Positions 1 to 64,000 of a DNA stretch of 64,000 bases are shown piece by piece. A program made the translations under genes and the position numbers. The notes beneath the pieces were generated by a model. That model had not been told where the DNA came from and did no database searches. It saw only the letters and a program-made list of their open reading frames with translations. Position 1 is the stretch's first letter; each line of letters starts with the position of its first letter. Source of the DNA: Olivibacter sp. SDN3 (GTDB lineage Bacteria > Bacteroidota > Bacteroidia > Sphingobacteriales > Sphingobacteriaceae); assembly GCF_014334135.1 (NCBI RefSeq), contig NZ_CP060497.1, positions 1 to 64,000 of the forward strand. Direction: 5' to 3'.

Positions 1-556
1 GTATTAATCCAAATGTATGGTTACTAATATATCTCCGATGTTATACCATAAGCAGCTAACCACATCAGAGCTGTATACCATTAATACACTTTACAAAACA
101 AAAACACCTAAGCAACATGATCTTCTATTAATACCTCTAATTAAACGTCTACAAATAAACTTCTCCAAGTAAGTGTTTATAGCGGTAACACATCCTTTGG
201 TATTTACCATCGAAAAATAAGAGATTTTTTTCATTGAATTCTTTTTTTAAAAGGATTATTCAGAACTTTAGACTGCACTAACAATTCGTAAGCGGAGTTT
301 ATATTTCGACAGAAAACAGCTCAAATCTTTTATTTTTATAATGAGCGAAAATAAATTGTGGAAAATTATTGACTCAGATTATTCAACGAATGAAAAGCAG
401 CAAAAAATCAACATAAACCTCTGATTAACAAGTATTTTAAAGATAATTTAAATTTTAATTTTTTTAGTTGTTTTTTTTTTTGAACTTCGAATCTCCGATA
501 GGTTATTAACATTTCAACCATCGATTATTGAAAATCAGAATATTACAAAATACGGT
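1..556. other. AT-rich leader upstream of dnaA, with one DnaA-box-like site
   Basis: No convincing gene is seen in this stretch. It is very AT-rich, with T tracts around 465-481. One TTTTCCACA motif, which fits the relaxed DnaA box TTWTNCACA, lies on the minus strand at 357-365. A single box does not make an origin, and in this phylum oriC is often not beside dnaA. The first 90 bases hold short inverted repeats (GTATTAAT at the left edge and ATTAATAC near 80). A regulatory or leader role for dnaA is the safe reading; an origin is possible but unsupported. Confidence 0.4.
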
Positions 557-1984
557 ATGGAAAAAACGAGTACAAGTGTATGGAATAGTTGCTTAGAAAT
601 TATAAAAGATAACATTCCAGCCCAAAGCTTCAAAACATGGTTTGAACCTATATCCGCTTTGCGTTTGGAAGGAAATGTATTGACCATACAAGTACCCAGT
701 TTATTTTTTTATGAATGGCTCGAAGAACATTATGTTGGCCTGCTACGTAAAACAGTAAAAAAACAATTAGGAGAAAGCGGCCGCTTGGAATACAATATAG
801 TAGTTGAAAAATCATCTAAAAACATACCGTACACAACTAACATTCCTTCCAACGGTAATGGCGCTGAAGGGAAAAAGCAGTCGATTCCTGTGCCTGTTGC
901 TTTAAATAAAGACATTAAGAATCCATTTGTCATTCCAGGTTTAAAAAAGCTGCATGTAGACCCCCAACTGAATCAAAATTATACGTTTGATAATTTTATA
1001 GAAGGAGACTGCAATAGACTTGCTCGCTCGGCCGGCTATGCGGTTGCAAGTAAACCTGGCGGGACGTCGTTCAATCCACTCATGATATATGGAGGCGTTG
1101 GATTAGGCAAAACGCATCTGGCACAAGCAATAGGCAATGAGGTAAAACGAAATATGGCAGACAGGCTTGTTATTTATGTCTCTTGTGAAAAATTTTGCCA
1201 ACAGTTTGTCGATTCGTTAAAAAACAATACGATAAACGATTTTGTCAATTTTTACCAAGCTATGGACGTAATTATTATGGACGATGTACATAATTTTGCC
1301 GGCAAAGACAAAACACAGGATATCTTTTTTCACATCTTCAATCATCTTCACCAATCAGGAAAGCAGATCATACTTACATCAGATAAAGCCCCTAAAGATC
1401 TAGCAGGCCTAGAAGAACGTCTTCTTAGTCGTTTTAAATGGGGGCTGTCCGCAGACATGCAAGTACCGGATCTGGAAACTAGAATGGCTATACTAAAGAA
1501 GAAAATGTATGCTGATGGTATAGACTTGCCATATGAAGTCGTGGAATACGTAGCCAACAATATTGACAATAATGTACGTGAACTGGAAGGTGCTATGGTA
1601 TCACTATTGGCACAAGCAACGCTAAATAAGAAAGAAATTGATCTAAACCTAGCGAAATCAATGTTAAAGAATTTTATAAAAAATTCGCACAAAGAGATTT
1701 CCATAGATTTTATACAGAAATTAGTATGTGAATATTTTGAAGTTCCAGTAGAAATGGTCAAATCAAAAACTAGAAAGCGGGAGATCGTGCAAGCTCGACA
1801 GATTTCTATGTATTTAGCAAAAAATCACACAAAAACCTCACTTAAATCTATAGGGGCATTTTTTGGAGGAAGAGACCATTCTACGGTAATTTACGCCTGC
1901 CAAACAGTAGAAGACTTAATCGATACCGACAAAAAGTTCAAAGCCTACGTTCAAGATATTCAGAAAAAGCTTAAAATGAGCTAA
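557..1984 (+). CDS. dnaA: Chromosomal replication initiator protein DnaA
   Basis: DnaA is the AAA+ ATPase that binds DnaA boxes and opens the replication origin; it also acts as a transcription factor. All four family domains are visible in 475 residues: an N-terminal helical domain I (about 1-85), a variable linker (about 86-130), the AAA+ core with Walker A GGVGLGKTHL at 179-188 and Walker B VIIMDDVHNF near 238-247, and the C-terminal helix-turn-helix domain with the DnaA signature GGRDHSTVIYA at about 437-447. Length is normal for the family. The ATG at 557 gives the usual N-terminus beginning MEKTSTSVW. The gene stands alone, is followed by a strong hairpin terminator, and has no dnaN or recF beside it, a common situation in Bacteroidota. 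DnaA-box-like motifs upstream of it and of ftsZ are plausible targets. Confidence 0.98.
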   Translation: MEKTSTSVWNSCLEIIKDNIPAQSFKTWFEPISALRLEGNVLTIQVPSLFFYEWLEEHYVGLLRKTVKKQLGESGRLEYNIVVEKSSKNIPYTTNIPSNGNGAEGKKQSIPVPVALNKDIKNPFVIPGLKKLHVDPQLNQNYTFDNFIEGDCNRLARSAGYAVASKPGGTSFNPLMIYGGVGLGKTHLAQAIGNEVKRNMADRLVIYVSCEKFCQQFVDSLKNNTINDFVNFYQAMDVIIMDDVHNFAGKDKTQDIFFHIFNHLHQSGKQIILTSDKAPKDLAGLEERLLSRFKWGLSADMQVPDLETRMAILKKKMYADGIDLPYEVVEYVANNIDNNVRELEGAMVSLLAQATLNKKEIDLNLAKSMLKNFIKNSHKEISIDFIQKLVCEYFEVPVEMVKSKTRKREIVQARQISMYLAKNHTKTSLKSIGAFFGGRDHSTVIYACQTVEDLIDTDKKFKAYVQDIQKKLKMS

Positions 1985-2022
1985 TTATTTTTGCAAAAAT
2001 AAAATTCAGATAGCTAAATAAT

Positions 2023-2054
2023 AAAACGGGAGCTTATATGTCAACTCCCGTTTT
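2023..2054. terminator. Bidirectional terminator between dnaA and hsp20
   Basis: A perfect inverted repeat, AAAACGGGAG (2023-2032) and CTCCCGTTTT (2045-2054), with a 12-nt loop, lies between the convergent dnaA and hsp20 genes. The A and T runs at its ends would serve both strands. Confidence 0.85.
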
Positions 2055-2082
2055 ACTAAAAAACGCTAAAGCTCTTCCAAAC

Positions 2083-2523
2083 TTATTTAACAGCTATTTC
2101 CTTTGCTTCAACCTTTTCTTGCTTCTTTTTATTCACGCTTAAAACCAAAACACCATCTTTGTAAGATGCTTCGATCTTATCAACATCCACAGCTTCAGGC
2201 AAAGTAAACGAACGTTTAAAAGAACTATAGCTAAACTCCTTACGGCTGTATCGCCTTGCATCCTCAAGCTTTTCAGCCTTATGTTCTGCACTTACGGTAA
2301 GAATATCATGCTCTACAGCAATTTTAAAATCCTCTTTACTAAACCCGGGAACCGCAAATTCTACATGAAAAGCATCCGCAGACTCTGCAACATTCACTGA
2401 TGGATACTTAGCAGCGCCATTTACAACACCAAAAGAATCTCTGAACAGATCATCAAATAAATTGTTAACCCATGGATCGATTTTCCTAATCTTATTATTG
2501 TCAACAAATCTTGAAATACTCAT
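2083..2523 (-). CDS. Small heat shock protein, Hsp20/alpha-crystallin family
   Basis: A 146-residue cytoplasmic holdase chaperone that binds unfolding proteins without ATP. An N-terminal arm with a WVNNLFDDLF segment is followed by the alpha-crystallin domain (about 40-135), including the conserved FAVPGFSKEDFKIAVE strand region and the GVLVLSV motif near the C-terminus. Length is typical of class A bacterial Hsp20. The start is fixed by an unusually good Shine-Dalgarno sequence: AGGAGG on the minus strand (complement at 2532-2537), 8 bases before the ATG. Most genes in this window lack such a site, so translation is probably strong. An inverted repeat at 2564-2584 upstream may be an operator. 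The gene is monocistronic, convergent with dnaA and divergent from the thioesterase gene. Confidence 0.95.
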   Translation of the reverse strand: MSISRFVDNNKIRKIDPWVNNLFDDLFRDSFGVVNGAAKYPSVNVAESADAFHVEFAVPGFSKEDFKIAVEHDILTVSAEHKAEKLEDARRYSRKEFSYSSFKRSFTLPEAVDVDKIEASYKDGVLVLSVNKKKQEKVEAKEIAVK

Positions 2524-2531
2524 TATGTTTT

Positions 2532-2537
2532 CCTCCT
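2532..2537 (-). promoter_or_regulatory. Strong Shine-Dalgarno site of hsp20
   Basis: AGGAGG on the minus strand, 8 nt before the hsp20 ATG. It is notable because Bacteroidota genes rarely carry a consensus ribosome binding site, and it supports the chosen start. Confidence 0.75.
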
Positions 2538-2563
2538 ATTAAATTACTAATTTTGATTTACTT

Positions 2564-2584
2564 GGTATATTCAAACTATATACC
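2564..2584. promoter_or_regulatory. Inverted repeat in the hsp20/thioesterase divergent region
   Basis: GGTATAT and ATATACC form a perfect 7+7 inverted repeat around a 7-nt spacer. It lies about 40 bp upstream of the hsp20 start and 72 bp upstream of the thioesterase start. The size and symmetry suit a dimeric repressor site, but no known operator was recognised. Confidence 0.4.
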
Positions 2585-2655
2585 AGTCTGAAAAACCAAT
2601 TCAATTTCTCAAAAAAGAGACAAAAAGTCATGATAAAACAATTAAAAAAGACAAA

Positions 2656-3105
2656 ATGACACAAAAAGACCATTTAGAAGATTTTAAATTCCGTACTCCC
2701 GTGGAAATTCGGTTCATTGATCTTGATGCTTTTCGCCATGTTAACAACGCCATTTATTTGACCTATTGCGAAGTCGCACGCACAAAATATTGGCAAGAAG
2801 TAATAAAGTGGGACTGGAACCTGATGGGAATCATTATTGCCAGCGCAACGATTGACTACATCAAACCGTTAACCCTAAAAGATCAATTATTAATTTATGT
2901 TAGAACATCAAAAGTTGGAAATAAGAGCTTTGAGTTAGCCTATATCCTGACATCCGAAAGTCAAAAGGGAATAACTATTCACGCTAAAGCTAAAACAACC
3001 TGTGTATGTATCGATTACAACACAAATAAAACGTCGTTAATTCCGTCGGATTACAAAAAGACCATGGAAATTGAAACAACTGGCAATGTTAACAAATCGT
3101 CATAA
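2656..3105 (+). CDS. Acyl-CoA thioesterase, 4-hydroxybenzoyl-CoA thioesterase (hotdog) family
   Basis: A 149-residue single hotdog-fold protein that probably hydrolyses acyl-CoA or acyl-ACP thioesters in the cytoplasm. The family signature at the start of the fold is clear: EIRFIDLDAFRHVNNAIYL (about 17-35), with the acidic residues and the HVNN turn that form the active site of YbgC/FadM-type enzymes. Length is normal. The gene lies alone between hsp20 (divergent) and the IscA-type gene (same strand, about 110 bp away). The substrate cannot be told from sequence. Given the fatty-acid genes elsewhere in the window, a housekeeping long-chain acyl-CoA thioesterase is a fair guess but no more. 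Confidence 0.88.
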   Translation: MTQKDHLEDFKFRTPVEIRFIDLDAFRHVNNAIYLTYCEVARTKYWQEVIKWDWNLMGIIIASATIDYIKPLTLKDQLLIYVRTSKVGNKSFELAYILTSESQKGITIHAKAKTTCVCIDYNTNKTSLIPSDYKKTMEIETTGNVNKSS

Positions 3106-3141
3106 ACACAGCGAACCACCTGATTACAAAGATTAAAATTT

Positions 3142-3149
3142 TATATTTG
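3142..3149 (+). promoter_or_regulatory. Bacteroidota -7 promoter element of the IscA-type gene
   Basis: TATATTTG matches the phylum's TAnnTTTG -7 consensus, 65 bp before the ATG at 3214. No clear -33 TTG is seen at the usual distance. Confidence 0.5.
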
Positions 3150-3213
3150 CAAGTAATATATAGATGCCAATTTTTTGGTCTATTTAATAAGGGATAATTC
3201 TAAAAACAGACAA

Positions 3214-3567
3214 ATGAATACAGAAACAGCGACAAGCAATGCCCCCTTAACCTTAACAGAAGGTGCTGTAAAGGAGTTAAAAAAATTAAAAGAACAACAA
3301 GAGATTGGGGACAACTTCGGTTTACGCGTAGGCGTTGAAGGCGGCGGCTGTGCTGGAATGAACTATATACTTGGTTTTGACCAAAAAAAAGAGGGTGATA
3401 CCGAATATATAGTTTCCGGTATTAAGGTCTTCATGAATAAGGCGCACGGTCTTTATCTAGCAGGAATGGAAATAGATTTTCAAAGTGGACTAAGTGCGCG
3501 TGGTTTTACCTTCAACAATCCAAATGCATCCAGCACCTGCGGTTGTGGTACTTCTTTCTCCGCTTAA
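3214..3567 (+). CDS. Iron-sulfur cluster assembly/carrier protein, HesB/IscA/SufA family
   Basis: A-type carrier that receives Fe-S clusters from the SUF or ISC machinery and passes them to target enzymes. The three cluster-binding cysteines are present: one in the EGGGCAGMNY motif (Cys46) and the pair in the C-terminal STCGCGTSFS motif (Cys109 and Cys111). The start was set at the ATG at 3214 (117 residues). An in-frame TTG at 3175 would add 13 residues with no family similarity and lies close to the promoter. No suf genes are adjacent, so the exact type (SufA, IscA or ErpA) cannot be assigned. Confidence 0.93.
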   Translation: MNTETATSNAPLTLTEGAVKELKKLKEQQEIGDNFGLRVGVEGGGCAGMNYILGFDQKKEGDTEYIVSGIKVFMNKAHGLYLAGMEIDFQSGLSARGFTFNNPNASSTCGCGTSFSA

Positions 3568-3693
3568 AACAGGCAAAGCATCTCTCGTACTAACTCGCCT
3601 TAGCTATCTTTTAGCTAGAAAGGGAACTAGCACACGATATGCGGAAATTACGAAGCTGATAACTTTTAGTTAGGCTGATATTGATATATACAA

Positions 3694-4644
3694 TCAATCA
3701 TTTTTTAATTTCATGTCGCTCTTAGCATGGCTAATTAGCTTATCAGCCAACACCGCTGCAATCTTAAAATAAGATTCAACACTCCAACCTGCTACATGTG
3801 GAGTCAACAATACGCCTTCATGGTTAGACAGTCGTTCAAACCAATCAACAGTACTAGCCTCTGGAAATCGTTCAAGTGGCAGAACATCAAAGGCTGCCCC
3901 CAATATTTTACCATGATCAATAGCATCTAAAACAGCCATAATATCTACTATTTCACCTCTAGCTCCATTAAGAAAGAAAATTGGCTTTTTAAAATGTAGA
4001 AGATACTCCGCATCAACTAAGCGATGTGTTTCTCTTGTTAGCGGTATATGTAAACTTAAAATATCCGCATCTCGCACCACTTCCTCCATACTGACCTCTT
4101 TCGCATATTGATCAGAAAAACCTGTTTTGTATTTATCATAAGCAATTACATTCACGCCGAAACCTGATAGTTTACGGGCCATTGCTTGTCCGTTATTTCC
4201 ATATCCTATCAATGCCACCGTCTTCCCTCCAAGTTCTACTCCCCTATTTTGTTCTCTTAACCAAATTCCACCCCTCACCTGTTTGTCTCCAGCACTTAAG
4301 TTATTCAGCATCGACAATAGCATTCCTATCATGTGCTCTCCTACTGCATCACGGTTTCCTTCAGGTGCATTTATTAATCTAACACCATATTCTTCCGCCA
4401 ATTGTTCATCGATATTATCCATACCTGCACCGGCTCGCGCTATTATGCTGAGATGATCTGCGGCGCTAAAAACCTCTTCGTCGATTTTAAACTTTGACCG
4501 AACAACTAAAACTTCGTAGTCTTTTAGCATCTTTAACGCCTCAGTCCTTCCAATAGCAGGAAAGTACGAAAAATTAATACCTGCTTCAGACAACCTATCC
4601 ATAAATACTTGATGAATATCATCAACAATTAATACATTTATCAT
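3694..4644 (-). CDS. D-isomer-specific 2-hydroxyacid dehydrogenase (phosphoglycerate dehydrogenase-like)
   Basis: NAD-dependent oxidoreductase of the SerA/2-hydroxyacid dehydrogenase family. The nucleotide-binding motif GYGNNG (about 147-152) and the catalytic triad are visible: Arg in NGARGEIVD (about 229), Glu in FDVLPLE (about 258) and His in LTPHVAGWS (about 283). At about 316 residues there is no C-terminal ACT domain, so it is a short form rather than the long regulated SerA. The start was put at the second ATG (4644), where the beta-strand MINVLIVDD of the fold begins; an ATG at 4659 would add five residues. It follows rsmA on the same strand and is probably cotranscribed. The physiological substrate is undetermined; serine synthesis is possible. 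Confidence 0.88.
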   Translation of the reverse strand: MINVLIVDDIHQVFMDRLSEAGINFSYFPAIGRTEALKMLKDYEVLVVRSKFKIDEEVFSAADHLSIIARAGAGMDNIDEQLAEEYGVRLINAPEGNRDAVGEHMIGMLLSMLNNLSAGDKQVRGGIWLREQNRGVELGGKTVALIGYGNNGQAMARKLSGFGVNVIAYDKYKTGFSDQYAKEVSMEEVVRDADILSLHIPLTRETHRLVDAEYLLHFKKPIFFLNGARGEIVDIMAVLDAIDHGKILGAAFDVLPLERFPEASTVDWFERLSNHEGVLLTPHVAGWSVESYFKIAAVLADKLISHAKSDMKLKND

Positions 4645-4666
4645 AAATTTATAAAGCAATACCAGC

Positions 4667-5455
4667 TTACCTATTATGCTGCCAGGTTTCTATTTCATTC
4701 GTCAACATTACAAAGTCATCTACGCCCAAGCGTTCAGCTCTGAGCTCTAATAAGGGATGATTTTTCATTTTATCCTTGCTGATAATAACCGACAAAGCAT
4801 TGCGTAAAGTTTTGCGTCGCTGATTAAACCCCGCCTTCACTACTTTCCAAAAAAGTTGTTCATTACAATTCAATGCTACCGTATTGTTTCTTAACAATCG
4901 AATAACACCTGAAAGAACTTTTGGAGGAGGATTAAAAGCTCCCGCCTTCACGGTAAACAAATATTGAACCTCATAATAAGCCTGTAAAAAAACGCTTAAA
5001 ATTCCATATTCTTTGCCTCCCGGTAACGCTGTACAACGTTCAGCCACTTCTTTTTGGAACATACCAACCACCTCAACAACCTGATGACGATTATCAAGCA
5101 CTTTAAACAAAATCTGAGAGGAAATATTGTACGGAAAATTGCCAATAATGGCCATTGGACCATTAAATGTAGAAGAGAAGTTTAAATCGAGAAAATCTCC
5201 TAGAATCAATTTGTTTCCCATTGCGGGATACTTACCCGCCAAATACGCTACCGATTCGGCATCAAGGTCAATCATCCAAGTCTTGTACCTTCGGTCTTGT
5301 AACAGAAAATCCGATAATACCCCCATCCCAGGACCTACCTCTAACACCAGCTGAAAACGATCTTCAGGATTCAACGCTTCAACAATTTTTTTTGCAATAT
5401 TTTTATCTGTTAAGAAATGTTGGCCCAAGTGTTTCTTAGCACGAACTAACGACAT
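4667..5455 (-). CDS. rsmA: 16S rRNA (adenine(1518)-N6/adenine(1519)-N6)-dimethyltransferase
   Basis: RsmA (KsgA) dimethylates two adjacent adenines at the 3' end of 16S rRNA during late 30S assembly. The N-terminal RAKKHLGQHFLTD motif is characteristic. The SAM-binding motif I VLEVGPGMG (about 38-46) and the catalytic motif IV GNFPYNISS (about 105-113) are intact. The start was set at the ATG at 5455 (MSLVRAKKHLGQ, 262 residues). An ATG at 5479 is unlikely because a -7 promoter element (5477-5484) overlaps it, so transcription should begin downstream of it. Divergent from pdxA, a neighbour seen in many bacteria, including Escherichia coli. Confidence 0.97.
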   Translation of the reverse strand: MSLVRAKKHLGQHFLTDKNIAKKIVEALNPEDRFQLVLEVGPGMGVLSDFLLQDRRYKTWMIDLDAESVAYLAGKYPAMGNKLILGDFLDLNFSSTFNGPMAIIGNFPYNISSQILFKVLDNRHQVVEVVGMFQKEVAERCTALPGGKEYGILSVFLQAYYEVQYLFTVKAGAFNPPPKVLSGVIRLLRNNTVALNCNEQLFWKVVKAGFNQRRKTLRNALSVIISKDKMKNHPLLELRAERLGVDDFVMLTNEIETWQHNR

Positions 5456-5476
5456 GTAATACGATTTAAAACTGCA

Positions 5477-5484
5477 CAAAGATA
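5477..5484 (-). promoter_or_regulatory. -7 promoter element of rsmA
   Basis: TATCTTTG on the minus strand fits TAnnTTTG. It overlaps the upstream ATG at 5479 and so favours the start at 5455. No -33 TTG at ideal spacing was found. Confidence 0.5.
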
Positions 5485-5498
5485 CTGTTTATTTAGAA

Positions 5499-5529
5499 TT
5501 GCATATAAAATCAATTTTATCTAAGTTTG
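5499..5529 (+). promoter_or_regulatory. Bacteroidota promoter of pdxA
   Basis: TTG at 5499-5501, a 20-nt spacer, and TAAGTTTG at 5522-5529 reproduce the phylum consensus TTG-N19-21-TAnnTTTG. The pdxA start follows 22 bp later. Confidence 0.65.
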
Positions 5530-5551
5530 GCCTATTCAAAAACGTAGTAAA

Positions 5552-6607
5552 ATGAGTGAAAAGTTAAAAGTTGGTATAACTATTGGTGATGTGAACGGGA
5601 TAGGCTTGGAGGTCATCATAAAGACATTGGCAAATAATAGAATACTGGATTTTTTCACACCTATAGTATATGGCAATACAAAAGTTGCTTCCTTTCATCG
5701 TAAGGCCATTGGCATTACCGATTTTAGCTTTAACGTCATTAACAGCGCTGATCAGGCAAGTGAAAAGAGGCCGAACATGATAAATTGCTGGCATGAAGAT
5801 GTAAAGATTATGCTCGGAGAATCCAATAGCATTGGTGGAAAATATGCGTTTCTTTCCCTGGAAAAAGCCACAGATGATCTTATTCAAGGTAAAATAGATG
5901 TTTTGATAACCGCTCCTATCAATAAACATAATATACAACAAGACGAATTCAACTTCCCTGGACATACGGAATATATACAATCAAAAACCGGATCGAAAGA
6001 CGCCCTCATGTTTATGATCAGCGAAGAATTAAAAATAGGTGTAGTCACTGGGCATATTCCTGTAAAAGAAATCGCAGAAAATATTACAAAGGAAACGATT
6101 TTAGCCAAGCTAAGGCTCATGCACAACAGCTTAAAAAATGATTTTTGGGTTCAAAAACCAAAAATTGCTGTGTTAGGATTAAATCCACATGCGGGAGATA
6201 ACGGTCTAATTGGTTCAGAAGATCAAGACATTGTTATTCCTGCAATAGAAGAGGCAAATGAAATGGATGTTTTTGCTTTTGGTCCCTATCCCGCTGATGG
6301 ATTTTTTGCTAGTGATAATTACAAAAATTTCGACGGCGTTTTAGCCATGTACCATGATCAGGGCCTAATTCCTTTTAAACAACTAGCTTTTCATAACGGC
6401 GTAAACTTCACTGCTGGATTACCTGTTATCCGCACTTCACCGGATCATGGAACAGGTTACGATATAGCGGGGAAAAATATTGCTTCGGAACAATCATTTA
6501 AAGAAGCTATTTTTGCAGCCGTTCATATTGCAAAAAGGAGAAAAGAACAGGATGATCTATTAGCCAATCCATTGAAGATCAGAAAACTGACAAAAGACAG
6601 GGATTAA
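5552..6607 (+). CDS. pdxA: 4-hydroxythreonine-4-phosphate dehydrogenase
   Basis: PdxA oxidises 4-phospho-hydroxy-L-threonine in the DXP-dependent pathway to pyridoxal 5'-phosphate. Family landmarks in the 351 residues include the N-terminal ITIGDVNGIGLEV, the metal-binding FPGHTEY and MYHDQG motifs, the GLNPHAGDNGLIG segment, and the C-terminal TSPDHGTGYDIAGK. Length is slightly above the usual 330 because of a short charged tail. The ATG at 5552 follows a good promoter. Divergent from rsmA. The PLP-dependent alpha-oxoamine synthase at 57174 is one consumer of its product. Confidence 0.97.
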   Translation: MSEKLKVGITIGDVNGIGLEVIIKTLANNRILDFFTPIVYGNTKVASFHRKAIGITDFSFNVINSADQASEKRPNMINCWHEDVKIMLGESNSIGGKYAFLSLEKATDDLIQGKIDVLITAPINKHNIQQDEFNFPGHTEYIQSKTGSKDALMFMISEELKIGVVTGHIPVKEIAENITKETILAKLRLMHNSLKNDFWVQKPKIAVLGLNPHAGDNGLIGSEDQDIVIPAIEEANEMDVFAFGPYPADGFFASDNYKNFDGVLAMYHDQGLIPFKQLAFHNGVNFTAGLPVIRTSPDHGTGYDIAGKNIASEQSFKEAIFAAVHIAKRRKEQDDLLANPLKIRKLTKDRD

Positions 6608-6760
6608 TCTAAATTTGAATCAACATCTTACAAAACACGTAAACGGCATCCATCCTAAAAACCGGTTTCATTTGATGCCTTTCAAATTTTGAAAACAAAC
6701 GCTTACCCTGGTCGACCTGAGTTACTTTAAAAAAAACTTTCACATATTATTTATTATTTC

Positions 6761-6768
6761 TAAATTTG
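6761..6768 (+). promoter_or_regulatory. -7 promoter element of the yceD-rpmF unit
   Basis: TAAATTTG, 20 bp before the TTG start at 6788. Upstream, GGCATC (6645-6650) and GATGCC (6674-6679) could form a weak hairpin at the end of the pdxA transcript. Confidence 0.5.
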
Positions 6769-6787
6769 CGAGCTTAATTATCGTGCT

Positions 6788-7321
6788 TTGAAAATTTTGA
6801 ATCAATACCGTATACCGTTTACAGGCCTAAAGCTTGGAAAACATGAGTTTGAATTTGAAGTCGACAAACATTTTTTTGCCGAGTTTGAGTATTCGATCGT
6901 CAAAGATGGTGCATTAAAGGTTTTCTTAACCCTCGATAAGCAAGAAACGATGCTTATAGCGGATTTCCATATAACCGGTATCATTGAACTCACGTGTGAC
7001 GTTTGTTTGCGTAAATTCCCTGGGAAAACGGATATTAATGAGCGTTTGATTGTAAAGTTTCAGGAGGATGATGACACATCAGACATCTCAGACGAGATCT
7101 TGATACTAAAAAGGAACGAACACGAGCTCGATTTAGCTAATAACATATACGAATACATTAATTTATCAGTTCCGCTTTACGCAAGATGTGAAGAACAGGG
7201 ATTAAACACAGCATGTGACAAATCAATGATTGATAAATTGAAGAACTTATCTGCTCCCGAAACAAGGGATACACAAACAGACCCACGTTGGGATATACTT
7301 AAGAAAATAAAAAACAATTAA
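6788..7321 (+). CDS. DUF177 (YceD-like) protein
   Basis: A 177-residue DUF177 protein, the family that precedes rpmF in most bacteria and has been linked to 23S rRNA accumulation or processing. The conserved strand pattern ending in the ELTCDVCLRKF motif (two cysteines, about 75-85) is clear. A second, more distant cysteine pair is seen near 137 and 145. The only plausible start is TTG at 6788; no in-frame ATG precedes the conserved core and a promoter element sits 20 bp upstream. It is 18 bp from rpmF and surely cotranscribed with it. Confidence 0.85.
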   Translation: MKILNQYRIPFTGLKLGKHEFEFEVDKHFFAEFEYSIVKDGALKVFLTLDKQETMLIADFHITGIIELTCDVCLRKFPGKTDINERLIVKFQEDDDTSDISDEILILKRNEHELDLANNIYEYINLSVPLYARCEEQGLNTACDKSMIDKLKNLSAPETRDTQTDPRWDILKKIKNN

Positions 7322-7339
7322 TTAAAATACCAAGACGAG

Positions 7340-7531
7340 ATGGCACATCCAAAACGTAAAACCTCTAAGTCTAGAAGAGACAAAAGAAGAACACATTACA
7401 AGGCTGAATTACCAAGCCTTACTACTTGCCAAACTACTGGAGCAGTACATTTGCCACACCGTGCGTATAATGTAGACGGCAACCTTTATTACAATGGCAA
7501 GTTACTGATTGAAAACACCTCGATTGCCTAA
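7340..7531 (+). CDS. rpmF: 50S ribosomal protein L32
   Basis: L32, a small basic component of the large ribosomal subunit. The [21 protein letters not shown]-terminus is diagnostic and the 63-residue length is normal. Only one cysteine is present (in LTTCQTTG), so this is not a zinc-binding form. It lies in the widely conserved order yceD-rpmF-plsX-fabH, which couples ribosome and lipid synthesis genes. Confidence 0.98.
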
Positions 7532-7575
7532 GTTGATTTTTCATCTGCTTAAATTGTTTTTTAAAGGTGATGAAG

Positions 7576-7628
7576 CTTGCATGAGCTGTATGTCTTCCTA
7601 TCCCTTTTTAAACGGTAGCTCATGCAGG
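7576..7628 (+). promoter_or_regulatory. First hairpin between rpmF and plsX
   Basis: TGCATGAGCT (7578-7587) pairs with AGCTCATGCA (7617-7626), extended by two more pairs, around a loop of 29 nt. There is no T run after it, so it is not a canonical terminator. It may stabilise the rpmF mRNA end or act with the following hairpin. Confidence 0.5.
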
Positions 7629-7640
7629 TTTCAATATTAA

Positions 7641-7694
7641 AAAACATCCCAAGGTTCGCTATTTGCAAAAAAATGCGGTACTTTGGGATGTTTT
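7641..7694 (+). terminator. Second hairpin, terminator- or attenuator-like, before plsX
   Basis: AAAACATCCCAA (7641-7652) pairs perfectly with TTGGGATGTTTT (7683-7694) around a 30-nt loop. The stem ends in four T residues and lies 32 bp before the plsX ATG. It could end rpmF transcription or attenuate read-through into the lipid genes. Confidence 0.5.
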
Positions 7695-7726
7695 AGTTAC
7701 TGATGAAAAGTAAACGTTAATCAAGG

Positions 7727-8665
7727 ATGAAAATTGGCTTAGACATTATGGGTGGAGACTACGCGCCTAAAGCGACTGTTTTAGGTGCGATAGAGGCATC
7801 CAAAGTATTATTAGACAACCAGAAACTGGTACTTATAGGTAATAAAGAACTTGCCCTACCCTTAATTGAAGAGGCTGGCGTTTCTCCCTCCATTTTTGAT
7901 TTTGTACATACGACAGATGTCATAAATATGGGTGAACATCCTACCAAGGCTATTTCTCAAAAGCCAAAAGCTAGCATAAGTCTTGGTTTTCATTTATTAA
8001 AAGAGGGAGCGATTGATTCCTTTTCTTCTGCAGGCAATACGGGTGCTATGTTAGTGGGAGCAATGTTCAGTGTTAAAACAATACCAGGGGTTATTAGACC
8101 GGCAATTGCTACTAATGTACCCAGGCTGAAAGAAGGATTTAGCATATTACTTGACGTTGGAGCTAATGCAGATTGCAAGCCGGAAGTTTTATTACAATTT
8201 GGAATTTTAGGTAGCCTCTATTCCCGCCATATTTACGAAACTCAAACGCCCGCAGTGGCATTATTGAATATTGGAGAAGAGGAAGAAAAGGGAAATATGC
8301 TCACAGTTGCTGCTCATTCACTAATGAAAAACAGCAACACAATCAATTTCATAGGAAATATAGAAGGTAGAGATTTATTTGAAGATCACGTGGATGTTAT
8401 TGTATGTGACGGATTCACAGGTAATGTTGTGCTAAAGTTAGCTGAATCATTTTATTCATTAACCTTAAAAAAAGGTTTTAAGGACGATTTCTTCGACCGT
8501 TTCAATTACGAACAATACGGAGGCAGTCCGATATTGGGAGTAAACGCTCCCGTGATTATAGGTCATGGGATATCCAGTCCGGAGGCCATAAAAAACATGA
8601 TATTACTTTCCCGTAATATGATAGAATCAAAATTTGTAGATAAAGTAAAAGCTGCTTTTAAATAA
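7727..8665 (+). CDS. plsX: Phosphate acyltransferase PlsX
   Basis: PlsX makes acyl-phosphate from acyl-ACP for the PlsY step of phospholipid synthesis; it is a peripheral membrane enzyme. The N-terminal IGLDIMGGDYAPKA motif and the SAGNTGAMLVGAMF segment are typical, and the 312-residue length is normal. It starts at the ATG at 7727 and is followed after 9 bp by fabH, as in most bacteria. Two hairpins precede it, so its expression may be uncoupled in part from rpmF. Confidence 0.97.
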   Translation: MKIGLDIMGGDYAPKATVLGAIEASKVLLDNQKLVLIGNKELALPLIEEAGVSPSIFDFVHTTDVINMGEHPTKAISQKPKASISLGFHLLKEGAIDSFSSAGNTGAMLVGAMFSVKTIPGVIRPAIATNVPRLKEGFSILLDVGANADCKPEVLLQFGILGSLYSRHIYETQTPAVALLNIGEEEEKGNMLTVAAHSLMKNSNTINFIGNIEGRDLFEDHVDVIVCDGFTGNVVLKLAESFYSLTLKKGFKDDFFDRFNYEQYGGSPILGVNAPVIIGHGISSPEAIKNMILLSRNMIESKFVDKVKAAFK

Positions 8666-8674
8666 AAACTTAGA

Positions 8675-9664
8675 ATGTCTAAAATTCATGCTGCTATTAC
8701 CGCTGTAAACGGATATGTTCCAGATTACGTACTAACCAACCAAGAGTTGGAAACTATGGTAGATACCAATGACGAATGGATCACCACTAGAACGGGCATA
8801 AAAGAACGTCGTATTTTAAAAGGTGAAGGAACAGCTACCTCAGATATGGCCGTTCCTGCTGTAGAGGGACTATTACAAAAACGGGGAATATCAGCGGCAG
8901 AGATAGAACTTATCATATTTTGTACAAGTACACCCGACATGCCATTCCCCGCAACAGCCAACGTGCTAGCCGATAAAATAGGAGCGGTAAATGCTTGGGG
9001 TTATGATTTACAAGCGGCCTGCTCGGGTTTTCTGTACGGATTAACCACTGGTGCTCAATTTATTGAGTCAGGTAAACATAAAAAGGTATTAGTGGTTGGC
9101 GGAGATAAGATGTCGTCGATAATTAACTACGAAGATAGGGCGACCTGTATCATCTTCGGGGACGGCTGCGGCGCTGTACTATTAGAGCCAAATACAGAAG
9201 GGCTGGGCGTTATTGATACCATTTTGAAAAGTGATGGCAGTGGAAAAGAATATCTGAATATTAAAGCCGGTGGCTCATTACTTCCTGCAAGCCATCAGAC
9301 AGTTGACCAGAAACTACATTATGCATTTCAGGAAGGAAAAACCGTTTTTAAATTTGCCGTGACAAATATGGCAAATGTTGCTGCGGAGATTATGGAACGC
9401 AATCATTTAACCGCAGATGATGTAACCTGGCTTGTTCCACATCAGGCAAACAAACGGATTATAGATGCTACTGCTGAACGCATGGGGGTTGGGCCGGAAA
9501 AAGTGATGATTAACATTCAAAAATATGGTAACACTACGAGTGGTACGATTCCATTATGCCTTTGGGAATGGGAAAAAAAATTAAATAAAGGCGATGTACT
9601 CATTTTAGCTGCATTCGGTGGAGGTTTTACATGGGGGTCTATTTATCTAAAATGGGCATACTAG
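8675..9664 (+). CDS. fabH: 3-oxoacyl-[acyl-carrier-protein] synthase III
   Basis: FabH condenses an acyl-CoA primer with malonyl-ACP to begin each fatty acid chain in FAS II. The catalytic triad is intact: Cys116 in [10 protein letters not shown], His256 in VPHQANKRI and Asn286 in [11 protein letters not shown]. Length (329) is normal. In this phylum FabH often accepts branched primers, but primer choice cannot be read here. It lies 9 bp after plsX, and a fresh promoter element follows before accB. Confidence 0.97.
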
Positions 9665-9727
9665 TCACCATCAAACAGTTTATATACATAACAAGACAAA
9701 CAATTTTACTGTAAGGTATCAAAATGC

Positions 9728-9735
9728 TAACTTTG
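9728..9735 (+). promoter_or_regulatory. -7 promoter element of accBC
   Basis: TAACTTTG, 110 bp before the accB ATG. The resulting leader of about 100 nt includes a short stem (CTTCCT with AGGAAG around 9777-9810) of unknown use. Confidence 0.45.
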
Positions 9736-9844
9736 CAGGCATTATTATACAATTACTGATAATTAACAGATCAACACTTCCTATTTAGGTTACCTCCTAG
9801 TATCAGGAAGCAAAAGGTGAAGACATTAAATAGAACCAATAACT

Positions 9845-10342
9845 ATGAGCATGGATATTAAACAAATTCAGGACTTGATAAAATTTGTTGCAAAATCAGG
9901 TGTAAATGAGGTTGCCATTGAAGAAAAAGATTTCAAAATAACAATAAAAACAAACCAAGAGCCAACATATGTAACTGCTACAGTTCCCGGCCAGCCTTTA
10001 GTCCAAGCTGCTGCTCAAGCGCCGGCACAGGTAACTGCAGTGAATCCCCCGCCTGTTGAACAGACCGCACCTGCCAAAACAGCTGCGGATGAGACAGCAA
10101 AATATATCACTATAAAATCACCAATGATAGGTACCTTTTACCGATCTTCCAGTCCTGACAAAGCTGCGTTTGTAAATGTTGGCGACGAAGTTAAATCCGG
10201 GCAGGTTGTGTGTATAGTTGAAGCTATGAAACTATTCAATGAAATTGAATCGGAAATCTCAGGAAAAGTAGTTAAAGTATTGGTAGATAACGCTCAACCA
10301 GTAGAATATGATCAACCATTATTCTTAGTTGATCCCTCATAG
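9845..10342 (+). CDS. accB: Biotin carboxyl carrier protein of acetyl-CoA carboxylase
   Basis: BCCP carries CO2 on biotin between biotin carboxylase and the carboxyltransferase in malonyl-CoA synthesis. It has an N-terminal helical region (about 1-40), a flexible Ala/Pro/Gln-rich linker (about 45-85), and the C-terminal biotinyl domain with the EAMKL motif, where Lys129 is biotinylated. The thumb loop SSSPDKAAF before the motif marks it as true AccB. Length (165) is normal. Two ATGs six bases apart (9845 and 9851) could each serve as start. accC follows after 46 bp. Confidence 0.97.
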
Positions 10343-10388
10343 TTACAATCATTAAACCAACACATTACTTGGTATATTTATAGAATTC

Positions 10389-11729
10389 ATGTTTAAAAAA
10401 ATATTAATAGCTAATCGCGGAGAGATCGCCTTACGCATCATCAGAACCTGCAGAGAAATGGGGATCAAAAGCGTAGCCGTATATTCTACGGCTGACCGGG
10501 AAAGTCTTCATGTTAGATTTGCCGATGAAGCTGTATGCATTGGGCCTCCTGCCAGTAAAGATTCCTATTTAAATATCCCTAACATAATATCAGCTGCCGA
10601 ATTAACAAATGCTGACGCGATACATCCTGGCTATGGCTTTTTATCAGAAAACGAAAAATTCTCCACGATCTGTCGCGACTATGGTATAAAGTTCATTGGT
10701 GCAACGCCCGAACAGATCCGCGGTATGGGGGATAAAGCGTCGGCAAAGGAAACTATGCGTGCTGCTGGTGTTCCGACAATTCCGGGTTCTGATGGTCTAG
10801 TTCCTTCTATAAAGGAAGGTCTAAAAATCGCTAATGAAATTGGCTACCCGATTATTTTAAAAGCGACAGCCGGTGGTGGTGGCCGTGGCATGCGCGTTGT
10901 TTGGAATGATCAGGAGTTTGAACCGGCGTGGGATTCTGCCAGACAGGAAGCCGGAGCGGCTTTTGGAAATGATGGGATTTATCTAGAAAAATTTGTTGAG
11001 GATCCGAGACACATAGAAATACAAGTTATCGGTGACCAGTATGGCACTGTCTGTCATTTATCTGAAAGAGATTGCTCCATCCAACGCCGCCATCAAAAAT
11101 TAGTCGAAGAAGCGCCGTCTCCATTTATCACCACTGAATTACGGCAGAAAATGGGAGAGGCAGCTATTGCGGGTGCCAGGGCTGTAAACTATGAAGGTGC
11201 CGGAACCATCGAATTCCTGGTAGATAAACATCGAAATTTCTATTTCATGGAAATGAATACACGCATTCAAGTAGAGCATCCGGTAACAGAAGAAGTAATC
11301 AATTTCGACTTAATTAAAGAGCAAATTAAAGTTGCGGCTGGCGTTCCATTATCTGGTAAAAATTACGAGCCAAATATGCATGCTATCGAATGTAGAATAA
11401 ACGCAGAAGACCCGTTCAACAATTTTCGTCCATCGCCCGGCAGAATAACTACTTTTCATTCTCCAGGTGGACATGGCGTTAGAGTGGACACACACGTTTA
11501 CGCGGGTTATCAAATTCCCTCAAATTACGACTCTATGATCGCAAAACTTATATGCGTTGCACAAACAAGAGAAGAAGCAATATCAACCATGGAACGTGCG
11601 CTCAGTGAATTCGTTATTGAAGGAATAAAAACTACCATTCCTTTGCACCTTAAATTAATGAAAGACCCAAACTTCAGGGCCGGAAACTTTACAACTAAGT
11701 TTATGGAAAACTTTGACCTTTCAGAATAG
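10389..11729 (+). CDS. accC: Acetyl-CoA carboxylase, biotin carboxylase subunit
   Basis: AccC carboxylates biotin on AccB using ATP and bicarbonate. The 446 residues show the N-terminal [15 protein letters not shown] motif, the ATP-grasp glycine loop with [14 protein letters not shown] (Lys159 and following), the [14 protein letters not shown] catalytic segment and the C-terminal biotin carboxylase domain. It forms a two-gene unit with accB and is closed by a strong terminator. The carboxyltransferase genes are not in this window. Confidence 0.98.
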
Positions 11730-11758
11730 TATGAATTTTATCGAATATAATGCAGTAG

Positions 11759-11795
11759 AAATACCATTCTTACGTTAAGAATGGTATTTTTGTTT
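11759..11795 (+). terminator. Rho-independent terminator after accC
   Basis: A perfect 14-bp stem, AAATACCATTCTTA and TAAGAATGGTATTT, with a 3-nt loop is followed by a T-rich stretch. It ends the accBC transcript. Confidence 0.9.
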
Positions 11796-11889
11796 TCTAA
11801 ATGTATTGTATATTGTAAACAGCGAAGGGATGTATAAGCAGATAGCAACGCTAAAAACACTTTAAATAAACTTCCGTATTACTTGAACT

Positions 11890-12777
11890 ATGAGCGAGAT
11901 TTCTGGCAAAAAAATTATCGAAACAATTAAAAAAAAGGGCAAATCTCTTGAAGCAGAAATGTCCTTTTTCGACCATCTTGAGGTCTTAAGGTGGCACCTC
12001 ATCCGCTCGGCAATAGCCGTCGCTATATTTATGGGACTTGCCTTTGCTTTTTATGATTTTATATTTGACGTGATCATTATGGGACCTAAAAAGCCCGAAT
12101 TCTGGACATATCGTATGATGTGCAGTATTGGTGAGAAGTTTAATCTTGGACCGGATTTTTGCGTAACTGAAATTCCTATCAATATTATCAATACAGATAT
12201 GGCGGGGCAGTTTACGCTACAATTAAACTCCTCGCTTTTAATCGGTCTGGTATTAGGTTTCCCGTATCTACTTTATGAGATCTGGTTGTTTGTAAAGCCG
12301 GCTTTAACAGACATTGAAAGAAAATCGGCTAACGGCTTTGTTTTTTATGCCACATTATTATTTATTACCGGTATTCTGTTCGGCTATTATTTAATTGCGC
12401 CACTATCCGTAAATTTTCTCGCTCACTATACCGTAAGCCCTGAAATAGATAACCAAATAACTGTCGATTCCTACCTTTCGTCCGTAGCAACACTTACATT
12501 AGGTACGGGTATTGTCTTTGAATTACCAATTGTGATCTACATTTTATCAAAAATTGGTATCATGACACCGCAATTTATGAAAGCTACCAGAAGGTATGCA
12601 ATCATTATCATTTTGGTTATAGCAGCTATTGTAACACCTACACCAGATATATTAACGATGCTTACCGTAAGTTTTCCCTTATTTTTGCTATATGAATTAA
12701 GCATTGTTATAGCAGGAAGGGTTCAAAAAGCAAAATTGAAGGCCGAAAAAGCATTCTACGATAACGCAGAAGAATAA
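11890..12777 (+). CDS. tatC: Sec-independent protein translocase subunit TatC
   Basis: TatC is the membrane receptor for twin-arginine signal peptides. The cytoplasmic N-terminus carries the family motif MSFFDHLEVLRWHLIRS (about 24-40), followed by six predicted membrane helices, with conserved VKPALT and VTPTPD segments. At 295 residues it is longer than the Escherichia coli protein (258), mainly through an extended N-terminus and a periplasmic insert near residues 60-100. No tatA/B gene is adjacent. It is followed closely by rpiB. Confidence 0.95.
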   Translation: MSEISGKKIIETIKKKGKSLEAEMSFFDHLEVLRWHLIRSAIAVAIFMGLAFAFYDFIFDVIIMGPKKPEFWTYRMMCSIGEKFNLGPDFCVTEIPINIINTDMAGQFTLQLNSSLLIGLVLGFPYLLYEIWLFVKPALTDIERKSANGFVFYATLLFITGILFGYYLIAPLSVNFLAHYTVSPEIDNQITVDSYLSSVATLTLGTGIVFELPIVIYILSKIGIMTPQFMKATRRYAIIIILVIAAIVTPTPDILTMLTVSFPLFLLYELSIVIAGRVQKAKLKAEKAFYDNAEE

Positions 12778-12802
12778 AAGAGAACACAGACATATTAAAA
12801 AA

Positions 12803-13246
12803 ATGAGCACATTAAAAAAAATAGCAATTGGAGGAGATCACGCAGGGTACGCATACAAAAAAGAACTTATTGTCTTTTTAGAGAATGAAGGTTATACAGT
12901 AGATGACCACGGCACAAATAATCCAGATTCTGTTGACTATCCAGATTTTGCACATCCTACCGCAACCGCAGTGGAAAGAGGTACTTACAAAGCTGGAATA
13001 TTAATATGTGGCAGTGCCAATGGTGTTGCTATTACAGCAAATAAACATCAAGGGATCAGAGCTGCGATCTGTTGGAATCCGGAAATTGCTTTGCTTGCTC
13101 GTCAACATAATGATGCTAATATCATTTGTTTACCAGCAAGGTTCACGTCTTTGAATGATTGTAAAGAAATGATCAAAGTGTTTCTTGAAACTGAATTTGA
13201 AGGTGGTAGACACCAAACCAGAGTAAATAAAATTGCATGTAGCTAA
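12803..13246 (+). CDS. rpiB: Ribose 5-phosphate isomerase B
   Basis: RpiB interconverts ribose 5-phosphate and ribulose 5-phosphate in the pentose phosphate pathway. The N-terminal IAIGGDHAGYAYK motif and the active-site segment GILICGSANGVAI with the catalytic cysteine (Cys69) are present; the loop reads CGSANG rather than the more common CGTGIG. It has 147 residues, normal for the family. It starts 25 bp after tatC and ends 10 bp before the M28 peptidase, so the three are probably cotranscribed. A LacA/RpiB-type allose or galactose isomerase is possible but less likely for a single gene in this setting. Confidence 0.93.
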   Translation: MSTLKKIAIGGDHAGYAYKKELIVFLENEGYTVDDHGTNNPDSVDYPDFAHPTATAVERGTYKAGILICGSANGVAITANKHQGIRAAICWNPEIALLARQHNDANIICLPARFTSLNDCKEMIKVFLETEFEGGRHQTRVNKIACS

Positions 13247-13256
13247 TTCGAATATT

Positions 13257-14840
13257 ATGTTAAAGAGAACGATTATCATTGCTTTTCTCACCAATAGTTT
13301 ATTAAGTGGTTGCTTTGCGCAAAACACATTACAAAAACAATACGCGCAACTCATCACAGAACAATCGGCTAGTGATCATTTACATATTATCGCATCTGAC
13401 GAATTTGAAGGTAGGGAAACTGGAAAAGAAGGAATAGAAAAAGCGGCACAGTATATTGCTGGGGAGTTCAAAAAGCTCGGTTTAACCGCTCCGGTTAATG
13501 GCGCTTATTTCCAGCCCGTTCCACTAGCCGAAAACAAATTTCAAGTAAATACTTTCCGTATTGGTAATCACGATTTAGAGTCCGGAGTCGATTTCTATAT
13601 TATCAATGCTGAAAATAATGAACATATTCAAGACGAGGAGTTAATTTTTATTGGTTATGGTATATCTGATAAACATTATGATGATTTAAAGGATATCGAT
13701 ATAAGTGGAAAGGTTGTCCTTCTTATCAACACCGATGAACCTACCAATAATAATGGCGTTTCTGCGATTACGGGAACGACGGAAAAATCATCTTGGGCAA
13801 CAAGTCGTAATAAACGTATACAGCATATCATAGGAAAAGGGCCAAAACTAATTCTAGCTGTTTCGCCAGAAACAGAAACCTTATTGGAACGAGTAAGAAA
13901 AGCCGGCAGCACCGGAAAAATGCAAATAAAAGAAGATATTGCTACTCAGGATACCGCTAAAGAGCAAACAGCAACTGTTGCGTACATCACTCCTAAAACC
14001 GCGAATCTAATTCTAAAGACTACCGGAAAATCGTACCAAGATCTTAAAACACAGATTGACAGCACCGGTAAGCCCAGCACGAAGCAGGTCAAGGTGAATG
14101 TAGATACACAGTTTGGCACGCAAATAGTTGACGTAAAAGCTCGAAATGTACTGGGTTATTTAGAAGGTACTGATCTTAAAGATGAGCTTTTAGTCATTAC
14201 CGCTCACTATGATCATATAGGTGTCAATGCAGGCGGACAGATAAACAACGGTGCTGATGATGACGGATCGGGTGTTACAGGTGTATTGGAGATAGCTAAA
14301 GCTTTTACAAAAGCCAAACAAGATGGCAACGGCCCTAGAAGAAGCATATTATTCATGACGGTAACAGGTGAAGAAAAAGGTTTACTGGGCTCCGATTATT
14401 ATGCGCGTTACCCCGTTTTTCCATTAGCCCAAACAGTTGCCAATTTAAACATCGATATGATCGGACGCATTGATCCTCCACATGCAAACAACAAGAATTA
14501 TGTGTACTTAGTTGGATCTGATAAACTAAGTTCGACATTACATCAGATAAGTGAACAAGCAAACCGTGACAATACGCAACTGACATTAGACTACAAGTAT
14601 AATGACCCCGACGATCCTGAAAGGATTTATTACCGTTCGGATCACTACAACTTTGCAAAAAATGGCATTCCAGTTGTCTTTTATTTTAATGGTGTACATG
14701 AAGATTATCACGATATTGGAGATACCGTAGACAAAATTGATTTCGAGATGCTTACCAAACGCGCACAGTTGGTGTTTTACACTGCCTGGGATTTGGTGAA
14801 TCGCGACCAACGTCCGGTCGTCGATTCAAACAAAAAATAA
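13257..14840 (+). CDS. M28-family zinc metallopeptidase, predicted lipoprotein
   Basis: A secreted or envelope-anchored aminopeptidase-like enzyme. The ATG at 13257 gives a signal peptide ending in a lipobox (LLSGC, lipidated Cys19), so it probably sits in the outer membrane; LspA in this window would process it. A PA-like domain (about 110-290) is followed by the M28 catalytic domain (about 295-515), with the expected metal ligands in ITAHYDHIG (His317), NGADDDGSG, the VTGEEKGLLG glutamates (about 372-373), NIDMIGR (Asp400), and the histidine of YHDIGDT near the end. All ligands appear intact. A TTG at 13233 would add eight residues before the signal and is not preferred. Confidence 0.93.
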   Translation: MLKRTIIIAFLTNSLLSGCFAQNTLQKQYAQLITEQSASDHLHIIASDEFEGRETGKEGIEKAAQYIAGEFKKLGLTAPVNGAYFQPVPLAENKFQVNTFRIGNHDLESGVDFYIINAENNEHIQDEELIFIGYGISDKHYDDLKDIDISGKVVLLINTDEPTNNNGVSAITGTTEKSSWATSRNKRIQHIIGKGPKLILAVSPETETLLERVRKAGSTGKMQIKEDIATQDTAKEQTATVAYITPKTANLILKTTGKSYQDLKTQIDSTGKPSTKQVKVNVDTQFGTQIVDVKARNVLGYLEGTDLKDELLVITAHYDHIGVNAGGQINNGADDDGSGVTGVLEIAKAFTKAKQDGNGPRRSILFMTVTGEEKGLLGSDYYARYPVFPLAQTVANLNIDMIGRIDPPHANNKNYVYLVGSDKLSSTLHQISEQANRDNTQLTLDYKYNDPDDPERIYYRSDHYNFAKNGIPVVFYFNGVHEDYHDIGDTVDKIDFEMLTKRAQLVFYTAWDLVNRDQRPVVDSNKK

Positions 14841-14886
14841 CTATTGGTTATTTCCGTTGTTAATATAGAAAAAAGAATCTTAAAAC

Positions 14887-16281
14887 ATGTCTACAAAAAC
14901 TGCTTCTGATTTCATTGTTACCAGTGAGGATAAGGCTTTCGACTTATCGCACAGAAACGTTATTAACTATAACATTGACAAATATAATCACGCAGTTAAC
15001 ATTGGCTTGCAGCGCTGGAACAGCCTTGAAAATGCCAAGAGAAAAGCCCACGTTATCAAATGGCGGGTAATGGAAAACTTGGATAAGCTTTTACCCGATT
15101 TTGAAGCTAATTTCCAAAAAAATGGAGGCAAAGTTCTATGGGCAAACAATGTAGTAGAAGCTCAACAAGAGATTCTACAAATTATCCAGCGCGTTGGCGC
15201 AAAACGGGTAGTAAAATCCAAGTCGATGGCGACCGAAGAAATCGAGCTCAATGCTTTTCTTAAAGAACATGAGATTACATCGGTAGAAACCGACCTAGGG
15301 GAATATATTGTTCAATTACTAGGTCAAAAGCCTTATCATATCGTTACTCCTGCCATGCATCTTAGCTTGGCCGATATTTCAAAATTATTCCACCAGCATT
15401 TTGACACGCCACTTGATGCCTCTCCTGAGCAACTTACCCTAAAAGCCCGCGAATTATTAAGAAACGAGTACCTAAATGCCGAAGTGGGCATAACAGGAGC
15501 CAACTTTCTTATTGCCGACACTGGCAGTATCGCAATTACTGAAAACGAGGGCAATGCCAGGCTGAGTACGACGTTTCCTCGCGTACATATAGCTGTGGTA
15601 GGTATTGAGAAGCTTATACCATCAATTGCCGATCTAGATTTATATTGGCCCTTACTGGCAAACCATGGTACGGGACAAAACTTAACGGTATATAATAGCA
15701 TAATCAGTGGTCCTAGGAAGGAAACGGAAACGGATGGTCCCGAAGAGATGTATGTCATTTTATTAGATAATGGTAGAACGGATCTTCTCGCTCAAAAAGA
15801 ACAAAGACAGGGCTTATACTGCATCCGCTGTGGGGCGTGTCTCAATGCCTGCCCTATTTATAAAAATATAGGTGGACATACCTACAATACGACCTATAGT
15901 GGCCCAATAGGCAGTATCATTACACCTCATATGAAGGGAATGGCCGAATTCAAACACCTAAGCTATGCAAGTAGCCTCTGCGGAAAGTGTTCCGAGGTGT
16001 GTCCGGTGAAAATAGATATCCATAAGATGCTTCTACTGAACAGAAGAGACGCTGTAAAAGACGGTCTTTCTCCCAAAAGTGAGGAATGGGGATGGAAAGC
16101 CTACGTTAAAATCGTTCAACGACGTAAATTACTCGATTTCTTTGGTGGAAAATTCAAGAACTACTTCCTTAAGCTTTTCTTCAGAAAACCTTGGGGCAAT
16201 AAACGTGACTTACCTGAAGTTTCCACTAAGTCCTTCAATGCGCAATGGCAGGAGTCTAAGAAAGAAAATCGCAGAAATTAA
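14887..16281 (+). CDS. LutB-type iron-sulfur protein (lactate utilisation protein B)
   Basis: LutB is the iron-sulfur and LUD-domain subunit of the LutABC L-lactate oxidase complex in the cytoplasm. The 464 residues hold a LUD domain (about 65-300), then two [4Fe-4S] sites: CIRCGACLNACPIY (about 313-326) and SLCGKCSEVCPVKIDIHK (about 361-378), followed by a basic C-terminal tail. The length fits LutB rather than LutC. The partner genes lutA and lutC are not next to it here, which is unusual but not rare in this phylum. It is 46 bp after the M28 peptidase gene. Confidence 0.9.
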   Translation: MSTKTASDFIVTSEDKAFDLSHRNVINYNIDKYNHAVNIGLQRWNSLENAKRKAHVIKWRVMENLDKLLPDFEANFQKNGGKVLWANNVVEAQQEILQIIQRVGAKRVVKSKSMATEEIELNAFLKEHEITSVETDLGEYIVQLLGQKPYHIVTPAMHLSLADISKLFHQHFDTPLDASPEQLTLKARELLRNEYLNAEVGITGANFLIADTGSIAITENEGNARLSTTFPRVHIAVVGIEKLIPSIADLDLYWPLLANHGTGQNLTVYNSIISGPRKETETDGPEEMYVILLDNGRTDLLAQKEQRQGLYCIRCGACLNACPIYKNIGGHTYNTTYSGPIGSIITPHMKGMAEFKHLSYASSLCGKCSEVCPVKIDIHKMLLLNRRDAVKDGLSPKSEEWGWKAYVKIVQRRKLLDFFGGKFKNYFLKLFFRKPWGNKRDLPEVSTKSFNAQWQESKKENRRN

Positions 16282-16387
16282 TTTTCAAAGGACCTCATGA
16301 GGGTGCCCTTGGCTTCTTAAAAGCGAAAGCTTGAATGCTTTTTTTATGCATGCAAGTGTGAAAAAAGAAAGAACAGGAGTAGCTTTA

Positions 16388-17194
16388 TCACTGAAAGCTA
16401 AAGGAAAAAGAGCTTTGATAATAATTATAATCGACTCCGTCTTCCTCGCTGGGATTAGCGTAAACCGTTTGAAGTAGCCATAAACCCGAGCGATTTAATT
16501 TAAAATATATCTTCCCGTCACCATTGGATCTGTATTTTGCCTCATGGACTTGCCCAGTAATTGATTTGGTATAAATCGTTGCACTAGCTCCTTCCAGAGG
16601 TTTACCTGCTAAAAAAATAACGGCTGTTATATCATCACCATACTGTAATCTATAGGGGTTTTGCTCAAGCACGATTTCCAATTGTTGGCATTCTTTGTTT
16701 TTATATAAGTTGCCGTTATGTTTTTCTGTTCTAGTGAGCGCTTTGGCTGTAAAAAATGTGTTTGCAGTGTATTCTGTTGTAAATCCCGATGAATCAATTA
16801 TGCTAGCTAAATCTTTCAAATTTTCAGTCTTAGCAAAATCTTCAACCACCAGTTGGTCGTGGGTCTCTGTACCACCTTTAAATTCAATGGTCAATAAACT
16901 TTGTCCGTTGTTCTGCTGTAAAGCGCTATATTTTACAAATTCGCTATTTAAAGAGATCGTATCGGAAACTTTTTTACCTCCCTGTATATAGTTTGCATAG
17001 CTTAAATTGCTGATTGCTTCAGGGGCTATTTCTGTAGAATCCAAACCTCTGCCCTGAAAAAGTGTATAAGTGATGCTATCTCCCTTATCGGCATAATAAT
17101 TACTGGCCAACAAAGAATAGTCCTGCGCCTTTACACTAACAGCTAAAAATAAACAGGAACTAACGAAAAAGCAAACTCTCAAGTCTTTAAACAT
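16388..17194 (-). CDS. Secreted protein with a C-terminal DUF4198-like beta domain
   Basis: A 268-residue predicted periplasmic protein. An N-terminal signal peptide (about 1-24, ending VSVKAQ) is followed by a beta-rich region. The C-terminal part (about 175-268) shows the pattern GKPLEGASATIY, then NGDGKIYFKLNRSGLWLLQ. This resembles DUF4198/NikM-type domains, which occur in transport-associated or carbohydrate-binding-like proteins. No catalytic motif is seen. It stands alone between lutB (convergent) and the fad operon (same strand, but with a gap of about 150 bp). The specific function is unknown. Confidence 0.7.
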   Translation of the reverse strand: MFKDLRVCFFVSSCLFLAVSVKAQDYSLLASNYYADKGDSITYTLFQGRGLDSTEIAPEAISNLSYANYIQGGKKVSDTISLNSEFVKYSALQQNNGQSLLTIEFKGGTETHDQLVVEDFAKTENLKDLASIIDSSGFTTEYTANTFFTAKALTRTEKHNGNLYKNKECQQLEIVLEQNPYRLQYGDDITAVIFLAGKPLEGASATIYTKSITGQVHEAKYRSNGDGKIYFKLNRSGLWLLQTVYANPSEEDGVDYNYYQSSFSFSFQ

Positions 17195-17352
17195 CGGTAA
17201 TAAGTTATGTTATAATATTGCTCTCAAACCTAACATAAAATTTTTATTTAGTAAAGACTTTGGCACTAAAATGATATAATTAACGCAAAACAAACACCAC
17301 ACTGACGGATATAAGCGGTCAATATGGTATCACTTTTAACGTGTTGATTTAT

Positions 17353-19143
17353 TTAGAAGCAATATTTGTTAGCCTCGATTAACCGTTTGGCCACATTTTG
17401 GCGTGCTTCTTTAATATTAAAAGGGGCCACCTTAGTAAACCTTCTCAGGCCTACCAGCATCATCTTCAATTCGTCTCCTTCTGCAAAAGAATTTAGAGCC
17501 TCTTTGCCCGATAGATAAACCTTATCAACTGTTGTCTGCAAGCAAATACGGGCCATATCCAACTGCTCTTTCACTTCTTCCGTACCTTTGATCTGCACCA
17601 ATTTTTCCACCCTGAGTAACGTCGATTCTGCGATATAAACCCCTCCAATGATGTCAGCAATGTTCATCAATATCTCCTGTTCTTTTTGAAGAGTCATCAT
17701 CAACTGTTGAACAGCGGCACCCGCCACTAAAAGACCTGCTTTTTTAAGATTAGCAATAATTCTCTTTTCATAAGCAAACAAGGTATCATCAGCATCTTCA
17801 AAATCAGGTATAGCCAATAGTTCCCCCGCGACAGCCTGGGCAGGGCCCATTAGATCCAACTCCCCTTTCAGAGCACGCTTTAAAAGCATATCAACAATTA
17901 ATAATCGATTAACCTCATTTGTTCCCTCAAAAATTCTATTTATTCTAGAGTCTCGGTATGCGCGTTCCATAGGAGCTTCTGCCGAATACCCCATACCTCC
18001 GTAAATTTGTACACCTTCATCTACAATATAATCAAGCATTTCAGACCCCCATACTTTTAAAATAGCACATTCTATCGCGAACTGTTCTGTTGACTTTAAC
18101 TTTGCTTGGGCAGGCTCCATCCCACTTGCTACCAAAGCATCGTATGCGTCGTCTATATTTTGGCCAGCTCGGTATGCAGCGCTCTCAACAGCAAAATTTC
18201 TAGCTGCCATCTCAGCGAGTTTATAACGTATTGCACCAAATTTTGAAATAGGCAGTTTAAATTGTACCCTTTCATTTGCATACTTTAAGGCTTGTGTAAT
18301 AACCTTCCTAGACGAGCCTATCGCAGCTGCACCCAATTTTATCCTGCCGATGTTAAGAATATTTACAGCTATTTTAAATCCGTTCTCGCGTTCAGAGAGC
18401 ATATTTTCTACTGGCACTGGGCAATCGTTGAAAAACACCTGACGAGTAGACGACCCCTTGATTCCTAACTTATGTTCTTCGGGATTCATGGTAACACCGC
18501 CAAAAGCTCGCTCCACAATAAATGCCGACAAATTTTTATCGTCGTCAATTTTGGCAAAAACAATAAATATGTCTGCAAATCCGCCGTTAGTGATCCACAT
18601 CTTCTGACCGCTAAGTAGATAATGGGTCCCTTCAGCATTTAATTTTGCACTTGTTCTTCCGCTATTAGCATCAGAACCTGCATTAGGCTCAGTTAAACAA
18701 TATGCAGCTTTATACTCGCCAGTGGCCAGTTTGGGGATATACCGCTGTTTCTGCTCGGCATTCCCGTAATATAGAATGGGCAATGTTCCAATGCCCGTAT
18801 GAGCCGACAGTGCCACAGCAAAAGAATGTCCGGCACCGACAGCATCTGTGACGAGCATGGAAGTGTTGAAGTTCTTACCAAAACCTCCAAACTCTTCGGG
18901 TATAGACACACCTAAAATACCGAGTTCTCCTGCTTTATTAAGTAAAAGCTCCATAAGGCCCTCCTCTTGAGCGTCTATCCGATCAAGGTTAGGATTTACC
19001 TCCGAGTCCAAAAAGTCTTCACAGGTCTTCTTGATCATTAGCTGCTCCTCGTCAAATTCCTCTGGAATAAAAATATCTTGGAATTGTGTTTCTTTAATAA
19101 CAAACTCTCCTCCTTTAATGCTTATTTTTTCCATGCTTTCCAT
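17353..19143 (-). CDS. Acyl-CoA dehydrogenase, FadE type of the fadNAE operon
   Basis: FAD enzyme that catalyses the first oxidation step of fatty-acid beta-oxidation. In 596 residues it has the N-terminal helical, middle beta and C-terminal helical domains of the family, including AAYCLTEPNAGSDANS and WITNGG for FAD and substrate contacts, and RIFEGTNEVNRLL with the catalytic-region glutamate. After about residue 430 a helical extension makes it longer than the usual 380-residue dehydrogenase, matching the length class of Bacillus subtilis FadE (about 594). It is the last gene of the marR-fadN-fadA-fadE run, 39 bp beyond the thiolase. Confidence 0.94.
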   Translation of the reverse strand: MESMEKISIKGGEFVIKETQFQDIFIPEEFDEEQLMIKKTCEDFLDSEVNPNLDRIDAQEEGLMELLLNKAGELGILGVSIPEEFGGFGKNFNTSMLVTDAVGAGHSFAVALSAHTGIGTLPILYYGNAEQKQRYIPKLATGEYKAAYCLTEPNAGSDANSGRTSAKLNAEGTHYLLSGQKMWITNGGFADIFIVFAKIDDDKNLSAFIVERAFGGVTMNPEEHKLGIKGSSTRQVFFNDCPVPVENMLSERENGFKIAVNILNIGRIKLGAAAIGSSRKVITQALKYANERVQFKLPISKFGAIRYKLAEMAARNFAVESAAYRAGQNIDDAYDALVASGMEPAQAKLKSTEQFAIECAILKVWGSEMLDYIVDEGVQIYGGMGYSAEAPMERAYRDSRINRIFEGTNEVNRLLIVDMLLKRALKGELDLMGPAQAVAGELLAIPDFEDADDTLFAYEKRIIANLKKAGLLVAGAAVQQLMMTLQKEQEILMNIADIIGGVYIAESTLLRVEKLVQIKGTEEVKEQLDMARICLQTTVDKVYLSGKEALNSFAEGDELKMMLVGLRRFTKVAPFNIKEARQNVAKRLIEANKYCF

Positions 19144-19182
19144 ATGCTTGATTTACTATATACATTATATAATTTTCTACAC

Positions 19183-20355
19183 TTACAATATTTCAAATAT
19201 TCCAGCAGCTCCCTGTCCGGTTCCCACACACATCGTTACCATACCATATTGCTGTTCACGTCGCTTCAGCTCGTTAAACAGTTGAACACTCAATTTAGCA
19301 CCAGTGCAGCCCAATGGATGCCCTAAGGCAATAGCTCCTCCATTCACATTGATGATCTCTTGATTTAACCCGAGCTCCCTAACAACAGCTAAGGATTGCG
19401 AAGCAAAAGCTTCATTCAATTCAATCAGTTGAATATCATCTTGCTTTAGACCAGCTTGCTTCAAAGCTTTTGGAATAGCTTCTATAGGACCTATTCCCAT
19501 TATTCTTGGTGGAACACCTGCTACACCATAACTCACTAGTCTAGCAATTGGCTCAACGTTTAACTCTTTTAGCTTTGTTTCAGAAACGACCAAAACGAAA
19601 GCTGCCCCGTCTGATGTTTGCGAGGAATTACCGGCGGTAACACTGCCCCCCGCAGCAAAAACAGGTTTTAATTTAGCCAACAACTCCACATTGGTATCTG
19701 CTCTCGGTCCCTCATCTGTATCAACCACATATTCTTTATCCACTATTTTTCCTTCATTGATATAATTTTCTTTGATCGTTATAGGAACGATATCGTCTTT
19801 AAATTTACCGCTCTTTATAGCAGCCAATGCCTTTTGATGCGATTGAAAAGCAAATTCATCCATATCCGTGCGACTCACCTTAAACTCTTTGGCAACAGCC
19901 TCCGCTGTAAGCCCCATATTCCAATACCAATCCGGGTGGGTTTTAGCAACCGTTGGGTTTGGCACGAGCTTCCATCCGCCCATTGGCATTCCAGACATTA
20001 CTTCGACACCACCAGCGACAATAATATCTGCCATACCGTTTTTTATTTTAGCGACCGCAGTGGCTATCGTTTCCAGTCCCGATGCACAGTAGCGATTAAC
20101 TGTAACACCCGGAACTTTATCTGTATCTAAAGACATTAAAGAGATCAATCTTGCCACGTTGAGCCCTTGCTCCGCTTCCGGAGTAGCATTTCCCACTATC
20201 ACATCATCTATTTGCGCTTTATCAAGATTGGGGATAGAATCAACTAAGCGTTTAATAACATGCGAGGCTAAATCATCTGCACGTGTAAAGCGAAAGCCAC
20301 CCTTAGGGGCCTTACCCACAGCAGATCGGTAACCAGCTATAATATATGCTTCCAT
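19183..20355 (-). CDS. Acetyl-CoA C-acyltransferase (3-ketoacyl-CoA thiolase), FadA type
   Basis: Thiolase that cleaves 3-ketoacyl-CoA to acetyl-CoA and a shortened acyl-CoA. The nucleophilic cysteine lies in VNRYCASGLE (Cys90 from the chosen start), and the active-site His and Cys lie in GGAIALGHPLGCTGA and CVGTGQGAAG. The start was set at the ATG at 20355 (MEAYIIAGYRSAVGK, 390 residues), where the fold begins; an ATG at 20412 would add 19 unrelated residues and approach the end of the upstream gene at 20422. Second enzyme gene of the fad operon. Confidence 0.95.
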   Translation of the reverse strand: MEAYIIAGYRSAVGKAPKGGFRFTRADDLASHVIKRLVDSIPNLDKAQIDDVIVGNATPEAEQGLNVARLISLMSLDTDKVPGVTVNRYCASGLETIATAVAKIKNGMADIIVAGGVEVMSGMPMGGWKLVPNPTVAKTHPDWYWNMGLTAEAVAKEFKVSRTDMDEFAFQSHQKALAAIKSGKFKDDIVPITIKENYINEGKIVDKEYVVDTDEGPRADTNVELLAKLKPVFAAGGSVTAGNSSQTSDGAAFVLVVSETKLKELNVEPIARLVSYGVAGVPPRIMGIGPIEAIPKALKQAGLKQDDIQLIELNEAFASQSLAVVRELGLNQEIINVNGGAIALGHPLGCTGAKLSVQLFNELKRREQQYGMVTMCVGTGQGAAGIFEIL

Positions 20356-20421
20356 AAGTTTAATGTTAAAATGTAAGTTTTGTACTACATCGTGTATACA
20401 TTCTTGTAGCACATAATAATA

Positions 20422-22851
20422 TTAATTCCGTAGGGGCTTTCCTTTCGTCAACATATGTTGAATACGTTCTAATGTTTTTCGTTCAGCAGCTAATGCCAAG
20501 AATGCCCTACGTTCCAAATCGAGCAAATATTGTTCAGATACTTCCGTTGGCGACGACAAATTCCCACCACACATTACCCATCCTAATTTTTCAGAAATTT
20601 TTTGGTCGTGCTCACTAATATAATTACCCGATTTCATAGAATTTGCACCGACATATACAATACCTAAACCTTGGTTCCCTAAAACTTTGATATCATCTCG
20701 TTGAGCTGGTTGCGTATATCCCTTATCTGCTAACGCTAAGGCCTTTGATTTGGCATCTGCTAACAGTCTGCTACGGTTCATGGAAATCGCATATTTACCT
20801 TTTTCCAAATAACCAAGCTCATAAGCCTCAACAGCAGAAGTGCTTACTTTCGCCTGACCGATGGTCAGGAATCTATCCTTCAAAACATTTTGTGTTATCT
20901 GATCATTTTTATACTCATCAGATGCACGCAAGGCGAATTCCTTCGTCCCCCCCCCACCGGGTATAACTCCCACTCCAAACTCTACCAAACCCATATAAGT
21001 TTCCGCATGCAACTGTACAAAATCAGCGTGTAAAGCAAACTCGCATCCACCCCCAAGTGTTAAGTTAAAGGGCGCCACGACTACCGGTATACTAGAATAA
21101 CGTAAACGCATCGAGGTGTCCTGGAACATTTTCACAGCCATATTCAATTCGTCATAGTCTTCTTCTACAGCCATCATAAAAATCATACCTATATTCGCCC
21201 CAGCTGAAAAATTTGCCCCGTCATTTCCAATGACCAACCCTTTATAATCTTTTTCAGCTATATCAATAGCCTTATTGATACCCTGAATAACGTCGCCACC
21301 AATGGTATTCATTTTCGTGCGAATTTCAGCATTAATAATACCATCGCCCAGGTCTATAATAGAAACCCCGCTATTCTTCCACAACGTTTTTGTTTCGCGT
21401 AGGTGATCCAGTATAATAAACTCTTCTGATCCCGGAATCGTTTTATAATTTTTGCTTGCCTGATCATAGAATTTCCTTTCACCATTTTCGATTTGATAGA
21501 AACTCTCATGCCCGCTCTCCAGCATTTCTATCACCCATGGAGCTACTTCTCCCGTTTGGCCAGGCAACCGTTTCTCTTCACCCTTAATTTTTTCTATTGT
21601 ATCTCTAACTCCTAAGGCATCCCATACTTCAAATGGTCCGAATTCCCAACCAAATCCTGCGCGCATGGCGTCGTCGATACGAAAAAAGTCGTCCGTAATT
21701 TCAGGTACTCGCTTCGAAACATACTCAAACAACGGGTAATGCATGGCCTTAAAGAGAATTGCAGCCTTGTCATCCCCCTGTTCATAAACTTTCATTCTTT
21801 TAGCTAAATCATCTATTTTTTTTGTTTCCTCCAGCGTCGACGATTTCACCTTTTCTTGTTTTCGATAAGTTAGTTGCTTTAAGTCAAGTACTAATATCTC
21901 ACTGTTACCTTTTTCATCTTTCTGTTTCTTGTAAAAGCCTTGTTTTGTCTTCTCTCCCAGCCACTTTTTTTCCGCCATCTCTAATACGTAACCAGGCAAC
22001 TTAAAAATATCACGGGCCTCATCGTCGGGAACATTTTCATATAATCCATTGGCCACATTAACCATCGTATCTAAACCTACCACGTCCGATGTACGAAATG
22101 TTGCCGACTTTGGATGTCCCATCGCCGGACCAGTATATTTATCTACCTCTTCTACAGTTAAGTCCAGCTTCTCTACTAAATGGGTTACAGCTAACATAGA
22201 ATAAACACCTATTCTGTTTCCAATAAAAGCAGGTGTATCCTTACAAAGCACCGTCGTCTTACCTAAGAATTTATCCCCATATTCCATTAAAAAGTCGACC
22301 ACCTCATGATTGGTATGCGCTGTAGGAATAATCTCAAGTAAGCGTAAATAACGAGGAGGATTAAAAAAGTGTGTCCCACAAAAATTGTGTTTGAAATCAT
22401 CGCTTCTATCTTTGATCATTAAGTGAATAGGTATTCCAGAGGTGTTAGAAGTGATCAGAGTTTCCGGCTTTCGGTATTTTTCCACTTGTTCAAAGATTTG
22501 CTTTTTTATCTCCAACTTTTCTACGACCACTTCTATCACCCAATCGGCCTGTGCTATTTTCTCCATATCATCTTGAAAATTGCCCGTCTCGATCAACTTA
22601 ACATTTTTCTTACTGAACAACGGGGAAGGATTCGACTTTACGGCTGCATCTAGCGATTGCTTGACGATTCTGTTGCGAACGACTTTACTTTCCAAGCTAA
22701 GCTTTTTCGATTCCTCGTCAGCGGTGAGCTCCCTAGGAGGAATATCGAGAAGCAGCACAGATACACCTATATTTGCAAAATGACAAGCTATACGCGACCC
22801 CATAACACCAGAGCCAAGTACTGCCACTTTTTTAATCTTTCTGTTCATCAT
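20422..22851 (-). CDS. 3-hydroxyacyl-CoA dehydrogenase/enoyl-CoA hydratase, FadN type
   Basis: A bifunctional beta-oxidation protein of 809 residues. The order of domains is NAD-binding 3-hydroxyacyl-CoA dehydrogenase first (VLGSGVMGSRIA, about 11-22, with HFFNPP near the catalytic His), its C-terminal domain in the middle, and enoyl-CoA hydratase last (about 490-700, with the NFSAGANIG oxyanion-hole segment and a glycine-rich ECH core). That order is the reverse of Escherichia coli FadB and is the one in Bacillus subtilis FadN (about 789 residues). With the fadA- and fadE-like genes behind it the order equals fadNAE. It follows the marR gene by about 60 bp on the same strand. Confidence 0.95.
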   Translation of the reverse strand: MMNRKIKKVAVLGSGVMGSRIACHFANIGVSVLLLDIPPRELTADEESKKLSLESKVVRNRIVKQSLDAAVKSNPSPLFSKKNVKLIETGNFQDDMEKIAQADWVIEVVVEKLEIKKQIFEQVEKYRKPETLITSNTSGIPIHLMIKDRSDDFKHNFCGTHFFNPPRYLRLLEIIPTAHTNHEVVDFLMEYGDKFLGKTTVLCKDTPAFIGNRIGVYSMLAVTHLVEKLDLTVEEVDKYTGPAMGHPKSATFRTSDVVGLDTMVNVANGLYENVPDDEARDIFKLPGYVLEMAEKKWLGEKTKQGFYKKQKDEKGNSEILVLDLKQLTYRKQEKVKSSTLEETKKIDDLAKRMKVYEQGDDKAAILFKAMHYPLFEYVSKRVPEITDDFFRIDDAMRAGFGWEFGPFEVWDALGVRDTIEKIKGEEKRLPGQTGEVAPWVIEMLESGHESFYQIENGERKFYDQASKNYKTIPGSEEFIILDHLRETKTLWKNSGVSIIDLGDGIINAEIRTKMNTIGGDVIQGINKAIDIAEKDYKGLVIGNDGANFSAGANIGMIFMMAVEEDYDELNMAVKMFQDTSMRLRYSSIPVVVAPFNLTLGGGCEFALHADFVQLHAETYMGLVEFGVGVIPGGGGTKEFALRASDEYKNDQITQNVLKDRFLTIGQAKVSTSAVEAYELGYLEKGKYAISMNRSRLLADAKSKALALADKGYTQPAQRDDIKVLGNQGLGIVYVGANSMKSGNYISEHDQKISEKLGWVMCGGNLSSPTEVSEQYLLDLERRAFLALAAERKTLERIQHMLTKGKPLRN

Positions 22852-22912
22852 AATTGAAAATAATTTTATAGCAACCCATTATCGATCAACTAAATCGATT
22901 GCAGTTAAAAAC

Positions 22913-23359
22913 TTATTTGGAGGATTCATCCTTCGGAATGTAATTCATAGCTAGGTCATTTAAACGTTTCAACATATCAATAAGTTTTGTTCTTTCTACA
23001 TCTTTAATGTGATCGTCAAAATAATTATTGAAATCTCTTACGATATTCTTCGCTATTTCCCGCTTTGCTACCCCGAGCGGTGTAAGAAACACCCTTACTG
23101 ATCGCTTGTCCTGCGTATCGGCTTGCCGATAAATCAACCCCTGCCCTTCCATACCGTTCAATATGCGAGATAGGCTAGTTGACTTGACTCCAAGCAATCC
23201 AGCTATCTGCGTAACTGCAGTTCCCTCCTTTCGAATATTGATCAGTAGATATCCTGTAGCTTGGGTAATACCATGTTTTGACGCTAAATGATTATATTTA
23301 TTGGCAATTGATTGCCATGCTATTTTTAAATAATAGTCGATTGTGTTATCTTGACTCAT
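22913..23359 (-). CDS. MarR-family transcriptional regulator, probable fad repressor
   Basis: A 148-residue winged helix-turn-helix protein. The core (about 30-105) has the recognition-helix region VTQIAGLLGVKSTSLSRI and the wing with DKRSVRVFLT, followed by dimerisation helices. It is the first gene of the fadNAE-like unit. A palindrome, TACTATGCTTGCATAGCA, overlaps its own promoter just upstream of the ATG, and a nearly identical site lies at the fadD promoter. MarR repressors usually bind such 16-20 bp palindromes, so autorepression and control of the fad genes, released by acyl-CoA or a fatty acid, is the likely role. The ligand is an inference. Confidence 0.9.
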   Translation of the reverse strand: MSQDNTIDYYLKIAWQSIANKYNHLASKHGITQATGYLLINIRKEGTAVTQIAGLLGVKSTSLSRILNGMEGQGLIYRQADTQDKRSVRVFLTPLGVAKREIAKNIVRDFNNYFDDHIKDVERTKLIDMLKRLNDLAMNYIPKDESSK

Positions 23360-23363
23360 AATT

Positions 23364-23381
23364 TACTATGCTTGCATAGCA
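23364..23381. promoter_or_regulatory. Putative MarR operator at the marR-fadNAE promoter
   Basis: TACTATGCTTGCATAGCA holds perfect 6-bp arms CTATGC and GCATAG around a 2-bp centre. It overlaps the last two bases of the -7 element and the expected transcription start. It shares 16 of 18 bases with the site at 26423-26440. Confidence 0.7.
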
Positions 23382-23410
23382 AATCTACTATTTAATTTTA
23401 AAAATATCAA
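23380..23410 (-). promoter_or_regulatory. Promoter of the marR-fadNAE unit
   Basis: On the minus strand TTG (23410-23408), a 20-nt spacer, and TAGATTTG (23387-23380) match TTG-N19-21-TAnnTTTG. The predicted start falls inside the operator, leaving a leader of about 15 nt. Confidence 0.65.
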
Positions 23411-23544
23411 GGGTTATGATTTTAAATATCTGCAGATATGCTACTTCAAAGGTCAACAGCTTATTAATGCAAATTATATAGCCCGAACGATCAACTAAAA
23501 CCTCGGGATGAAAAACAAATCATCCAAGTTTGCAAAAGAATTTA

Positions 23545-23552
23545 TAAGTTTG
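23545..23552 (+). promoter_or_regulatory. -7 promoter element of the cupin_8 gene
   Basis: TAAGTTTG, 29 bp before the GTG start at 23582. Confidence 0.45.
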
Positions 23553-23581
23553 CAGTTAGACGTATATTAACCTATAGAGCA

Positions 23582-24448
23582 GTGCAACTAAAAAAAACAG
23601 ATAAAAGGTGTGGATTAAGCTCAAAAGAGTTTCTCGATCAATACTTGGATAAAGGTATTCCTGTCATTTTGGAAGACTTTGTTAGTAAAGATAGCCCGGC
23701 CTTTACTAAGTGGAACTATAGTTATTTCAAACAAATTGCTGGAGATCACATCATCGAGTTGTATGGCAAGGAAGATACTTCCAATGATCGGGCCAAGAGT
23801 GCTCCGGTAGCAAAAATGAAATTCTCAGAGTACCTGGATCTTATTGAACGGGAACCAACAGATTTAAGAATATTTCTTTTCAACTTAATAAAATTAAAAC
23901 CTGAGTTAAACAACGACATTATCTACAACGATCTAACTGGAGGCAAGATCATTAAATGGTTACCATTTTTGTTTTTTGGTGGAGAAGGCTCCAGTACACG
24001 TAATCATTTTGACATTGATATGTCTCATGTATTTATCACCCAATACAAGGGAATTAAGAAAATATGGCTTTTCCCCTTAAATCAATCGGATCTCATGTAC
24101 AGGCTACCCTATAACTTCCATAGTATAGCCAACCTCAAAAATCCCGATTATAGTAAATACCCCGCACTTAAATATCTTAATGGTTACGAAGCTGAAATCC
24201 ACCCGGGCCAGACCTTAGTCATGCCTTCAGGGTACTGGCACTACATACAGTATGTAACCGAAGGATATTCTATAAGTGTCAGGGCACTTCCTTCGAAAAG
24301 AATGGATAAGTGGCGGGGATTTAGAAACTTAGTTATAACCCGTCATTTCGACAATACGATGAGGAAAATCTTTAAAGATAGGTGGTATCAATACAAAATA
24401 GAGCGGGCTATGGATCGCGCAAATCGTGCACTTAAAAAAATTAAATAG
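23582..24448 (+). CDS. JmjC/cupin_8-type Fe(II)/2-oxoglutarate-dependent oxygenase
   Basis: A 288-residue protein of the cupin-like (JmjC-related) hydroxylase family. A cupin_8 fold spans about 10-235, with the metal-binding HxD pair in NHFDID (His142, Asp144) and the distal His220 in MPSGYWHYIQY, so the Fe(II) triad is complete. The C-terminal 50 residues are basic and helical. The start is GTG at 23582; no ATG fits. Family members hydroxylate proteins or RNA, or act in natural product pathways; the substrate here is unknown. It lies between the divergent marR-fad unit and the convergent fadD gene, but has no operator copy at its own promoter. Confidence 0.85.
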   Translation: MQLKKTDKRCGLSSKEFLDQYLDKGIPVILEDFVSKDSPAFTKWNYSYFKQIAGDHIIELYGKEDTSNDRAKSAPVAKMKFSEYLDLIEREPTDLRIFLFNLIKLKPELNNDIIYNDLTGGKIIKWLPFLFFGGEGSSTRNHFDIDMSHVFITQYKGIKKIWLFPLNQSDLMYRLPYNFHSIANLKNPDYSKYPALKYLNGYEAEIHPGQTLVMPSGYWHYIQYVTEGYSISVRALPSKRMDKWRGFRNLVITRHFDNTMRKIFKDRWYQYKIERAMDRANRALKKIK

Positions 24449-24486
24449 TCTGTGGCGAATAATTTCCGCCGCAGGCCTTTGTTTTT
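24449..24486. terminator. Terminator between cupin_8 and fadD-like genes
   Basis: CTGTGGCG (24449-24456) pairs with CGCCGCAG (24466-24473), with one G-U pair, and a T run follows at 24478-24486. It serves the plus-strand gene best. Confidence 0.75.
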
Positions 24487-24505
24487 TATGAATTGACTTT
24501 ATATG

Positions 24506-26296
24506 CTAGTCGTCATCTGAAGCTTTTACCGTATCTTCTTCTTTGTAGATCTCTTCAATGATCTCTTTATTTTTTTCTAGGATCACCTTTCTTTTTAGAC
24601 TCAATTTTGGGGTTAACTCGCCCTCATCAATACTCCATTCCTTTGAAAGCAATGTGAATTTTTTTACTTGTTCCCAATGTCCAAAATCACTGTTAGCTCG
24701 ATCAACAACTCCTTGAAATTTATTCAACACTTCTTTGTTTGCCACAAGTTCCTCTTTAGAATTACCTGTAATGCCCTTCTTCTCCGCCCATTTTTTCAAG
24801 TCATCGAAGGAAGGAACAATTAAAGCAGATGGAAATTTTTTTCCTTCACCAACAACCATAACTTGCGCTATGAGCGTAGACTCCATGAATTTATTCTCTA
24901 AAACCTGCGGAGCAACATATTTACCGCCAGTTGTCTTAAACATTTCTTTCTTTCGATCAGTAATTCTCAAAAAACCATCTTTAGTTAACTCTCCGATATC
25001 TCCTGTTTTAAAATAACCTTCGCTATCAAAAATTTCGGCTGTCGCCTCATCGTTTTTATAGTATCCCTTTGTAACGTTTGGACCTTTACATAGAATTTCA
25101 CCGTCAGCTGCTATCTTCACCTGAACGGATTTCAACAACTTTCCTACTGAACCAAACATTAATCCATTAATCTCTAAATTATTTACCGCAATCACGGGGG
25201 AAGTCTCTGTTAATCCATATCCTTCCAACACGGGTATACCTGCTCCCCAAAATATACGTGCTAACCGTTCTTGAAGAGCTGCTCCACCGCTAATGATAGC
25301 AACAATGTTGCCTCCGAGAGCCTCTCTCCATTTCTTAAAAATCAGCTTACGTGCTATAGCTAATTTTATCCTATAAAAAAACCCATTCTTACCCGGCTCC
25401 TGAAATCCCAAACCCAGATCAAGCGCCCAAAAAAATAATTTTCTCTTTATTCCTGTTAAAGCGGCTCCTTTTGCCACAATTTTATCATAAACTTTTTCTA
25501 GTACACGCGGCACGGTGGTGAAACCATTAGGTTTCACATCATTTATATCGGCCACAATAGTGTCCATACTCTCTGCGTAATAAATCGATATCCCTTTGTA
25601 GTAATATAGATAAACCACCATACGCTCAAATATATGGGACAGAGGAAGAAAACTAATGGCTTTCAAGTAATTAGCTGGGAGCAGATGCCCACAATCACTG
25701 AAATTACTCACTAGGTTTCTGTGAGACAGATGAACGCCCTTTGGCTTCCCTGTTGTTCCAGAAGTATAAATTAAGGTTAGTAGGTCATCCTCAGATACTG
25801 CATCCCTATACGGGTGAAGGTCTACGTCTAGATCCCGCCCTTTTTCCTCGATTTCTTTCCAGTTGGAACTCCCGTCGATTTCATCGAAAACATAAACAGG
25901 GACACCTATATCTTTATTTTGTAGCGATTTGTTAATTTTATCATATAGCTCCTTTGTACCAACAAAAGTCATCTTAACTTCTGCGTCTTCTATAATATAG
26001 TCTAGATCACTTTCAGAAAGTGTCGGATAAAGGGGAACAATTGCTGCACCGATTTGATTTACGGCAAAATCCACGAAGTTCCACTCCGGTCTATTAGCAG
26101 ACATCATGGCCACTTTATCTCCTTTTTTTATGCCTAAGTCAAGCAAGCCCTTGCTTAAGTTATTAATTATTTCTAAAACACTTTTTGTATCATATGTTGT
26201 CCATTTGCCGTTTGCTTTGCCAGCAACCATGACTTTTTGAGCATGATGCTGCTGATAGTATTCCAGCAAATCGAAGACACGTTTAACGCTTTCCAT
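24506..26296 (-). CDS. Long-chain fatty acid-CoA ligase, AMP-binding family
   Basis: Activates fatty acids to acyl-CoA with ATP, feeding beta-oxidation or lipid synthesis. The 596 residues belong to the long-chain ACSL/FadD15 class: the P-loop-like LIYTSGTTGKPKGVHLSHRN (about 177-196), the linker motif EGYGLTETSPV, and YFKTGDIGEL followed by ITDRKKEMFKTTGGKYVAP in the C-terminal domain. Length and the gate-like insertion agree with ACSL-type enzymes; no membrane segment is needed. A palindrome almost identical to the marR operator lies at its promoter, which ties it to the fad operon. Exact chain-length preference is unknown. Confidence 0.94.
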   Translation of the reverse strand: MESVKRVFDLLEYYQQHHAQKVMVAGKANGKWTTYDTKSVLEIINNLSKGLLDLGIKKGDKVAMMSANRPEWNFVDFAVNQIGAAIVPLYPTLSESDLDYIIEDAEVKMTFVGTKELYDKINKSLQNKDIGVPVYVFDEIDGSSNWKEIEEKGRDLDVDLHPYRDAVSEDDLLTLIYTSGTTGKPKGVHLSHRNLVSNFSDCGHLLPANYLKAISFLPLSHIFERMVVYLYYYKGISIYYAESMDTIVADINDVKPNGFTTVPRVLEKVYDKIVAKGAALTGIKRKLFFWALDLGLGFQEPGKNGFFYRIKLAIARKLIFKKWREALGGNIVAIISGGAALQERLARIFWGAGIPVLEGYGLTETSPVIAVNNLEINGLMFGSVGKLLKSVQVKIAADGEILCKGPNVTKGYYKNDEATAEIFDSEGYFKTGDIGELTKDGFLRITDRKKEMFKTTGGKYVAPQVLENKFMESTLIAQVMVVGEGKKFPSALIVPSFDDLKKWAEKKGITGNSKEELVANKEVLNKFQGVVDRANSDFGHWEQVKKFTLLSKEWSIDEGELTPKLSLKRKVILEKNKEIIEEIYKEEDTVKASDDD

Positions 26297-26414
26297 AGCA
26301 AAAAAATTTGTTATAACATTCGGTTTATTCAGTTACACTTTAAAGGTAAACAAAAAAGGGGGTACTCTGTGTTGTTTTTAAGATAAAAAAATCTTCCTTT
26401 ATTCAATTAAAATC

Positions 26415-26422
26415 CAAAAATA
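26415..26422 (-). promoter_or_regulatory. -7 promoter element of the fadD-like gene
   Basis: TATTTTTG on the minus strand fits TAnnTTTG. A TTG is found 16 nt upstream (26441-26439), shorter than the ideal spacing. The palindrome at 26423-26440 fills the spacer. Confidence 0.5.
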
Positions 26423-26440
26423 TACTATGCATACATAGCA
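26423..26440. promoter_or_regulatory. Putative MarR operator at the fadD promoter
   Basis: TACTATGCATACATAGCA matches the marR operator at 16 of 18 positions and has the arms CTATG and CATAG. It lies between the predicted -33 and -7 elements of the fadD-like gene, and 76 bp upstream of the -7 element of the divergent beta-barrel gene. Confidence 0.7.
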
Positions 26441-26515
26441 ATATCTATTACTGGCATTTATTTTGCCAACAATAAAAAAACCTCACCAGAATGTTTTTGT
26501 AACAACTATTAAGTG

Positions 26516-26523
26516 TAACTTTG
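26516..26523 (+). promoter_or_regulatory. -7 promoter element of the beta-barrel protein gene
   Basis: TAACTTTG, with a TTTTTG 16 nt upstream, 54 bp before the ATG at 26577. Confidence 0.5.
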
Positions 26524-26576
26524 GTGCCGGTTACACAATTATGTATGAACTTACTATTTTATTAAAAATTAAATTT

Positions 26577-27071
26577 ATGAAAAAATCGCTTTTGACTGCG
26601 CTGTGTATTATTGTTTTATCGTGTATAGGATCAGAAGTTCGCGCTCAGGCAACCCAAGGGTACGATTACAAAAGTGCTATAGGTGGACGCTTCGGTGTTG
26701 CCAATGGAATTACTTTCAAGACATTTTTGACAGATCAAAATGCATTAGATGTTATTTTAAATTTCCGTTCCAACAGCAAATCTTCTACATTTAAATTAGT
26801 AGGGTTATACGAAATACACAATCCTATAAATGATGTACAAGGCTTGAGATGGTACTATGGCGGTGGTGCTGGTATTGGAACATATAAAAATAAAGAGACC
26901 GATAATAGCGGGGCTGCGTTTAGTATAGACGGCGTATTAGGGTTAGATTACAAAATAGATGGTGCCCCTATCAACTTGTCGCTTGATTGGAAACCTGAAA
27001 TACGCTTTGCTCCCGACAACTCCGGAGTCGATTTTGCGGGTTTTGGATTATCCATCCGTTTTGCATTTTAA
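26577..27071 (+). CDS. Small outer-membrane beta-barrel protein, function unknown
   Basis: A 164-residue secreted protein. From the ATG at 26577 a clear signal peptide runs to about residue 24 (ending EVRAQ), followed by alternating hydrophobic beta strands, glycine-rich turns and a C-terminal phenylalanine (SIRFAF), as expected for an integral outer-membrane barrel of about eight strands. A longer open frame back to 26463 has no signal at its start and overlaps the promoter, so it was not used. It is divergent from the fadD-like gene. A role in fatty-acid uptake would suit the context, but it is far smaller than FadL and this is only a guess. Confidence 0.75.
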   Translation: MKKSLLTALCIIVLSCIGSEVRAQATQGYDYKSAIGGRFGVANGITFKTFLTDQNALDVILNFRSNSKSSTFKLVGLYEIHNPINDVQGLRWYYGGGAGIGTYKNKETDNSGAAFSIDGVLGLDYKIDGAPINLSLDWKPEIRFAPDNSGVDFAGFGLSIRFAF

Positions 27072-27080
27072 CACATAAAA

Positions 27081-27128
27081 AAAAACAGAAAAGGCGAAAA
27101 CCTATGAGCTTTCGCCTTTTCTGTTTTT
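27081..27128. terminator. Bidirectional terminator between beta-barrel and M61 genes
   Basis: A long perfect stem, AAAACAGAAAAGGCGAAA with TTTCGCCTTTTCTGTTTT, flanked by A and T runs, lies between two convergent genes. Confidence 0.92.
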
Positions 27129-27153
27129 TTATCATTTTGTTTGTGATCGCGAT

Positions 27154-28959
27154 TTATTTTTCAGCCAACCATTTCGCCTTTAAACTATTCTGATCCTCAG
27201 AAGGATTTTCGATAGGCACAATAACATATCTACCCATTTTATTTGCGGTAACATGAACATCCAATTCTTTCAGAATGCCGTCACGTGAAACAAGGAAATT
27301 TAACGAATCACCAATTTTACTAGACTGCACTACGCGATTCAACTCTTTCCCGTTAGCATCAATACGGTATCCATTAACGCCTATTAATTCATCTTTAACA
27401 TTAATCCCTCCATCCCATGCACCGCTACCTCGTAAGACACTCTGCACCAAAAATCTTCCATCGGAAGTATTTGTTCGAATACCTAAATCAGGAATCTCAT
27501 ATCCCTCATTTACATTAACCAACTCCAAGCCTACGTAATTCAAATATTCATTATAATCGGGAGTTACAGCATTGTTCACTAAAGAATAGATATCGTCTAA
27601 AGATATTCCTGCAACATCCTCTGCTAACGCCTTAAACTCTTCGTCCGTATAACCCTTATCACGCTTCTTATAAAACTCGTTATAGGCTAATTTCATCACA
27701 TCATCCAATCCCTTTTCACCATTCGTTGCATGCAAGATCTTCACATCCATCATCATAGCCATTAGCGCACCTTTATTATAATAAGAAACAACACTGTTCA
27801 CTGAATTTTCATCAGGACGGTAATATTTAATCCAAGCATCAAAACTTGACTCACTCAACGACTGTATATGGTTTCCCGGACGGTTTTCTACTGCCGACAC
27901 ATCGTCTGCCAACATTTTTAGGTATTCATTTTCTGTGTAAAAGCCCCCTCTCCTCACCAGTAGATTGTCGTAGTAAGCTGTAAAACCCTCAGCAATCCAT
28001 AAGTTGGTAGTATAATTTTCCTCATCGTAATTAAACGGCCCTAAAGCAACTGGCCGCAAACGCTTAATATTCCATAAGTGAAAATACTCGTGTGCAACTA
28101 AACCTAAGAACCCTTTATAACCGCTCTCCGTTGCGTAATTGAATCTTGACGCACCTAACACCGTAGAGTTTAAGTGCTCTAATCCGCCACCGCCCGACAA
28201 ATAATTATGCACAATAAAAACATAACGTTTATTCGGATTTTCACCATATATATTAGTAGCACTTTCGACTATTCCTGCCATATCGACTTTCAATTTTTCC
28301 TTGTCGTAGTTTCCACCGCCGTACATAGCTACTTCATGCGGTATTCCTGCGGCTGTAAACTCAAAAGTGTCTTGATTACCTATCTCTAATGGGGAATCAA
28401 ACAATACATCAAAATCATTTGCGCGATAGCTGAACCTTTTAGCCTCGATCGGTTCCAACCCCGTTGAGACTTTATTCCACGAAGGGTGAGGTATTACTTG
28501 GACCTCAACCGGTCTATCAATTTGCTTATCCACATACATGAAAATCCCTGTTGGCGACAAAAAGGCATGTGACTCATCGATAAAACTAGTACGAACTGAC
28601 ACCTCAAAAGCGTATACACGATAATTAAGAACTATATTCTTTTCTCCTTCTGTCGTGATACGCCAAGTATTCTTGCTCAGTTTATCTGCCTTTAATAGAT
28701 CTCCTCCCTTTCTCTTGGCACTAAACCCTTCCACGTTCTTAGAAAACTCCCTTATTAAATAAGATCCAGGTGCCCAAACAGGCATTTTGACATCCACATA
28801 TTTTCCTGAAACATCATCAATTTCCATCTGTACATCTACATAATGTGCCTGAGGCTCTTTAAATGACACCTCAAATTTTATAGGTTGCTGAGCGAAAGCA
28901 GCAGTAGCAATCATCATAACGAAAAAAAAACTAGCGAATTCAATAAACGATCTATTCAT
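27154..28959 (-). CDS. M61-family metallopeptidase with PDZ domain
   Basis: A 601-residue periplasmic zinc aminopeptidase of the M61 (glycyl aminopeptidase) family. It has a signal peptide (about 1-24), an N-terminal beta domain, the GGGGLEH motif (256-262), the zinc-binding HEYFH (290-294) with LWNIKRLRP after it, and a C-terminal PDZ domain (about 480-570). All catalytic elements are intact. It is monocistronic, followed by a strong bidirectional terminator. The natural substrate is unknown; a role in periplasmic peptide turnover is likely. Confidence 0.93.
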   Translation of the reverse strand: MNRSFIEFASFFFVMMIATAAFAQQPIKFEVSFKEPQAHYVDVQMEIDDVSGKYVDVKMPVWAPGSYLIREFSKNVEGFSAKRKGGDLLKADKLSKNTWRITTEGEKNIVLNYRVYAFEVSVRTSFIDESHAFLSPTGIFMYVDKQIDRPVEVQVIPHPSWNKVSTGLEPIEAKRFSYRANDFDVLFDSPLEIGNQDTFEFTAAGIPHEVAMYGGGNYDKEKLKVDMAGIVESATNIYGENPNKRYVFIVHNYLSGGGGLEHLNSTVLGASRFNYATESGYKGFLGLVAHEYFHLWNIKRLRPVALGPFNYDEENYTTNLWIAEGFTAYYDNLLVRRGGFYTENEYLKMLADDVSAVENRPGNHIQSLSESSFDAWIKYYRPDENSVNSVVSYYNKGALMAMMMDVKILHATNGEKGLDDVMKLAYNEFYKKRDKGYTDEEFKALAEDVAGISLDDIYSLVNNAVTPDYNEYLNYVGLELVNVNEGYEIPDLGIRTNTSDGRFLVQSVLRGSGAWDGGINVKDELIGVNGYRIDANGKELNRVVQSSKIGDSLNFLVSRDGILKELDVHVTANKMGRYVIVPIENPSEDQNSLKAKWLAEK

Positions 28960-29272
28960 AAGAAAATAATTAAAAGCCCAAACTTAGATAAACTTTCCAT
29001 TATATGAAAATTCACACAGATAGTGGCTTCATCATCTACTTATTAGAACAGCTACATATCAGCTTCGATATGATTTTAACTTTATTTCAGTTTTAGCGTA
29101 TAAAAACCCGATTAACATCAATAATGTTGCAAAAGAGTATAATAAATTATACCTAAATTAGCAGGTATTAATTAGGATCCGTCAGACCTAGTACGATATA
29201 TGATAATATATGCAATAATCTTTGGTTTATTGTCAAGGATACGAAGCTAAAACAACCTTTAATATTTTCTGA
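28960..29272. other. Divergent intergenic region of the M61 and RND genes
   Basis: No gene is seen. The region holds several small palindromes on the RND side: AACAT with ATGTT at 29114-29126, ATACCT with AGGTAT at 29149-29168, and an overlapping TAATTAGG repeat. No local regulator gene of the efflux operon is present, so these could be operators for a distant one. No TAnnTTTG element fits exactly. Confidence 0.35.
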
Positions 29273-30331
29273 ATGAAAAGAAAGTACCTTTACCTAGCAA
29301 TTATTATTGGGGTTATCGCATTTGCCGCTTATAAGTATTCCCGTAATAAAGAAAAAAAAATAGAAGCACCAGAGCCAGCTAAAAAAGGTGTTCCTATGGA
29401 GGTGAATGCAATCATTGTATCACCTCGCGATTTTTCCAATATATTAACTGTCTCTGGAAGTATTGAACCTAACGAACAAGTTCAAATAAGAAGTGAGGTC
29501 TCTGGAATTATACGGAATCTGTCTTTCCAGGAAGGGTCGCCTGTTGAAAAAGGCCAAGTGCTGTTTACTATTGATGATACCGAACTGCAAGCACAATTAC
29601 TGCAAATGCAGACGCAGGAGAAATTAGCAGAAGACAATGCACAAAGGGCATCTCTACTATTAGAGAAAGAGGCCATCAGCACACAGGAAAATGATGTTGC
29701 CCACGCCGATCTCCAATCAGCCAAGGCACAAACGCAGTTAATTCAGGCGCAGATAGCAAAAACAAAAGTAAGAGCACCTTTTAGCGGAAGAATAGGATTA
29801 CGCTCCGTTTCATTTGGTGAATACCTTACGCCTACAACAGTTGTCGCCAATCTTGTTAGCACGAATCCCGTGAAAGTAATGTTCTCCGTTCCTGAAAAAT
29901 ATACTTCTCAGGTAAAAGAAGGGTTACCCTTAAAATTCACCGTTAGTGGAAAACCGAAGCATTTTGACGCAAAAATCTATGCGATAGAACCAGGAATAGA
30001 TGCGCAAACGCGTACTGTACAAATTAGGGCTTTAGCAAATAATGATGATGGAGAACTTTTTCCGGGATCCTTTGCACGTATCGAATTTCCCATTAACATG
30101 GTGAGGGAAGCGGTATTGATTCCGACGGAAGCTGTTATGCCCGTACAAAATGGAAAGCAAGTGTTTTTATTAAAAAACGATAAAGCTACTGCAGTAAACA
30201 TTGAAAGCGATAGCAGAACCAATACCGATATCTTGGTGAGTGAAGGCATTCAACTTGGTGATACGGTGCTTACCTCGGGAATTATGTCTTTAAAGGATGG
30301 AATGGAAGTTAGTGTTAAAATACAGCCATGA
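29273..30331 (+). CDS. RND efflux periplasmic adaptor (membrane fusion protein)
   Basis: Links the inner-membrane pump to TolC in a tripartite exporter. The N-terminus has one membrane anchor (about 4-20), followed by a short hairpin domain (about 100-150), the biotinyl-lipoyl halves (RSEVSGIIRNLSFQEGSPV near 75-93 and VRAPFSGRIGLRSVSFGEYL near 168-187), and beta-barrel and membrane-proximal domains. It has 352 residues, normal for the HlyD/AcrA-like family. Its stop overlaps the start of the pump gene by 4 bp (ATGA), implying coupled translation. Confidence 0.94.
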   Translation: MKRKYLYLAIIIGVIAFAAYKYSRNKEKKIEAPEPAKKGVPMEVNAIIVSPRDFSNILTVSGSIEPNEQVQIRSEVSGIIRNLSFQEGSPVEKGQVLFTIDDTELQAQLLQMQTQEKLAEDNAQRASLLLEKEAISTQENDVAHADLQSAKAQTQLIQAQIAKTKVRAPFSGRIGLRSVSFGEYLTPTTVVANLVSTNPVKVMFSVPEKYTSQVKEGLPLKFTVSGKPKHFDAKIYAIEPGIDAQTRTVQIRALANNDDGELFPGSFARIEFPINMVREAVLIPTEAVMPVQNGKQVFLLKNDKATAVNIESDSRTNTDILVSEGIQLGDTVLTSGIMSLKDGMEVSVKIQP

Positions 30332-33300
30332 GTTTATCTACGATTAGTATAAAACGACCGGTTCTTACGATTGTAATGAACTTAATCTTAATATTATTTG
30401 GGATAATAGGGTATACTTTTTTGGGTATTAGAGAATTTCCATCAATAGACCCGCCTATTGTTTCGGTTAGGACTAGCTATGCCGGAGCAAACCCGGAAAT
30501 TATTGAATCTCAAATCACTGAACCTTTAGAAAAATCGATTAACCAAATTGATGGGATAAGAAATATTTCCTCCTCCAGCAATCAAGGAAGCAGTAATATC
30601 AATATTGAATTTGTCCTGGGAAAAGACTTGGAAGAGGCCGCCAATGATGTCCGTGACAAAGTATCGCAAGCGCTTCGGAGCTTACCTCAGGATATCGATG
30701 CTCCGCCGGTAGTATCAAAAGCTGATGCAGATTCAGAACCGATTATCACGTTGACGGTCAGAAGCGAAAATCGTAACATACTGGAATTAAACGACATAGC
30801 TGAAAACACCGTAGCGCAACGTTTACAAACACTCCAGGGGGTAAGTACCGTTCAAATTTATGGACAAAGGAGGTACGCCATGCGCATGTGGATAGAACCC
30901 ATGCGTTTAGCGGCTTATGGCCTAACGCCACTAGACGTACGAAATGCACTTACTCAGCAGAATGTAGAATTACCCTCTGGAAAGATTACAGGAGCTAACA
31001 CCGAATTGACGGTAAAAACGATTGGGAACATGTCTTCCGAAGAAGAGTTTAACAACCTAATTATCAAGACGGATGGTGAACGTATTATTCGATTTAATGA
31101 CGTGGGTAAAGCCGTTTTAGGACCAGAAAATCCGGAAACAAATATGCGGGAATCTGGAGTTCCTATGGTGGCGCTGGCCGTGGTGCCCCAGCCCGGCACC
31201 AATTATGTAGAAATTGCAGAAGCACTTTATGCACGATTGGAACAACTCAGAAATGAAGTGCCGGAAGATATAAAAATCGATATAGCTATTGATAATACAC
31301 TCTTTATTAAAAAGTCTGTTACCGAAGTTGCGGAAACTATTCTCATAGCGCTAATTTTGGTTATAATCATCATTTATCTATTTTTTAGAAATTGGAGTAT
31401 AGCGTTTCGGCCTCTTATTGATATCCCGGTATCACTCATTGCAACCTTCTTCATCATGTACCTTTTTGGTTTTTCCATAAATGTATTAACCTTGCTTGCA
31501 ATCGTTTTGGCGACCGGCCTGGTAGTAGATGATGGGATAGTGGTGACGGAGAATATTTATAAAAAAGTGGAAGAAGGCATGTCGCCCATGCAGGCTGCAA
31601 TTAAAGGCTCCAATGAGATTTTTTTCGCCGTTATCTCGATATCTGTAACACTTGCAGCCGTTTTCCTACCGGTAATGTTTCTGGAAGGATTTGTAGGTAG
31701 ATTATTTCGGGAGTTTGGGGTAGTAATTGCCTCAGCTGTTTTAATATCTGCGTTCGTTTCCCTGTCGTTAACACCGATGCTGAACGCCTATTTAATAAAA
31801 AAAGATGGCATCAAACATTCTCGCTTTTATGAAATAACGGAGCCTTATTTTGAAAAAATGACAAGCCTTTACGGAAACGCTTTACACGCATTTATCAAAA
31901 ACCGATGGTTGAGTTTTCCTATATTACTTATTTGCTTTGGTTTAATCGGTTTCTTTTGGACGCATTTGAAAAAAGAGACGGCACCATATGAAGATCGAAG
32001 TTTTGTTGGCGTTAATGTAACCGCCCCGGAAGGAAGCACCTATGAATATATGGATCGCTTCATGCTTGAACTTATCCAGCTGGTAAACGATTCGGTACCC
32101 GAAAAATCGGTAAATATAGTCAATACCTCTCCAAGTTTTGGTGGTACGGGAGCAACCAATAATGGCCGAATGCGTATATCACTGGCTCCTCCTGAGCAAA
32201 GAGAGCGGTCACAAAGTGATATCGCACAAGCACTCACCCAGCAAACCCGAAAATATACGGAAGCCAGAACATTTGTTACACAGCAACCAACCATATCAGT
32301 TAGTAGACGGGGCGGGCTACCTATCCAATATATTATACAGGCATCGACCTTTGAAAAACTGGAAGAGAAAATACCACTTTTTATGGACGAGGCGAATAAC
32401 GACCCGACGTTCTCAACAGTTGATGTTGACCTTAAATTCAATCGGCCAGAGTTGAACATCAGTATCGACCGGGATAAGGCACAAAGTTTGGGTGTATCGG
32501 TATTGGATGTAGCCCAAACCCTTCAGCTTTCACTCAGTGGACAACGCTTTGCTTATTTTATTATGAATGGCAAACAATACCAGGTTATTGGCCAATTTGA
32601 TGATATCGATAGAAGTTCTCCCATCGACCTGACATCTATCTTTGTAAGAAACAATCAAGATCGCCCTATACAATTGGACAATGTAGTCAATATTGAAGAA
32701 CGGTCAAGTCCGCCCCAACTATACCATAACAACCGTTTCATGTCTGCGACGGTATCCGCCAGTTTAGCACCGGAGATGAGCATGGGAGATGGTATTGCAG
32801 CTATGGACCGTATTGCAGAAAAAGTTTTGGACGAAAGTTTTTCAACAGATCTTGGTGGTGAATCAAGAGACTTTCGGGAAAGTGGTTCGAACACACTATT
32901 TGCTTTTGGCTTAGCTCTGCTTCTGGTGTATCTCATACTAGCCGCACAATTTGAAAGTTTTCTTGATCCTTTTATCATCATTTTGACTGTTCCTATGGCC
33001 GTAGCCGGCGCCATGCTTTCCCTATGGATCGTGGGTGAAAGCTGGAACATCTTTAGTCAGATAGGAACAGTCATGTTGATCGGACTCGTTACGAAAAATG
33101 GCATTCTCATCGTGGAGTTTGCCAATCAATTAAAAGAGGAAGGCCGCTCCGTAAAAGAAGCAATCCTAGAAGCCTCTGAAGCAAGATTACGCCCGATATT
33201 GATGACCAGCTTTGCTATCGCCCTAGGTGCACTACCTATTGCCATGGCCCTTGGAGCAGCAGCCACCAGCCGTATCGGAATGGGCGTAGTAATTGTTGGA

Positions 33301-33447
33301 GGAACGATGTTTTCGCTCATACTGACACTGTTTGTTATACCTGCAATTTATTCGTTATGGTCACGGCGATACAAACCCAATTTAGATTTGATGGAAGCTG
33401 AGAGAGTCGAACGAGAAGAATTAATCAAGCCCCAACCTATTGGATAA
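30328..33447 (+). CDS. RND-family efflux transporter permease (AcrB-like)
   Basis: An inner-membrane proton-driven pump of 1039 residues, full length for the HAE family. Twelve membrane helices are arranged in two halves, each with a large periplasmic loop. The proton-relay aspartates are present in TM4 (GLVVDDGIVV, about 400-409), and the TM10-11 region has the matching GLVTKNGILIVEFA. The N-terminal ISIKRPVLTIVMNLILILFG is typical. The substrate is unknown; drugs, bile-like compounds or fatty acids are all possible. Second gene of a three-gene operon. Confidence 0.96.
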   Translation: MSLSTISIKRPVLTIVMNLILILFGIIGYTFLGIREFPSIDPPIVSVRTSYAGANPEIIESQITEPLEKSINQIDGIRNISSSSNQGSSNINIEFVLGKDLEEAANDVRDKVSQALRSLPQDIDAPPVVSKADADSEPIITLTVRSENRNILELNDIAENTVAQRLQTLQGVSTVQIYGQRRYAMRMWIEPMRLAAYGLTPLDVRNALTQQNVELPSGKITGANTELTVKTIGNMSSEEEFNNLIIKTDGERIIRFNDVGKAVLGPENPETNMRESGVPMVALAVVPQPGTNYVEIAEALYARLEQLRNEVPEDIKIDIAIDNTLFIKKSVTEVAETILIALILVIIIIYLFFRNWSIAFRPLIDIPVSLIATFFIMYLFGFSINVLTLLAIVLATGLVVDDGIVVTENIYKKVEEGMSPMQAAIKGSNEIFFAVISISVTLAAVFLPVMFLEGFVGRLFREFGVVIASAVLISAFVSLSLTPMLNAYLIKKDGIKHSRFYEITEPYFEKMTSLYGNALHAFIKNRWLSFPILLICFGLIGFFWTHLKKETAPYEDRSFVGVNVTAPEGSTYEYMDRFMLELIQLVNDSVPEKSVNIVNTSPSFGGTGATNNGRMRISLAPPEQRERSQSDIAQALTQQTRKYTEARTFVTQQPTISVSRRGGLPIQYIIQASTFEKLEEKIPLFMDEANNDPTFSTVDVDLKFNRPELNISIDRDKAQSLGVSVLDVAQTLQLSLSGQRFAYFIMNGKQYQVIGQFDDIDRSSPIDLTSIFVRNNQDRPIQLDNVVNIEERSSPPQLYHNNRFMSATVSASLAPEMSMGDGIAAMDRIAEKVLDESFSTDLGGESRDFRESGSNTLFAFGLALLLVYLILAAQFESFLDPFIIILTVPMAVAGAMLSLWIVGESWNIFSQIGTVMLIGLVTKNGILIVEFANQLKEEGRSVKEAILEASEARLRPILMTSFAIALGALPIAMALGAAATSRIGMGVVIVGGTMFSLILTLFVIPAIYSLWSRRYKPNLDLMEAERVEREELIKPQPIG

Positions 33448-33465
33448 AATCCCGAACAGCTAGTT

Positions 33466-34779
33466 ATGAAGAATATATTATTAAACATTTTACTATTCTT
33501 ACAAATAAGTATACCAAAATCTGGTTTTTCACAAGGCCCCTTAAGCTTAGAAGAAGCAATTTCAATTGCGCTGAAACAAAATTACGATATACGGCTCGTC
33601 AGTAATGAGATTGCGATAGCCGAAAACAACGTCAATATAGCAAATGCAGGGATGTTACCTGTTGTTTCCGGCGATGTCTCTTCCTCTGCAACCATCCAAA
33701 ACACAACCCAGACACTATTGAGTGGTGAAACTAGAGCATTAGAAGGAGCACAAAACACCGCTATGGCCTATGGAGCCAACCTAAATTGGACTATTTTTGA
33801 TGGTTTTCAAATGTTTGCTAGATATGACCAGTTGAAAGAACTACAAAAACTCGGGGAAGCAAACTTAAAACAAGCCATTCTGTCTACCGTATTTGACGTA
33901 GTAAGCGAATACTTCAACCTTGTCCAACAGCAGCAACAATTAAATGCATTGGAAACAGCCCTAGATCTCTCCCGTTATCGATTGCAAATGGCCGAAAGCC
34001 GCTACCAAATCGGTCGGGCAGCTAAACTAGAGGTTCTTGCCGCTAATGTAGACCTCAATACAGACACCACCAACCTCATGCGGCAACGCGTATTTTTTGG
34101 CAACACAAAAATTAGATTAAATGAGATACTCGCAAGAGATGTGAACACCCCTTTTGATCTAGCCGATAGTATTATCATTGAAAGTAGTTTAAAATATGAT
34201 CAATTATTGAATCTGGCATTGCAACACAATCCTGATCTGCAGGCGGCACTTATCAACCGGAGAATAGCACAGCTAAATCTTAAACAGGTAAAAGGTCAAC
34301 GCTATCCAACCATTAACGTCAACTCCGCCTATACACGAAGTCGTACAACGGCTGAGCTAGGTTTCGCCACACAGACCAGAAATAACGGCTTCAGTTATGG
34401 TTTCAACGCTTCCATGAATATCTTCAATGGCCTTCTTCAAAGACGGAATGAAAAGAATGCCGAAATTGCTATCGAAAATGCAAGTGTCGATTTAGAAAAA
34501 ACCAATCAGAGCCTGTTAGCTCAACTTGCGGCAGCCTTTCAAACTTACCTCGTTAATCTCGACCTGGTAGCACTTGAAGAGAACAATCAATCCATTGCAA
34601 AACAAAATATGGACATTACACTTGATAAATATAAACTGGGAAGTATTACACCGCTGGAATTCCGCGAGGCACAGCGAAATTATATAGACGCTAGTGTCCG
34701 CTTTAGTAATGCTTTATATGAAGCAAAAATGGCTGAAATCGGCCTGAAGCAAATAGCAGGATCACTAACCTTAAATTAA
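33466..34779 (+). CDS. TolC-family outer membrane efflux protein
   Basis: The outer-membrane channel of the preceding RND pump. A signal peptide (about 1-22) is followed by two OEP repeats of long helices and barrel strands; LSLEEAISIALKQNYDIRL near the start is the typical first helix. It has 437 residues, normal for the family, and lies 18 bp after the pump gene. There is no lipobox, so it is probably not lipidated. The three genes form a complete tripartite exporter. Confidence 0.94.
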   Translation: MKNILLNILLFLQISIPKSGFSQGPLSLEEAISIALKQNYDIRLVSNEIAIAENNVNIANAGMLPVVSGDVSSSATIQNTTQTLLSGETRALEGAQNTAMAYGANLNWTIFDGFQMFARYDQLKELQKLGEANLKQAILSTVFDVVSEYFNLVQQQQQLNALETALDLSRYRLQMAESRYQIGRAAKLEVLAANVDLNTDTTNLMRQRVFFGNTKIRLNEILARDVNTPFDLADSIIIESSLKYDQLLNLALQHNPDLQAALINRRIAQLNLKQVKGQRYPTINVNSAYTRSRTTAELGFATQTRNNGFSYGFNASMNIFNGLLQRRNEKNAEIAIENASVDLEKTNQSLLAQLAAAFQTYLVNLDLVALEENNQSIAKQNMDITLDKYKLGSITPLEFREAQRNYIDASVRFSNALYEAKMAEIGLKQIAGSLTLN

Positions 34780-34898
34780 GTTCGGTGATCACCCTCATCT
34801 TTTCTGTTTTCTGTTATCCCACATACTTGCATACCTACGAAAGTTTACATAAGTTTGTGTACACGTTAACAGACTTTTTTAAAACCTGACAAGGTACT

Positions 34899-35759
34899 AT
34901 GATATTAGTTGTAGATAGTGGGTCTTATAAATCAGACTGGATGCTCGCCTTACCTGAAGGAGAACCTTTAATTTTTAGAACAAGAGGTTTAAATCCTTTT
35001 TTTACTACCGAAAAAGAAATCGTCAAGATCATTCAAAATATTACTGATATCACTCCATATGCAGATTTAGTGACCGAATTGTATTTCTTTGGTTCAGGTT
35101 GTACCAATCCCGACCGTCGAGAAATGGTATCCAACGCGCTATCACATCTTTTTAGAAATGCATTTATTTCTGTAGACACTGATCTTATAGGCTCGGCATA
35201 CGCCACATGCGGTAACGACAGCGGTTATACAGCCGTACTTGGCACGGGGTCCAATGTAACATTTTTTGATGGCGAACAGGTGCAGTCAACCAAACAAGGG
35301 CTGGGGTTTGTACTTGGAGATGAAGGATCAGGAGCTTGGTTTGGCAAGAAATTACTCACATCATTCTTATATGGATCCATGCCTGAAGAACTTTCCAAAA
35401 AATTTGAAAGCACCTACCGGGTAAACAAAGAAATTGTTATTAAAAACGTCTATCAAAGAAACTCGCCTAACACTTATCTTGCCTCATTTGCTCCTTTTAT
35501 GGAAAGTAACCAGGCTCATCCATACATCCAAAGTCTACTCCATCAAGGATTCGAAGAATTCGTCAAAAAGAACATTCTATTATTCCCAGATTATCAGCTC
35601 CATTTCTTCCATTTTGTTGGTTCCATAGCCTATTATTTCAGTGAGCAATTACGTATCGTCTGTAATCAATACGCGATACAAATAGGAAAAATTATTAAGC
35701 AACCTATTGAAGAATTATTTAACTTCGTTATCGAAAGAGAAACTTCCAGCATTAACTGA
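34899..35759 (+). CDS. BadF/BadG-type ATPase, N-acetylglucosamine kinase-like
   Basis: A 286-residue ASKHA-fold sugar kinase relative. The phosphate-1 motif VDSGSYKSDWML (about 5-16), the phosphate-2 motif AVLGTGSNV (about 112-120) and the glycine-rich GDEGSGAWFGKKLL (about 142-155) are present. Bacteroidota homologues are usually annotated as N-acetylglucosamine kinase, which would phosphorylate amino sugars from wall recycling. Length is normal. It stands about 120 bp after the RND operon and 59 bp before the peroxidase gene. The substrate is an inference from the family. Confidence 0.85.
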   Translation: MILVVDSGSYKSDWMLALPEGEPLIFRTRGLNPFFTTEKEIVKIIQNITDITPYADLVTELYFFGSGCTNPDRREMVSNALSHLFRNAFISVDTDLIGSAYATCGNDSGYTAVLGTGSNVTFFDGEQVQSTKQGLGFVLGDEGSGAWFGKKLLTSFLYGSMPEELSKKFESTYRVNKEIVIKNVYQRNSPNTYLASFAPFMESNQAHPYIQSLLHQGFEEFVKKNILLFPDYQLHFFHFVGSIAYYFSEQLRIVCNQYAIQIGKIIKQPIEELFNFVIERETSSIN

Positions 35760-35818
35760 TCTTCCATCAGTTACTGGCATATTGCGTAACTAACAAAGGG
35801 AAATTACCTTATTATACA

Positions 35819-36340
35819 ATGTTTATGAAAACCACCATGTTAATATTTACACTGTTGTTTGCCATATCCCAAGAAGGTGATATTTACAAATTTAACCTAA
35901 CTTCTATTGATGGCGATACCATTTCATTAAGCCAATTTAAGGGTAAAAAAATATTGCTCGTTAATACCGCTTCAAAATGTGGTTTTACACCTCAATACAA
36001 AGAACTTGAAGAGCTATCCAAGAAGTTTAAAGACAAGTTGGTCATTATAGGTTTCCCGGCAAACAATTTTGGAGACCAAGAGCCAGGATCCAATGATGAT
36101 ATAAAAAGCTTTTGCGAACAAAATTATGGCGTTACCTTTTTACTATCAGAAAAGACTGACGTAAAGGGAGACGATATCGATCCTCTTTTTGCTTATCTAA
36201 CACAAGAGGAGAATCCTGACTTTACCGGGGAAATCAAATGGAATTTCGAAAAATTCTTAATTGACGAAAAGGGAAAACTCATTCATCGCTATCGCTCCGC
36301 GGTATCCCCTCTATCCAAAGACATTACTGCTCAGTTATAA
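35819..36340 (+). CDS. Glutathione peroxidase-family thiol peroxidase
   Basis: Reduces peroxides, in bacteria usually with thioredoxin rather than glutathione. The active-site cysteine is in NTASKCGFTPQY (Cys54; cysteine, not selenocysteine), with the conserved FPANNFGDQEPGS, the WNFEKFLID tryptophan segment, and a likely resolving cysteine in SFCEQNYG. It has 173 residues, normal. A hydrophobic N-terminus (about 4-16) may be a signal or lipoprotein-like leader without a cysteine, so it may act in the periplasm. Two ATGs (35819 and 35825) are possible starts. Confidence 0.94.
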   Translation: MFMKTTMLIFTLLFAISQEGDIYKFNLTSIDGDTISLSQFKGKKILLVNTASKCGFTPQYKELEELSKKFKDKLVIIGFPANNFGDQEPGSNDDIKSFCEQNYGVTFLLSEKTDVKGDDIDPLFAYLTQEENPDFTGEIKWNFEKFLIDEKGKLIHRYRSAVSPLSKDITAQL

Positions 36341-36592
36341 ATATAGCAAGATAGGCAGTATTACTTTGCTAAAGACTAGCAAACTTATCCCCTATAAAAG
36401 AATAAGCAGCCAACATATTATCGACTGCTTATTTAACATATTAGATTTGCAATTGGTATTTATAAAAGTATGACAATAGACTGATAATTCAAAATTAAAT
36501 TCTTCTTTCCTCTTTTAGGTCCGTTACCACATTCGATGTGACAATGAGGGTAGAAATAAAAAAACGTCCGTGGGGATATAGAGTTTCCTACA
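36341..36592. other. Intergenic region after the peroxidase gene
   Basis: No supported gene. Open frames here lie out of frame with the peroxidase gene and lack family features. Apart from A/T runs, nothing was recognised before the tRNA terminator. Confidence 0.4.
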
Positions 36593-36633
36593 AAATAAAA
36601 AAAGTCGCTCTCATTTGATGAAAACGACTTTTT
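36593..36633 (-). terminator. Terminator of the tRNA-Val pair
   Basis: AAAAAGTCG (36599-36607) and CGACTTTTT (36625-36633) form a stem with a T-rich stretch following on the minus strand, 7 bp beyond the 3' end of the second tRNA. Confidence 0.85.
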
Positions 36634-36640
36634 ATGTTGT

Positions 36641-36714
36641 GGAGGCTACTGGATTCGAACCAGTGACCCTCTGCTTGTAAGGCAGATGCTCTGAACCAGC
36701 TGAGCTAAGCCTCC
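36641..36714 (-). tRNA. tRNA-Val (anticodon TAC)
   Basis: A 74-nt cloverleaf on the minus strand: acceptor arms GGAGGCT and AGCCTCC pair fully, the D arm has GCTC and GAGC, the anticodon loop CTTACAA gives TAC, and the T arm has ACTGG-TTCGAAT-CCAGT. CCA is not encoded. Identical to the copy at 36740-36813. Confidence 0.96.
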
Positions 36715-36739
36715 CTAAGGTGTTTTGCTTTTATATTGT

Positions 36740-36813
36740 GGAGGCTACTGGATTCGAACCAGTGACCCTCTGCTTGTAAGGCAGATGCTCTGAACCAGCT
36801 GAGCTAAGCCTCC
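36740..36813 (-). tRNA. tRNA-Val (anticodon TAC), second copy
   Basis: Identical in all 74 bases to the neighbouring copy, 25 bp away, and upstream of it in the direction of transcription. Both are probably cut from one precursor ending at the hairpin near 36600. Confidence 0.96.
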
Positions 36814-37025
36814 TCCTAGCAATGTCTTAAATAAAAGACTTGATCCTTTTGGGACTGCAAATATAGAGTAGTTCATTAATATTGCAAAATATTTTATTCA
36901 TATTTCTTAAATTAGCCTTATAAAAAGCTAATAATTAATATATTAAAATTCATCAACATTTGATGCTTGCCTTAAAGCACCTCTGTGCTTCAGCATTATT
37001 ACATCGAATTTTGCCGAAGGTTTAT

Positions 37026-37033
37026 TATCTTTG
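37026..37033 (+). promoter_or_regulatory. -7 promoter element of the coiled-coil membrane protein gene
   Basis: TATCTTTG fits TAnnTTTG, 33 bp before the ATG at 37067. It supports that start over an ATG-less extension back to 37031. Confidence 0.5.
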
Positions 37034-37066
37034 GAGCCACACAATATTTTTCACTTTTTATTACTT

Positions 37067-37714
37067 ATGCAAAAACTTAGTATCTACCTAATTATTTTAA
37101 CTTTTTTCGTTCTGCACACAACATATGCGCAGGATACACCGGTAACCCCAGCAAACAAAGCCCGAACAACGGCAACAACACCGTCAAAATCTCCTGCACA
37201 ATCTCCGCTCAATAAAGGAACAATAGTCAGTCAATTTGATTACATTAATAGTTCTTCAAATAATTATCAAGAATATAAAGTGGTCAAAAAATCATCTTTG
37301 GAAAAACTTAAAGCCAACGTAGCAGATACAATTAGGAGTATGAACTCTAAGTTAGCTAATGTTCAAACAATATTGGATAATCATGATGCTGAAGTAAATA
37401 CATTGAAAGATAGTCTGAGCAATGCTCAATTAGCACTTAAAGATGCAAAAGAAGAGAAAGAGAACTTCAACGTAATTGGCATCCAGCTATCGAAAACCAC
37501 GTATAGCACCTTTATGTGGTCGATAGTAGGTCTTTTACTACTGGCACTTTTATTTTTTATATACAGATATAAACAAAGCCACATGGTAACAACAGAAGCA
37601 AAGAACTCTTTAGAAGAATTACGTAACGAGTTTGAGATTCACAGGAAAAAGGCTATGGAACGGGAGCAAAAATTAAACAGACGCTTGCAAGATGAACTCA
37701 ACAAAAGGCTATAA
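37067..37714 (+). CDS. Membrane protein with signal peptide, coiled coils and one TM helix; function unknown
   Basis: A 215-residue envelope protein. A signal peptide (about 1-22, ending TYAQ) is followed by a Thr/Pro/Ser-rich stretch (about 25-50), a conserved QFDYINSSSNNYQEYKVVKK segment (about 57-76), a coiled coil (about 80-135), one membrane helix (about 148-170) and a charged coiled coil to the end. Homologues of this layout in Bacteroidota are, as far as I recall, often labelled tRNA (guanine-N1)-methyltransferase; nothing here resembles the SPOUT fold, so that label should not be copied. The function is unknown. It ends 28 bp before the IS1182-type element. Confidence 0.7.
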   Translation: MQKLSIYLIILTFFVLHTTYAQDTPVTPANKARTTATTPSKSPAQSPLNKGTIVSQFDYINSSSNNYQEYKVVKKSSLEKLKANVADTIRSMNSKLANVQTILDNHDAEVNTLKDSLSNAQLALKDAKEEKENFNVIGIQLSKTTYSTFMWSIVGLLLLALLFFIYRYKQSHMVTTEAKNSLEELRNEFEIHRKKAMEREQKLNRRLQDELNKRL

Positions 37715-37729
37715 ACACGCAGCTAATCT

Positions 37730-37757
37730 ATAAATAATAAAGGAGCTGTCTAAAAAG
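37730..37757. repeat. Left inverted repeat of the IS1182-type insertion (28 bp, includes flank)
   Basis: The 28 bases match the inverse of 40789-40816 at 25 positions: ATAAATAATAAAG, then a 5-6 base variable part, then GTCTAAAAAG. The outer 13 bases may be host terminator sequence rather than element. Confidence 0.7.
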
Positions 37758-37772
37758 CCCTATTAATAGAAG

Positions 37773-37812
37773 ATCCCCGATACTGAAAAAGTGTCGGGGA
37801 TTTTTATTTTTT
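37773..37812 (+). terminator. Hairpin terminator inside the left end of the IS1182-type element
   Basis: ATCCCCGATAC (37773-37783) and GTGTCGGGGAT (37791-37801) pair with one G-U, followed by a T-rich run. It lies upstream of the transposase gene and would block transcription entering from outside, a known way to limit transposition. Confidence 0.8.
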
Positions 37813-37851
37813 GTCCTAAAAAACAGTTATTTTTAGGTGCACCCAAACAAT

Positions 37852-38618
37852 ATGGCAAACATACTATTCAAAGCATTACCGTCCAACAGTCCGAGCCTGT
37901 TTCCGGAAGATATTTTTGCAAAGATCCCAGAGAACCACCCGGTACGTCTGGTAAATGCAGTGGTTGACAGACTGAACATCGACCACATCATAGGACAGTA
38001 CAAAGGTGGCGGCACGAGCAGTTTCCATCCGCGTATGATGATCAAAGTGCTGTTCTATGCCTATCTGGGCAACATCTATTCGTGCCGCAGGATAGAAAAG
38101 GCCTTACAGGAGAATATCTATTTCATGTGGCTTTCGGGCCACAGTGCACCGGATTACCGAACGATCAACCACTTCCGTGGCAAAAGACTTAAAGGGCATA
38201 TCCATTCCCTTTTTGCCGATGTTGTCCGTTTGCTTGCCGAACTGGGCTATGTAAGCCTAAAGGTCCAGTACATAGACGGTACAAAGATTGAATCGGCGGC
38301 AGGCCGTTACACTTTTGTATGGAAAGGTTCGGTGGAAAAGAACAAAGCAAAACTGGAAAATAAAATACAGTCGGTCCTCTCGGACATTGAATCACAGATA
38401 AAACAGGACCAATCGGAACTGGGCAGGGATGAAACACCCAAACCTATTAAGAGCAATGAGCTCAGGGACAGACTTTCTTTACTGAACGAAAAGCTCAAAG
38501 CAACAGCAAAACCTACCCAAAAACAGCTTAAAAAGCTGCGGGAAGAACATCTTCCAAGGCTGGAAAAGTACGAAAAGCAATTGGCTACACTGGGGGAAAG
38601 GAACAGTTACAGCAAAAC
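37852..38618 (+). pseudogene. IS1182-family transposase, N-terminal part (interrupted)
   Basis: The first 255 codons of a DDE transposase. It has the N-terminal DUF772-like domain (PENHPVRLVNAVVDRLNIDH, about 24-43, and DYRTINHFRG) and the first catalytic aspartate in VQYIDGTKIES. The start is the ATG at 37852. The reading frame is cut after the second base of a Thr codon in SKT by the IS3-family insertion; the rest is at 39872-40736. Joining the two gives a full 543-residue protein without other damage, so the break is recent. Confidence 0.92.
38616..38618. repeat. Left target-site duplication (AAC) of the IS3-family element
   Basis: AAC before the element matches AAC at 39869-39871 after it. 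Removing the element and one copy restores the codons for SKTDEDA. Confidence 0.85.
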
Positions 38619-38648
38619 TGGAATTGCAACTTAAAATAGGAGACTTTT

Positions 38649-39479
38649 TTATGCTGCCATTTTCTCTTTTTCCAATAGCATCTCTTCGATCTGCTTAGGG
38701 GTTTTATATCCCAGGGCAGAATGTGTTCTTTTGGTATTATAAAAACCTTCAATATATCCAAAGATCTCCAATTTAGCCGATTGCTGATCGATGAATTTTC
38801 TATGGTAGATCATTTCAGCCTTTAGTGTCTTGAAAAAGCTCTCAGCTACTGCATTGTCCCAGCAATTGGCCTTCCTACTCATGCTTTGAAGTATCTTGTT
38901 TTTTACAATTACCCTCCTGAATTCATCGCAGGCATATTGGATCCCTCTATCCGAATGGAAGATAAGACCATCTTTGATACCTCGGTTTCTAATAGCCATT
39001 TTGATGGCTTGTACAGAAGTGTTTTTAGTCGTCATATCGGTGCTTAAAGACCATCCAATGACTTTTCTGTCCGCCAGATCGATAACCGTTGTTAGATAAA
39101 GCCACCCTTTGCCGGTATGGATGTAAGTAATGTCGCTAACCCATTTTTGCGATAGGGAATCCGCTGAAAAATCTCTTTGGAGGAGATTTTCAGCTATCCT
39201 ATAACTATGGCTCGAATCTGTGGTCACCCTATATTTTTTCTTAACCTTACTTCGTATCCCATGTTTCTTCATCAATCTTGCTACGTAGCTTCTTGATACC
39301 ATTTCACCTTTTTTGTGCAGCTCTGCGGTTATCCGTGGGCTGCCATAGATATACTTACTGTCACTGTGTACCTGCTGTATTTTATCCACAAGTGCTTTAC
39401 TGCGTTGTTCCCTGGGGGATTCGGGCCAAACCAGCCAACGGTAAAAACAACTGCTGCTAACGTTCAATACTTCGCACAT
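38649..39479 (-). CDS. IS3-family transposase OrfB (DDE integrase domain)
   Basis: The catalytic part of the IS3 transposase: 276 residues from an internal ATG, with an HTH_21 region (IYGSPRITAELHKKG, about 44-58) and the rve integrase core. The DDE residues are seen in WVSDITYIHTG, IFHSDRGIQYA and NAVAESFFKTLK. The frame is open upstream of this ATG to the slippery site, so the working protein is probably the OrfAB fusion made by -1 frameshifting. The stop is at 38649-38651. Confidence 0.96.
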   Translation of the reverse strand: MCEVLNVSSSCFYRWLVWPESPREQRSKALVDKIQQVHSDSKYIYGSPRITAELHKKGEMVSRSYVARLMKKHGIRSKVKKKYRVTTDSSHSYRIAENLLQRDFSADSLSQKWVSDITYIHTGKGWLYLTTVIDLADRKVIGWSLSTDMTTKNTSVQAIKMAIRNRGIKDGLIFHSDRGIQYACDEFRRVIVKNKILQSMSRKANCWDNAVAESFFKTLKAEMIYHRKFIDQQSAKLEIFGYIEGFYNTKRTHSALGYKTPKQIEEMLLEKEKMAA

Positions 39480-39511
39480 CTTCTCTACGGAATATACTTC
39501 TCGGTTCTCCT

Positions 39512-39811
39512 TTATGAACCGGTATATGGACCGTCTCCCCTGGAGAAGATGGCTATGGCCTTTTTTAAGATATCGCGTTCTAATTCTGTATCTCTTAATT
39601 TCTTGCGTAAAATCCTTAACTCCTGCTCCTCCGGACTGATCTTGGGATTGTCAGGTAAAACCTTATTCCCATTATAACGTGGATTTCTACGCCATTTACT
39701 CAGTAAACTGGGGTCTATGTCTAATTCCTTAGCTACATCGGCTACAGATCCCTTAACAACGCTCAAATCGACCGCCATTATCTTAAACGAATCATCAAAT
39801 TTTCTATGCAT
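39512..39811 (-). CDS. IS3-family transposase OrfA (helix-turn-helix)
   Basis: A 99-residue protein with an HTH_Tnp_1 domain (about 1-45; VADVAKELDIDPSLLSKWRR) and a leucine-zipper-like coiled coil (EEQELRILRKKLRDTELE, about 61-78). It binds the element's ends and, as OrfAB, joins the catalytic domain. The slippery heptamer A_AAA_AAG is near the 3' end (complement 39560-39566). Confidence 0.95.
   Translation of the reverse strand: MHRKFDDSFKIMAVDLSVVKGSVADVAKELDIDPSLLSKWRRNPRYNGNKVLPDNPKISPEEQELRILRKKLRDTELERDILKKAIAIFSRGDGPYTGS
39560..39566 (-). promoter_or_regulatory. Programmed -1 frameshift site between orfA and orfB
   Basis: On the minus strand the orfA codons TTA-AAA-AAG give the heptamer A_AAA_AAG. 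A -1 shift there continues in the orfB frame through FIKENREVYSVEKMCEV into OrfB with no stop. Confidence 0.8.
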
Positions 39812-39868
39812 TTCTACAAATTTAAAATTACTGTCTAAATCTGTCTCGCTTTAAAGGTAGCAACTCCA

Positions 39869-39871
39869 AAC
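39869..39871. repeat. Right target-site duplication (AAC) of the IS3-family element
   Basis: Second copy of the AAC repeat of 38616-38618. Confidence 0.85.
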
Positions 39872-40736
39872 CGATGAAGATGCCACCTTCATGCGGCTGA
39901 AAGATGACCACATGCAGAACGGGCAGCTCAAACCGGCCTACAACACGCAGATCAGTACGGAAGAACAGTTCATCACCCACTACAGTATCCACCAGACAAG
40001 CACCGATACCACCACATTGGAAGACCATCTTGATAGCTTCGAAGATCAATATAACAGGCAGAGCGATGTGGTGGTGGCCGATGCCGGTTACGGAAGTGAA
40101 GAGAACTATGAAATGCTGGAATCAAAGAACATAGAAGGTTACGTGAAATATAATTACTTCCACAAAGAGCAGAAACGCAACCAGAGGAACAATCCTTTTC
40201 TATTACAGAACCTGTATTATCATAAAGAGCAGGACTTCTATGTGTGCCCGATGGGACAGAAGATGGAGTTTGCCGGTAAGGGAATACGCAAAAGCACCAA
40301 TGGATATAGTTCCCGGGTGAGCTATTACAGGGCCGAACGCTGTGAAGGCTGCCCGCTTCGGGGGCAGTGCCATAAAGCGCAGGGAAACAGGATCATCGAA
40401 GTCAACCACCGGTTGAACGAACTGAAGACCAGGGCACGCGAACGTCTAACATCGGAAACAGGAAAGTACCACCGGAGTAAACGCCCCATAGAAGTGGAGG
40501 CGGTCTTCGGACAGATGAAAAGCAACAACAGATTCAACAGGTTAACCATGAGGGGGCTTGAAAAGGTCGATATTGAGTTCGCCCTGATGTGTATAGGGCA
40601 TAACCTGAGAAAATGGTCGAAAAAGCTCCTGAAAACAACTTCGTCAGGCCCAAACAACGAACCTAAATACAATAATCCCCTTATTTATGACCCCAAATGG
40701 ATAAACTACTGCTATCAACCATTGGTCGCAGAGTAA
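39872..40736 (+). pseudogene. IS1182-family transposase, C-terminal part (interrupted)
   Basis: The remaining 288 codons of the split transposase. It resumes with DEDATFMRLKDDHMQNGQLKPAY, split here as DEDATFMRLKDD and HMQNGQLKPAY, then the second catalytic aspartate in VVADAGYGSEEN, a cysteine-rich stretch (CPMGQK, CEGCPLRGQCHK), and the catalytic glutamate in IEVEAVFGQMKSNN, ending HNLRKWSK and a short tail. The first in-frame ATG is at 39891. No further damage is seen, so precise loss of the guest would restore the gene. Confidence 0.92.
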
Positions 40737-40776
40737 CATCCTAAAACCGATAGACTCTACAGGTAGATACAAAACG

Positions 40777-40807
40777 AAAGAAGGCGCCCTTTTTAGACGC
40801 CTTCTTT
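40777..40807. terminator. Terminator hairpin of the DUF72 gene at the IS1182 right border
   Basis: AAAGAAGGCG (40777-40786) and CGCCTTCTTT (40798-40807) form a perfect 10-bp stem with an 11-nt loop just after the DUF72 stop codon. Part of it overlaps the apparent right end of the IS1182-type element. Confidence 0.7.
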
Positions 40808-40816
40808 ATTATTTAT
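40789..40816. repeat. Right inverted repeat of the IS1182-type insertion (28 bp, includes flank)
   Basis: Partner of 37730-37757. It includes the stop codon of the DUF72 gene (40809-40811), which argues that the outer part is host DNA. Confidence 0.7.
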
Positions 40817-41717
40817 CAAGACCAAGAACAGTCTGCTCAGGATCATTCTTACCATTAGGTACTTTCAAATCTAAATCAAACAACTTATTCAACTTTTGAA
40901 TAAAATATGCAGACAATAGGGGGGATTCTTTTTCTACATGTTGATGTACAAAGAAATAAAGTGATTGAAGTCCGTATTTTCTCCATTCAGTTATGCGATC
41001 TAACCATTCTTCCAAACGGGCGTAATCAGTTTCATGATTAGCTCCTACAAACCGAATAAAAGCGTGAGGAGTTGTTAAACGCATATGCAGCATATCTCGT
41101 CTTCCTGCCGTATCCACAATAACATTCGTCACCTTTTTACTTTCCAATAAAGAAAAAAAACTATTACTTGCCTCCACATCTTTGAACCATTCCTGATTTC
41201 TTACTTCCACTGCCAAAGGAGTTCCTACGGGAAATTCTGCCAAATATTCCTTTACTCGATCAAACTGTTTTGGCCCAAAGTTATCATGCATTTGGAGAAA
41301 AACCATACCTAATTTCTCCTCGAAAAAACTAATGGCATCACAAAACGCCAAGGTCGGTTCCGTCACATGGAGTAAACGTCTAAAATGACTAATCTGATTT
41401 GGTATTTTCGGGAAAAATCTAAAATCACTGGGTGTTTTGTTTTTCCATGTTAACACTTGTTCTTTACTGGGTGAATTGTAGAATGTAGCATTTAATTCAA
41501 TAGCATTAAACTGCGTGGCATAATACGCCAATTCATCCTTAACACCCCGAGGATAAAATCCTTTTAGATCCTGCTTATTCCATTTTGCACAACCTACAGA
41601 TACATGGAAGTCTTTCGTTTCAAGTTTATGATTCTTGAGCAAACTGATCGTATCTGGGTGCGTCGAAGGCAACGAAAAATCAATTTTTCCTGGGTCTTCT
41701 ACCTGTCCAAACTTCAT
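40809..41717 (-). CDS. DUF72 family protein
   Basis: A 302-residue cytoplasmic TIM-barrel-like DUF72 protein. The family landmarks are VGCAKWNKQDLKGFYPRG (about 41-58), FNAIELNATFYNSPS (about 70-84), and FRFFPKIPNQISHFRRL (about 97-113). The biochemical function of DUF72 is not established. Length is normal (250-300). Its last codons and stop lie in the symmetric sequence at the IS1182 border, so the natural C-terminus may have been altered slightly by the insertion. Confidence 0.88.
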   Translation of the reverse strand: MKFGQVEDPGKIDFSLPSTHPDTISLLKNHKLETKDFHVSVGCAKWNKQDLKGFYPRGVKDELAYYATQFNAIELNATFYNSPSKEQVLTWKNKTPSDFRFFPKIPNQISHFRRLLHVTEPTLAFCDAISFFEEKLGMVFLQMHDNFGPKQFDRVKEYLAEFPVGTPLAVEVRNQEWFKDVEASNSFFSLLESKKVTNVIVDTAGRRDMLHMRLTTPHAFIRFVGANHETDYARLEEWLDRITEWRKYGLQSLYFFVHQHVEKESPLLSAYFIQKLNKLFDLDLKVPNGKNDPEQTVLGLDK

Positions 41718-41861
41718 ATACTTTTCTTTTTATAAAACTATTCATATACTATCTCCGATAAACAAGCCAACGTGTCGTGGCTATTGTTTAACCAAGAGAT
41801 AAACGCATCGCATCATCTTGCAATTATAAATAATTAGTTCGGTTTTATACACTAATAACAA

Positions 41862-42584
41862 TTAGTTCAATACCTCCTCTAAAATTTCATTCGATTTAAT
41901 CTCTCCAATATTATCGATGTGGAGACGGTAAAAATCAATTACCTTCCGTATCAGCACCCTCCTATCATTATTGGATATTTTAACAGTGGGTAGATCGGTT
42001 AAGGAACACGCTAAAATGCGTGCCCATTGAGTGGTGTGAGGCTCATGCAATACAAAAGCGTGACTGGGCACATGAGGCGTAAAAACACCATCTTTTAAAT
42101 CGAAAAACTTATCTACTGACTTAGGGAGAGCAGGATAAAACCCCAGATACCTTGTAAACTTCAATAGAAAATAAATATGAAAATTAACAGGCGTATCAAC
42201 TGATGAATCCAGCCAAATAACAGCATTGTACAAAAATTCAAACATGGCTATATCCGGTCCCTGTTGCTTCACACTCTTATACACTACCTCATTCAAGAAG
42301 ATGACCAATGAACTTTTAATAATATCATACGGTATCCTTTGAAACAACGGCAACTGCCTTGCTTCCGACACACGTTGTAGTCCTGTTCCGTCCTTATGGT
42401 AAACAACCATATCAAGTAAATGTAATGGTTGTAAAATATTCAGTCTAATTTTAGCCTTAGGTTTTTTTACACCATTGATCAGATAAGATTGAATACCAAA
42501 CTTTTCGGTAAAAACATGCACCACAACACTACTTTCAGCATAGGCCGTGGTTTTTAAGACAATCCCCCTAGTTTTATGCAACAC
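41862..42584 (-). CDS. recO: DNA repair protein RecO
   Basis: RecO loads RecA onto single-stranded DNA with RecR in the RecFOR pathway. An N-terminal OB fold (about 1-80) opens with HKTRGIVLKTTAYAESSVVV, followed by a helical domain. The usual RecO zinc-finger cysteines are absent, as in many Bacteroidota. It has 240 residues, normal. It lies 5 bp after dgkA on the same strand. Confidence 0.93.
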   Translation of the reverse strand: MLHKTRGIVLKTTAYAESSVVVHVFTEKFGIQSYLINGVKKPKAKIRLNILQPLHLLDMVVYHKDGTGLQRVSEARQLPLFQRIPYDIIKSSLVIFLNEVVYKSVKQQGPDIAMFEFLYNAVIWLDSSVDTPVNFHIYFLLKFTRYLGFYPALPKSVDKFFDLKDGVFTPHVPSHAFVLHEPHTTQWARILACSLTDLPTVKISNNDRRVLIRKVIDFYRLHIDNIGEIKSNEILEEVLN

Positions 42585-42589
42585 TTCAG

Positions 42590-42949
42590 TTAGTTTTTTA
42601 TCAACCCTATAATCTTTGGTATGAAAATCATTCCTCCGCAGATTAATGAAAATATAGCAATCACTAAAACTGCAGCAGCAGCGGCATCTTTTGCTTTCCT
42701 TGCTAATACATGATATTCCGGAGAGACCAAATTAGTAAGTGATTCCAAAGCGGTATTAAATAGTTCCGCGGCAATCACTAATGTTATGGAAAGAAGAATC
42801 CAGAGCCACTCGTTCAGATTAAGCTTTAAAAGCCCACCAACAATCGTGGCGATTAACGCCATTATCAGGTGAACGCTAAAGTTCCTTTCACTTATAAACG
42901 AATCCCTGAGTCCTTTTACGGCAAACTTAAAGGCCTGTATATATTTCAT
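42590..42949 (-). CDS. Diacylglycerol kinase/undecaprenol kinase family protein
   Basis: An integral membrane lipid kinase of the DgkA type with three helices in 119 residues. The catalytic signature AAELFNTALESLTNLV (about 60-75) and the KDAAAAAVLV segment (about 86-95) are present. In Gram-negative bacteria it phosphorylates diacylglycerol; in Gram-positive bacteria undecaprenol. Which lipid is used here cannot be told. It overlaps neither neighbour, but gaps of 5 bp on both sides show an operon with recO and the small membrane protein gene. Confidence 0.93.
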   Translation of the reverse strand: MKYIQAFKFAVKGLRDSFISERNFSVHLIMALIATIVGGLLKLNLNEWLWILLSITLVIAAELFNTALESLTNLVSPEYHVLARKAKDAAAAAVLVIAIFSLICGGMIFIPKIIGLIKN

Positions 42950-42954
42950 TTACC

Positions 42955-43185
42955 CTATTCTTTTTCCTGCGATTGCTGTTCCCTGGATTCCAGAATGCTT
43001 TTGCGTTCGATTTTTCTAATCAAGCTGTAAACGATCGTCACAAAACCTACTCCAAACACAATAACTCCTACCACTAGTATTATACTATACCAATCGTTCT
43101 CCATATCTTTAAGGTACAAACCGCACCCCCCTGCTAATAGTCCTAGTAAGGTGAAAAAAAAACCTCTTTTTAAATATTTATTCAT
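42955..43185 (-). CDS. Small membrane protein, function unknown
   Basis: A 76-residue protein with two membrane helices (about 8-25 and 35-58) and a charged Glu/Gln-rich tail. The start is at the ATG at 43185 (MNKYLKRGFFFTLL); a longer frame from 43239 adds 18 residues with no clear feature. First gene of a tight unit with dgkA and recO. No family was recognised. Confidence 0.6.
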   Translation of the reverse strand: MNKYLKRGFFFTLLGLLAGGCGLYLKDMENDWYSIILVVGVIVFGVGFVTIVYSLIRKIERKSILESREQQSQEKE

Positions 43186-43320
43186 AATATTATGAAGATT
43201 AAGATAACGACCTGTTAAAGATAATAAATAATATCGCACAATTATGTCATCTGGTAAGCGCTATAACACTTGCCTGACACATATTAGTATGCGCCCCTTT
43301 CACTTCTCAGCATAATACCT

Positions 43321-43328
43321 TAACTTTG
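43321..43328 (+). promoter_or_regulatory. -7 promoter element of ileS
   Basis: TAACTTTG, 29 bp before the ileS ATG. Confidence 0.55.
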
Positions 43329-43357
43329 CAACCTTAAATTTTGGAATCAATACACTG

Positions 43358-46300
43358 ATGTACAAGGAATATAAACAGCTCGACTTACCCAACATAGGCG
43401 CTAATGTTTTAGCTAATTGGCAAACAAAGCGGATTTTTGAAAAAAGTGTTAGCAGCAGACCTTCCGCCAAGCCATATACATTCTATGAAGGCCCCCCATC
43501 GGCAAATGGCATGCCTGGTATACACCATGTTATGGCACGTACTATTAAAGATATTTTTTGCCGTTATAAAACGTTAAAAGGGTATCAGGTAAAGCGCAAA
43601 GGCGGCTGGGACACACATGGATTACCAATTGAGTTGGCTGTTGAAAAAACGCTCGGTATTACCAAAGAAGATATTGGGAAAACAATCACTGTCGAAGCAT
43701 ACAACAATGCTTGTAGAAAAGAGGTGATGCGTTACACTGATGTCTGGAATGACCTTACGGAGAAAATGGGCTATTGGGTTGATCTTGACCATCCTTATAT
43801 TACTTATCAGAACGAATATATCGAAACCATTTGGTGGATTCTAAAAGAATTTTATAAAAAAAATTTGCTATACAAAGGGTATACCATCCAACCTTACTCT
43901 CCTGCAGCGGGAACCGGGTTGAGCTCCCACGAACTCAATCAACCCGGCACTTATAAGCCGGTTAAGGATACCACCATCGTAGCGGAGTTTAGGATCGTTA
44001 AAGATCAAATACATCCACTAATTCCACAATTGTTTGAGCAAGAAGGAGAAGACACGGCTATGATCGCCTGGACAACTACTCCATGGACGCTTCCCGCTAA
44101 CTGTGCGCTGGTAGTAGGTAAGCATATAGACTATGTAAAAGTACGCACATTTAATCAGTATACTTTTGAGCCTATAAGTATTATTTTAGCCAAAGACCTA
44201 ATAGAAAAGTACTTCAAACCGGAAGCAAAGGATTTACCATTTCAAGATTATCAGACCGGAAACAAGTTGATCCCCTGGGAGATTGCTGCTGAATTTCATG
44301 GTCAAGATCTTCTCAACTTGAAATATGAGCAACTATTACCTTATGTAACTAATGAAGATCTACAACAAAATGCCTTTCGAGTAATAGCAGGTGATTTTGT
44401 TACAACAGAAGATGGAACAGGCATCGTGCATGCAGCGGCTACTTTTGGAGCAGATGACTTTAGAGTATGTAAAGAAAATGGTGTTCCGGGCATCTTAGTA
44501 AAAGATGATAACGGTAAAGACGTGCCTATCGTTGATAAACAAGGGAAATTTGTAAAAGAGATCACAGATTTTTCGGGAAGATATGTAAAAGAAGAATATT
44601 ATAGTGATGCTGAGCGGGCATCGACTGATTTCAAACCCACTGACGTACTCATAGCTATTAAATTAAAGGAAGAAAATAAAGCTTTTGATGTAAAAAAATA
44701 CGAACACAGCTATCCACATTGCTGGCGTACGGATAAACCCATCCTCTATTACCCATTGGATAGCTGGTTTATCAAAACTACTGCGGTAAAAAACAGGTTG
44801 GTTGAACTCAATAAAACCATTAACTGGAAACCCGCTGCCACAGGCTCAGGTAGGTTTGGCAACTGGTTGGAAAACCTGGTAGACTGGAACCTCTCACGTT
44901 CAAGGTATTGGGGAACACCGCTTCCTATTTGGCGCTCAGAAGATGAAAATGAAGAGATATGTATTGGATCTATCCCTGAGCTCCGCGAACAGATCGCTTA
45001 TAGCTTAGACTCTGGATTATTAAGCGAAAAAGAACGGGCTAATCTTCAAGAATACCTTGATAATTTGAGTAATGAAGCATTCGACCTCCATCGCCCCTAC
45101 GTAGACAATATTATATTGGTGTCTATAAACGGTCAAAAGCTTTATAGGGAACCTGACCTTATTGACGTTTGGTTTGATTCAGGCGCTATGCCTTATGCGC
45201 AATGGGGATTAGACCACGGCAAATTAGGACAAGACGACAGACTTCCTTTCAAAGATGGCTTTAGTGGCGCTTATCCAGCCGACTTTATTGCCGAAGGAGT
45301 AGATCAAACCCGAGGGTGGTTCTTTACTTTACATGCGATAGCCACTATGTTGTGCGATTCTGTTGCCTTTAAGAATGTTGTTTCCAATGGTTTGGTCTTA
45401 GATAAAAGCGGCAATAAAATGTCGAAGCGTCTTGGTAACGCCGTAGACCCTTTTGCTACAATTGAAAAGTACAGTGCGGATGCAGCTCGCTGGTATATGA
45501 TTAGTAATGCAGCACCATGGGATAACCTAAAGTTCAATGAAGAAGGGTTAGATGAGGTTAGACGAAAATTCTTCGGCACGCTGTATAACACCTATGCCTT
45601 CTTCGCATTATACGCCAACATTGACGGTTTTACTTATAAGGAAGAGGATATTACACAAGAAAATCGTCCTGAAATAGACCGCTGGGTGATATCTTTGTTA
45701 AACAGTTTAACACAAGAAGTTGACGATTATTACAACGATTTTGAACCTACAAAAGCTGCAAGGGCTATTCAAAATTTTGTAGATGAGCATTTGAGCAACT
45801 GGTATGTCCGGTTATGCCGTCGCAGATTTTGGAAAGGAGAATATACCAACGATAAAATATCCGCATATCAAACACTTTATACCTGTTTGGATACAGTAGC
45901 AAAGTTGATGTCGCCCATAGCTCCTTTTTTCAGTGATCAACTGTTTTTAGATTTAAACAGTGTCACAGGTAAAGACATTGCTGAATCGGTGCATTTATCA
46001 AATTATCCTTTATACAATAAAGAATTTGTAGACAAAGCTTTGGAGGAGCGTATGCGCTTGGCACAAGATGTTTCTTCATTGACCTTATCGCTTCGTAAAA
46101 AGGTTGGCATTAATGTGCGTCAACCATTAAACAAAATTCTTATTCCAGTCCTCGACACTGCCTTTAGTACAAAGATTGCAAAAGTCAAAGACCTTATTTT
46201 GTCTGAAACCAATATAAAGGAAATCGAATTTATTAAAGACACTTCCGGAATCATTAGGAAGAAGATCAAACCTAACTTTAAAGCATTAGGACCAAAGGTA

Positions 46301-46771
46301 GGCAAAGACATGAAAATTGTTGCAAATGCCATTAATGGCTTATCTGATCAAAATATTAATGAACTGGAAATAACCGGAGCGTACACTATCCCCAATACAC
46401 CGCACAAAATCACCATTGATGATGTTGAAATCATTGCTGAAGATGTTTCGGGTTGGCAGGTAGCAAACCTCGACAAACTAACTGTTGCCCTCGATATAAA
46501 TATTACTCCCGAGCTTAAAGGAGAAGGATTAGCTCGAGAACTAGTAAACCGTATTCAGACACTCCGTAAAGAGCTAAACTTTGAAGTTACAGATAAGATC
46601 AATGTAACAGTGGGTAACAGTTCGATTATTACGGATGCGATTAAGAATAATTTATCCTATATTAGCACGGAGATTCTCGCGGATTCATTTAAAATAGAGA
46701 ACAACTTATCTATTGGTGAACGTGTTGAAATAGATGAAACTGAGTTAAATGTATTAATTGAAAAAGTGTAA
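43358..46771 (+). CDS. ileS: Isoleucine-tRNA ligase
   Basis: Charges tRNA-Ile with isoleucine. Class I signatures are visible: the HIGH-like PSANGMPGIHHVMART (about 48-63) and KMSKR in DKSGNKMSKRLGN (about 682-694). The editing domain (CP1) lies between about 190 and 420, with TTPWTLPANCAL. At 1137 residues, with no C-terminal zinc finger of the bacterial type seen, it resembles the eukaryotic-like type 2 enzymes common in this phylum. Type 2 enzymes are often less sensitive to mupirocin; for this one that is inference. A phylum-type promoter precedes it. Confidence 0.97.
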   Translation: MYKEYKQLDLPNIGANVLANWQTKRIFEKSVSSRPSAKPYTFYEGPPSANGMPGIHHVMARTIKDIFCRYKTLKGYQVKRKGGWDTHGLPIELAVEKTLGITKEDIGKTITVEAYNNACRKEVMRYTDVWNDLTEKMGYWVDLDHPYITYQNEYIETIWWILKEFYKKNLLYKGYTIQPYSPAAGTGLSSHELNQPGTYKPVKDTTIVAEFRIVKDQIHPLIPQLFEQEGEDTAMIAWTTTPWTLPANCALVVGKHIDYVKVRTFNQYTFEPISIILAKDLIEKYFKPEAKDLPFQDYQTGNKLIPWEIAAEFHGQDLLNLKYEQLLPYVTNEDLQQNAFRVIAGDFVTTEDGTGIVHAAATFGADDFRVCKENGVPGILVKDDNGKDVPIVDKQGKFVKEITDFSGRYVKEEYYSDAERASTDFKPTDVLIAIKLKEENKAFDVKKYEHSYPHCWRTDKPILYYPLDSWFIKTTAVKNRLVELNKTINWKPAATGSGRFGNWLENLVDWNLSRSRYWGTPLPIWRSEDENEEICIGSIPELREQIAYSLDSGLLSEKERANLQEYLDNLSNEAFDLHRPYVDNIILVSINGQKLYREPDLIDVWFDSGAMPYAQWGLDHGKLGQDDRLPFKDGFSGAYPADFIAEGVDQTRGWFFTLHAIATMLCDSVAFKNVVSNGLVLDKSGNKMSKRLGNAVDPFATIEKYSADAARWYMISNAAPWDNLKFNEEGLDEVRRKFFGTLYNTYAFFALYANIDGFTYKEEDITQENRPEIDRWVISLLNSLTQEVDDYYNDFEPTKAARAIQNFVDEHLSNWYVRLCRRRFWKGEYTNDKISAYQTLYTCLDTVAKLMSPIAPFFSDQLFLDLNSVTGKDIAESVHLSNYPLYNKEFVDKALEERMRLAQDVSSLTLSLRKKVGINVRQPLNKILIPVLDTAFSTKIAKVKDLILSETNIKEIEFIKDTSGIIRKKIKPNFKALGPKVGKDMKIVANAINGLSDQNINELEITGAYTIPNTPHKITIDDVEIIAEDVSGWQVANLDKLTVALDINITPELKGEGLARELVNRIQTLRKELNFEVTDKINVTVGNSSIITDAIKNNLSYISTEILADSFKIENNLSIGERVEIDETELNVLIEKV

Positions 46772-46855
46772 GGAATAATCTTGTTGGAACCTGTAGATTA
46801 TTAAGTATTTATATTTGACGAGTACAGACAGATATCCTTTAAAAAGAATTGTAAA

Positions 46856-47239
46856 ATGGAAAACACAGAAAAGACACGTTACAGTGATGCAGAACTTCAA
46901 GAGTTTAAAGAGATTATTTTAGAGAAACTTCGGATAGCTAAAGAAGAGTTGGCATCCTTGACAAAGTCTTTAAGCAATCCGAACAGTAACGGCACAGATG
47001 ATACTGCCGGAACTTTTAAAACTTTGGAAGATGGCTCTGCGACATTAGAGAAAGAACAAATTAATCAATTGGCAGCCCGTCAAAAAAAATTCATTGATAA
47101 TCTTGAAGCAGCTTTAGTTAGAATTGAGAACAAAACGTATGGTGTTTGTAGAGAAACCGGTAAGTTGATACAGAAGGAACGCTTAAGAGCGGTTCCACAT
47201 ACGACTTTGAGCATGGAAGCTAAATTGAAACAATATTAA
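46856..47239 (+). CDS. TraR/DksA-family protein without the zinc cysteine set
   Basis: A 127-residue protein with an N-terminal coiled coil (about 10-95) and a short C-terminal DksA-like motif, YGVCRETGKLIQKERLRAVP (about 95-114). DksA and TraR act in the secondary channel of RNA polymerase and normally carry four zinc cysteines. Here only Cys98 is left, so zinc binding in the classic way is not possible. The acidic coiled-coil tip with DDTAGTFKTLEDG (about 48-60) resembles the family. It lies between ileS and lspA on the same strand, an arrangement common in Bacteroidota. Confidence 0.88.
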   Translation: MENTEKTRYSDAELQEFKEIILEKLRIAKEELASLTKSLSNPNSNGTDDTAGTFKTLEDGSATLEKEQINQLAARQKKFIDNLEAALVRIENKTYGVCRETGKLIQKERLRAVPHTTLSMEAKLKQY

Positions 47240-47321
47240 CAACTCAGTTGTCGCTGATCACCAATGGTAAGGGTTCGTGCTTTATTGTCAATTTGGGATC
47301 AACTGCATACTTCGACATTCA

Positions 47322-47972
47322 ATGAAAGGATATACAAAGCCGCTCACTATCATATTATCGGTATTATTACTTGACCAACTTATTAAGTTCTGGGTGAAAC
47401 TCAACATGACCCTCGGTCAGGAGTTCAAACTTATAAGTAACCGTGTGCTCATCCATTTTACTGAAAACAATGGCATGGCGTTTGGAATGGAGTTTGGCGG
47501 TGAAAGTGGTAAATTGGCACTTTCTATTTTCAGGATACTAGCAGTATTAGGTATAGGTTATGGCTTGATCTATATGATCAAGCGTAAATACCATAGAGGT
47601 CTGATCTTGTGTGTTGCGCTGATTTTTGCAGGGGCTTTAGGTAATATCATCGATTCAACCTTTTATGGAATCGTATTCAGTGAAAGTACGTGGTATGACA
47701 AAGCAAGCTTTCTTCCGTCCACTGGAGGATACAGTAGTTTATTCCACGGCAAGGTAGTTGACATGTTCTATTTACCAATCATTCAAGGTTCCTACCCCTC
47801 ATGGTTTCCCTTTTGGTCAAATGAAGAATTCATTTTTTTCCGCCCAGTGTTTAATTTGGCAGATTCAGCAATTTCTGTTGGCGTAGTCATTATACTCCTA
47901 TTTCAAAAGCGCTATTTCAAAGAAGAGATTGAAGAACCTGCTAGCTATAACAGTGAAATTGTAGAAGAATAA
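47322..47972 (+). CDS. lspA: Lipoprotein signal peptidase
   Basis: LspA cuts the signal peptide of prolipoproteins after lipidation. Four membrane helices are seen in 216 residues. The catalytic aspartates lie in GNIIDSTFYG and in FNLADSAISVG; the ENNGMAFG motif is also typical. As in other Bacteroidota an insert of about 50 residues separates the two catalytic regions, making it longer than the Escherichia coli enzyme (164). The start was put at the ATG at 47322; a frame from 47277 adds 15 residues ahead of the first helix. Confidence 0.94.
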   Translation: MKGYTKPLTIILSVLLLDQLIKFWVKLNMTLGQEFKLISNRVLIHFTENNGMAFGMEFGGESGKLALSIFRILAVLGIGYGLIYMIKRKYHRGLILCVALIFAGALGNIIDSTFYGIVFSESTWYDKASFLPSTGGYSSLFHGKVVDMFYLPIIQGSYPSWFPFWSNEEFIFFRPVFNLADSAISVGVVIILLFQKRYFKEEIEEPASYNSEIVEE

Positions 47973-48061
47973 TATTTTTAAGAAAACACAATTTGTAGCA
48001 TTTTCTTTTAACAAATCGTTTTATTCCCAAACAATACCACAACTTAATTAAAATTGGTAAA

Positions 48062-48778
48062 ATGAGTTATATGAAAAAACTAGTTATAGCAATGGTGTTA
48101 GGAGCTATTACATTATCAGCTTCTGCTCAAAATGTAGACACCAGGAGGAAAATCGAAGTTTACGGATCGGCGGAAGAGGAAGTAACTCCCGATATTATTT
48201 ATGTCGCCATTTCTTTAAAGGAATATTTTAAAGACAGTAATAACAAGAACAAGATAACAATAGATGAGCTTGAAAAGCAACTAGCGCTTTCCGTAAAAAA
48301 AGCCGGTATAAAAGAGGAAGATTTTACGATCAACAACATCTCAAGTTACGCCCAAAATGATCCTAAAAAGAAAAAGGACCCCGGCTTTTTGGCTAGTAAG
48401 CAATATCGAATCAAAGTAAGCAACCTAAATGCAATCAATACGATATTAGATGGCGTAGATGCTCAAGGAATTCAATCTACCAGCATTTCGGGTTATGAAC
48501 ATAGTAAAATAACCGAAATAAAAAATGAGCTGAGGATCAGAGCGGTTAATAATGCAAAGGAAAAAGCATCCGTTATGGCACAAGCTCTTGGCGATACTTT
48601 AGGTCAAGCGCTCGAAGTAACAGATACTAATACAGACGCAGGTAGCCCACAGCCGATGATGTATAAACCAATGGCTGCACGTGGCGAATCAGCTGATTAT
48701 GCTGAACAACCGATGGAGATCGATTTTAAAACAATAAAAATCAACTACCAGTTTAGAGTGGTTTTTGAATTAAAATAG
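48062..48778 (+). CDS. SIMPL domain (DUF541) periplasmic protein
   Basis: A 238-residue secreted protein with a signal peptide (about 1-22, ending LSASAQ) and a SIMPL domain (about 28-236), with IEVYGSAEEEVTPDIIYVAI at its start. Members of the family (BP26/Omp28-like, YggE) form channel-like oligomers or act in oxidative stress; the exact role is uncertain. Two starts (48062 and 48071) are possible. Followed by a strong terminator. Confidence 0.88.
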   Translation: MSYMKKLVIAMVLGAITLSASAQNVDTRRKIEVYGSAEEEVTPDIIYVAISLKEYFKDSNNKNKITIDELEKQLALSVKKAGIKEEDFTINNISSYAQNDPKKKKDPGFLASKQYRIKVSNLNAINTILDGVDAQGIQSTSISGYEHSKITEIKNELRIRAVNNAKEKASVMAQALGDTLGQALEVTDTNTDAGSPQPMMYKPMAARGESADYAEQPMEIDFKTIKINYQFRVVFELK

Positions 48779-48795
48779 TTATTTTCATTTTATAG

Positions 48796-48830
48796 AACCA
48801 AAACGGGGCGCAAATGCCCCCGTTTTGGTT
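48796..48830 (+). terminator. Terminator after the SIMPL gene
   Basis: AACCAAAACGGGG (48796-48808) and CCCCGTTTTGGTT (48818-48830) pair perfectly over 13 bp with a 9-nt loop. Confidence 0.88.
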
Positions 48831-48985
48831 GCTCAATATAAGCCTAATTTCACGCCATAGATTCAATACAGACTCAAACGATCAATCCTCCCCTATTTTA
48901 TCATTTAAAATTCATGAAGACGCGGAAAAAAAACATTTTTGGTTTAAAATAGGTATTTATATATAAATACTTTAACTAAACTAAA

Positions 48986-51712
48986 ATGGACAAAAAAATA
49001 GCTTCACTCGGTAAACTTCAAGCAAACGGTAAATCGATTAACAAATTGCCTTTTTCCATACGTATACTTTTAGAAAATGTATTGCGCAATCACGATGGGT
49101 TTTCTATTACAGATGAACATCTTTCCACTTTGATAAATTGGAATCCTGAGGGTGCTGATAAGGAAATTCCCTATAAACCTGCACGCGTTTTAATGCAGGA
49201 TTTCACAGGTGTACCTGCGGTTGTTGACATTGCTTCTATCAGAGCAGAAGTTATTAGGAAAGGCAAAAACGGCGATAAAATCAACCCTGCCATACCGGTA
49301 GATTTAGTTATTGACCATTCTGTTCAGGTAGATTACTTCGGCACAGAATACTCCTACAATAAAAATGTTGAATTAGAATATGAACGAAATTCAGAACGGT
49401 ATCAATTATTAAAATGGGCACAGGACGAACTTGAGAACTTCACGGTTGTTCCCCCGGGTATGGGCATTTGCCATCAAGTAAACCTAGAGTACCTAGCAAA
49501 AGGTGTTGTTGATAGAGATGGATGGTATTTTCCCGACACGCTTGTAGGAACGGATTCGCATACTCCAATGGTAAATGGCATAGGTGTATTGGGTTGGGGT
49601 GTCGGTGGTATAGAAGCAGAGGCTGCTATGTTAGGCCAACCTATTTACTTCACTTGTCCTCAGGTAATTGGTTTACGTTTAACCGGCAAAATTCCTGAAG
49701 GATGTACGGCAACAGATATGGTTCTAGCTATTACCAAAATATTAAGAGCTTATGGAGTAGTAGGTAAATTTGTAGAGGTTTTTGGTGAGGGGCTTGATCA
49801 CTTAACTGTCACCGACAGAGCAACGATATCCAACATGTCTCCCGAATTCGGTTGTACGGTAACTTATTTTCCTATAGACCACCAAACGTTGGATTACATG
49901 GAACGTACAAACCGATCCAAAGAACATATTGAACTGGTGGAAACCTACTGCAAAGAAAATATGCTATGGAGAACAGATGAAGAATCCATCAAATACTCAG
50001 ATATAGTAACGCTAGATTTAAATACATTAGAACCAACGGTTGCCGGGCCTAAACGCCCGCAGGACAAAATTTTAGTAAAAGATTTGTTTAGTGAATTTGG
50101 CAAGCTATTAAACGAAGAATATAGCCGCGCATATATCCCCTATAAAAATAGAGAAATTAATGCATGGTTATCCGAAGGAGGATCGGGGACCGAATACACT
50201 CCTCCCAGCGAATCGAATGCTCAAAAAATAGAGATAAAAGAAGGGCAACTGAGAACCGTCAGAATCATCAATAACAATCAGGAATATACATTAAGTGATG
50301 GTTCAATAGTCATTGCAGCTATTACAAGTTGTACCAATACTTCGAATCCGGCAGTTATGATTGGAGCGGGTTTAGTTGCCCGCAAGGCTGTGGAACGCGG
50401 TTTACGCACTAAATCTTGGGTGAAAACGAGTTTAGCCCCTGGTTCTAAAGTGGTTACGGAATATCTCAAGAGATCTGGACTATTGGAACCTCTCGAGTCA
50501 TTACGTTTTCATCATGTAGGCTATGGCTGTACTTCCTGCATCGGGAATAGCGGTCCACTACCTCCGCATATTGCTGAGGCAATAGACAAAACAGATTTAG
50601 TTGCAGCATCTATATTAAGTGGTAATAGAAATTTCGAGGCCAGGGTACACCCACAAGTCAAAATGAACTTTTTGGCCTCTCCTATGCTGGTAGTAGTCTA
50701 TGCTTTAATTGGAAGAATCGATGCAGATATTTTTAACGAACCAATAGATTTAGACCCGAATGGAGAGCCTGTTTACCTAAAAGATATCTGGCCTACACAG
50801 GCAGAAATCAATGAGGTAATCAACACTGCGATGAGACGGGAAGACTTCAAAAATGTTTACGATGTAATATTTGATGGTAATGACCTATGGCAGGATCTTG
50901 AAGCCCCTACGGGAAGTGATTATCAATGGAACAGCGAATCTACTTATATCCAGGAAGCCCCTTTTTTCAAGGATATTAGTAACAAACCGTCTGCTATCGA
51001 AGACGTCGAAAGCGCACGGGTGCTTTTATATTTGGGAGACTCTGTAACCACAGATCACATTTCTCCGGCAGGGTCTTTTAAATCAGATACAGAAGCGGGT
51101 AAATATCTAAAAAGCAAAAACGTTGAGGTAAAAGACTTTAACTCATATGGTTCAAGGCGGGGCAATCATGAAGTCATGATGAGAGGCACTTTTGCCAATG
51201 TGAGAATCAAGAATAAAATTGCGGACAAGGAAGGGGGCTTCACGAACTATTTCCCCGACAATGAAACACTATCTATCTTTAAAGCTGCTGAGAGATATAG
51301 AAAGAACGAGACACCGCTCATCATCTTGGCTGGCAAAGAATATGGAAGTGGTTCTTCGCGCGATTGGGCTGCTAAAGGAACCAGCCTCCTGGGCGTAAAA
51401 GCAGTAATTGCCGAAAGCTTCGAAAGGATACATAGGAGTAATTTAGTTGGCATGGGAGTTGCGCCATTGGAATTTCTTCCAGATCAATCCGCAGCTTCCT
51501 TAAATCTCAAGGGCGATGAGAAATATTCAATAAAGGGTTTAGCGGAGGATCTAACTACACATAAAACAGTTGAAGTGACCGCTGAAAGAGAAAATGGAGA
51601 AAAAGTCACGTTTAAAGCCAAGGCTAGATTCGATTCAGCAATAGAAATAGCGTATTACAAAAATGGAGGTATATTACATTATGTGCTTAGAGATTTTTTA
51701 GAGAATAATTGA
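48986..51712 (+). CDS. acnA: Aconitate hydratase, AcnA type
   Basis: Isomerises citrate to isocitrate in the TCA cycle with a [4Fe-4S] cluster. At 908 residues it matches the AcnA/IRP1 class. Cluster cysteines are in AITSCTNTSNPAVM and in GYGCTSCIGNSGPL; the swivel domain with YGSGSSRDWAAKG is C-terminal, as expected for AcnA. Monocistronic, with about 200 bp of AT-rich leader. No iron-responsive element was sought further. Confidence 0.97.
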   Translation: MDKKIASLGKLQANGKSINKLPFSIRILLENVLRNHDGFSITDEHLSTLINWNPEGADKEIPYKPARVLMQDFTGVPAVVDIASIRAEVIRKGKNGDKINPAIPVDLVIDHSVQVDYFGTEYSYNKNVELEYERNSERYQLLKWAQDELENFTVVPPGMGICHQVNLEYLAKGVVDRDGWYFPDTLVGTDSHTPMVNGIGVLGWGVGGIEAEAAMLGQPIYFTCPQVIGLRLTGKIPEGCTATDMVLAITKILRAYGVVGKFVEVFGEGLDHLTVTDRATISNMSPEFGCTVTYFPIDHQTLDYMERTNRSKEHIELVETYCKENMLWRTDEESIKYSDIVTLDLNTLEPTVAGPKRPQDKILVKDLFSEFGKLLNEEYSRAYIPYKNREINAWLSEGGSGTEYTPPSESNAQKIEIKEGQLRTVRIINNNQEYTLSDGSIVIAAITSCTNTSNPAVMIGAGLVARKAVERGLRTKSWVKTSLAPGSKVVTEYLKRSGLLEPLESLRFHHVGYGCTSCIGNSGPLPPHIAEAIDKTDLVAASILSGNRNFEARVHPQVKMNFLASPMLVVVYALIGRIDADIFNEPIDLDPNGEPVYLKDIWPTQAEINEVINTAMRREDFKNVYDVIFDGNDLWQDLEAPTGSDYQWNSESTYIQEAPFFKDISNKPSAIEDVESARVLLYLGDSVTTDHISPAGSFKSDTEAGKYLKSKNVEVKDFNSYGSRRGNHEVMMRGTFANVRIKNKIADKEGGFTNYFPDNETLSIFKAAERYRKNETPLIILAGKEYGSGSSRDWAAKGTSLLGVKAVIAESFERIHRSNLVGMGVAPLEFLPDQSAASLNLKGDEKYSIKGLAEDLTTHKTVEVTAERENGEKVTFKAKARFDSAIEIAYYKNGGILHYVLRDFLENN

Positions 51713-51926
51713 TTTTAATACAAAAATTAAACACAAAACTATAAATCATCAATAAAATAAAAACAAATAAATTAAAAAAACCGGGAATAATATAGAATAG
51801 CGTCGGAAAAATTTGAAATATTCATTATTTTCCCTTATATTTAATGTTTTACATCGACACTAAACCTAAAGAATCACGAAAGTGTTTTTTTAACAACATT
51901 TAATTAAAATCAAGGAGGGATTAGGA

Positions 51927-52112
51927 ATGAAAAAGTTATTCATGGTGTGGGTGGCAATGATTTATTCAAATTTATTACTAGCAAGTGATATGGGAGACGG
52001 AGAACATTATAGTACTCCGAAAGCTATTACCTACATAATCATAGGAGTAATATTAATAACCGTAATTGCTACCGTACTCTACAAAAGGCCAAAGCGCAAA
52101 TTTAACGAATAA
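51927..52112 (+). CDS. Small membrane protein, function unknown
   Basis: A 61-residue protein with an N-terminal signal-like helix (about 1-19, ending LLAS), a short acidic segment, and a second membrane helix (about 34-54) with a basic C-terminus KRPKRKF. A Shine-Dalgarno-like GGAGGG lies 9 bp before the ATG, supporting translation. The stop codon is inside a large terminator hairpin. No family recognised; it stands alone after aconitase. Confidence 0.6.
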   Translation: MKKLFMVWVAMIYSNLLLASDMGDGEHYSTPKAITYIIIGVILITVIATVLYKRPKRKFNE

Positions 52113-52147
52113 GAGGTAGCCCGCACGTTTGGGCTACCCCTTATTCG
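52106..52147 (+). terminator. Terminator after the small membrane protein gene
   Basis: CGAATAAG (from 52106) and CTTATTCG (to 52147), with an inner GGTAGCCC and GGGCTACC, form a long stem around a short loop, overlapping the stop codon. Confidence 0.85.
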
Positions 52148-52190
52148 TTAATCTTTACATAAAACTTATTTTTCCTTCTCAATAAGGTAG

Positions 52191-52198
52191 TACCTTTG
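52191..52198 (+). promoter_or_regulatory. -7 promoter element of the MFS transporter gene
   Basis: TACCTTTG, 8 bp before the ATG at 52207. The leader would be almost absent. Confidence 0.5.
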
Positions 52199-52206
52199 CC
52201 CCCTCA

Positions 52207-53397
52207 ATGCGTACAACAAAAAGCCGCTTATTTACGATATTAATTTTAGGTCTACTTTCAGCCATTGGGCCTCTTTCCATAGACATGTACCTACCCGGTT
52301 TTCAATCAATAGCAGACGATCTAGAGACCACTGTGCCACGTATTCAGCTTTCCTTAACCAGCTTTTTCATTGGTGTAGCATCAGGTCAACTTATTTATGG
52401 ACCGTTGTTAGATCGATACGGGCGAAAAAGACCCTTAATCGCGGGCTTAATCATCTACATTATCGTCTCTATCGCGTGTGCTCTTACATACTCAGCCGAT
52501 CACTTGATTATTTTTCGCTTTGTACAGGCGCTCGGCAGTTGTGCAGGGATGGTTGCGGCAAGAGCTATGGTGCGGGATTATTTTACGTCAAGTGAAACGG
52601 CAAAGGTATTCTCGCTTCTAATGCTCGTAATAGGTGTGTCTCCTATACTTGCACCAACAATTGGCGGATTTATTATTGAGCACTGGGATTGGCATGGGAT
52701 ATTTATATTACTGGCGTTGATCACTACACTCATCCTACTCGCTGTCATATTTATTTTACCCGAAAGTCGCGGCCCTAATAAGCAGCTCTCACTAAAACCA
52801 AAGCCAATAGTTAAGGGGTTTTGGGAGGTTTTCCGAACACGGCCATTTTATGTCAACGCATTTGCGGGCGGGATTGCCTCTTCTGGCTTGTACGCCTATC
52901 TGGCCGGATCTCCATATGTACTAATGGAGCTACATGGCGTATCAGAACAACAGTACGGTTGGATATTCGCAGTCATTGCTACCGCTTTAGTTACCACAAG
53001 CCAACTAAACAACTTCCTACTTAGGAAACATGCTAGTTCTAATATTGCAAAAATAGCCCTATTACTGCAAGCACTCACGGGAATTACACTGTTCAGCCTA
53101 ACTGCGGTACATGCTATCAACCTTCCGTTGACAATTATCTTAATTTTTATCTTCTTAGGTTGTCAAGGCTTCACATTTCCGAACACTTCCGCAGCTGCAT
53201 TAAATCCATTCGACAAATCAGCGGGCAGCGCCTCTGCTTTGCTAGGGAGCATACAGCTGGGAATGGGTGCAATAAGCTCAGCACTTGTTAGCTTGTTCCA
53301 TAACGATTCTGGATTACCAATGACGGGGGTAATGGCTTTATGTGCTGTGGTAAGCGCCTCCATTTTATGGTTTCTGCCCGTAAAACAAAGCTCTTGA
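52207..53397 (+). CDS. Bcr/CflA-family multidrug efflux MFS transporter
   Basis: An inner-membrane drug:proton antiporter of the DHA1 family with twelve membrane helices in 396 residues. GPLSIDMYLPGFQSIADDL in TM1 and the TM2-3 loop GPLLDRYGRKRPL (motif A) are typical of Bcr/CflA. Substrates such as bicyclomycin or chloramphenicol are known for relatives but unproven here. It precedes ligA by about 65-95 bp. Confidence 0.92.
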   Translation: MRTTKSRLFTILILGLLSAIGPLSIDMYLPGFQSIADDLETTVPRIQLSLTSFFIGVASGQLIYGPLLDRYGRKRPLIAGLIIYIIVSIACALTYSADHLIIFRFVQALGSCAGMVAARAMVRDYFTSSETAKVFSLLMLVIGVSPILAPTIGGFIIEHWDWHGIFILLALITTLILLAVIFILPESRGPNKQLSLKPKPIVKGFWEVFRTRPFYVNAFAGGIASSGLYAYLAGSPYVLMELHGVSEQQYGWIFAVIATALVTTSQLNNFLLRKHASSNIAKIALLLQALTGITLFSLTAVHAINLPLTIILIFIFLGCQGFTFPNTSAAALNPFDKSAGSASALLGSIQLGMGAISSALVSLFHNDSGLPMTGVMALCAVVSASILWFLPVKQSS

Positions 53398-53443
53398 TCT
53401 CGTTAACGTTTGCTGTGTATATCCTTGCACGAAACCGCTATGA

Positions 53444-55510
<2,067 letters not shown>

Positions 55511-55588
55511 TGAAAAATCTACCATTTTTGTAGTAGATTTAGTGTTCGCAAAAGAATAGATTAATAAATATAACACGTAAATAAGAAG

Positions 55589-56476
55589 ATGAATAATCTA
55601 CTTGGTGCCGGAGTGGCATTAATTACACCATTTAATAATGATGGTAGTATTGACTTTGATGGATTAGCAAATTTGATCGAATATCAAATAACTGGGGGAA
55701 TGGACTATCTTGTTAGTATGGGAACAACAGGAGAGGTTGCCACACTAACAAAAGAAGAAAAGAAGAAAATATTAGATTTTACAGCTGAACAAGTTAATGG
55801 ACGCGTGCCACTTGTTGCAGGTTTCGGGGGAAACAATACCGCTGAACTATTGGACCAAATAAAATCCTTTGATAATCCGGCCTATCAAGCAATACTATCT
55901 GTTAGCCCTTATTATAACAAACCTACTCAAGAAGGGATTTATCAACACTACAAAGCTGTAGCACAAGCAACAACTTTACCCATTATTTTATATAACGTCC
56001 CGGGAAGGACGGGAAGTATGATCTCCGTGGAAACGATTATACGCCTAGCAACTAATTTCAAGAATATCATTGGTGTGAAGGAAGCATCAGCAAATTTCGA
56101 GCATTTTACTCGAATTATGGCTAAGAAACCAGAAGGTTTCCTCCTCATTTCAGGAGATGATGCCTTAACACTTCCCATGATGTCGCTAGGTGCTGTGGGC
56201 GTCATAACTGTTGTTGGAAATGCCTTTCCAAAACAAACCCAAAAGCTTGTAAAATACTGCAACGAATGGCATTATGAAGAAGCTCGAAAACTACATTACG
56301 AACTGTTGAACATAGATGACCTGTGTTTTATTGAGGGGAATCCAGCAGGCGTCAAGGAGATGCTCAAAGAACTTGGAATATGTGGTAATCATGTAAGGCT
56401 CCCCCTTGTGCCGGTCAGTGAAGAAACTAAACAAAAGATTGCAATTGCTGTAAAGGACTTAACAGCACAAAACTAG
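55589..56476 (+). CDS. dapA: 4-hydroxy-tetrahydrodipicolinate synthase
   Basis: First step of the lysine/diaminopimelate branch: condenses pyruvate with aspartate semialdehyde. The Schiff-base lysine is Lys164 in IIGVKEAS, the proton-relay tyrosine is Tyr135 in IILYNVPGRTG, and GTTGEVATLT is near the pyruvate site. It has 295 residues, normal. It is followed by a large hairpin. Confidence 0.97.
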   Translation: MNNLLGAGVALITPFNNDGSIDFDGLANLIEYQITGGMDYLVSMGTTGEVATLTKEEKKKILDFTAEQVNGRVPLVAGFGGNNTAELLDQIKSFDNPAYQAILSVSPYYNKPTQEGIYQHYKAVAQATTLPIILYNVPGRTGSMISVETIIRLATNFKNIIGVKEASANFEHFTRIMAKKPEGFLLISGDDALTLPMMSLGAVGVITVVGNAFPKQTQKLVKYCNEWHYEEARKLHYELLNIDDLCFIEGNPAGVKEMLKELGICGNHVRLPLVPVSEETKQKIAIAVKDLTAQN

Positions 56477-56487
56477 CCCTATACTTA

Positions 56488-56537
56488 TTTACTGATTTCC
56501 TTATCTCCACACACTTCGAGATGGGGAAATCAGTAAA
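56488..56537 (+). repeat. Long hairpin after dapA
   Basis: TTTACTGATTTCC (56488-56500) pairs perfectly with GGAAATCAGTAAA (56525-56537), with an inner ATCTC and GAGAT. There is no T run after it, so it may stabilise the mRNA end rather than terminate by itself. Confidence 0.55.
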
Positions 56538-56674
56538 CTAGCAAAACAGGGTAAATAGATCTCAAAAGGATTACCCTTTCTTTTTAATCATTCTGTGCCT
56601 TCCCATTCATTACGTCAATATCTTATCGATTATCTTTTGCAGCAGCATGAATTTATGTAGAACAGGAGGTTTTC

Positions 56675-56713
56675 TTAAAAAAAAAGTCCTATCAAATAAA
56701 TGATTAGGACTTT
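56675..56713 (-). terminator. Terminator of the histone-like gene
   Basis: On the minus strand AAAGTCCTA (56713-56705) pairs with TAGGACTTT (56691-56683), followed by a run of T. It lies 25 bp after the stop of the small gene. Confidence 0.85.
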
Positions 56714-56737
56714 ATAATTGCTTAGATTTGATAAATC

Positions 56738-56923
56738 TTATTTCTTATTTTTCGCCTCTTGGATTTCTAAACGAATAGATTGCGCCAAATTTTTAACATC
56801 TTGCAAACCCTTTCTCACACGAGTACCAGCGGCACTGTTACCCTTGTTAAAGAATTTGTCAGCATCTCCGTCTAAACCATCAATTAGACTTTTTAGCTCG
56901 TTGAATTTTTCAATACTTGCCAT
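56738..56923 (-). CDS. Histone H1-like (Hc1) DNA-binding protein
   Basis: A 61-residue, lysine-rich protein with the layout of the small Hc1-like proteins common in Bacteroidota: an N-terminal helical part (KFNELKSLIDGL), a GNSAAGTRVRKGLQDVKNLA core (about 28-47) and a basic C-terminus. These are thought to bind DNA non-specifically; a direct function is not established. The upstream region (56984-57014) has an extreme A/T run. Monocistronic with its own terminator. Confidence 0.85.
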   Translation of the reverse strand: MASIEKFNELKSLIDGLDGDADKFFNKGNSAAGTRVRKGLQDVKNLAQSIRLEIQEAKNKK

Positions 56924-57173
56924 AGAATATACTCCTTTTGTTTGTTAATAAGTTAATAATTTTTTGTATATAGAGCTAATGTAAAATCTTTTTTCGAAAA
57001 AAAAAATTTTTTAAACACTTAAAAACACAATTTTCACCACTCCTGTTTGAAACATTTAAAACAAAATTAGTAAAGCAACCCCAAGTACTCTACAACATAT
57101 TGATAAACAACTATTAACAAAACAAGTTTTCCATATAGCGCTTATTTTAAAAAGATATAATATTTACATAATA

Positions 57174-58415
57174 TTAAGCGGTAACAACTTGTTGTTCTTT
57201 ATAGTATCCATTATTTAACTTTTCAGAAACTTCTGAAAACGCATGCACAGTTCGCTTAACGTCTTCATTAGAATGGGTAGCCGTAGGTATCAATCGTAAT
57301 TCTATTTGGCCTTTGGGGATTACAGGATAAACAACAATAGAACAGAAGATACCATAATTCTCACGCAAATCCATTGTAAGCGCTGTTGCTTCGGCAAGAT
57401 CGCCTTTTAGAAACACCGGCGTGACCATCGTATTTGTATGGCCTATATCAAATCCCTGATCTTTCAATCCTTTTTGCAATAAAGTAGCAATTTCCCATAA
57501 TTTAGCCCGCAAACCCGGCTCATTCTTTAAGAGCTCAAGCCTTTTTATAAGACCAATCACCATTGGCATGGGTAAAGACTTTGCAAAGGTCTGAGAGCGC
57601 ATATTGTATCGTAAATAAGTAACGATTTCTTCATTAGCAGCAACAAAAGCTCCAATACCAGCCATAGATTTGGCGAATGTACCAAAATAAATATCTACTC
57701 CATCAATACAATCTTGCGCTTCATGTGTTCCTGCGCCTGTAGGTCCCATAGTACCGAAACCGTGGGCATCATCTACCAGCAACCTAAAATTATAAGCAGA
57801 TTTCAGCTCGTTAATTTCCTTTAATTTACCTTGCGCACCCGACATACCGAACACACCCTCTGTTATTACCAAAATAGCACCACCAGTTTGTTCTATTATC
57901 CTTTTCGCCCGTTCCAATTGTTTCTTACAACTATCGATGTCATTGTGTTGATAAACAAAACGTTTCCCCATATGTAAACGAACCCCGTCAATTATGCATG
58001 CATGTGACTCTGCGTCATATACAATCACATCATTCCTATCCACCAAAGCATCGATAATCGATACCATCCCTTGATATCCATAATTCAAAAGAAAAGCATC
58101 TTCCTTACCTACGAAGGTCGCTAAGTCCTGTTCCAATGTTTCATGATGATTTGAGTTTCCTGACATCATTCTTGCTCCCATAGGGTAGGCCATACCAAAC
58201 TCCTTGGCAGCTTTCGCGTCCGTTTCTCTGACCTCGGGGTGATTGGCCAAACCGAGATAATTATTTAAGCTCCAAACCAAATGATCTTTCCCCCTAAACT
58301 TCATATGTGAATTGATTTCACCTTCCAGCTTAGGAAAAGAAAAATACCCATGCGACCATTTATGGTGTTGCCCGATAGGCCCCAAATTTTTTGATATTTT
58401 ATCGAATAAATCCAA
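57174..58415 (-). CDS. PLP-dependent alpha-oxoamine synthase (serine palmitoyltransferase-like)
   Basis: A fold-type I PLP enzyme that joins an amino acid to an acyl-CoA with loss of CO2. PLP residues are intact: His138 in DAESHACIIDG, Asp-His in LLVDDAHGFGT (about 213-223), and the Schiff-base lysine Lys249 in FGTFAKSMAG. It has 413 residues, normal for the family. The N-terminus differs from that of known bacterial serine palmitoyltransferases, so it may be a paralogue with another substrate (for example cysteate for sulfonolipid bases). It starts with TTG at 58415; an in-frame stop lies 15 bases upstream and no ATG is near. It would feed sphingolipid-like membrane lipids. Confidence 0.85.
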   Translation of the reverse strand: MDLFDKISKNLGPIGQHHKWSHGYFSFPKLEGEINSHMKFRGKDHLVWSLNNYLGLANHPEVRETDAKAAKEFGMAYPMGARMMSGNSNHHETLEQDLATFVGKEDAFLLNYGYQGMVSIIDALVDRNDVIVYDAESHACIIDGVRLHMGKRFVYQHNDIDSCKKQLERAKRIIEQTGGAILVITEGVFGMSGAQGKLKEINELKSAYNFRLLVDDAHGFGTMGPTGAGTHEAQDCIDGVDIYFGTFAKSMAGIGAFVAANEEIVTYLRYNMRSQTFAKSLPMPMVIGLIKRLELLKNEPGLRAKLWEIATLLQKGLKDQGFDIGHTNTMVTPVFLKGDLAEATALTMDLRENYGIFCSIVVYPVIPKGQIELRLIPTATHSNEDVKRTVHAFSEVSEKLNNGYYKEQQVVTA

Positions 58416-58676
58416 AGTATAATACGTTTAATTTAATTTAATAAGACAATCATCATATCTGGTATATCGCTTATGCTAGTACTATAAAAAACGTTTTTAT
58501 CCAGACCTAAGATAAATTGACCCCATATTGCTACACACTCGCAGAACAACGTCCCCAAAAATAGGTGATACAAAAATGTTTACAAAGATAAAGTTTCAAG
58601 CGATGAATACCAACTTTGAATTAAACCATATTGAAAATGGGTATAAAATCTTCCTTTTTTACCTATATAATAGTCC
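58416..58676. other. Intergenic region upstream of the alpha-oxoamine synthase gene
   Basis: Convergent-free space between the TTG start at 58415 and the ftsZ terminator. A 64-codon frame on the plus strand (58528-58722) has no recognisable features, runs into the ftsZ terminator and is judged spurious. No clear promoter element was identified. Confidence 0.4.
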
Positions 58677-58709
58677 AAAAAAAAGCCAGCATGGCAAAAA
58701 CCATCTGGC
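58677..58709 (-). terminator. Terminator of ftsZ
   Basis: On the minus strand GCCAGATGG and CCATGCTGGC form the stem around TTTTTG, followed by eight T residues. It lies about 32 bp past the ftsZ stop. Confidence 0.9.
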
Positions 58710-58741
58710 CCTCATAATCTAAAAACTAAATCTTATATCCG

Positions 58742-60472
58742 CTAATCGACATTATCATGCAGAAACGAATTATTAGGCCTTATCTCTGTAATGCCGTCCT
58801 CTGACGAAAGAGTAAACCTAGACACCTGTGATTCAGAAGAATGTGGCACCTGGTCTAGTGTCTTCTGCTTTCTTCTGTAAGCCGGTTCATTTTCAATTTC
58901 CTGTAACCCGTTAGTTGAACGAAGTTTCATGCTAAGATCCTTTAGCCTCAGAATCCGCTCTTTAGTCTTTCTCAGCTGTTCCTCTATGCTTTCATCTGTC
59001 TTTTGCTCATCCGCTTGTTTTGCTGCATTTGAACTTTGATAATCGTATCCGCTATCCTCCTGCTGCACTTCGGCTGCTTTTGATACATTGCCAAGATCCT
59101 CTTCATTGGCTACTACCGCCTTGTCTACCTCTTCCTGGTTTGCATGACTATCGTTGCTGCTACTAAAAAGAAACTCACTCTCCGCCACCTTCAACTGATA
59201 TTCATTGGTATCCTGAGCATCTTTTTCGGAGCTTGGCTCTTCTTCAACCAACGTGTGGCGAATGATTTCCTCCTTCTTTGGCGTCACCACCTTATTCTCT
59301 ATCGGTTGTGAAGGCGATCTAAAACCACTAAACAAATCAGCTGGAGGCAAAGCTGTTGGTTGCACATTAGGTGCTGTACTATCTGCTAAATTTTGCGTAG
59401 GAGTTGCTTTCGATTCTTTTTCAAGCATCTGGTTTACTGGTCTAACCAATGGAACTTTCTCTTCCTCCAGTGGAATAGCTATCCGCTTATTACTTTCTTC
59501 CTGTTTACGCTCCTCAGTAGTTTGGAATCCAGTAGCAATAATCGTTACTGATAAATCTTTATCTAAAGATTCATCCAAACAATTACCCCAAATAATTTCA
59601 GCAGTGAAACCTGCACGCTCTTGTATGTAATCTGTTATAATGGATATTTCGTCCATGGTTACCTCCTGTGTGCCAGAAGATATGTTTAAAAGGATATAAC
59701 GTGCACCTTCAATCTCACTATCTTTCAACAAAGGAGACGCCAAAGCACCTTCGACTGCTTTTTGCGCACGCTCATCACCACTGGCTTTTGCATTTCCCAT
59801 AATCGCTACACCACTATCATTCATAACGGTACGCACGTCTTTGAAATCCACGTTAATATAACCAGGGATGGTAATAATCTCAGCAATGCCCTTTGCTGCT
59901 GTAGTTAAAATATCATCTGCTTTTGCAAAGGCAGAGCTCATGGTAAGGTTACCAAAAATCTCTCGTAGCCTATCATTGGAAATGACAAGATAGGAATCTA
60001 CATACTTGCGCAATTCAGACAGTCCTTCCTCAGCTTGACTACGACGCCGTTTACCTTCAAAAGCAAATGGTGTAGTCACAATAGCAACAGTTAACACGCC
60101 TATCTCCCTCGCCGCCTTGGCAATAACCGGACTAGCACCTGTTCCGGTACCACCTCCCATACCAGCAGTGATAAACAACATCTTCGTGTTTACACCTAAC
60201 ATACGCTTAATATCTTCAATACTCTCAATAGCAGAGTTTTCCCCAACGTCAGGATCAGATCCCGCTCCCATACCCTCTGTTAAACTTGCTCCCAGTTGTA
60301 CTTTATTCGGAATAGGGCTCAACTCCAATGCTTGAGCATCGGTATTGCAAATTATAAAATCCACACCGCTAATTCCCTGCCTATACATGTGGTTAACAGC
60401 GTTGCCACCACCTCCGCCAACACCTATTACCTTTATAATAGATGACTGTTCTTTAAGCATTTCAAATTTCAT
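58742..60472 (-). CDS. ftsZ: Cell division protein FtsZ
   Basis: A tubulin-like GTPase that builds the division ring. The GTP-binding signature GGGTGTG lies at 106-112, with the T7 loop region and the C-terminal polymerisation domain up to about residue 320. A very long, charged and probably disordered linker (about 325-555) follows; it makes the protein 576 residues long against about 380 in Escherichia coli. The C-terminal peptide ITEIRPNNSFLHDNVD is conserved in the phylum and should bind FtsA. The gene is the last of murC-ftsQ-ftsA-ftsZ but is separated from ftsA by 139 bp, so it may have its own promoter under DnaA-box-like sites. Confidence 0.98.
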   Translation of the reverse strand: MKFEMLKEQSSIIKVIGVGGGGGNAVNHMYRQGISGVDFIICNTDAQALELSPIPNKVQLGASLTEGMGAGSDPDVGENSAIESIEDIKRMLGVNTKMLFITAGMGGGTGTGASPVIAKAAREIGVLTVAIVTTPFAFEGKRRRSQAEEGLSELRKYVDSYLVISNDRLREIFGNLTMSSAFAKADDILTTAAKGIAEIITIPGYINVDFKDVRTVMNDSGVAIMGNAKASGDERAQKAVEGALASPLLKDSEIEGARYILLNISSGTQEVTMDEISIITDYIQERAGFTAEIIWGNCLDESLDKDLSVTIIATGFQTTEERKQEESNKRIAIPLEEEKVPLVRPVNQMLEKESKATPTQNLADSTAPNVQPTALPPADLFSGFRSPSQPIENKVVTPKKEEIIRHTLVEEEPSSEKDAQDTNEYQLKVAESEFLFSSSNDSHANQEEVDKAVVANEEDLGNVSKAAEVQQEDSGYDYQSSNAAKQADEQKTDESIEEQLRKTKERILRLKDLSMKLRSTNGLQEIENEPAYRRKQKTLDQVPHSSESQVSRFTLSSEDGITEIRPNNSFLHDNVD

Positions 60473-60550
60473 ATCTTATCCTAATTTACTCGTAATGAGT
60501 GGTATCCTAATCTTGCCTTTGCCTTATTTTCACAAGGTAATATTAATACT

Positions 60551-60592
60551 TTTTCCACAAATGTTTTCCACAATTGTTTATAATGTGGAAAA
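60551..60592. promoter_or_regulatory. Three DnaA-box-like motifs between ftsA and ftsZ
   Basis: TTTTCCACA occurs at 60551-60559 and 60564-60572 (plus orientation), and its inverse TGTGGAAAA at 60584-60592. All three equal the motif upstream of dnaA (357-365) and fit TTWTNCACA. They lie 79-120 bp upstream of the ftsZ start. Confidence 0.6.
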
Positions 60593-60611
60593 AAAACGAA
60601 GTGTTGAAAAC

Positions 60612-61946
60612 TTATTTAATATAATCTGTATCTTCAATTTTATTATCGTCGCTTATATAGCGAATAATCTTATCCAAAAAGCCGAAAGTCTTCTTTCCTT
60701 CTTCTGCAATCCCCTTCACTAGCTGACTTTTGGTAGGATTTTCAACTTCCTCATACTCAACTGATTCAATCCCTTTAATCAATAAACCTATACCAGTAGC
60801 GTATAATGGGCTTTTTAGTTCATCATACGCATTTTTTGGCAACACCTCATTTTTTGACAGATGCTCATTAGGCATACCAATACGACATTCGAGCCCAGTG
60901 ACATATTCCACCAGTTGTACAAGATGTTTAAGCTGGGCGCCTCCACCGGTAATAACGATTCCTCCAATCAGCTTACGCTCGTACCCCGACGATTTGATTT
61001 CATAATAAACATGTTCGATAATCTCTTCCATCCTCGCTTGAATAATATATGCCAGGTTTTTAACCGAAATCTCTTTGTGCTCCCTGCCCCGTAAGCCTGG
61101 CACGCATATGATTTCATTTTCTCGATTTTCATCGGCCAAGGCTGATCCAAACCGTACTTTTAACAATTCTGCTTGATTCCGCAATACAGAACATCCCTGT
61201 TTAATATCCTCGGTAACAATATTACCTCCTAAGGGTATGACTGCTGTATGACGAATGATCCCTTCATGGAAAATAGCAACGTCTGTTGTGCCCCCTCCAA
61301 TATCAACTAACACGACCCCTGCATCTTTTTCTTCGGAACTTAAAACCGCCTCCGAAGATGCTAAAGGCTCCAATATTAACTCTTGAGCTTCTAGATTTGC
61401 ATATTCAACACATCGTTTAATATTTCTAACAGCACTGACATGACCTGAAATAATGTGGAAATTGGCCTCCATCCTACGGCCAGCCATACCTATAGGGTCC
61501 TTAATACCTGGCTCATTATCAATAGTGAATTCCTGTGGCAATACGTGAATAATCTCTTCCCCTGGAGGAAGTACAAGTTTGTACATATCCTCTACAAGCT
61601 TCTCAATATCCTTACGGCCTATTTCATTATCATCTCTACGGGTCAATATTCCCCGATGTTGTAGGCTTTTTATATGTTGACCTGCAATCCCCACATTAAC
61701 GACTTTAACATCCACATTGGATTGTGCACTGGCTTCTTCAACAGCCTTAACAATGCTGGTAACCGTTTTTTGAATATTGGCCACTACGCCACGACTAACA
61801 CCTAACGATTCTGCCTTGCCAATCCCCAACACTTCTATTTTATTGTGCTCGCTCCTACGGCCCACCGTTACACAAATCTTTGTGGTACCAATATCTAGTC
61901 CTACAACTATTGGAGCATCTTTCCTGTTAGTAGTTCGTTTTTCCAT
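60612..61946 (-). CDS. ftsA: Cell division protein FtsA
   Basis: An actin-like ATPase that tethers FtsZ to the membrane. Phosphate-1 motif VGLDIGTTKICVTVG (about 15-29), the SHS2 (1C) domain (about 90-165), and phosphate-2 GVVLVDIGGGTTDVAIF (about 209-225) are present. It has 444 residues; the C-terminal amphipathic helix FLDKIIRYISD would bind the membrane. It starts 2 bp after ftsQ ends. Confidence 0.98.
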   Translation of the reverse strand: MEKRTTNRKDAPIVVGLDIGTTKICVTVGRRSEHNKIEVLGIGKAESLGVSRGVVANIQKTVTSIVKAVEEASAQSNVDVKVVNVGIAGQHIKSLQHRGILTRRDDNEIGRKDIEKLVEDMYKLVLPPGEEIIHVLPQEFTIDNEPGIKDPIGMAGRRMEANFHIISGHVSAVRNIKRCVEYANLEAQELILEPLASSEAVLSSEEKDAGVVLVDIGGGTTDVAIFHEGIIRHTAVIPLGGNIVTEDIKQGCSVLRNQAELLKVRFGSALADENRENEIICVPGLRGREHKEISVKNLAYIIQARMEEIIEHVYYEIKSSGYERKLIGGIVITGGGAQLKHLVQLVEYVTGLECRIGMPNEHLSKNEVLPKNAYDELKSPLYATGIGLLIKGIESVEYEEVENPTKSQLVKGIAEEGKKTFGFLDKIIRYISDDNKIEDTDYIK

Positions 61947-61948
61947 GT

Positions 61949-62782
61949 CTAATGCGTGTTAATATGCTGTTTATTATTTTTTTCCCTTTGTATGATACTA
62001 TCTGCTTTTTCACAGACTAACTGATTTGAAAATTTCAAATTCACTGTTTTATAAGTTCCCCACCCTGCTTTAGGAACAACATGTTTATAAAAAACAAGTA
62101 ACTTATCAAACTTAGTCTGTAGTGAATCGCCATTACCGAGCACTATTTTTTGATCCCCTACCCTAGGTACCAACTCAATGTCTTTTTCTTCATTGACATA
62201 TAGTTGTTCAATCTGACTATTCCATAAAGAGTCTGTCACCAAAAAACTGGCTACGCTGTAAAGATCCTCCGCTAATGCACTTTGTACAGAATCTTGCTCT
62301 CCTGTAAATCGTTCCTCGATATTTCCATTTGCCACGATTATATGTGGCGCATACAAGGCCGATGTTGGAAACTTCATCCCATCAACATCAACGTAAAAAT
62401 CGTTGCCCACATTATTAATTATTCTCAAGATGGCTTCACGTTGTTCAATTTTCACGTTGACCGTGCCATCAATCTCGGAGAACACTTTTACTTCTTTTAT
62501 AAATGGATTTGAACGTAGTCCATCCTCTATACGATGAATGGGTATATTTTTGAGTGTTTGTCCAATCAATACCCCACCCGTTTCTTCTACTATATTATTA
62601 ACCTCCATCTGCGAAACAAATGCCTGTGTTCCAGGCACAATAACGTTAACTTTAGCACAAGTCATATTACTCTTCTTCGTATTGATGAAACTCATCAACA
62701 CAGAAAGGCCAATAAGGCTCACACCCCAAGCAAGTATATAAACTACTCTGCGCCATCGTATTTGCTTTATTTTATTCAGCAT
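61949..62782 (-). CDS. ftsQ: Cell division protein FtsQ
   Basis: A bitopic divisome protein: short cytoplasmic N-terminus, one membrane helix (about 13-30), a POTRA domain (about 40-110) and a beta domain. It has 277 residues. Sequence similarity to Escherichia coli FtsQ is low, as usual in this phylum, but the place between murC and ftsA is decisive. Its start overlaps the end of murC by 11 bp. Confidence 0.93.
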   Translation of the reverse strand: MLNKIKQIRWRRVVYILAWGVSLIGLSVLMSFINTKKSNMTCAKVNVIVPGTQAFVSQMEVNNIVEETGGVLIGQTLKNIPIHRIEDGLRSNPFIKEVKVFSEIDGTVNVKIEQREAILRIINNVGNDFYVDVDGMKFPTSALYAPHIIVANGNIEERFTGEQDSVQSALAEDLYSVASFLVTDSLWNSQIEQLYVNEEKDIELVPRVGDQKIVLGNGDSLQTKFDKLLVFYKHVVPKAGWGTYKTVNLKFSNQLVCEKADSIIQREKNNKQHINTH

Positions 62783-64000
62783 AAGTCAATATTGCTTTCA
62801 AAGGATCAACTAATAAATCAATATTTCCTGCGCCTACCGTAATGATTACTTTTGGCCTTTCCTCTCGCACATAGGTCAAAACTTCCTCTGCATTCAATTT
62901 AAGTTTGCTAGTTATTGTAACTTTTGATAACAACCAATCTGCATCAATTCCAGCTATTGGCTCTTCTCTAGCAGGATAAATCTCCATTAACAATAAGGTA
63001 TCGGCCAGGGACAGTGCTTCGGCAAAGTCATCCACGAAATCCCTGGTCCTTGTAAAGAGATGAGGCTGAAAAATACAGGTGATATGATCGTCAGGGAATA
63101 AATGTCTAACAGCACTTAAACAAGCTTTCAACTCTACGGGATGATGCGCATAGTCATCTATATACACACATTCACTATTTCTAACGATAAATTCGAACCT
63201 TCTCTTTACTCCCTTAAAATTCGCTAAAGCATTCGTTATAAGATCGTCTGCTATATCCATACACTTTGCCACAGCGATCGCTGCTACAGCATTTTCTACA
63301 TTATGTGCCCCAGCCATACCTAAAGCGACATCTCGTATTATGCAATTATCGCTTAGATAATCAAAATAGAAAACACCATCCTGCACACGAATATTCAGTC
63401 CACGGACATCGGCTTCTTCATCAATACTATACTTAATATCACTGGGAAGAGAGAGCCCTTTTTTGATAATCCTTTTGCCTTCCGTTGTTACTTGACCAAC
63501 AAATAACAAAAATGATTCTCTTACATGATCTGCGTCTCCATAAACATCTAGGTGATCTGCATCTACTGAAGTAACGACGGCTATATTCGGATGGAGAGTC
63601 AAAAAAGATCGGTCAAACTCATCTGCTTCCACCACCAATGTATTATTCGGAGCAAACAGCGTGTTACTGTTATAATTTGCGGCTATGCCGCCTAAAAACG
63701 CCGAACAACCGTAACCGCTGTCTGTCAAGATATGGGCGATTAAACTACTAGTTGTAGTCTTACCATGTGTCCCAGCAACGGCTATTGTAAATCGATCTCT
63801 ACTGATAAGGCCTAATACTTCAGACCGCTTATGCAACCTATACCCCACTTTCTGGAGAAACTGAAGAATAGAAGAATCTTTTGGAATGGCTGGCGTAAAG
63901 ACAACCATATTATGGTCGTCGAACTCCCTAAACGAATCAGGCAATAAATCCACATGATCTTCATAGAACACCTCAATACCCTCACTGATTAAGCTTTTTG
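62772..64000 (-). CDS. murC: UDP-N-acetylmuramate-L-alanine ligase (partial)
   Basis: Adds L-alanine to UDP-MurNAc, the first amino acid of the peptidoglycan stem. The ATP-binding motif AVAGTHGKTTTSSLIAHIL, the central-domain NTLVVEADEFDRSFL, and IDDYAHHPVELKA are intact. The frame is open to the right edge, so the true N-terminus (about 60 residues of the UDP-binding domain) is outside the window; a GTG at 63971 is not the start. Its end overlaps ftsQ by 11 bp, showing tight coupling in the division and cell-wall cluster. Confidence 0.95.
   Translation of the reverse strand, partial: KSLISEGIEVFYEDHVDLLPDSFREFDDHNMVVFTPAIPKDSSILQFLQKVGYRLHKRSEVLGLISRDRFTIAVAGTHGKTTTSSLIAHILTDSGYGCSAFLGGIAANYNSNTLFAPNNTLVVEADEFDRSFLTLHPNIAVVTSVDADHLDVYGDADHVRESFLLFVGQVTTEGKRIIKKGLSLPSDIKYSIDEEADVRGLNIRVQDGVFYFDYLSDNCIIRDVALGMAGAHNVENAVAAIAVAKCMDIADDLITNALANFKGVKRRFEFIVRNSECVYIDDYAHHPVELKACLSAVRHLFPDDHITCIFQPHLFTRTRDFVDDFAEALSLADTLLLMEIYPAREEPIAGIDADWLLSKVTITSKLKLNAEEVLTYVREERPKVIITVGAGNIDLLVDPLKAILTYAE

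Follow-up and report, generated by a model that had tools for sequence, protein, structure and literature searches.

Fad genes and two candidate operators at the Olivibacter locus

The window analyzed here, a 64,000-nucleotide stretch of the Olivibacter sp. SDN3 genome, carries a minus-strand group of genes in which a MarR-family regulator gene is followed by fadN-, fadA- and fadE-like genes (marR-fadNAE), together with a fadD-like gene on the same strand. The features relevant to this study were as follows:

17353..19143, minus strand: fadE acyl-CoA dehydrogenase, 596 residues (NF058590 FadE, 792 bits, above the cut-off of 600)
19183..20412, minus strand: fadA-like thiolase (Thiolase_N/C)
20422..22851, minus strand: fadN-like fused 3-hydroxyacyl-CoA dehydrogenase/enoyl-CoA hydratase, 809 residues (Pfam 3HCDH_N, 3HCDH, ECH_1)
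22913..23359, minus strand: MarR-family regulator, 148 residues, first gene of marR-fadNAE and proposed repressor (PF01047)
23364..23381, no strand assigned: candidate operator 1, TACTATGCTTGCATAGCA, 4 bp upstream of the ATG and spanning the predicted marR-fadNAE start (from sequence)
23380..23387, minus strand: -7 box TAGATTTG predicted for marR, overlapping operator 1 (TAnnTTTG consensus as given in PMC9723704)
24506..26296, minus strand: fadD-like long-chain acyl-CoA ligase (AMP-binding), 596 residues (PF00501, 246 bits)
26415..26422, minus strand: -7 box TATTTTTG predicted for fadD (read from the sequence)
26423..26440, no strand assigned: candidate operator 2, TACTATGCATACATAGCA, in the fadD promoter, abutting the predicted -7 box on its upstream side (from sequence)

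The fadA-like thiolase probably begins at the ATG at 20355, as its relatives start MEAYIIAGYR, and the best NCBIfam match to the fadN-like protein was Staph_FadB (575 bits, under the cut-off of that model). The initial annotation of this DNA had proposed that two sites agreeing at 16 of 18 bases link the marR and fadD promoters, and we found both sites exactly as described. Operator 1 does lie at the marR-fadNAE start, covering the predicted +1 if TAGATTTG is taken as the -7 box. The fadD site had been placed between -33 and -7 elements; it abuts the -7 box, but a -33 element is harder to recognize, the closest TTG being a mere 16 bases from that box. A search at up to three mismatches found no third site in the window (the four matches returned were the two sites read on both strands), and shuffled versions of the window gave a mean of 0.20 matches (100 shuffles), a comparison that is partly circular in that the pattern was built from the two sites.

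The MarR-family protein

The regulator matched the Pfam models PF01047 (42.2 bits, cut-off 24.6) and PF12802 (38.2 bits, cut-off 27), and thus has the winged-helix domain of the MarR family above the Pfam cut-offs; a palindrome over its own promoter, also expected of the family, can be read in the sequence. At an E-value of 0.001 all the models that matched the protein were of MarR or another winged-helix type, with no GntR or TetR DNA-binding domain among them, and no named NCBIfam MarR equivalog scored above its curated cut-off, the top match being Saro_0803 (45 bits, cut-off 200). An AlphaFold model made with 33 sequences (pLDDT 90) predicted a MarR fold, for which the nearest structures were MepR, SlyA, MarR, and CouR. 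Chains named CouR were matched both by fold (6c2s, 24% identical) and by sequence (6c28, E-value 9.7e-13), the organism not being given there. In the predicted recognition helix, residues S62, L63, and R65 were invariant across 33 relatives, as were D84, R86, and V88 of the wing, which is in keeping with a constant operator core. Each of the five Olivibacter genomes also has a second, paralogous MarR match that is 25–28% identical.

A shared palindrome at fatty acid genes in Olivibacter

We searched the window's own genome (G000, 6.12 Mb) and four other Olivibacter genomes (G001–G004), of which G000–G003 carry fad genes; the nearest named relatives were Olivibacter domesticus, O. jilunii, and Olivibacter sp. 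XZL3. A loose pattern (ACTATGNNNNCATAGY, one mismatch; 35 matches) was discarded, as controls (27 and 28) outnumbered matches (14 and 21), and of 22 loci retrieved by this pattern, 14 had the site in coding sequence. The signal parted from the control only once the TATGC/GCATA arms were fixed, giving as refined consensus the 18-bp palindrome TAYTATGCWWGCATARTA, with the reversed pattern as control. At one mismatch or fewer, TAYTATGCWWGCATARTA was present at 5, 5, 5, 6, and 0 sites in G000 to G004, respectively, and the control at 1, 0, 0, 0, and 0.

The five sites in G000 precede marR-fadNAE, an acyl-CoA dehydrogenase gene (acd), an EtfD-like gene, a gene for an outer-membrane protein (OMP), and a DUF2147 gene. 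All 21 sites in the four fad-bearing genomes fall in the start regions of listed target genes: marR (4), fadD (1), acd (4), the EtfD-like gene (4), OMP (3), DUF2147 (3), etfB (1), and DUF4442 (1). The DUF4442 gene is thioesterase-like. Our script counted three of these sites (acd in G001, and the EtfD-like gene and DUF4442 in G003) as coding, the frame running to an upstream alternative start; by sequence, the real ATG is probably downstream of the site in each. The window's fadD site has two mismatches to TAYTATGCWWGCATARTA, and sites with two or three mismatches add fadD (G000, G002, and G003), OMP (G003), and DUF2147 (G001) to the targets. We credited these weaker sites because the same gene carries a site in a sister species; the control was itself populated at two mismatches, with site and control counts of 8/5, 10/3, 9/5, 8/2, and 2/0 in G000 to G004. 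Between species, orthologous promoters of the four genomes were 88% identical within the sites and 45% in the 25-bp flanks, a difference favored by the picking of best matches and computed after dropping the G003 fadD promoter, where the site lay outside the 160 bp used.

These results support, computationally, the earlier proposal of a self-regulated fad regulon under this MarR protein: matches in the genome and its relatives are enriched upstream of fatty acid genes, the sites are conserved, and, as described below, they track MarR and are placed at promoters. As to its extent, marR-fadNAE and fadD stood as targets, but a wider set had been missed, comprising acd, the EtfD-like gene, OMP, and DUF2147, and in relatives etfB and FadL. 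No site was found before etfB in G000, G001, or G002; in G003 it is a target, as it is at 14 sites at the class level, one of them in G378, where no MarR was found.

The EtfD-like protein contains 4Fe-4S domains. It matches PDB entry 9ojn (E-value 1.9e-43), a code named once in a paper on mycobacterial EtfD (PMC13083937); a gene for a CCG-domain partner lies downstream. EtfD is described as essential for beta-oxidation in Mycobacterium tuberculosis (PMC8593149). While the Olivibacter gene resembles mycobacterial EtfD through this match (PMC8593149, PMC13083937), in Olivibacter the 4Fe-4S and CCG domains are on separate proteins, and the likeness concerns a target rather than the regulator. The OMP target is an outer-membrane barrel of the OMP_b-brl type, a family with no assigned function, and the operators now tie both it and DUF2147, likewise of unknown function, to lipid use.

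Olivibacter G004 has an intact MarR, 74% identical to that of the window, with no fadNAE or fadD genes adjoining marR and no matches to FadN (E-value 1e-150), EtfB (1e-20), or OMP (1e-10) in the genome. That OMP is absent where the pathway is absent lends independent support to its link with lipids. No TAYTATGCWWGCATARTA site at one mismatch or fewer was found in G004, its two 2-mismatch sites being one ahead of ilvD and one where a transporter-like gene begins. In Olivibacter ilvD is a possible further target: a degenerate element before it is kept in four of the five genomes, although one of its arms is weak and G004 too retains it.

The sites follow MarR across the family

Among 121 genomes of the family, 91 have a MarR orthologue (all at an E-value of 1.8e-55 or better, with none weaker down to 1e-15), and an overlapping but not identical set of 91 has FadN (E-value 1e-150). 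Sites were present in 86 of the 91 MarR-bearing genomes and in one of the 30 that lack it, with totals of 319 and 1 (reversed control, 3 and 2). When the genomes were split by both proteins, those with FadN and MarR had a site in 78 of 82 cases (279 sites, control 2), those with FadN only in 0 of 9, those with MarR only in 8 of 9 (40 sites, control 1), and those with neither in 1 of 21 (control 2). Within the FadN-bearing genomes the association of MarR and site had a Fisher p of 9e-10, shared ancestry being ignored in this calculation. The same held within genera: in genus g2, G005 has seven sites and G029, which has no MarR, has none, and in genus g4 no site was found in G068, which also has no MarR. 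It is this split by FadN and MarR that argues most strongly for assigning the palindrome to this MarR and not to another fatty acid regulator.

Four genomes with both proteins had no stringent site (G041, G067, G076, and G106); in both of those examined a weaker site precedes marR (L115 and L111). In G013, a genome lacking MarR, the one site lies in coding sequence.

Distribution across the class

In the phylum as a whole, MarR matches (E-value 1e-12) occurred in 54 of 296 genomes and 26 of 140 genera, spread over seven families that are all in the window's class. A site at up to four mismatches to TACTATGCWWGCATAGTA within 220 bp upstream of marR was found at 55 of the 55 listed loci with fadN nearby and at one of seven without it (G001, G002, and G004 being counted twice). 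Of the seven families with MarR, six (f1, f3, f4, f8, f9, and f10) had the core ahead of marR; in the f7 genome G164 no TDNTATGCNNGCATANHA site was found. Scanning 40 hand-chosen genomes with the pattern TDNTATGCNNGCATANHA gave 58 sites (control 5) in the MarR-bearing set, spread over 18 of its 22 genomes, and 4 sites (control 1) in the set without MarR, where 4 of 18 genomes had one. Of these four genomes, three (G126, G242, and G265) have their single site in coding sequence. The fourth, G378, has one site, before etfB, and its MarR may be missing from the 370-contig assembly or truly absent.

To describe the targets we surveyed 100 regions among the sites listed, family sites being listed in part and two of the regions (L248 and L249) being marR genes without a site. 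Genes were called core by a BlastP match (E-value 1e-6) to an Olivibacter reference, and some of these are homologues rather than orthologues (thiolases at 31–35% and acyl-CoA dehydrogenases at 46–48% identity), while a second group of other acyl-CoA and listed genes was assigned by hand. At 50 family loci with 51 sites, 27 sites precede core fatty acid genes (marR included), 6 the second group, and 11 other genes, with 3 in coding sequence and 4 with nothing within 250 bp. The 51 sites at 45 class loci comprised 30 before core genes (29 of 50 if the G378 site is left out), 11 before the second group, 5 before other genes, 2 in coding sequence, and 3 with nothing within 250 bp. The second group includes FadL, a CoA transferase, an acyl-CoA carboxylase, a methylmalonyl-CoA-mutase-like enzyme, ilvD, and OMP, as well as KASIII-like, nitronate-monooxygenase-like, SDR, and GMC enzymes and a flavin oxidoreductase, which we take to have the domain order of FadH.

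It could be argued that the palindrome is read by some other regulator that travels with MarR, and that MarR itself controls something else. The MarR paralogues of Olivibacter would provide candidates, G004 keeps its MarR without close sites, and in three g15 genomes (G018, G039, and G053), where marR lies away from fadN, there are sites elsewhere in the genome and none before marR. Such a regulator is nevertheless unlikely, as the sites track this MarR family-wide, including among FadN-bearing genomes and within genera g2 and g4, and as a site before marR at all 55 listed loci near fadN is a usual pattern of autoregulation.

Placement of the sites relative to predicted promoters

The TAnnTTTG box is placed at -12 to -5 in a study of Flavobacterium psychrophilum (PMC9723704). 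We looked for it from -30 to +40 relative to the site in 116 site-target pairs with distinct surroundings, a sample outside which the window's fadD site falls owing to its two mismatches. It was found at 67 of 116 pairs on the target strand vs. 7 of 116 on the other, and 53 of the 67 fell at three offsets, -6 (31), 16 (10), and 26–27 (16), four sites having two boxes; the 53 are not independent events, many of the sequences being related, and shared ancestry was ignored. All 31 cases at -6 are marR genes of the window's family, and those at 26–27 are 13 marR genes of other families and three acd genes. The remaining 49 pairs, including all 14 EtfD-like genes, four of five OMP, and 11 of 15 etfB, showed no TAnnTTTG box.

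These offsets put the operator centers near +2, -20, and -30 from the predicted start, about two turns and one turn of the helix apart. That MarR instead activates the fad genes strikes us as quite improbable: MarR-family activators are reported (PMC5487221), and three etfB sites (L208, L213, and L220) with the box at offset 38–39 would center the operator near -42, but all three main centers lie inside the polymerase footprint, which favors repression. Chance likeness or a dispersed repeat can practically be dismissed as the origin of the two window sites, for although A-T rich palindromes are common and looser searches did no better than controls (14/21 vs. 27/28 and 10 vs. 11), stricter matching gave 319 sites vs. 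3 control matches in MarR-bearing genomes, and the same targets recur in four species whose flanks have diverged.

Proposed mechanism and relation to known regulators

We consider it very probable, judging from genome comparison, that a dimeric MarR binds TAYTATGCWWGCATARTA at its own and the fad promoters, blocks polymerase, and is released by acyl-CoA. The gene content, the sites and their conservation, their dependence on MarR, and the promoter placement for about half of them are observed; from these we infer binding by this MarR, repression over activation, and the ligand, the inducer probably being acyl-CoA. In the absence of fatty acids, the MarR dimer would occupy its operators and stop initiation, in Olivibacter at its own promoter and at those of fadD, the acyl-CoA dehydrogenase, the EtfD-like ETF:quinone oxidoreductase, the outer-membrane barrel, and DUF2147, and in relatives also at etfB, FadL, more thiolases, and other acyl-CoA genes. 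Imported fatty acids would be converted by FadD to acyl-CoA, and acyl-CoA or a derivative would free the dimer, for which CouR offers a precedent (PMC4737184). The proteins for every step between uptake and the quinone pool would then be made together, and once the substrate was burnt the autoregulated operon would be repressed again.

Catabolic operons repressed by MarR proteins are already known, as are fatty acid repressors that sense acyl-CoA, and the control of fatty acid degradation has been worked out in detail for Proteobacteria and Bacillus. There, FadR, a GntR-family protein in Escherichia coli and a TetR-family protein in Bacillus, acts on beta-oxidation genes and is relieved by acyl-CoA. 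The role we propose for the window MarR is the same, i.e., control of beta-oxidation with relief by acyl-CoA; however, the proteins belong to unrelated families, the window protein having neither a GntR nor a TetR domain. FabT, itself of the MarR family, is described as controlling fatty acid synthesis and as strengthened by acyl-ACP (PMC13046290, PMC9083066, PMC5487221), whereas the window marR adjoins degradation genes and lies in no synthesis cluster. CouR of Rhodococcus is described as a MarR catabolic repressor with a CoA thioester ligand (PMC4737184), the kind of ligand that the regulon suggests for the window MarR, but unlike the latter it acts on p-hydroxycinnamate genes (PMC4737184).

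Among Bacteroidota, beta-oxidation genes of F. psychrophilum are reported to rise with fish mucus and plasma (PMC9723704); the terms 'marr' and 'fad' are absent from the main text of that paper. Among the best-matching titles and abstract openings listed from the open-licence literature we found no MarR regulator of beta-oxidation in Bacteroidota. The palindrome and its MarR appear to constitute an undescribed fat-breakdown switch common to many environmental Bacteroidota, and they lend themselves to experiment, with a single protein, a single 18-bp site, and six promoters predicted in the window's genome. On balance we favor the broader view that this MarR is the general fatty acid degradation repressor of aerobic Bacteroidota, a functional FadR unrelated to the known FadRs that would sense acyl-CoA and command uptake (FadL/OMP), FadD, beta-oxidation, and the ETF-to-quinone branch. 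If true, the DUF2147 and OMP families at MarR operators would be lipid-related, and in some genera MarR would have taken over a wider acyl-CoA economy, including the CoA transferase, acyl-CoA carboxylase, methylmalonyl-CoA-mutase-like enzyme, and ilvD.

Predicted operators upstream of marR

In several genera, two predicted MarR operators stand in tandem 5' of marR, with a spacing of 36-37 bp, and wider-spaced predicted pairs occur in G131 (83 bp) and G394 (78 bp). Tandem predicted operators before marR were found at these positions (genome:contig:coordinates, or fetched locus):

L116, L122
G016:C17:64989/65026
G033:C8:42614/42651
G049:C10:17363/17400
G060:C2:126060/126097
G078:C6:4746/4782

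Within genus g15 (loci L123-L125 and L179-L199), marR lies away from fadN and has no site of its own in three genomes (G018, G039, G053), while in G120 it adjoins fadN, as judged by coordinates. Sites in G063 and G072 of this genus are upstream of CoA transferase, carboxylase, mutase-like and thiolase genes.

Retention and further sites in Olivibacter

Between marR and fadD, and kept in Olivibacter, is the following gene:

23582-24448, Cupin_8 gene, divergent from marR

Olivibacter sp. XZL3 (G004) likewise retains it, and although we found no FadN, EtfB or outer-membrane barrel (OMP) gene in the XZL3 genome, its MarR is intact (L035:6001-6438). The gap 5' of ilvD carries a half-degenerate version of the palindrome in four of the five Olivibacter genomes (L254, L255, L257, L258; G000:C1:2912445-2912462), including XZL3, where it is present and the fatty-acid genes are absent; in three of the four (L254, L255, L257) it adjoins a conserved ACCGTATACC.AATTAGGTTTTAGTC block.

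A predicted operator also lies 45-72 bp 5' of one further gene in four Olivibacter species:

L080:2519-2953 and orthologues, DUF2147 gene, predicted operator upstream

This placement would tie DUF2147, a family of unknown function, to lipid use.
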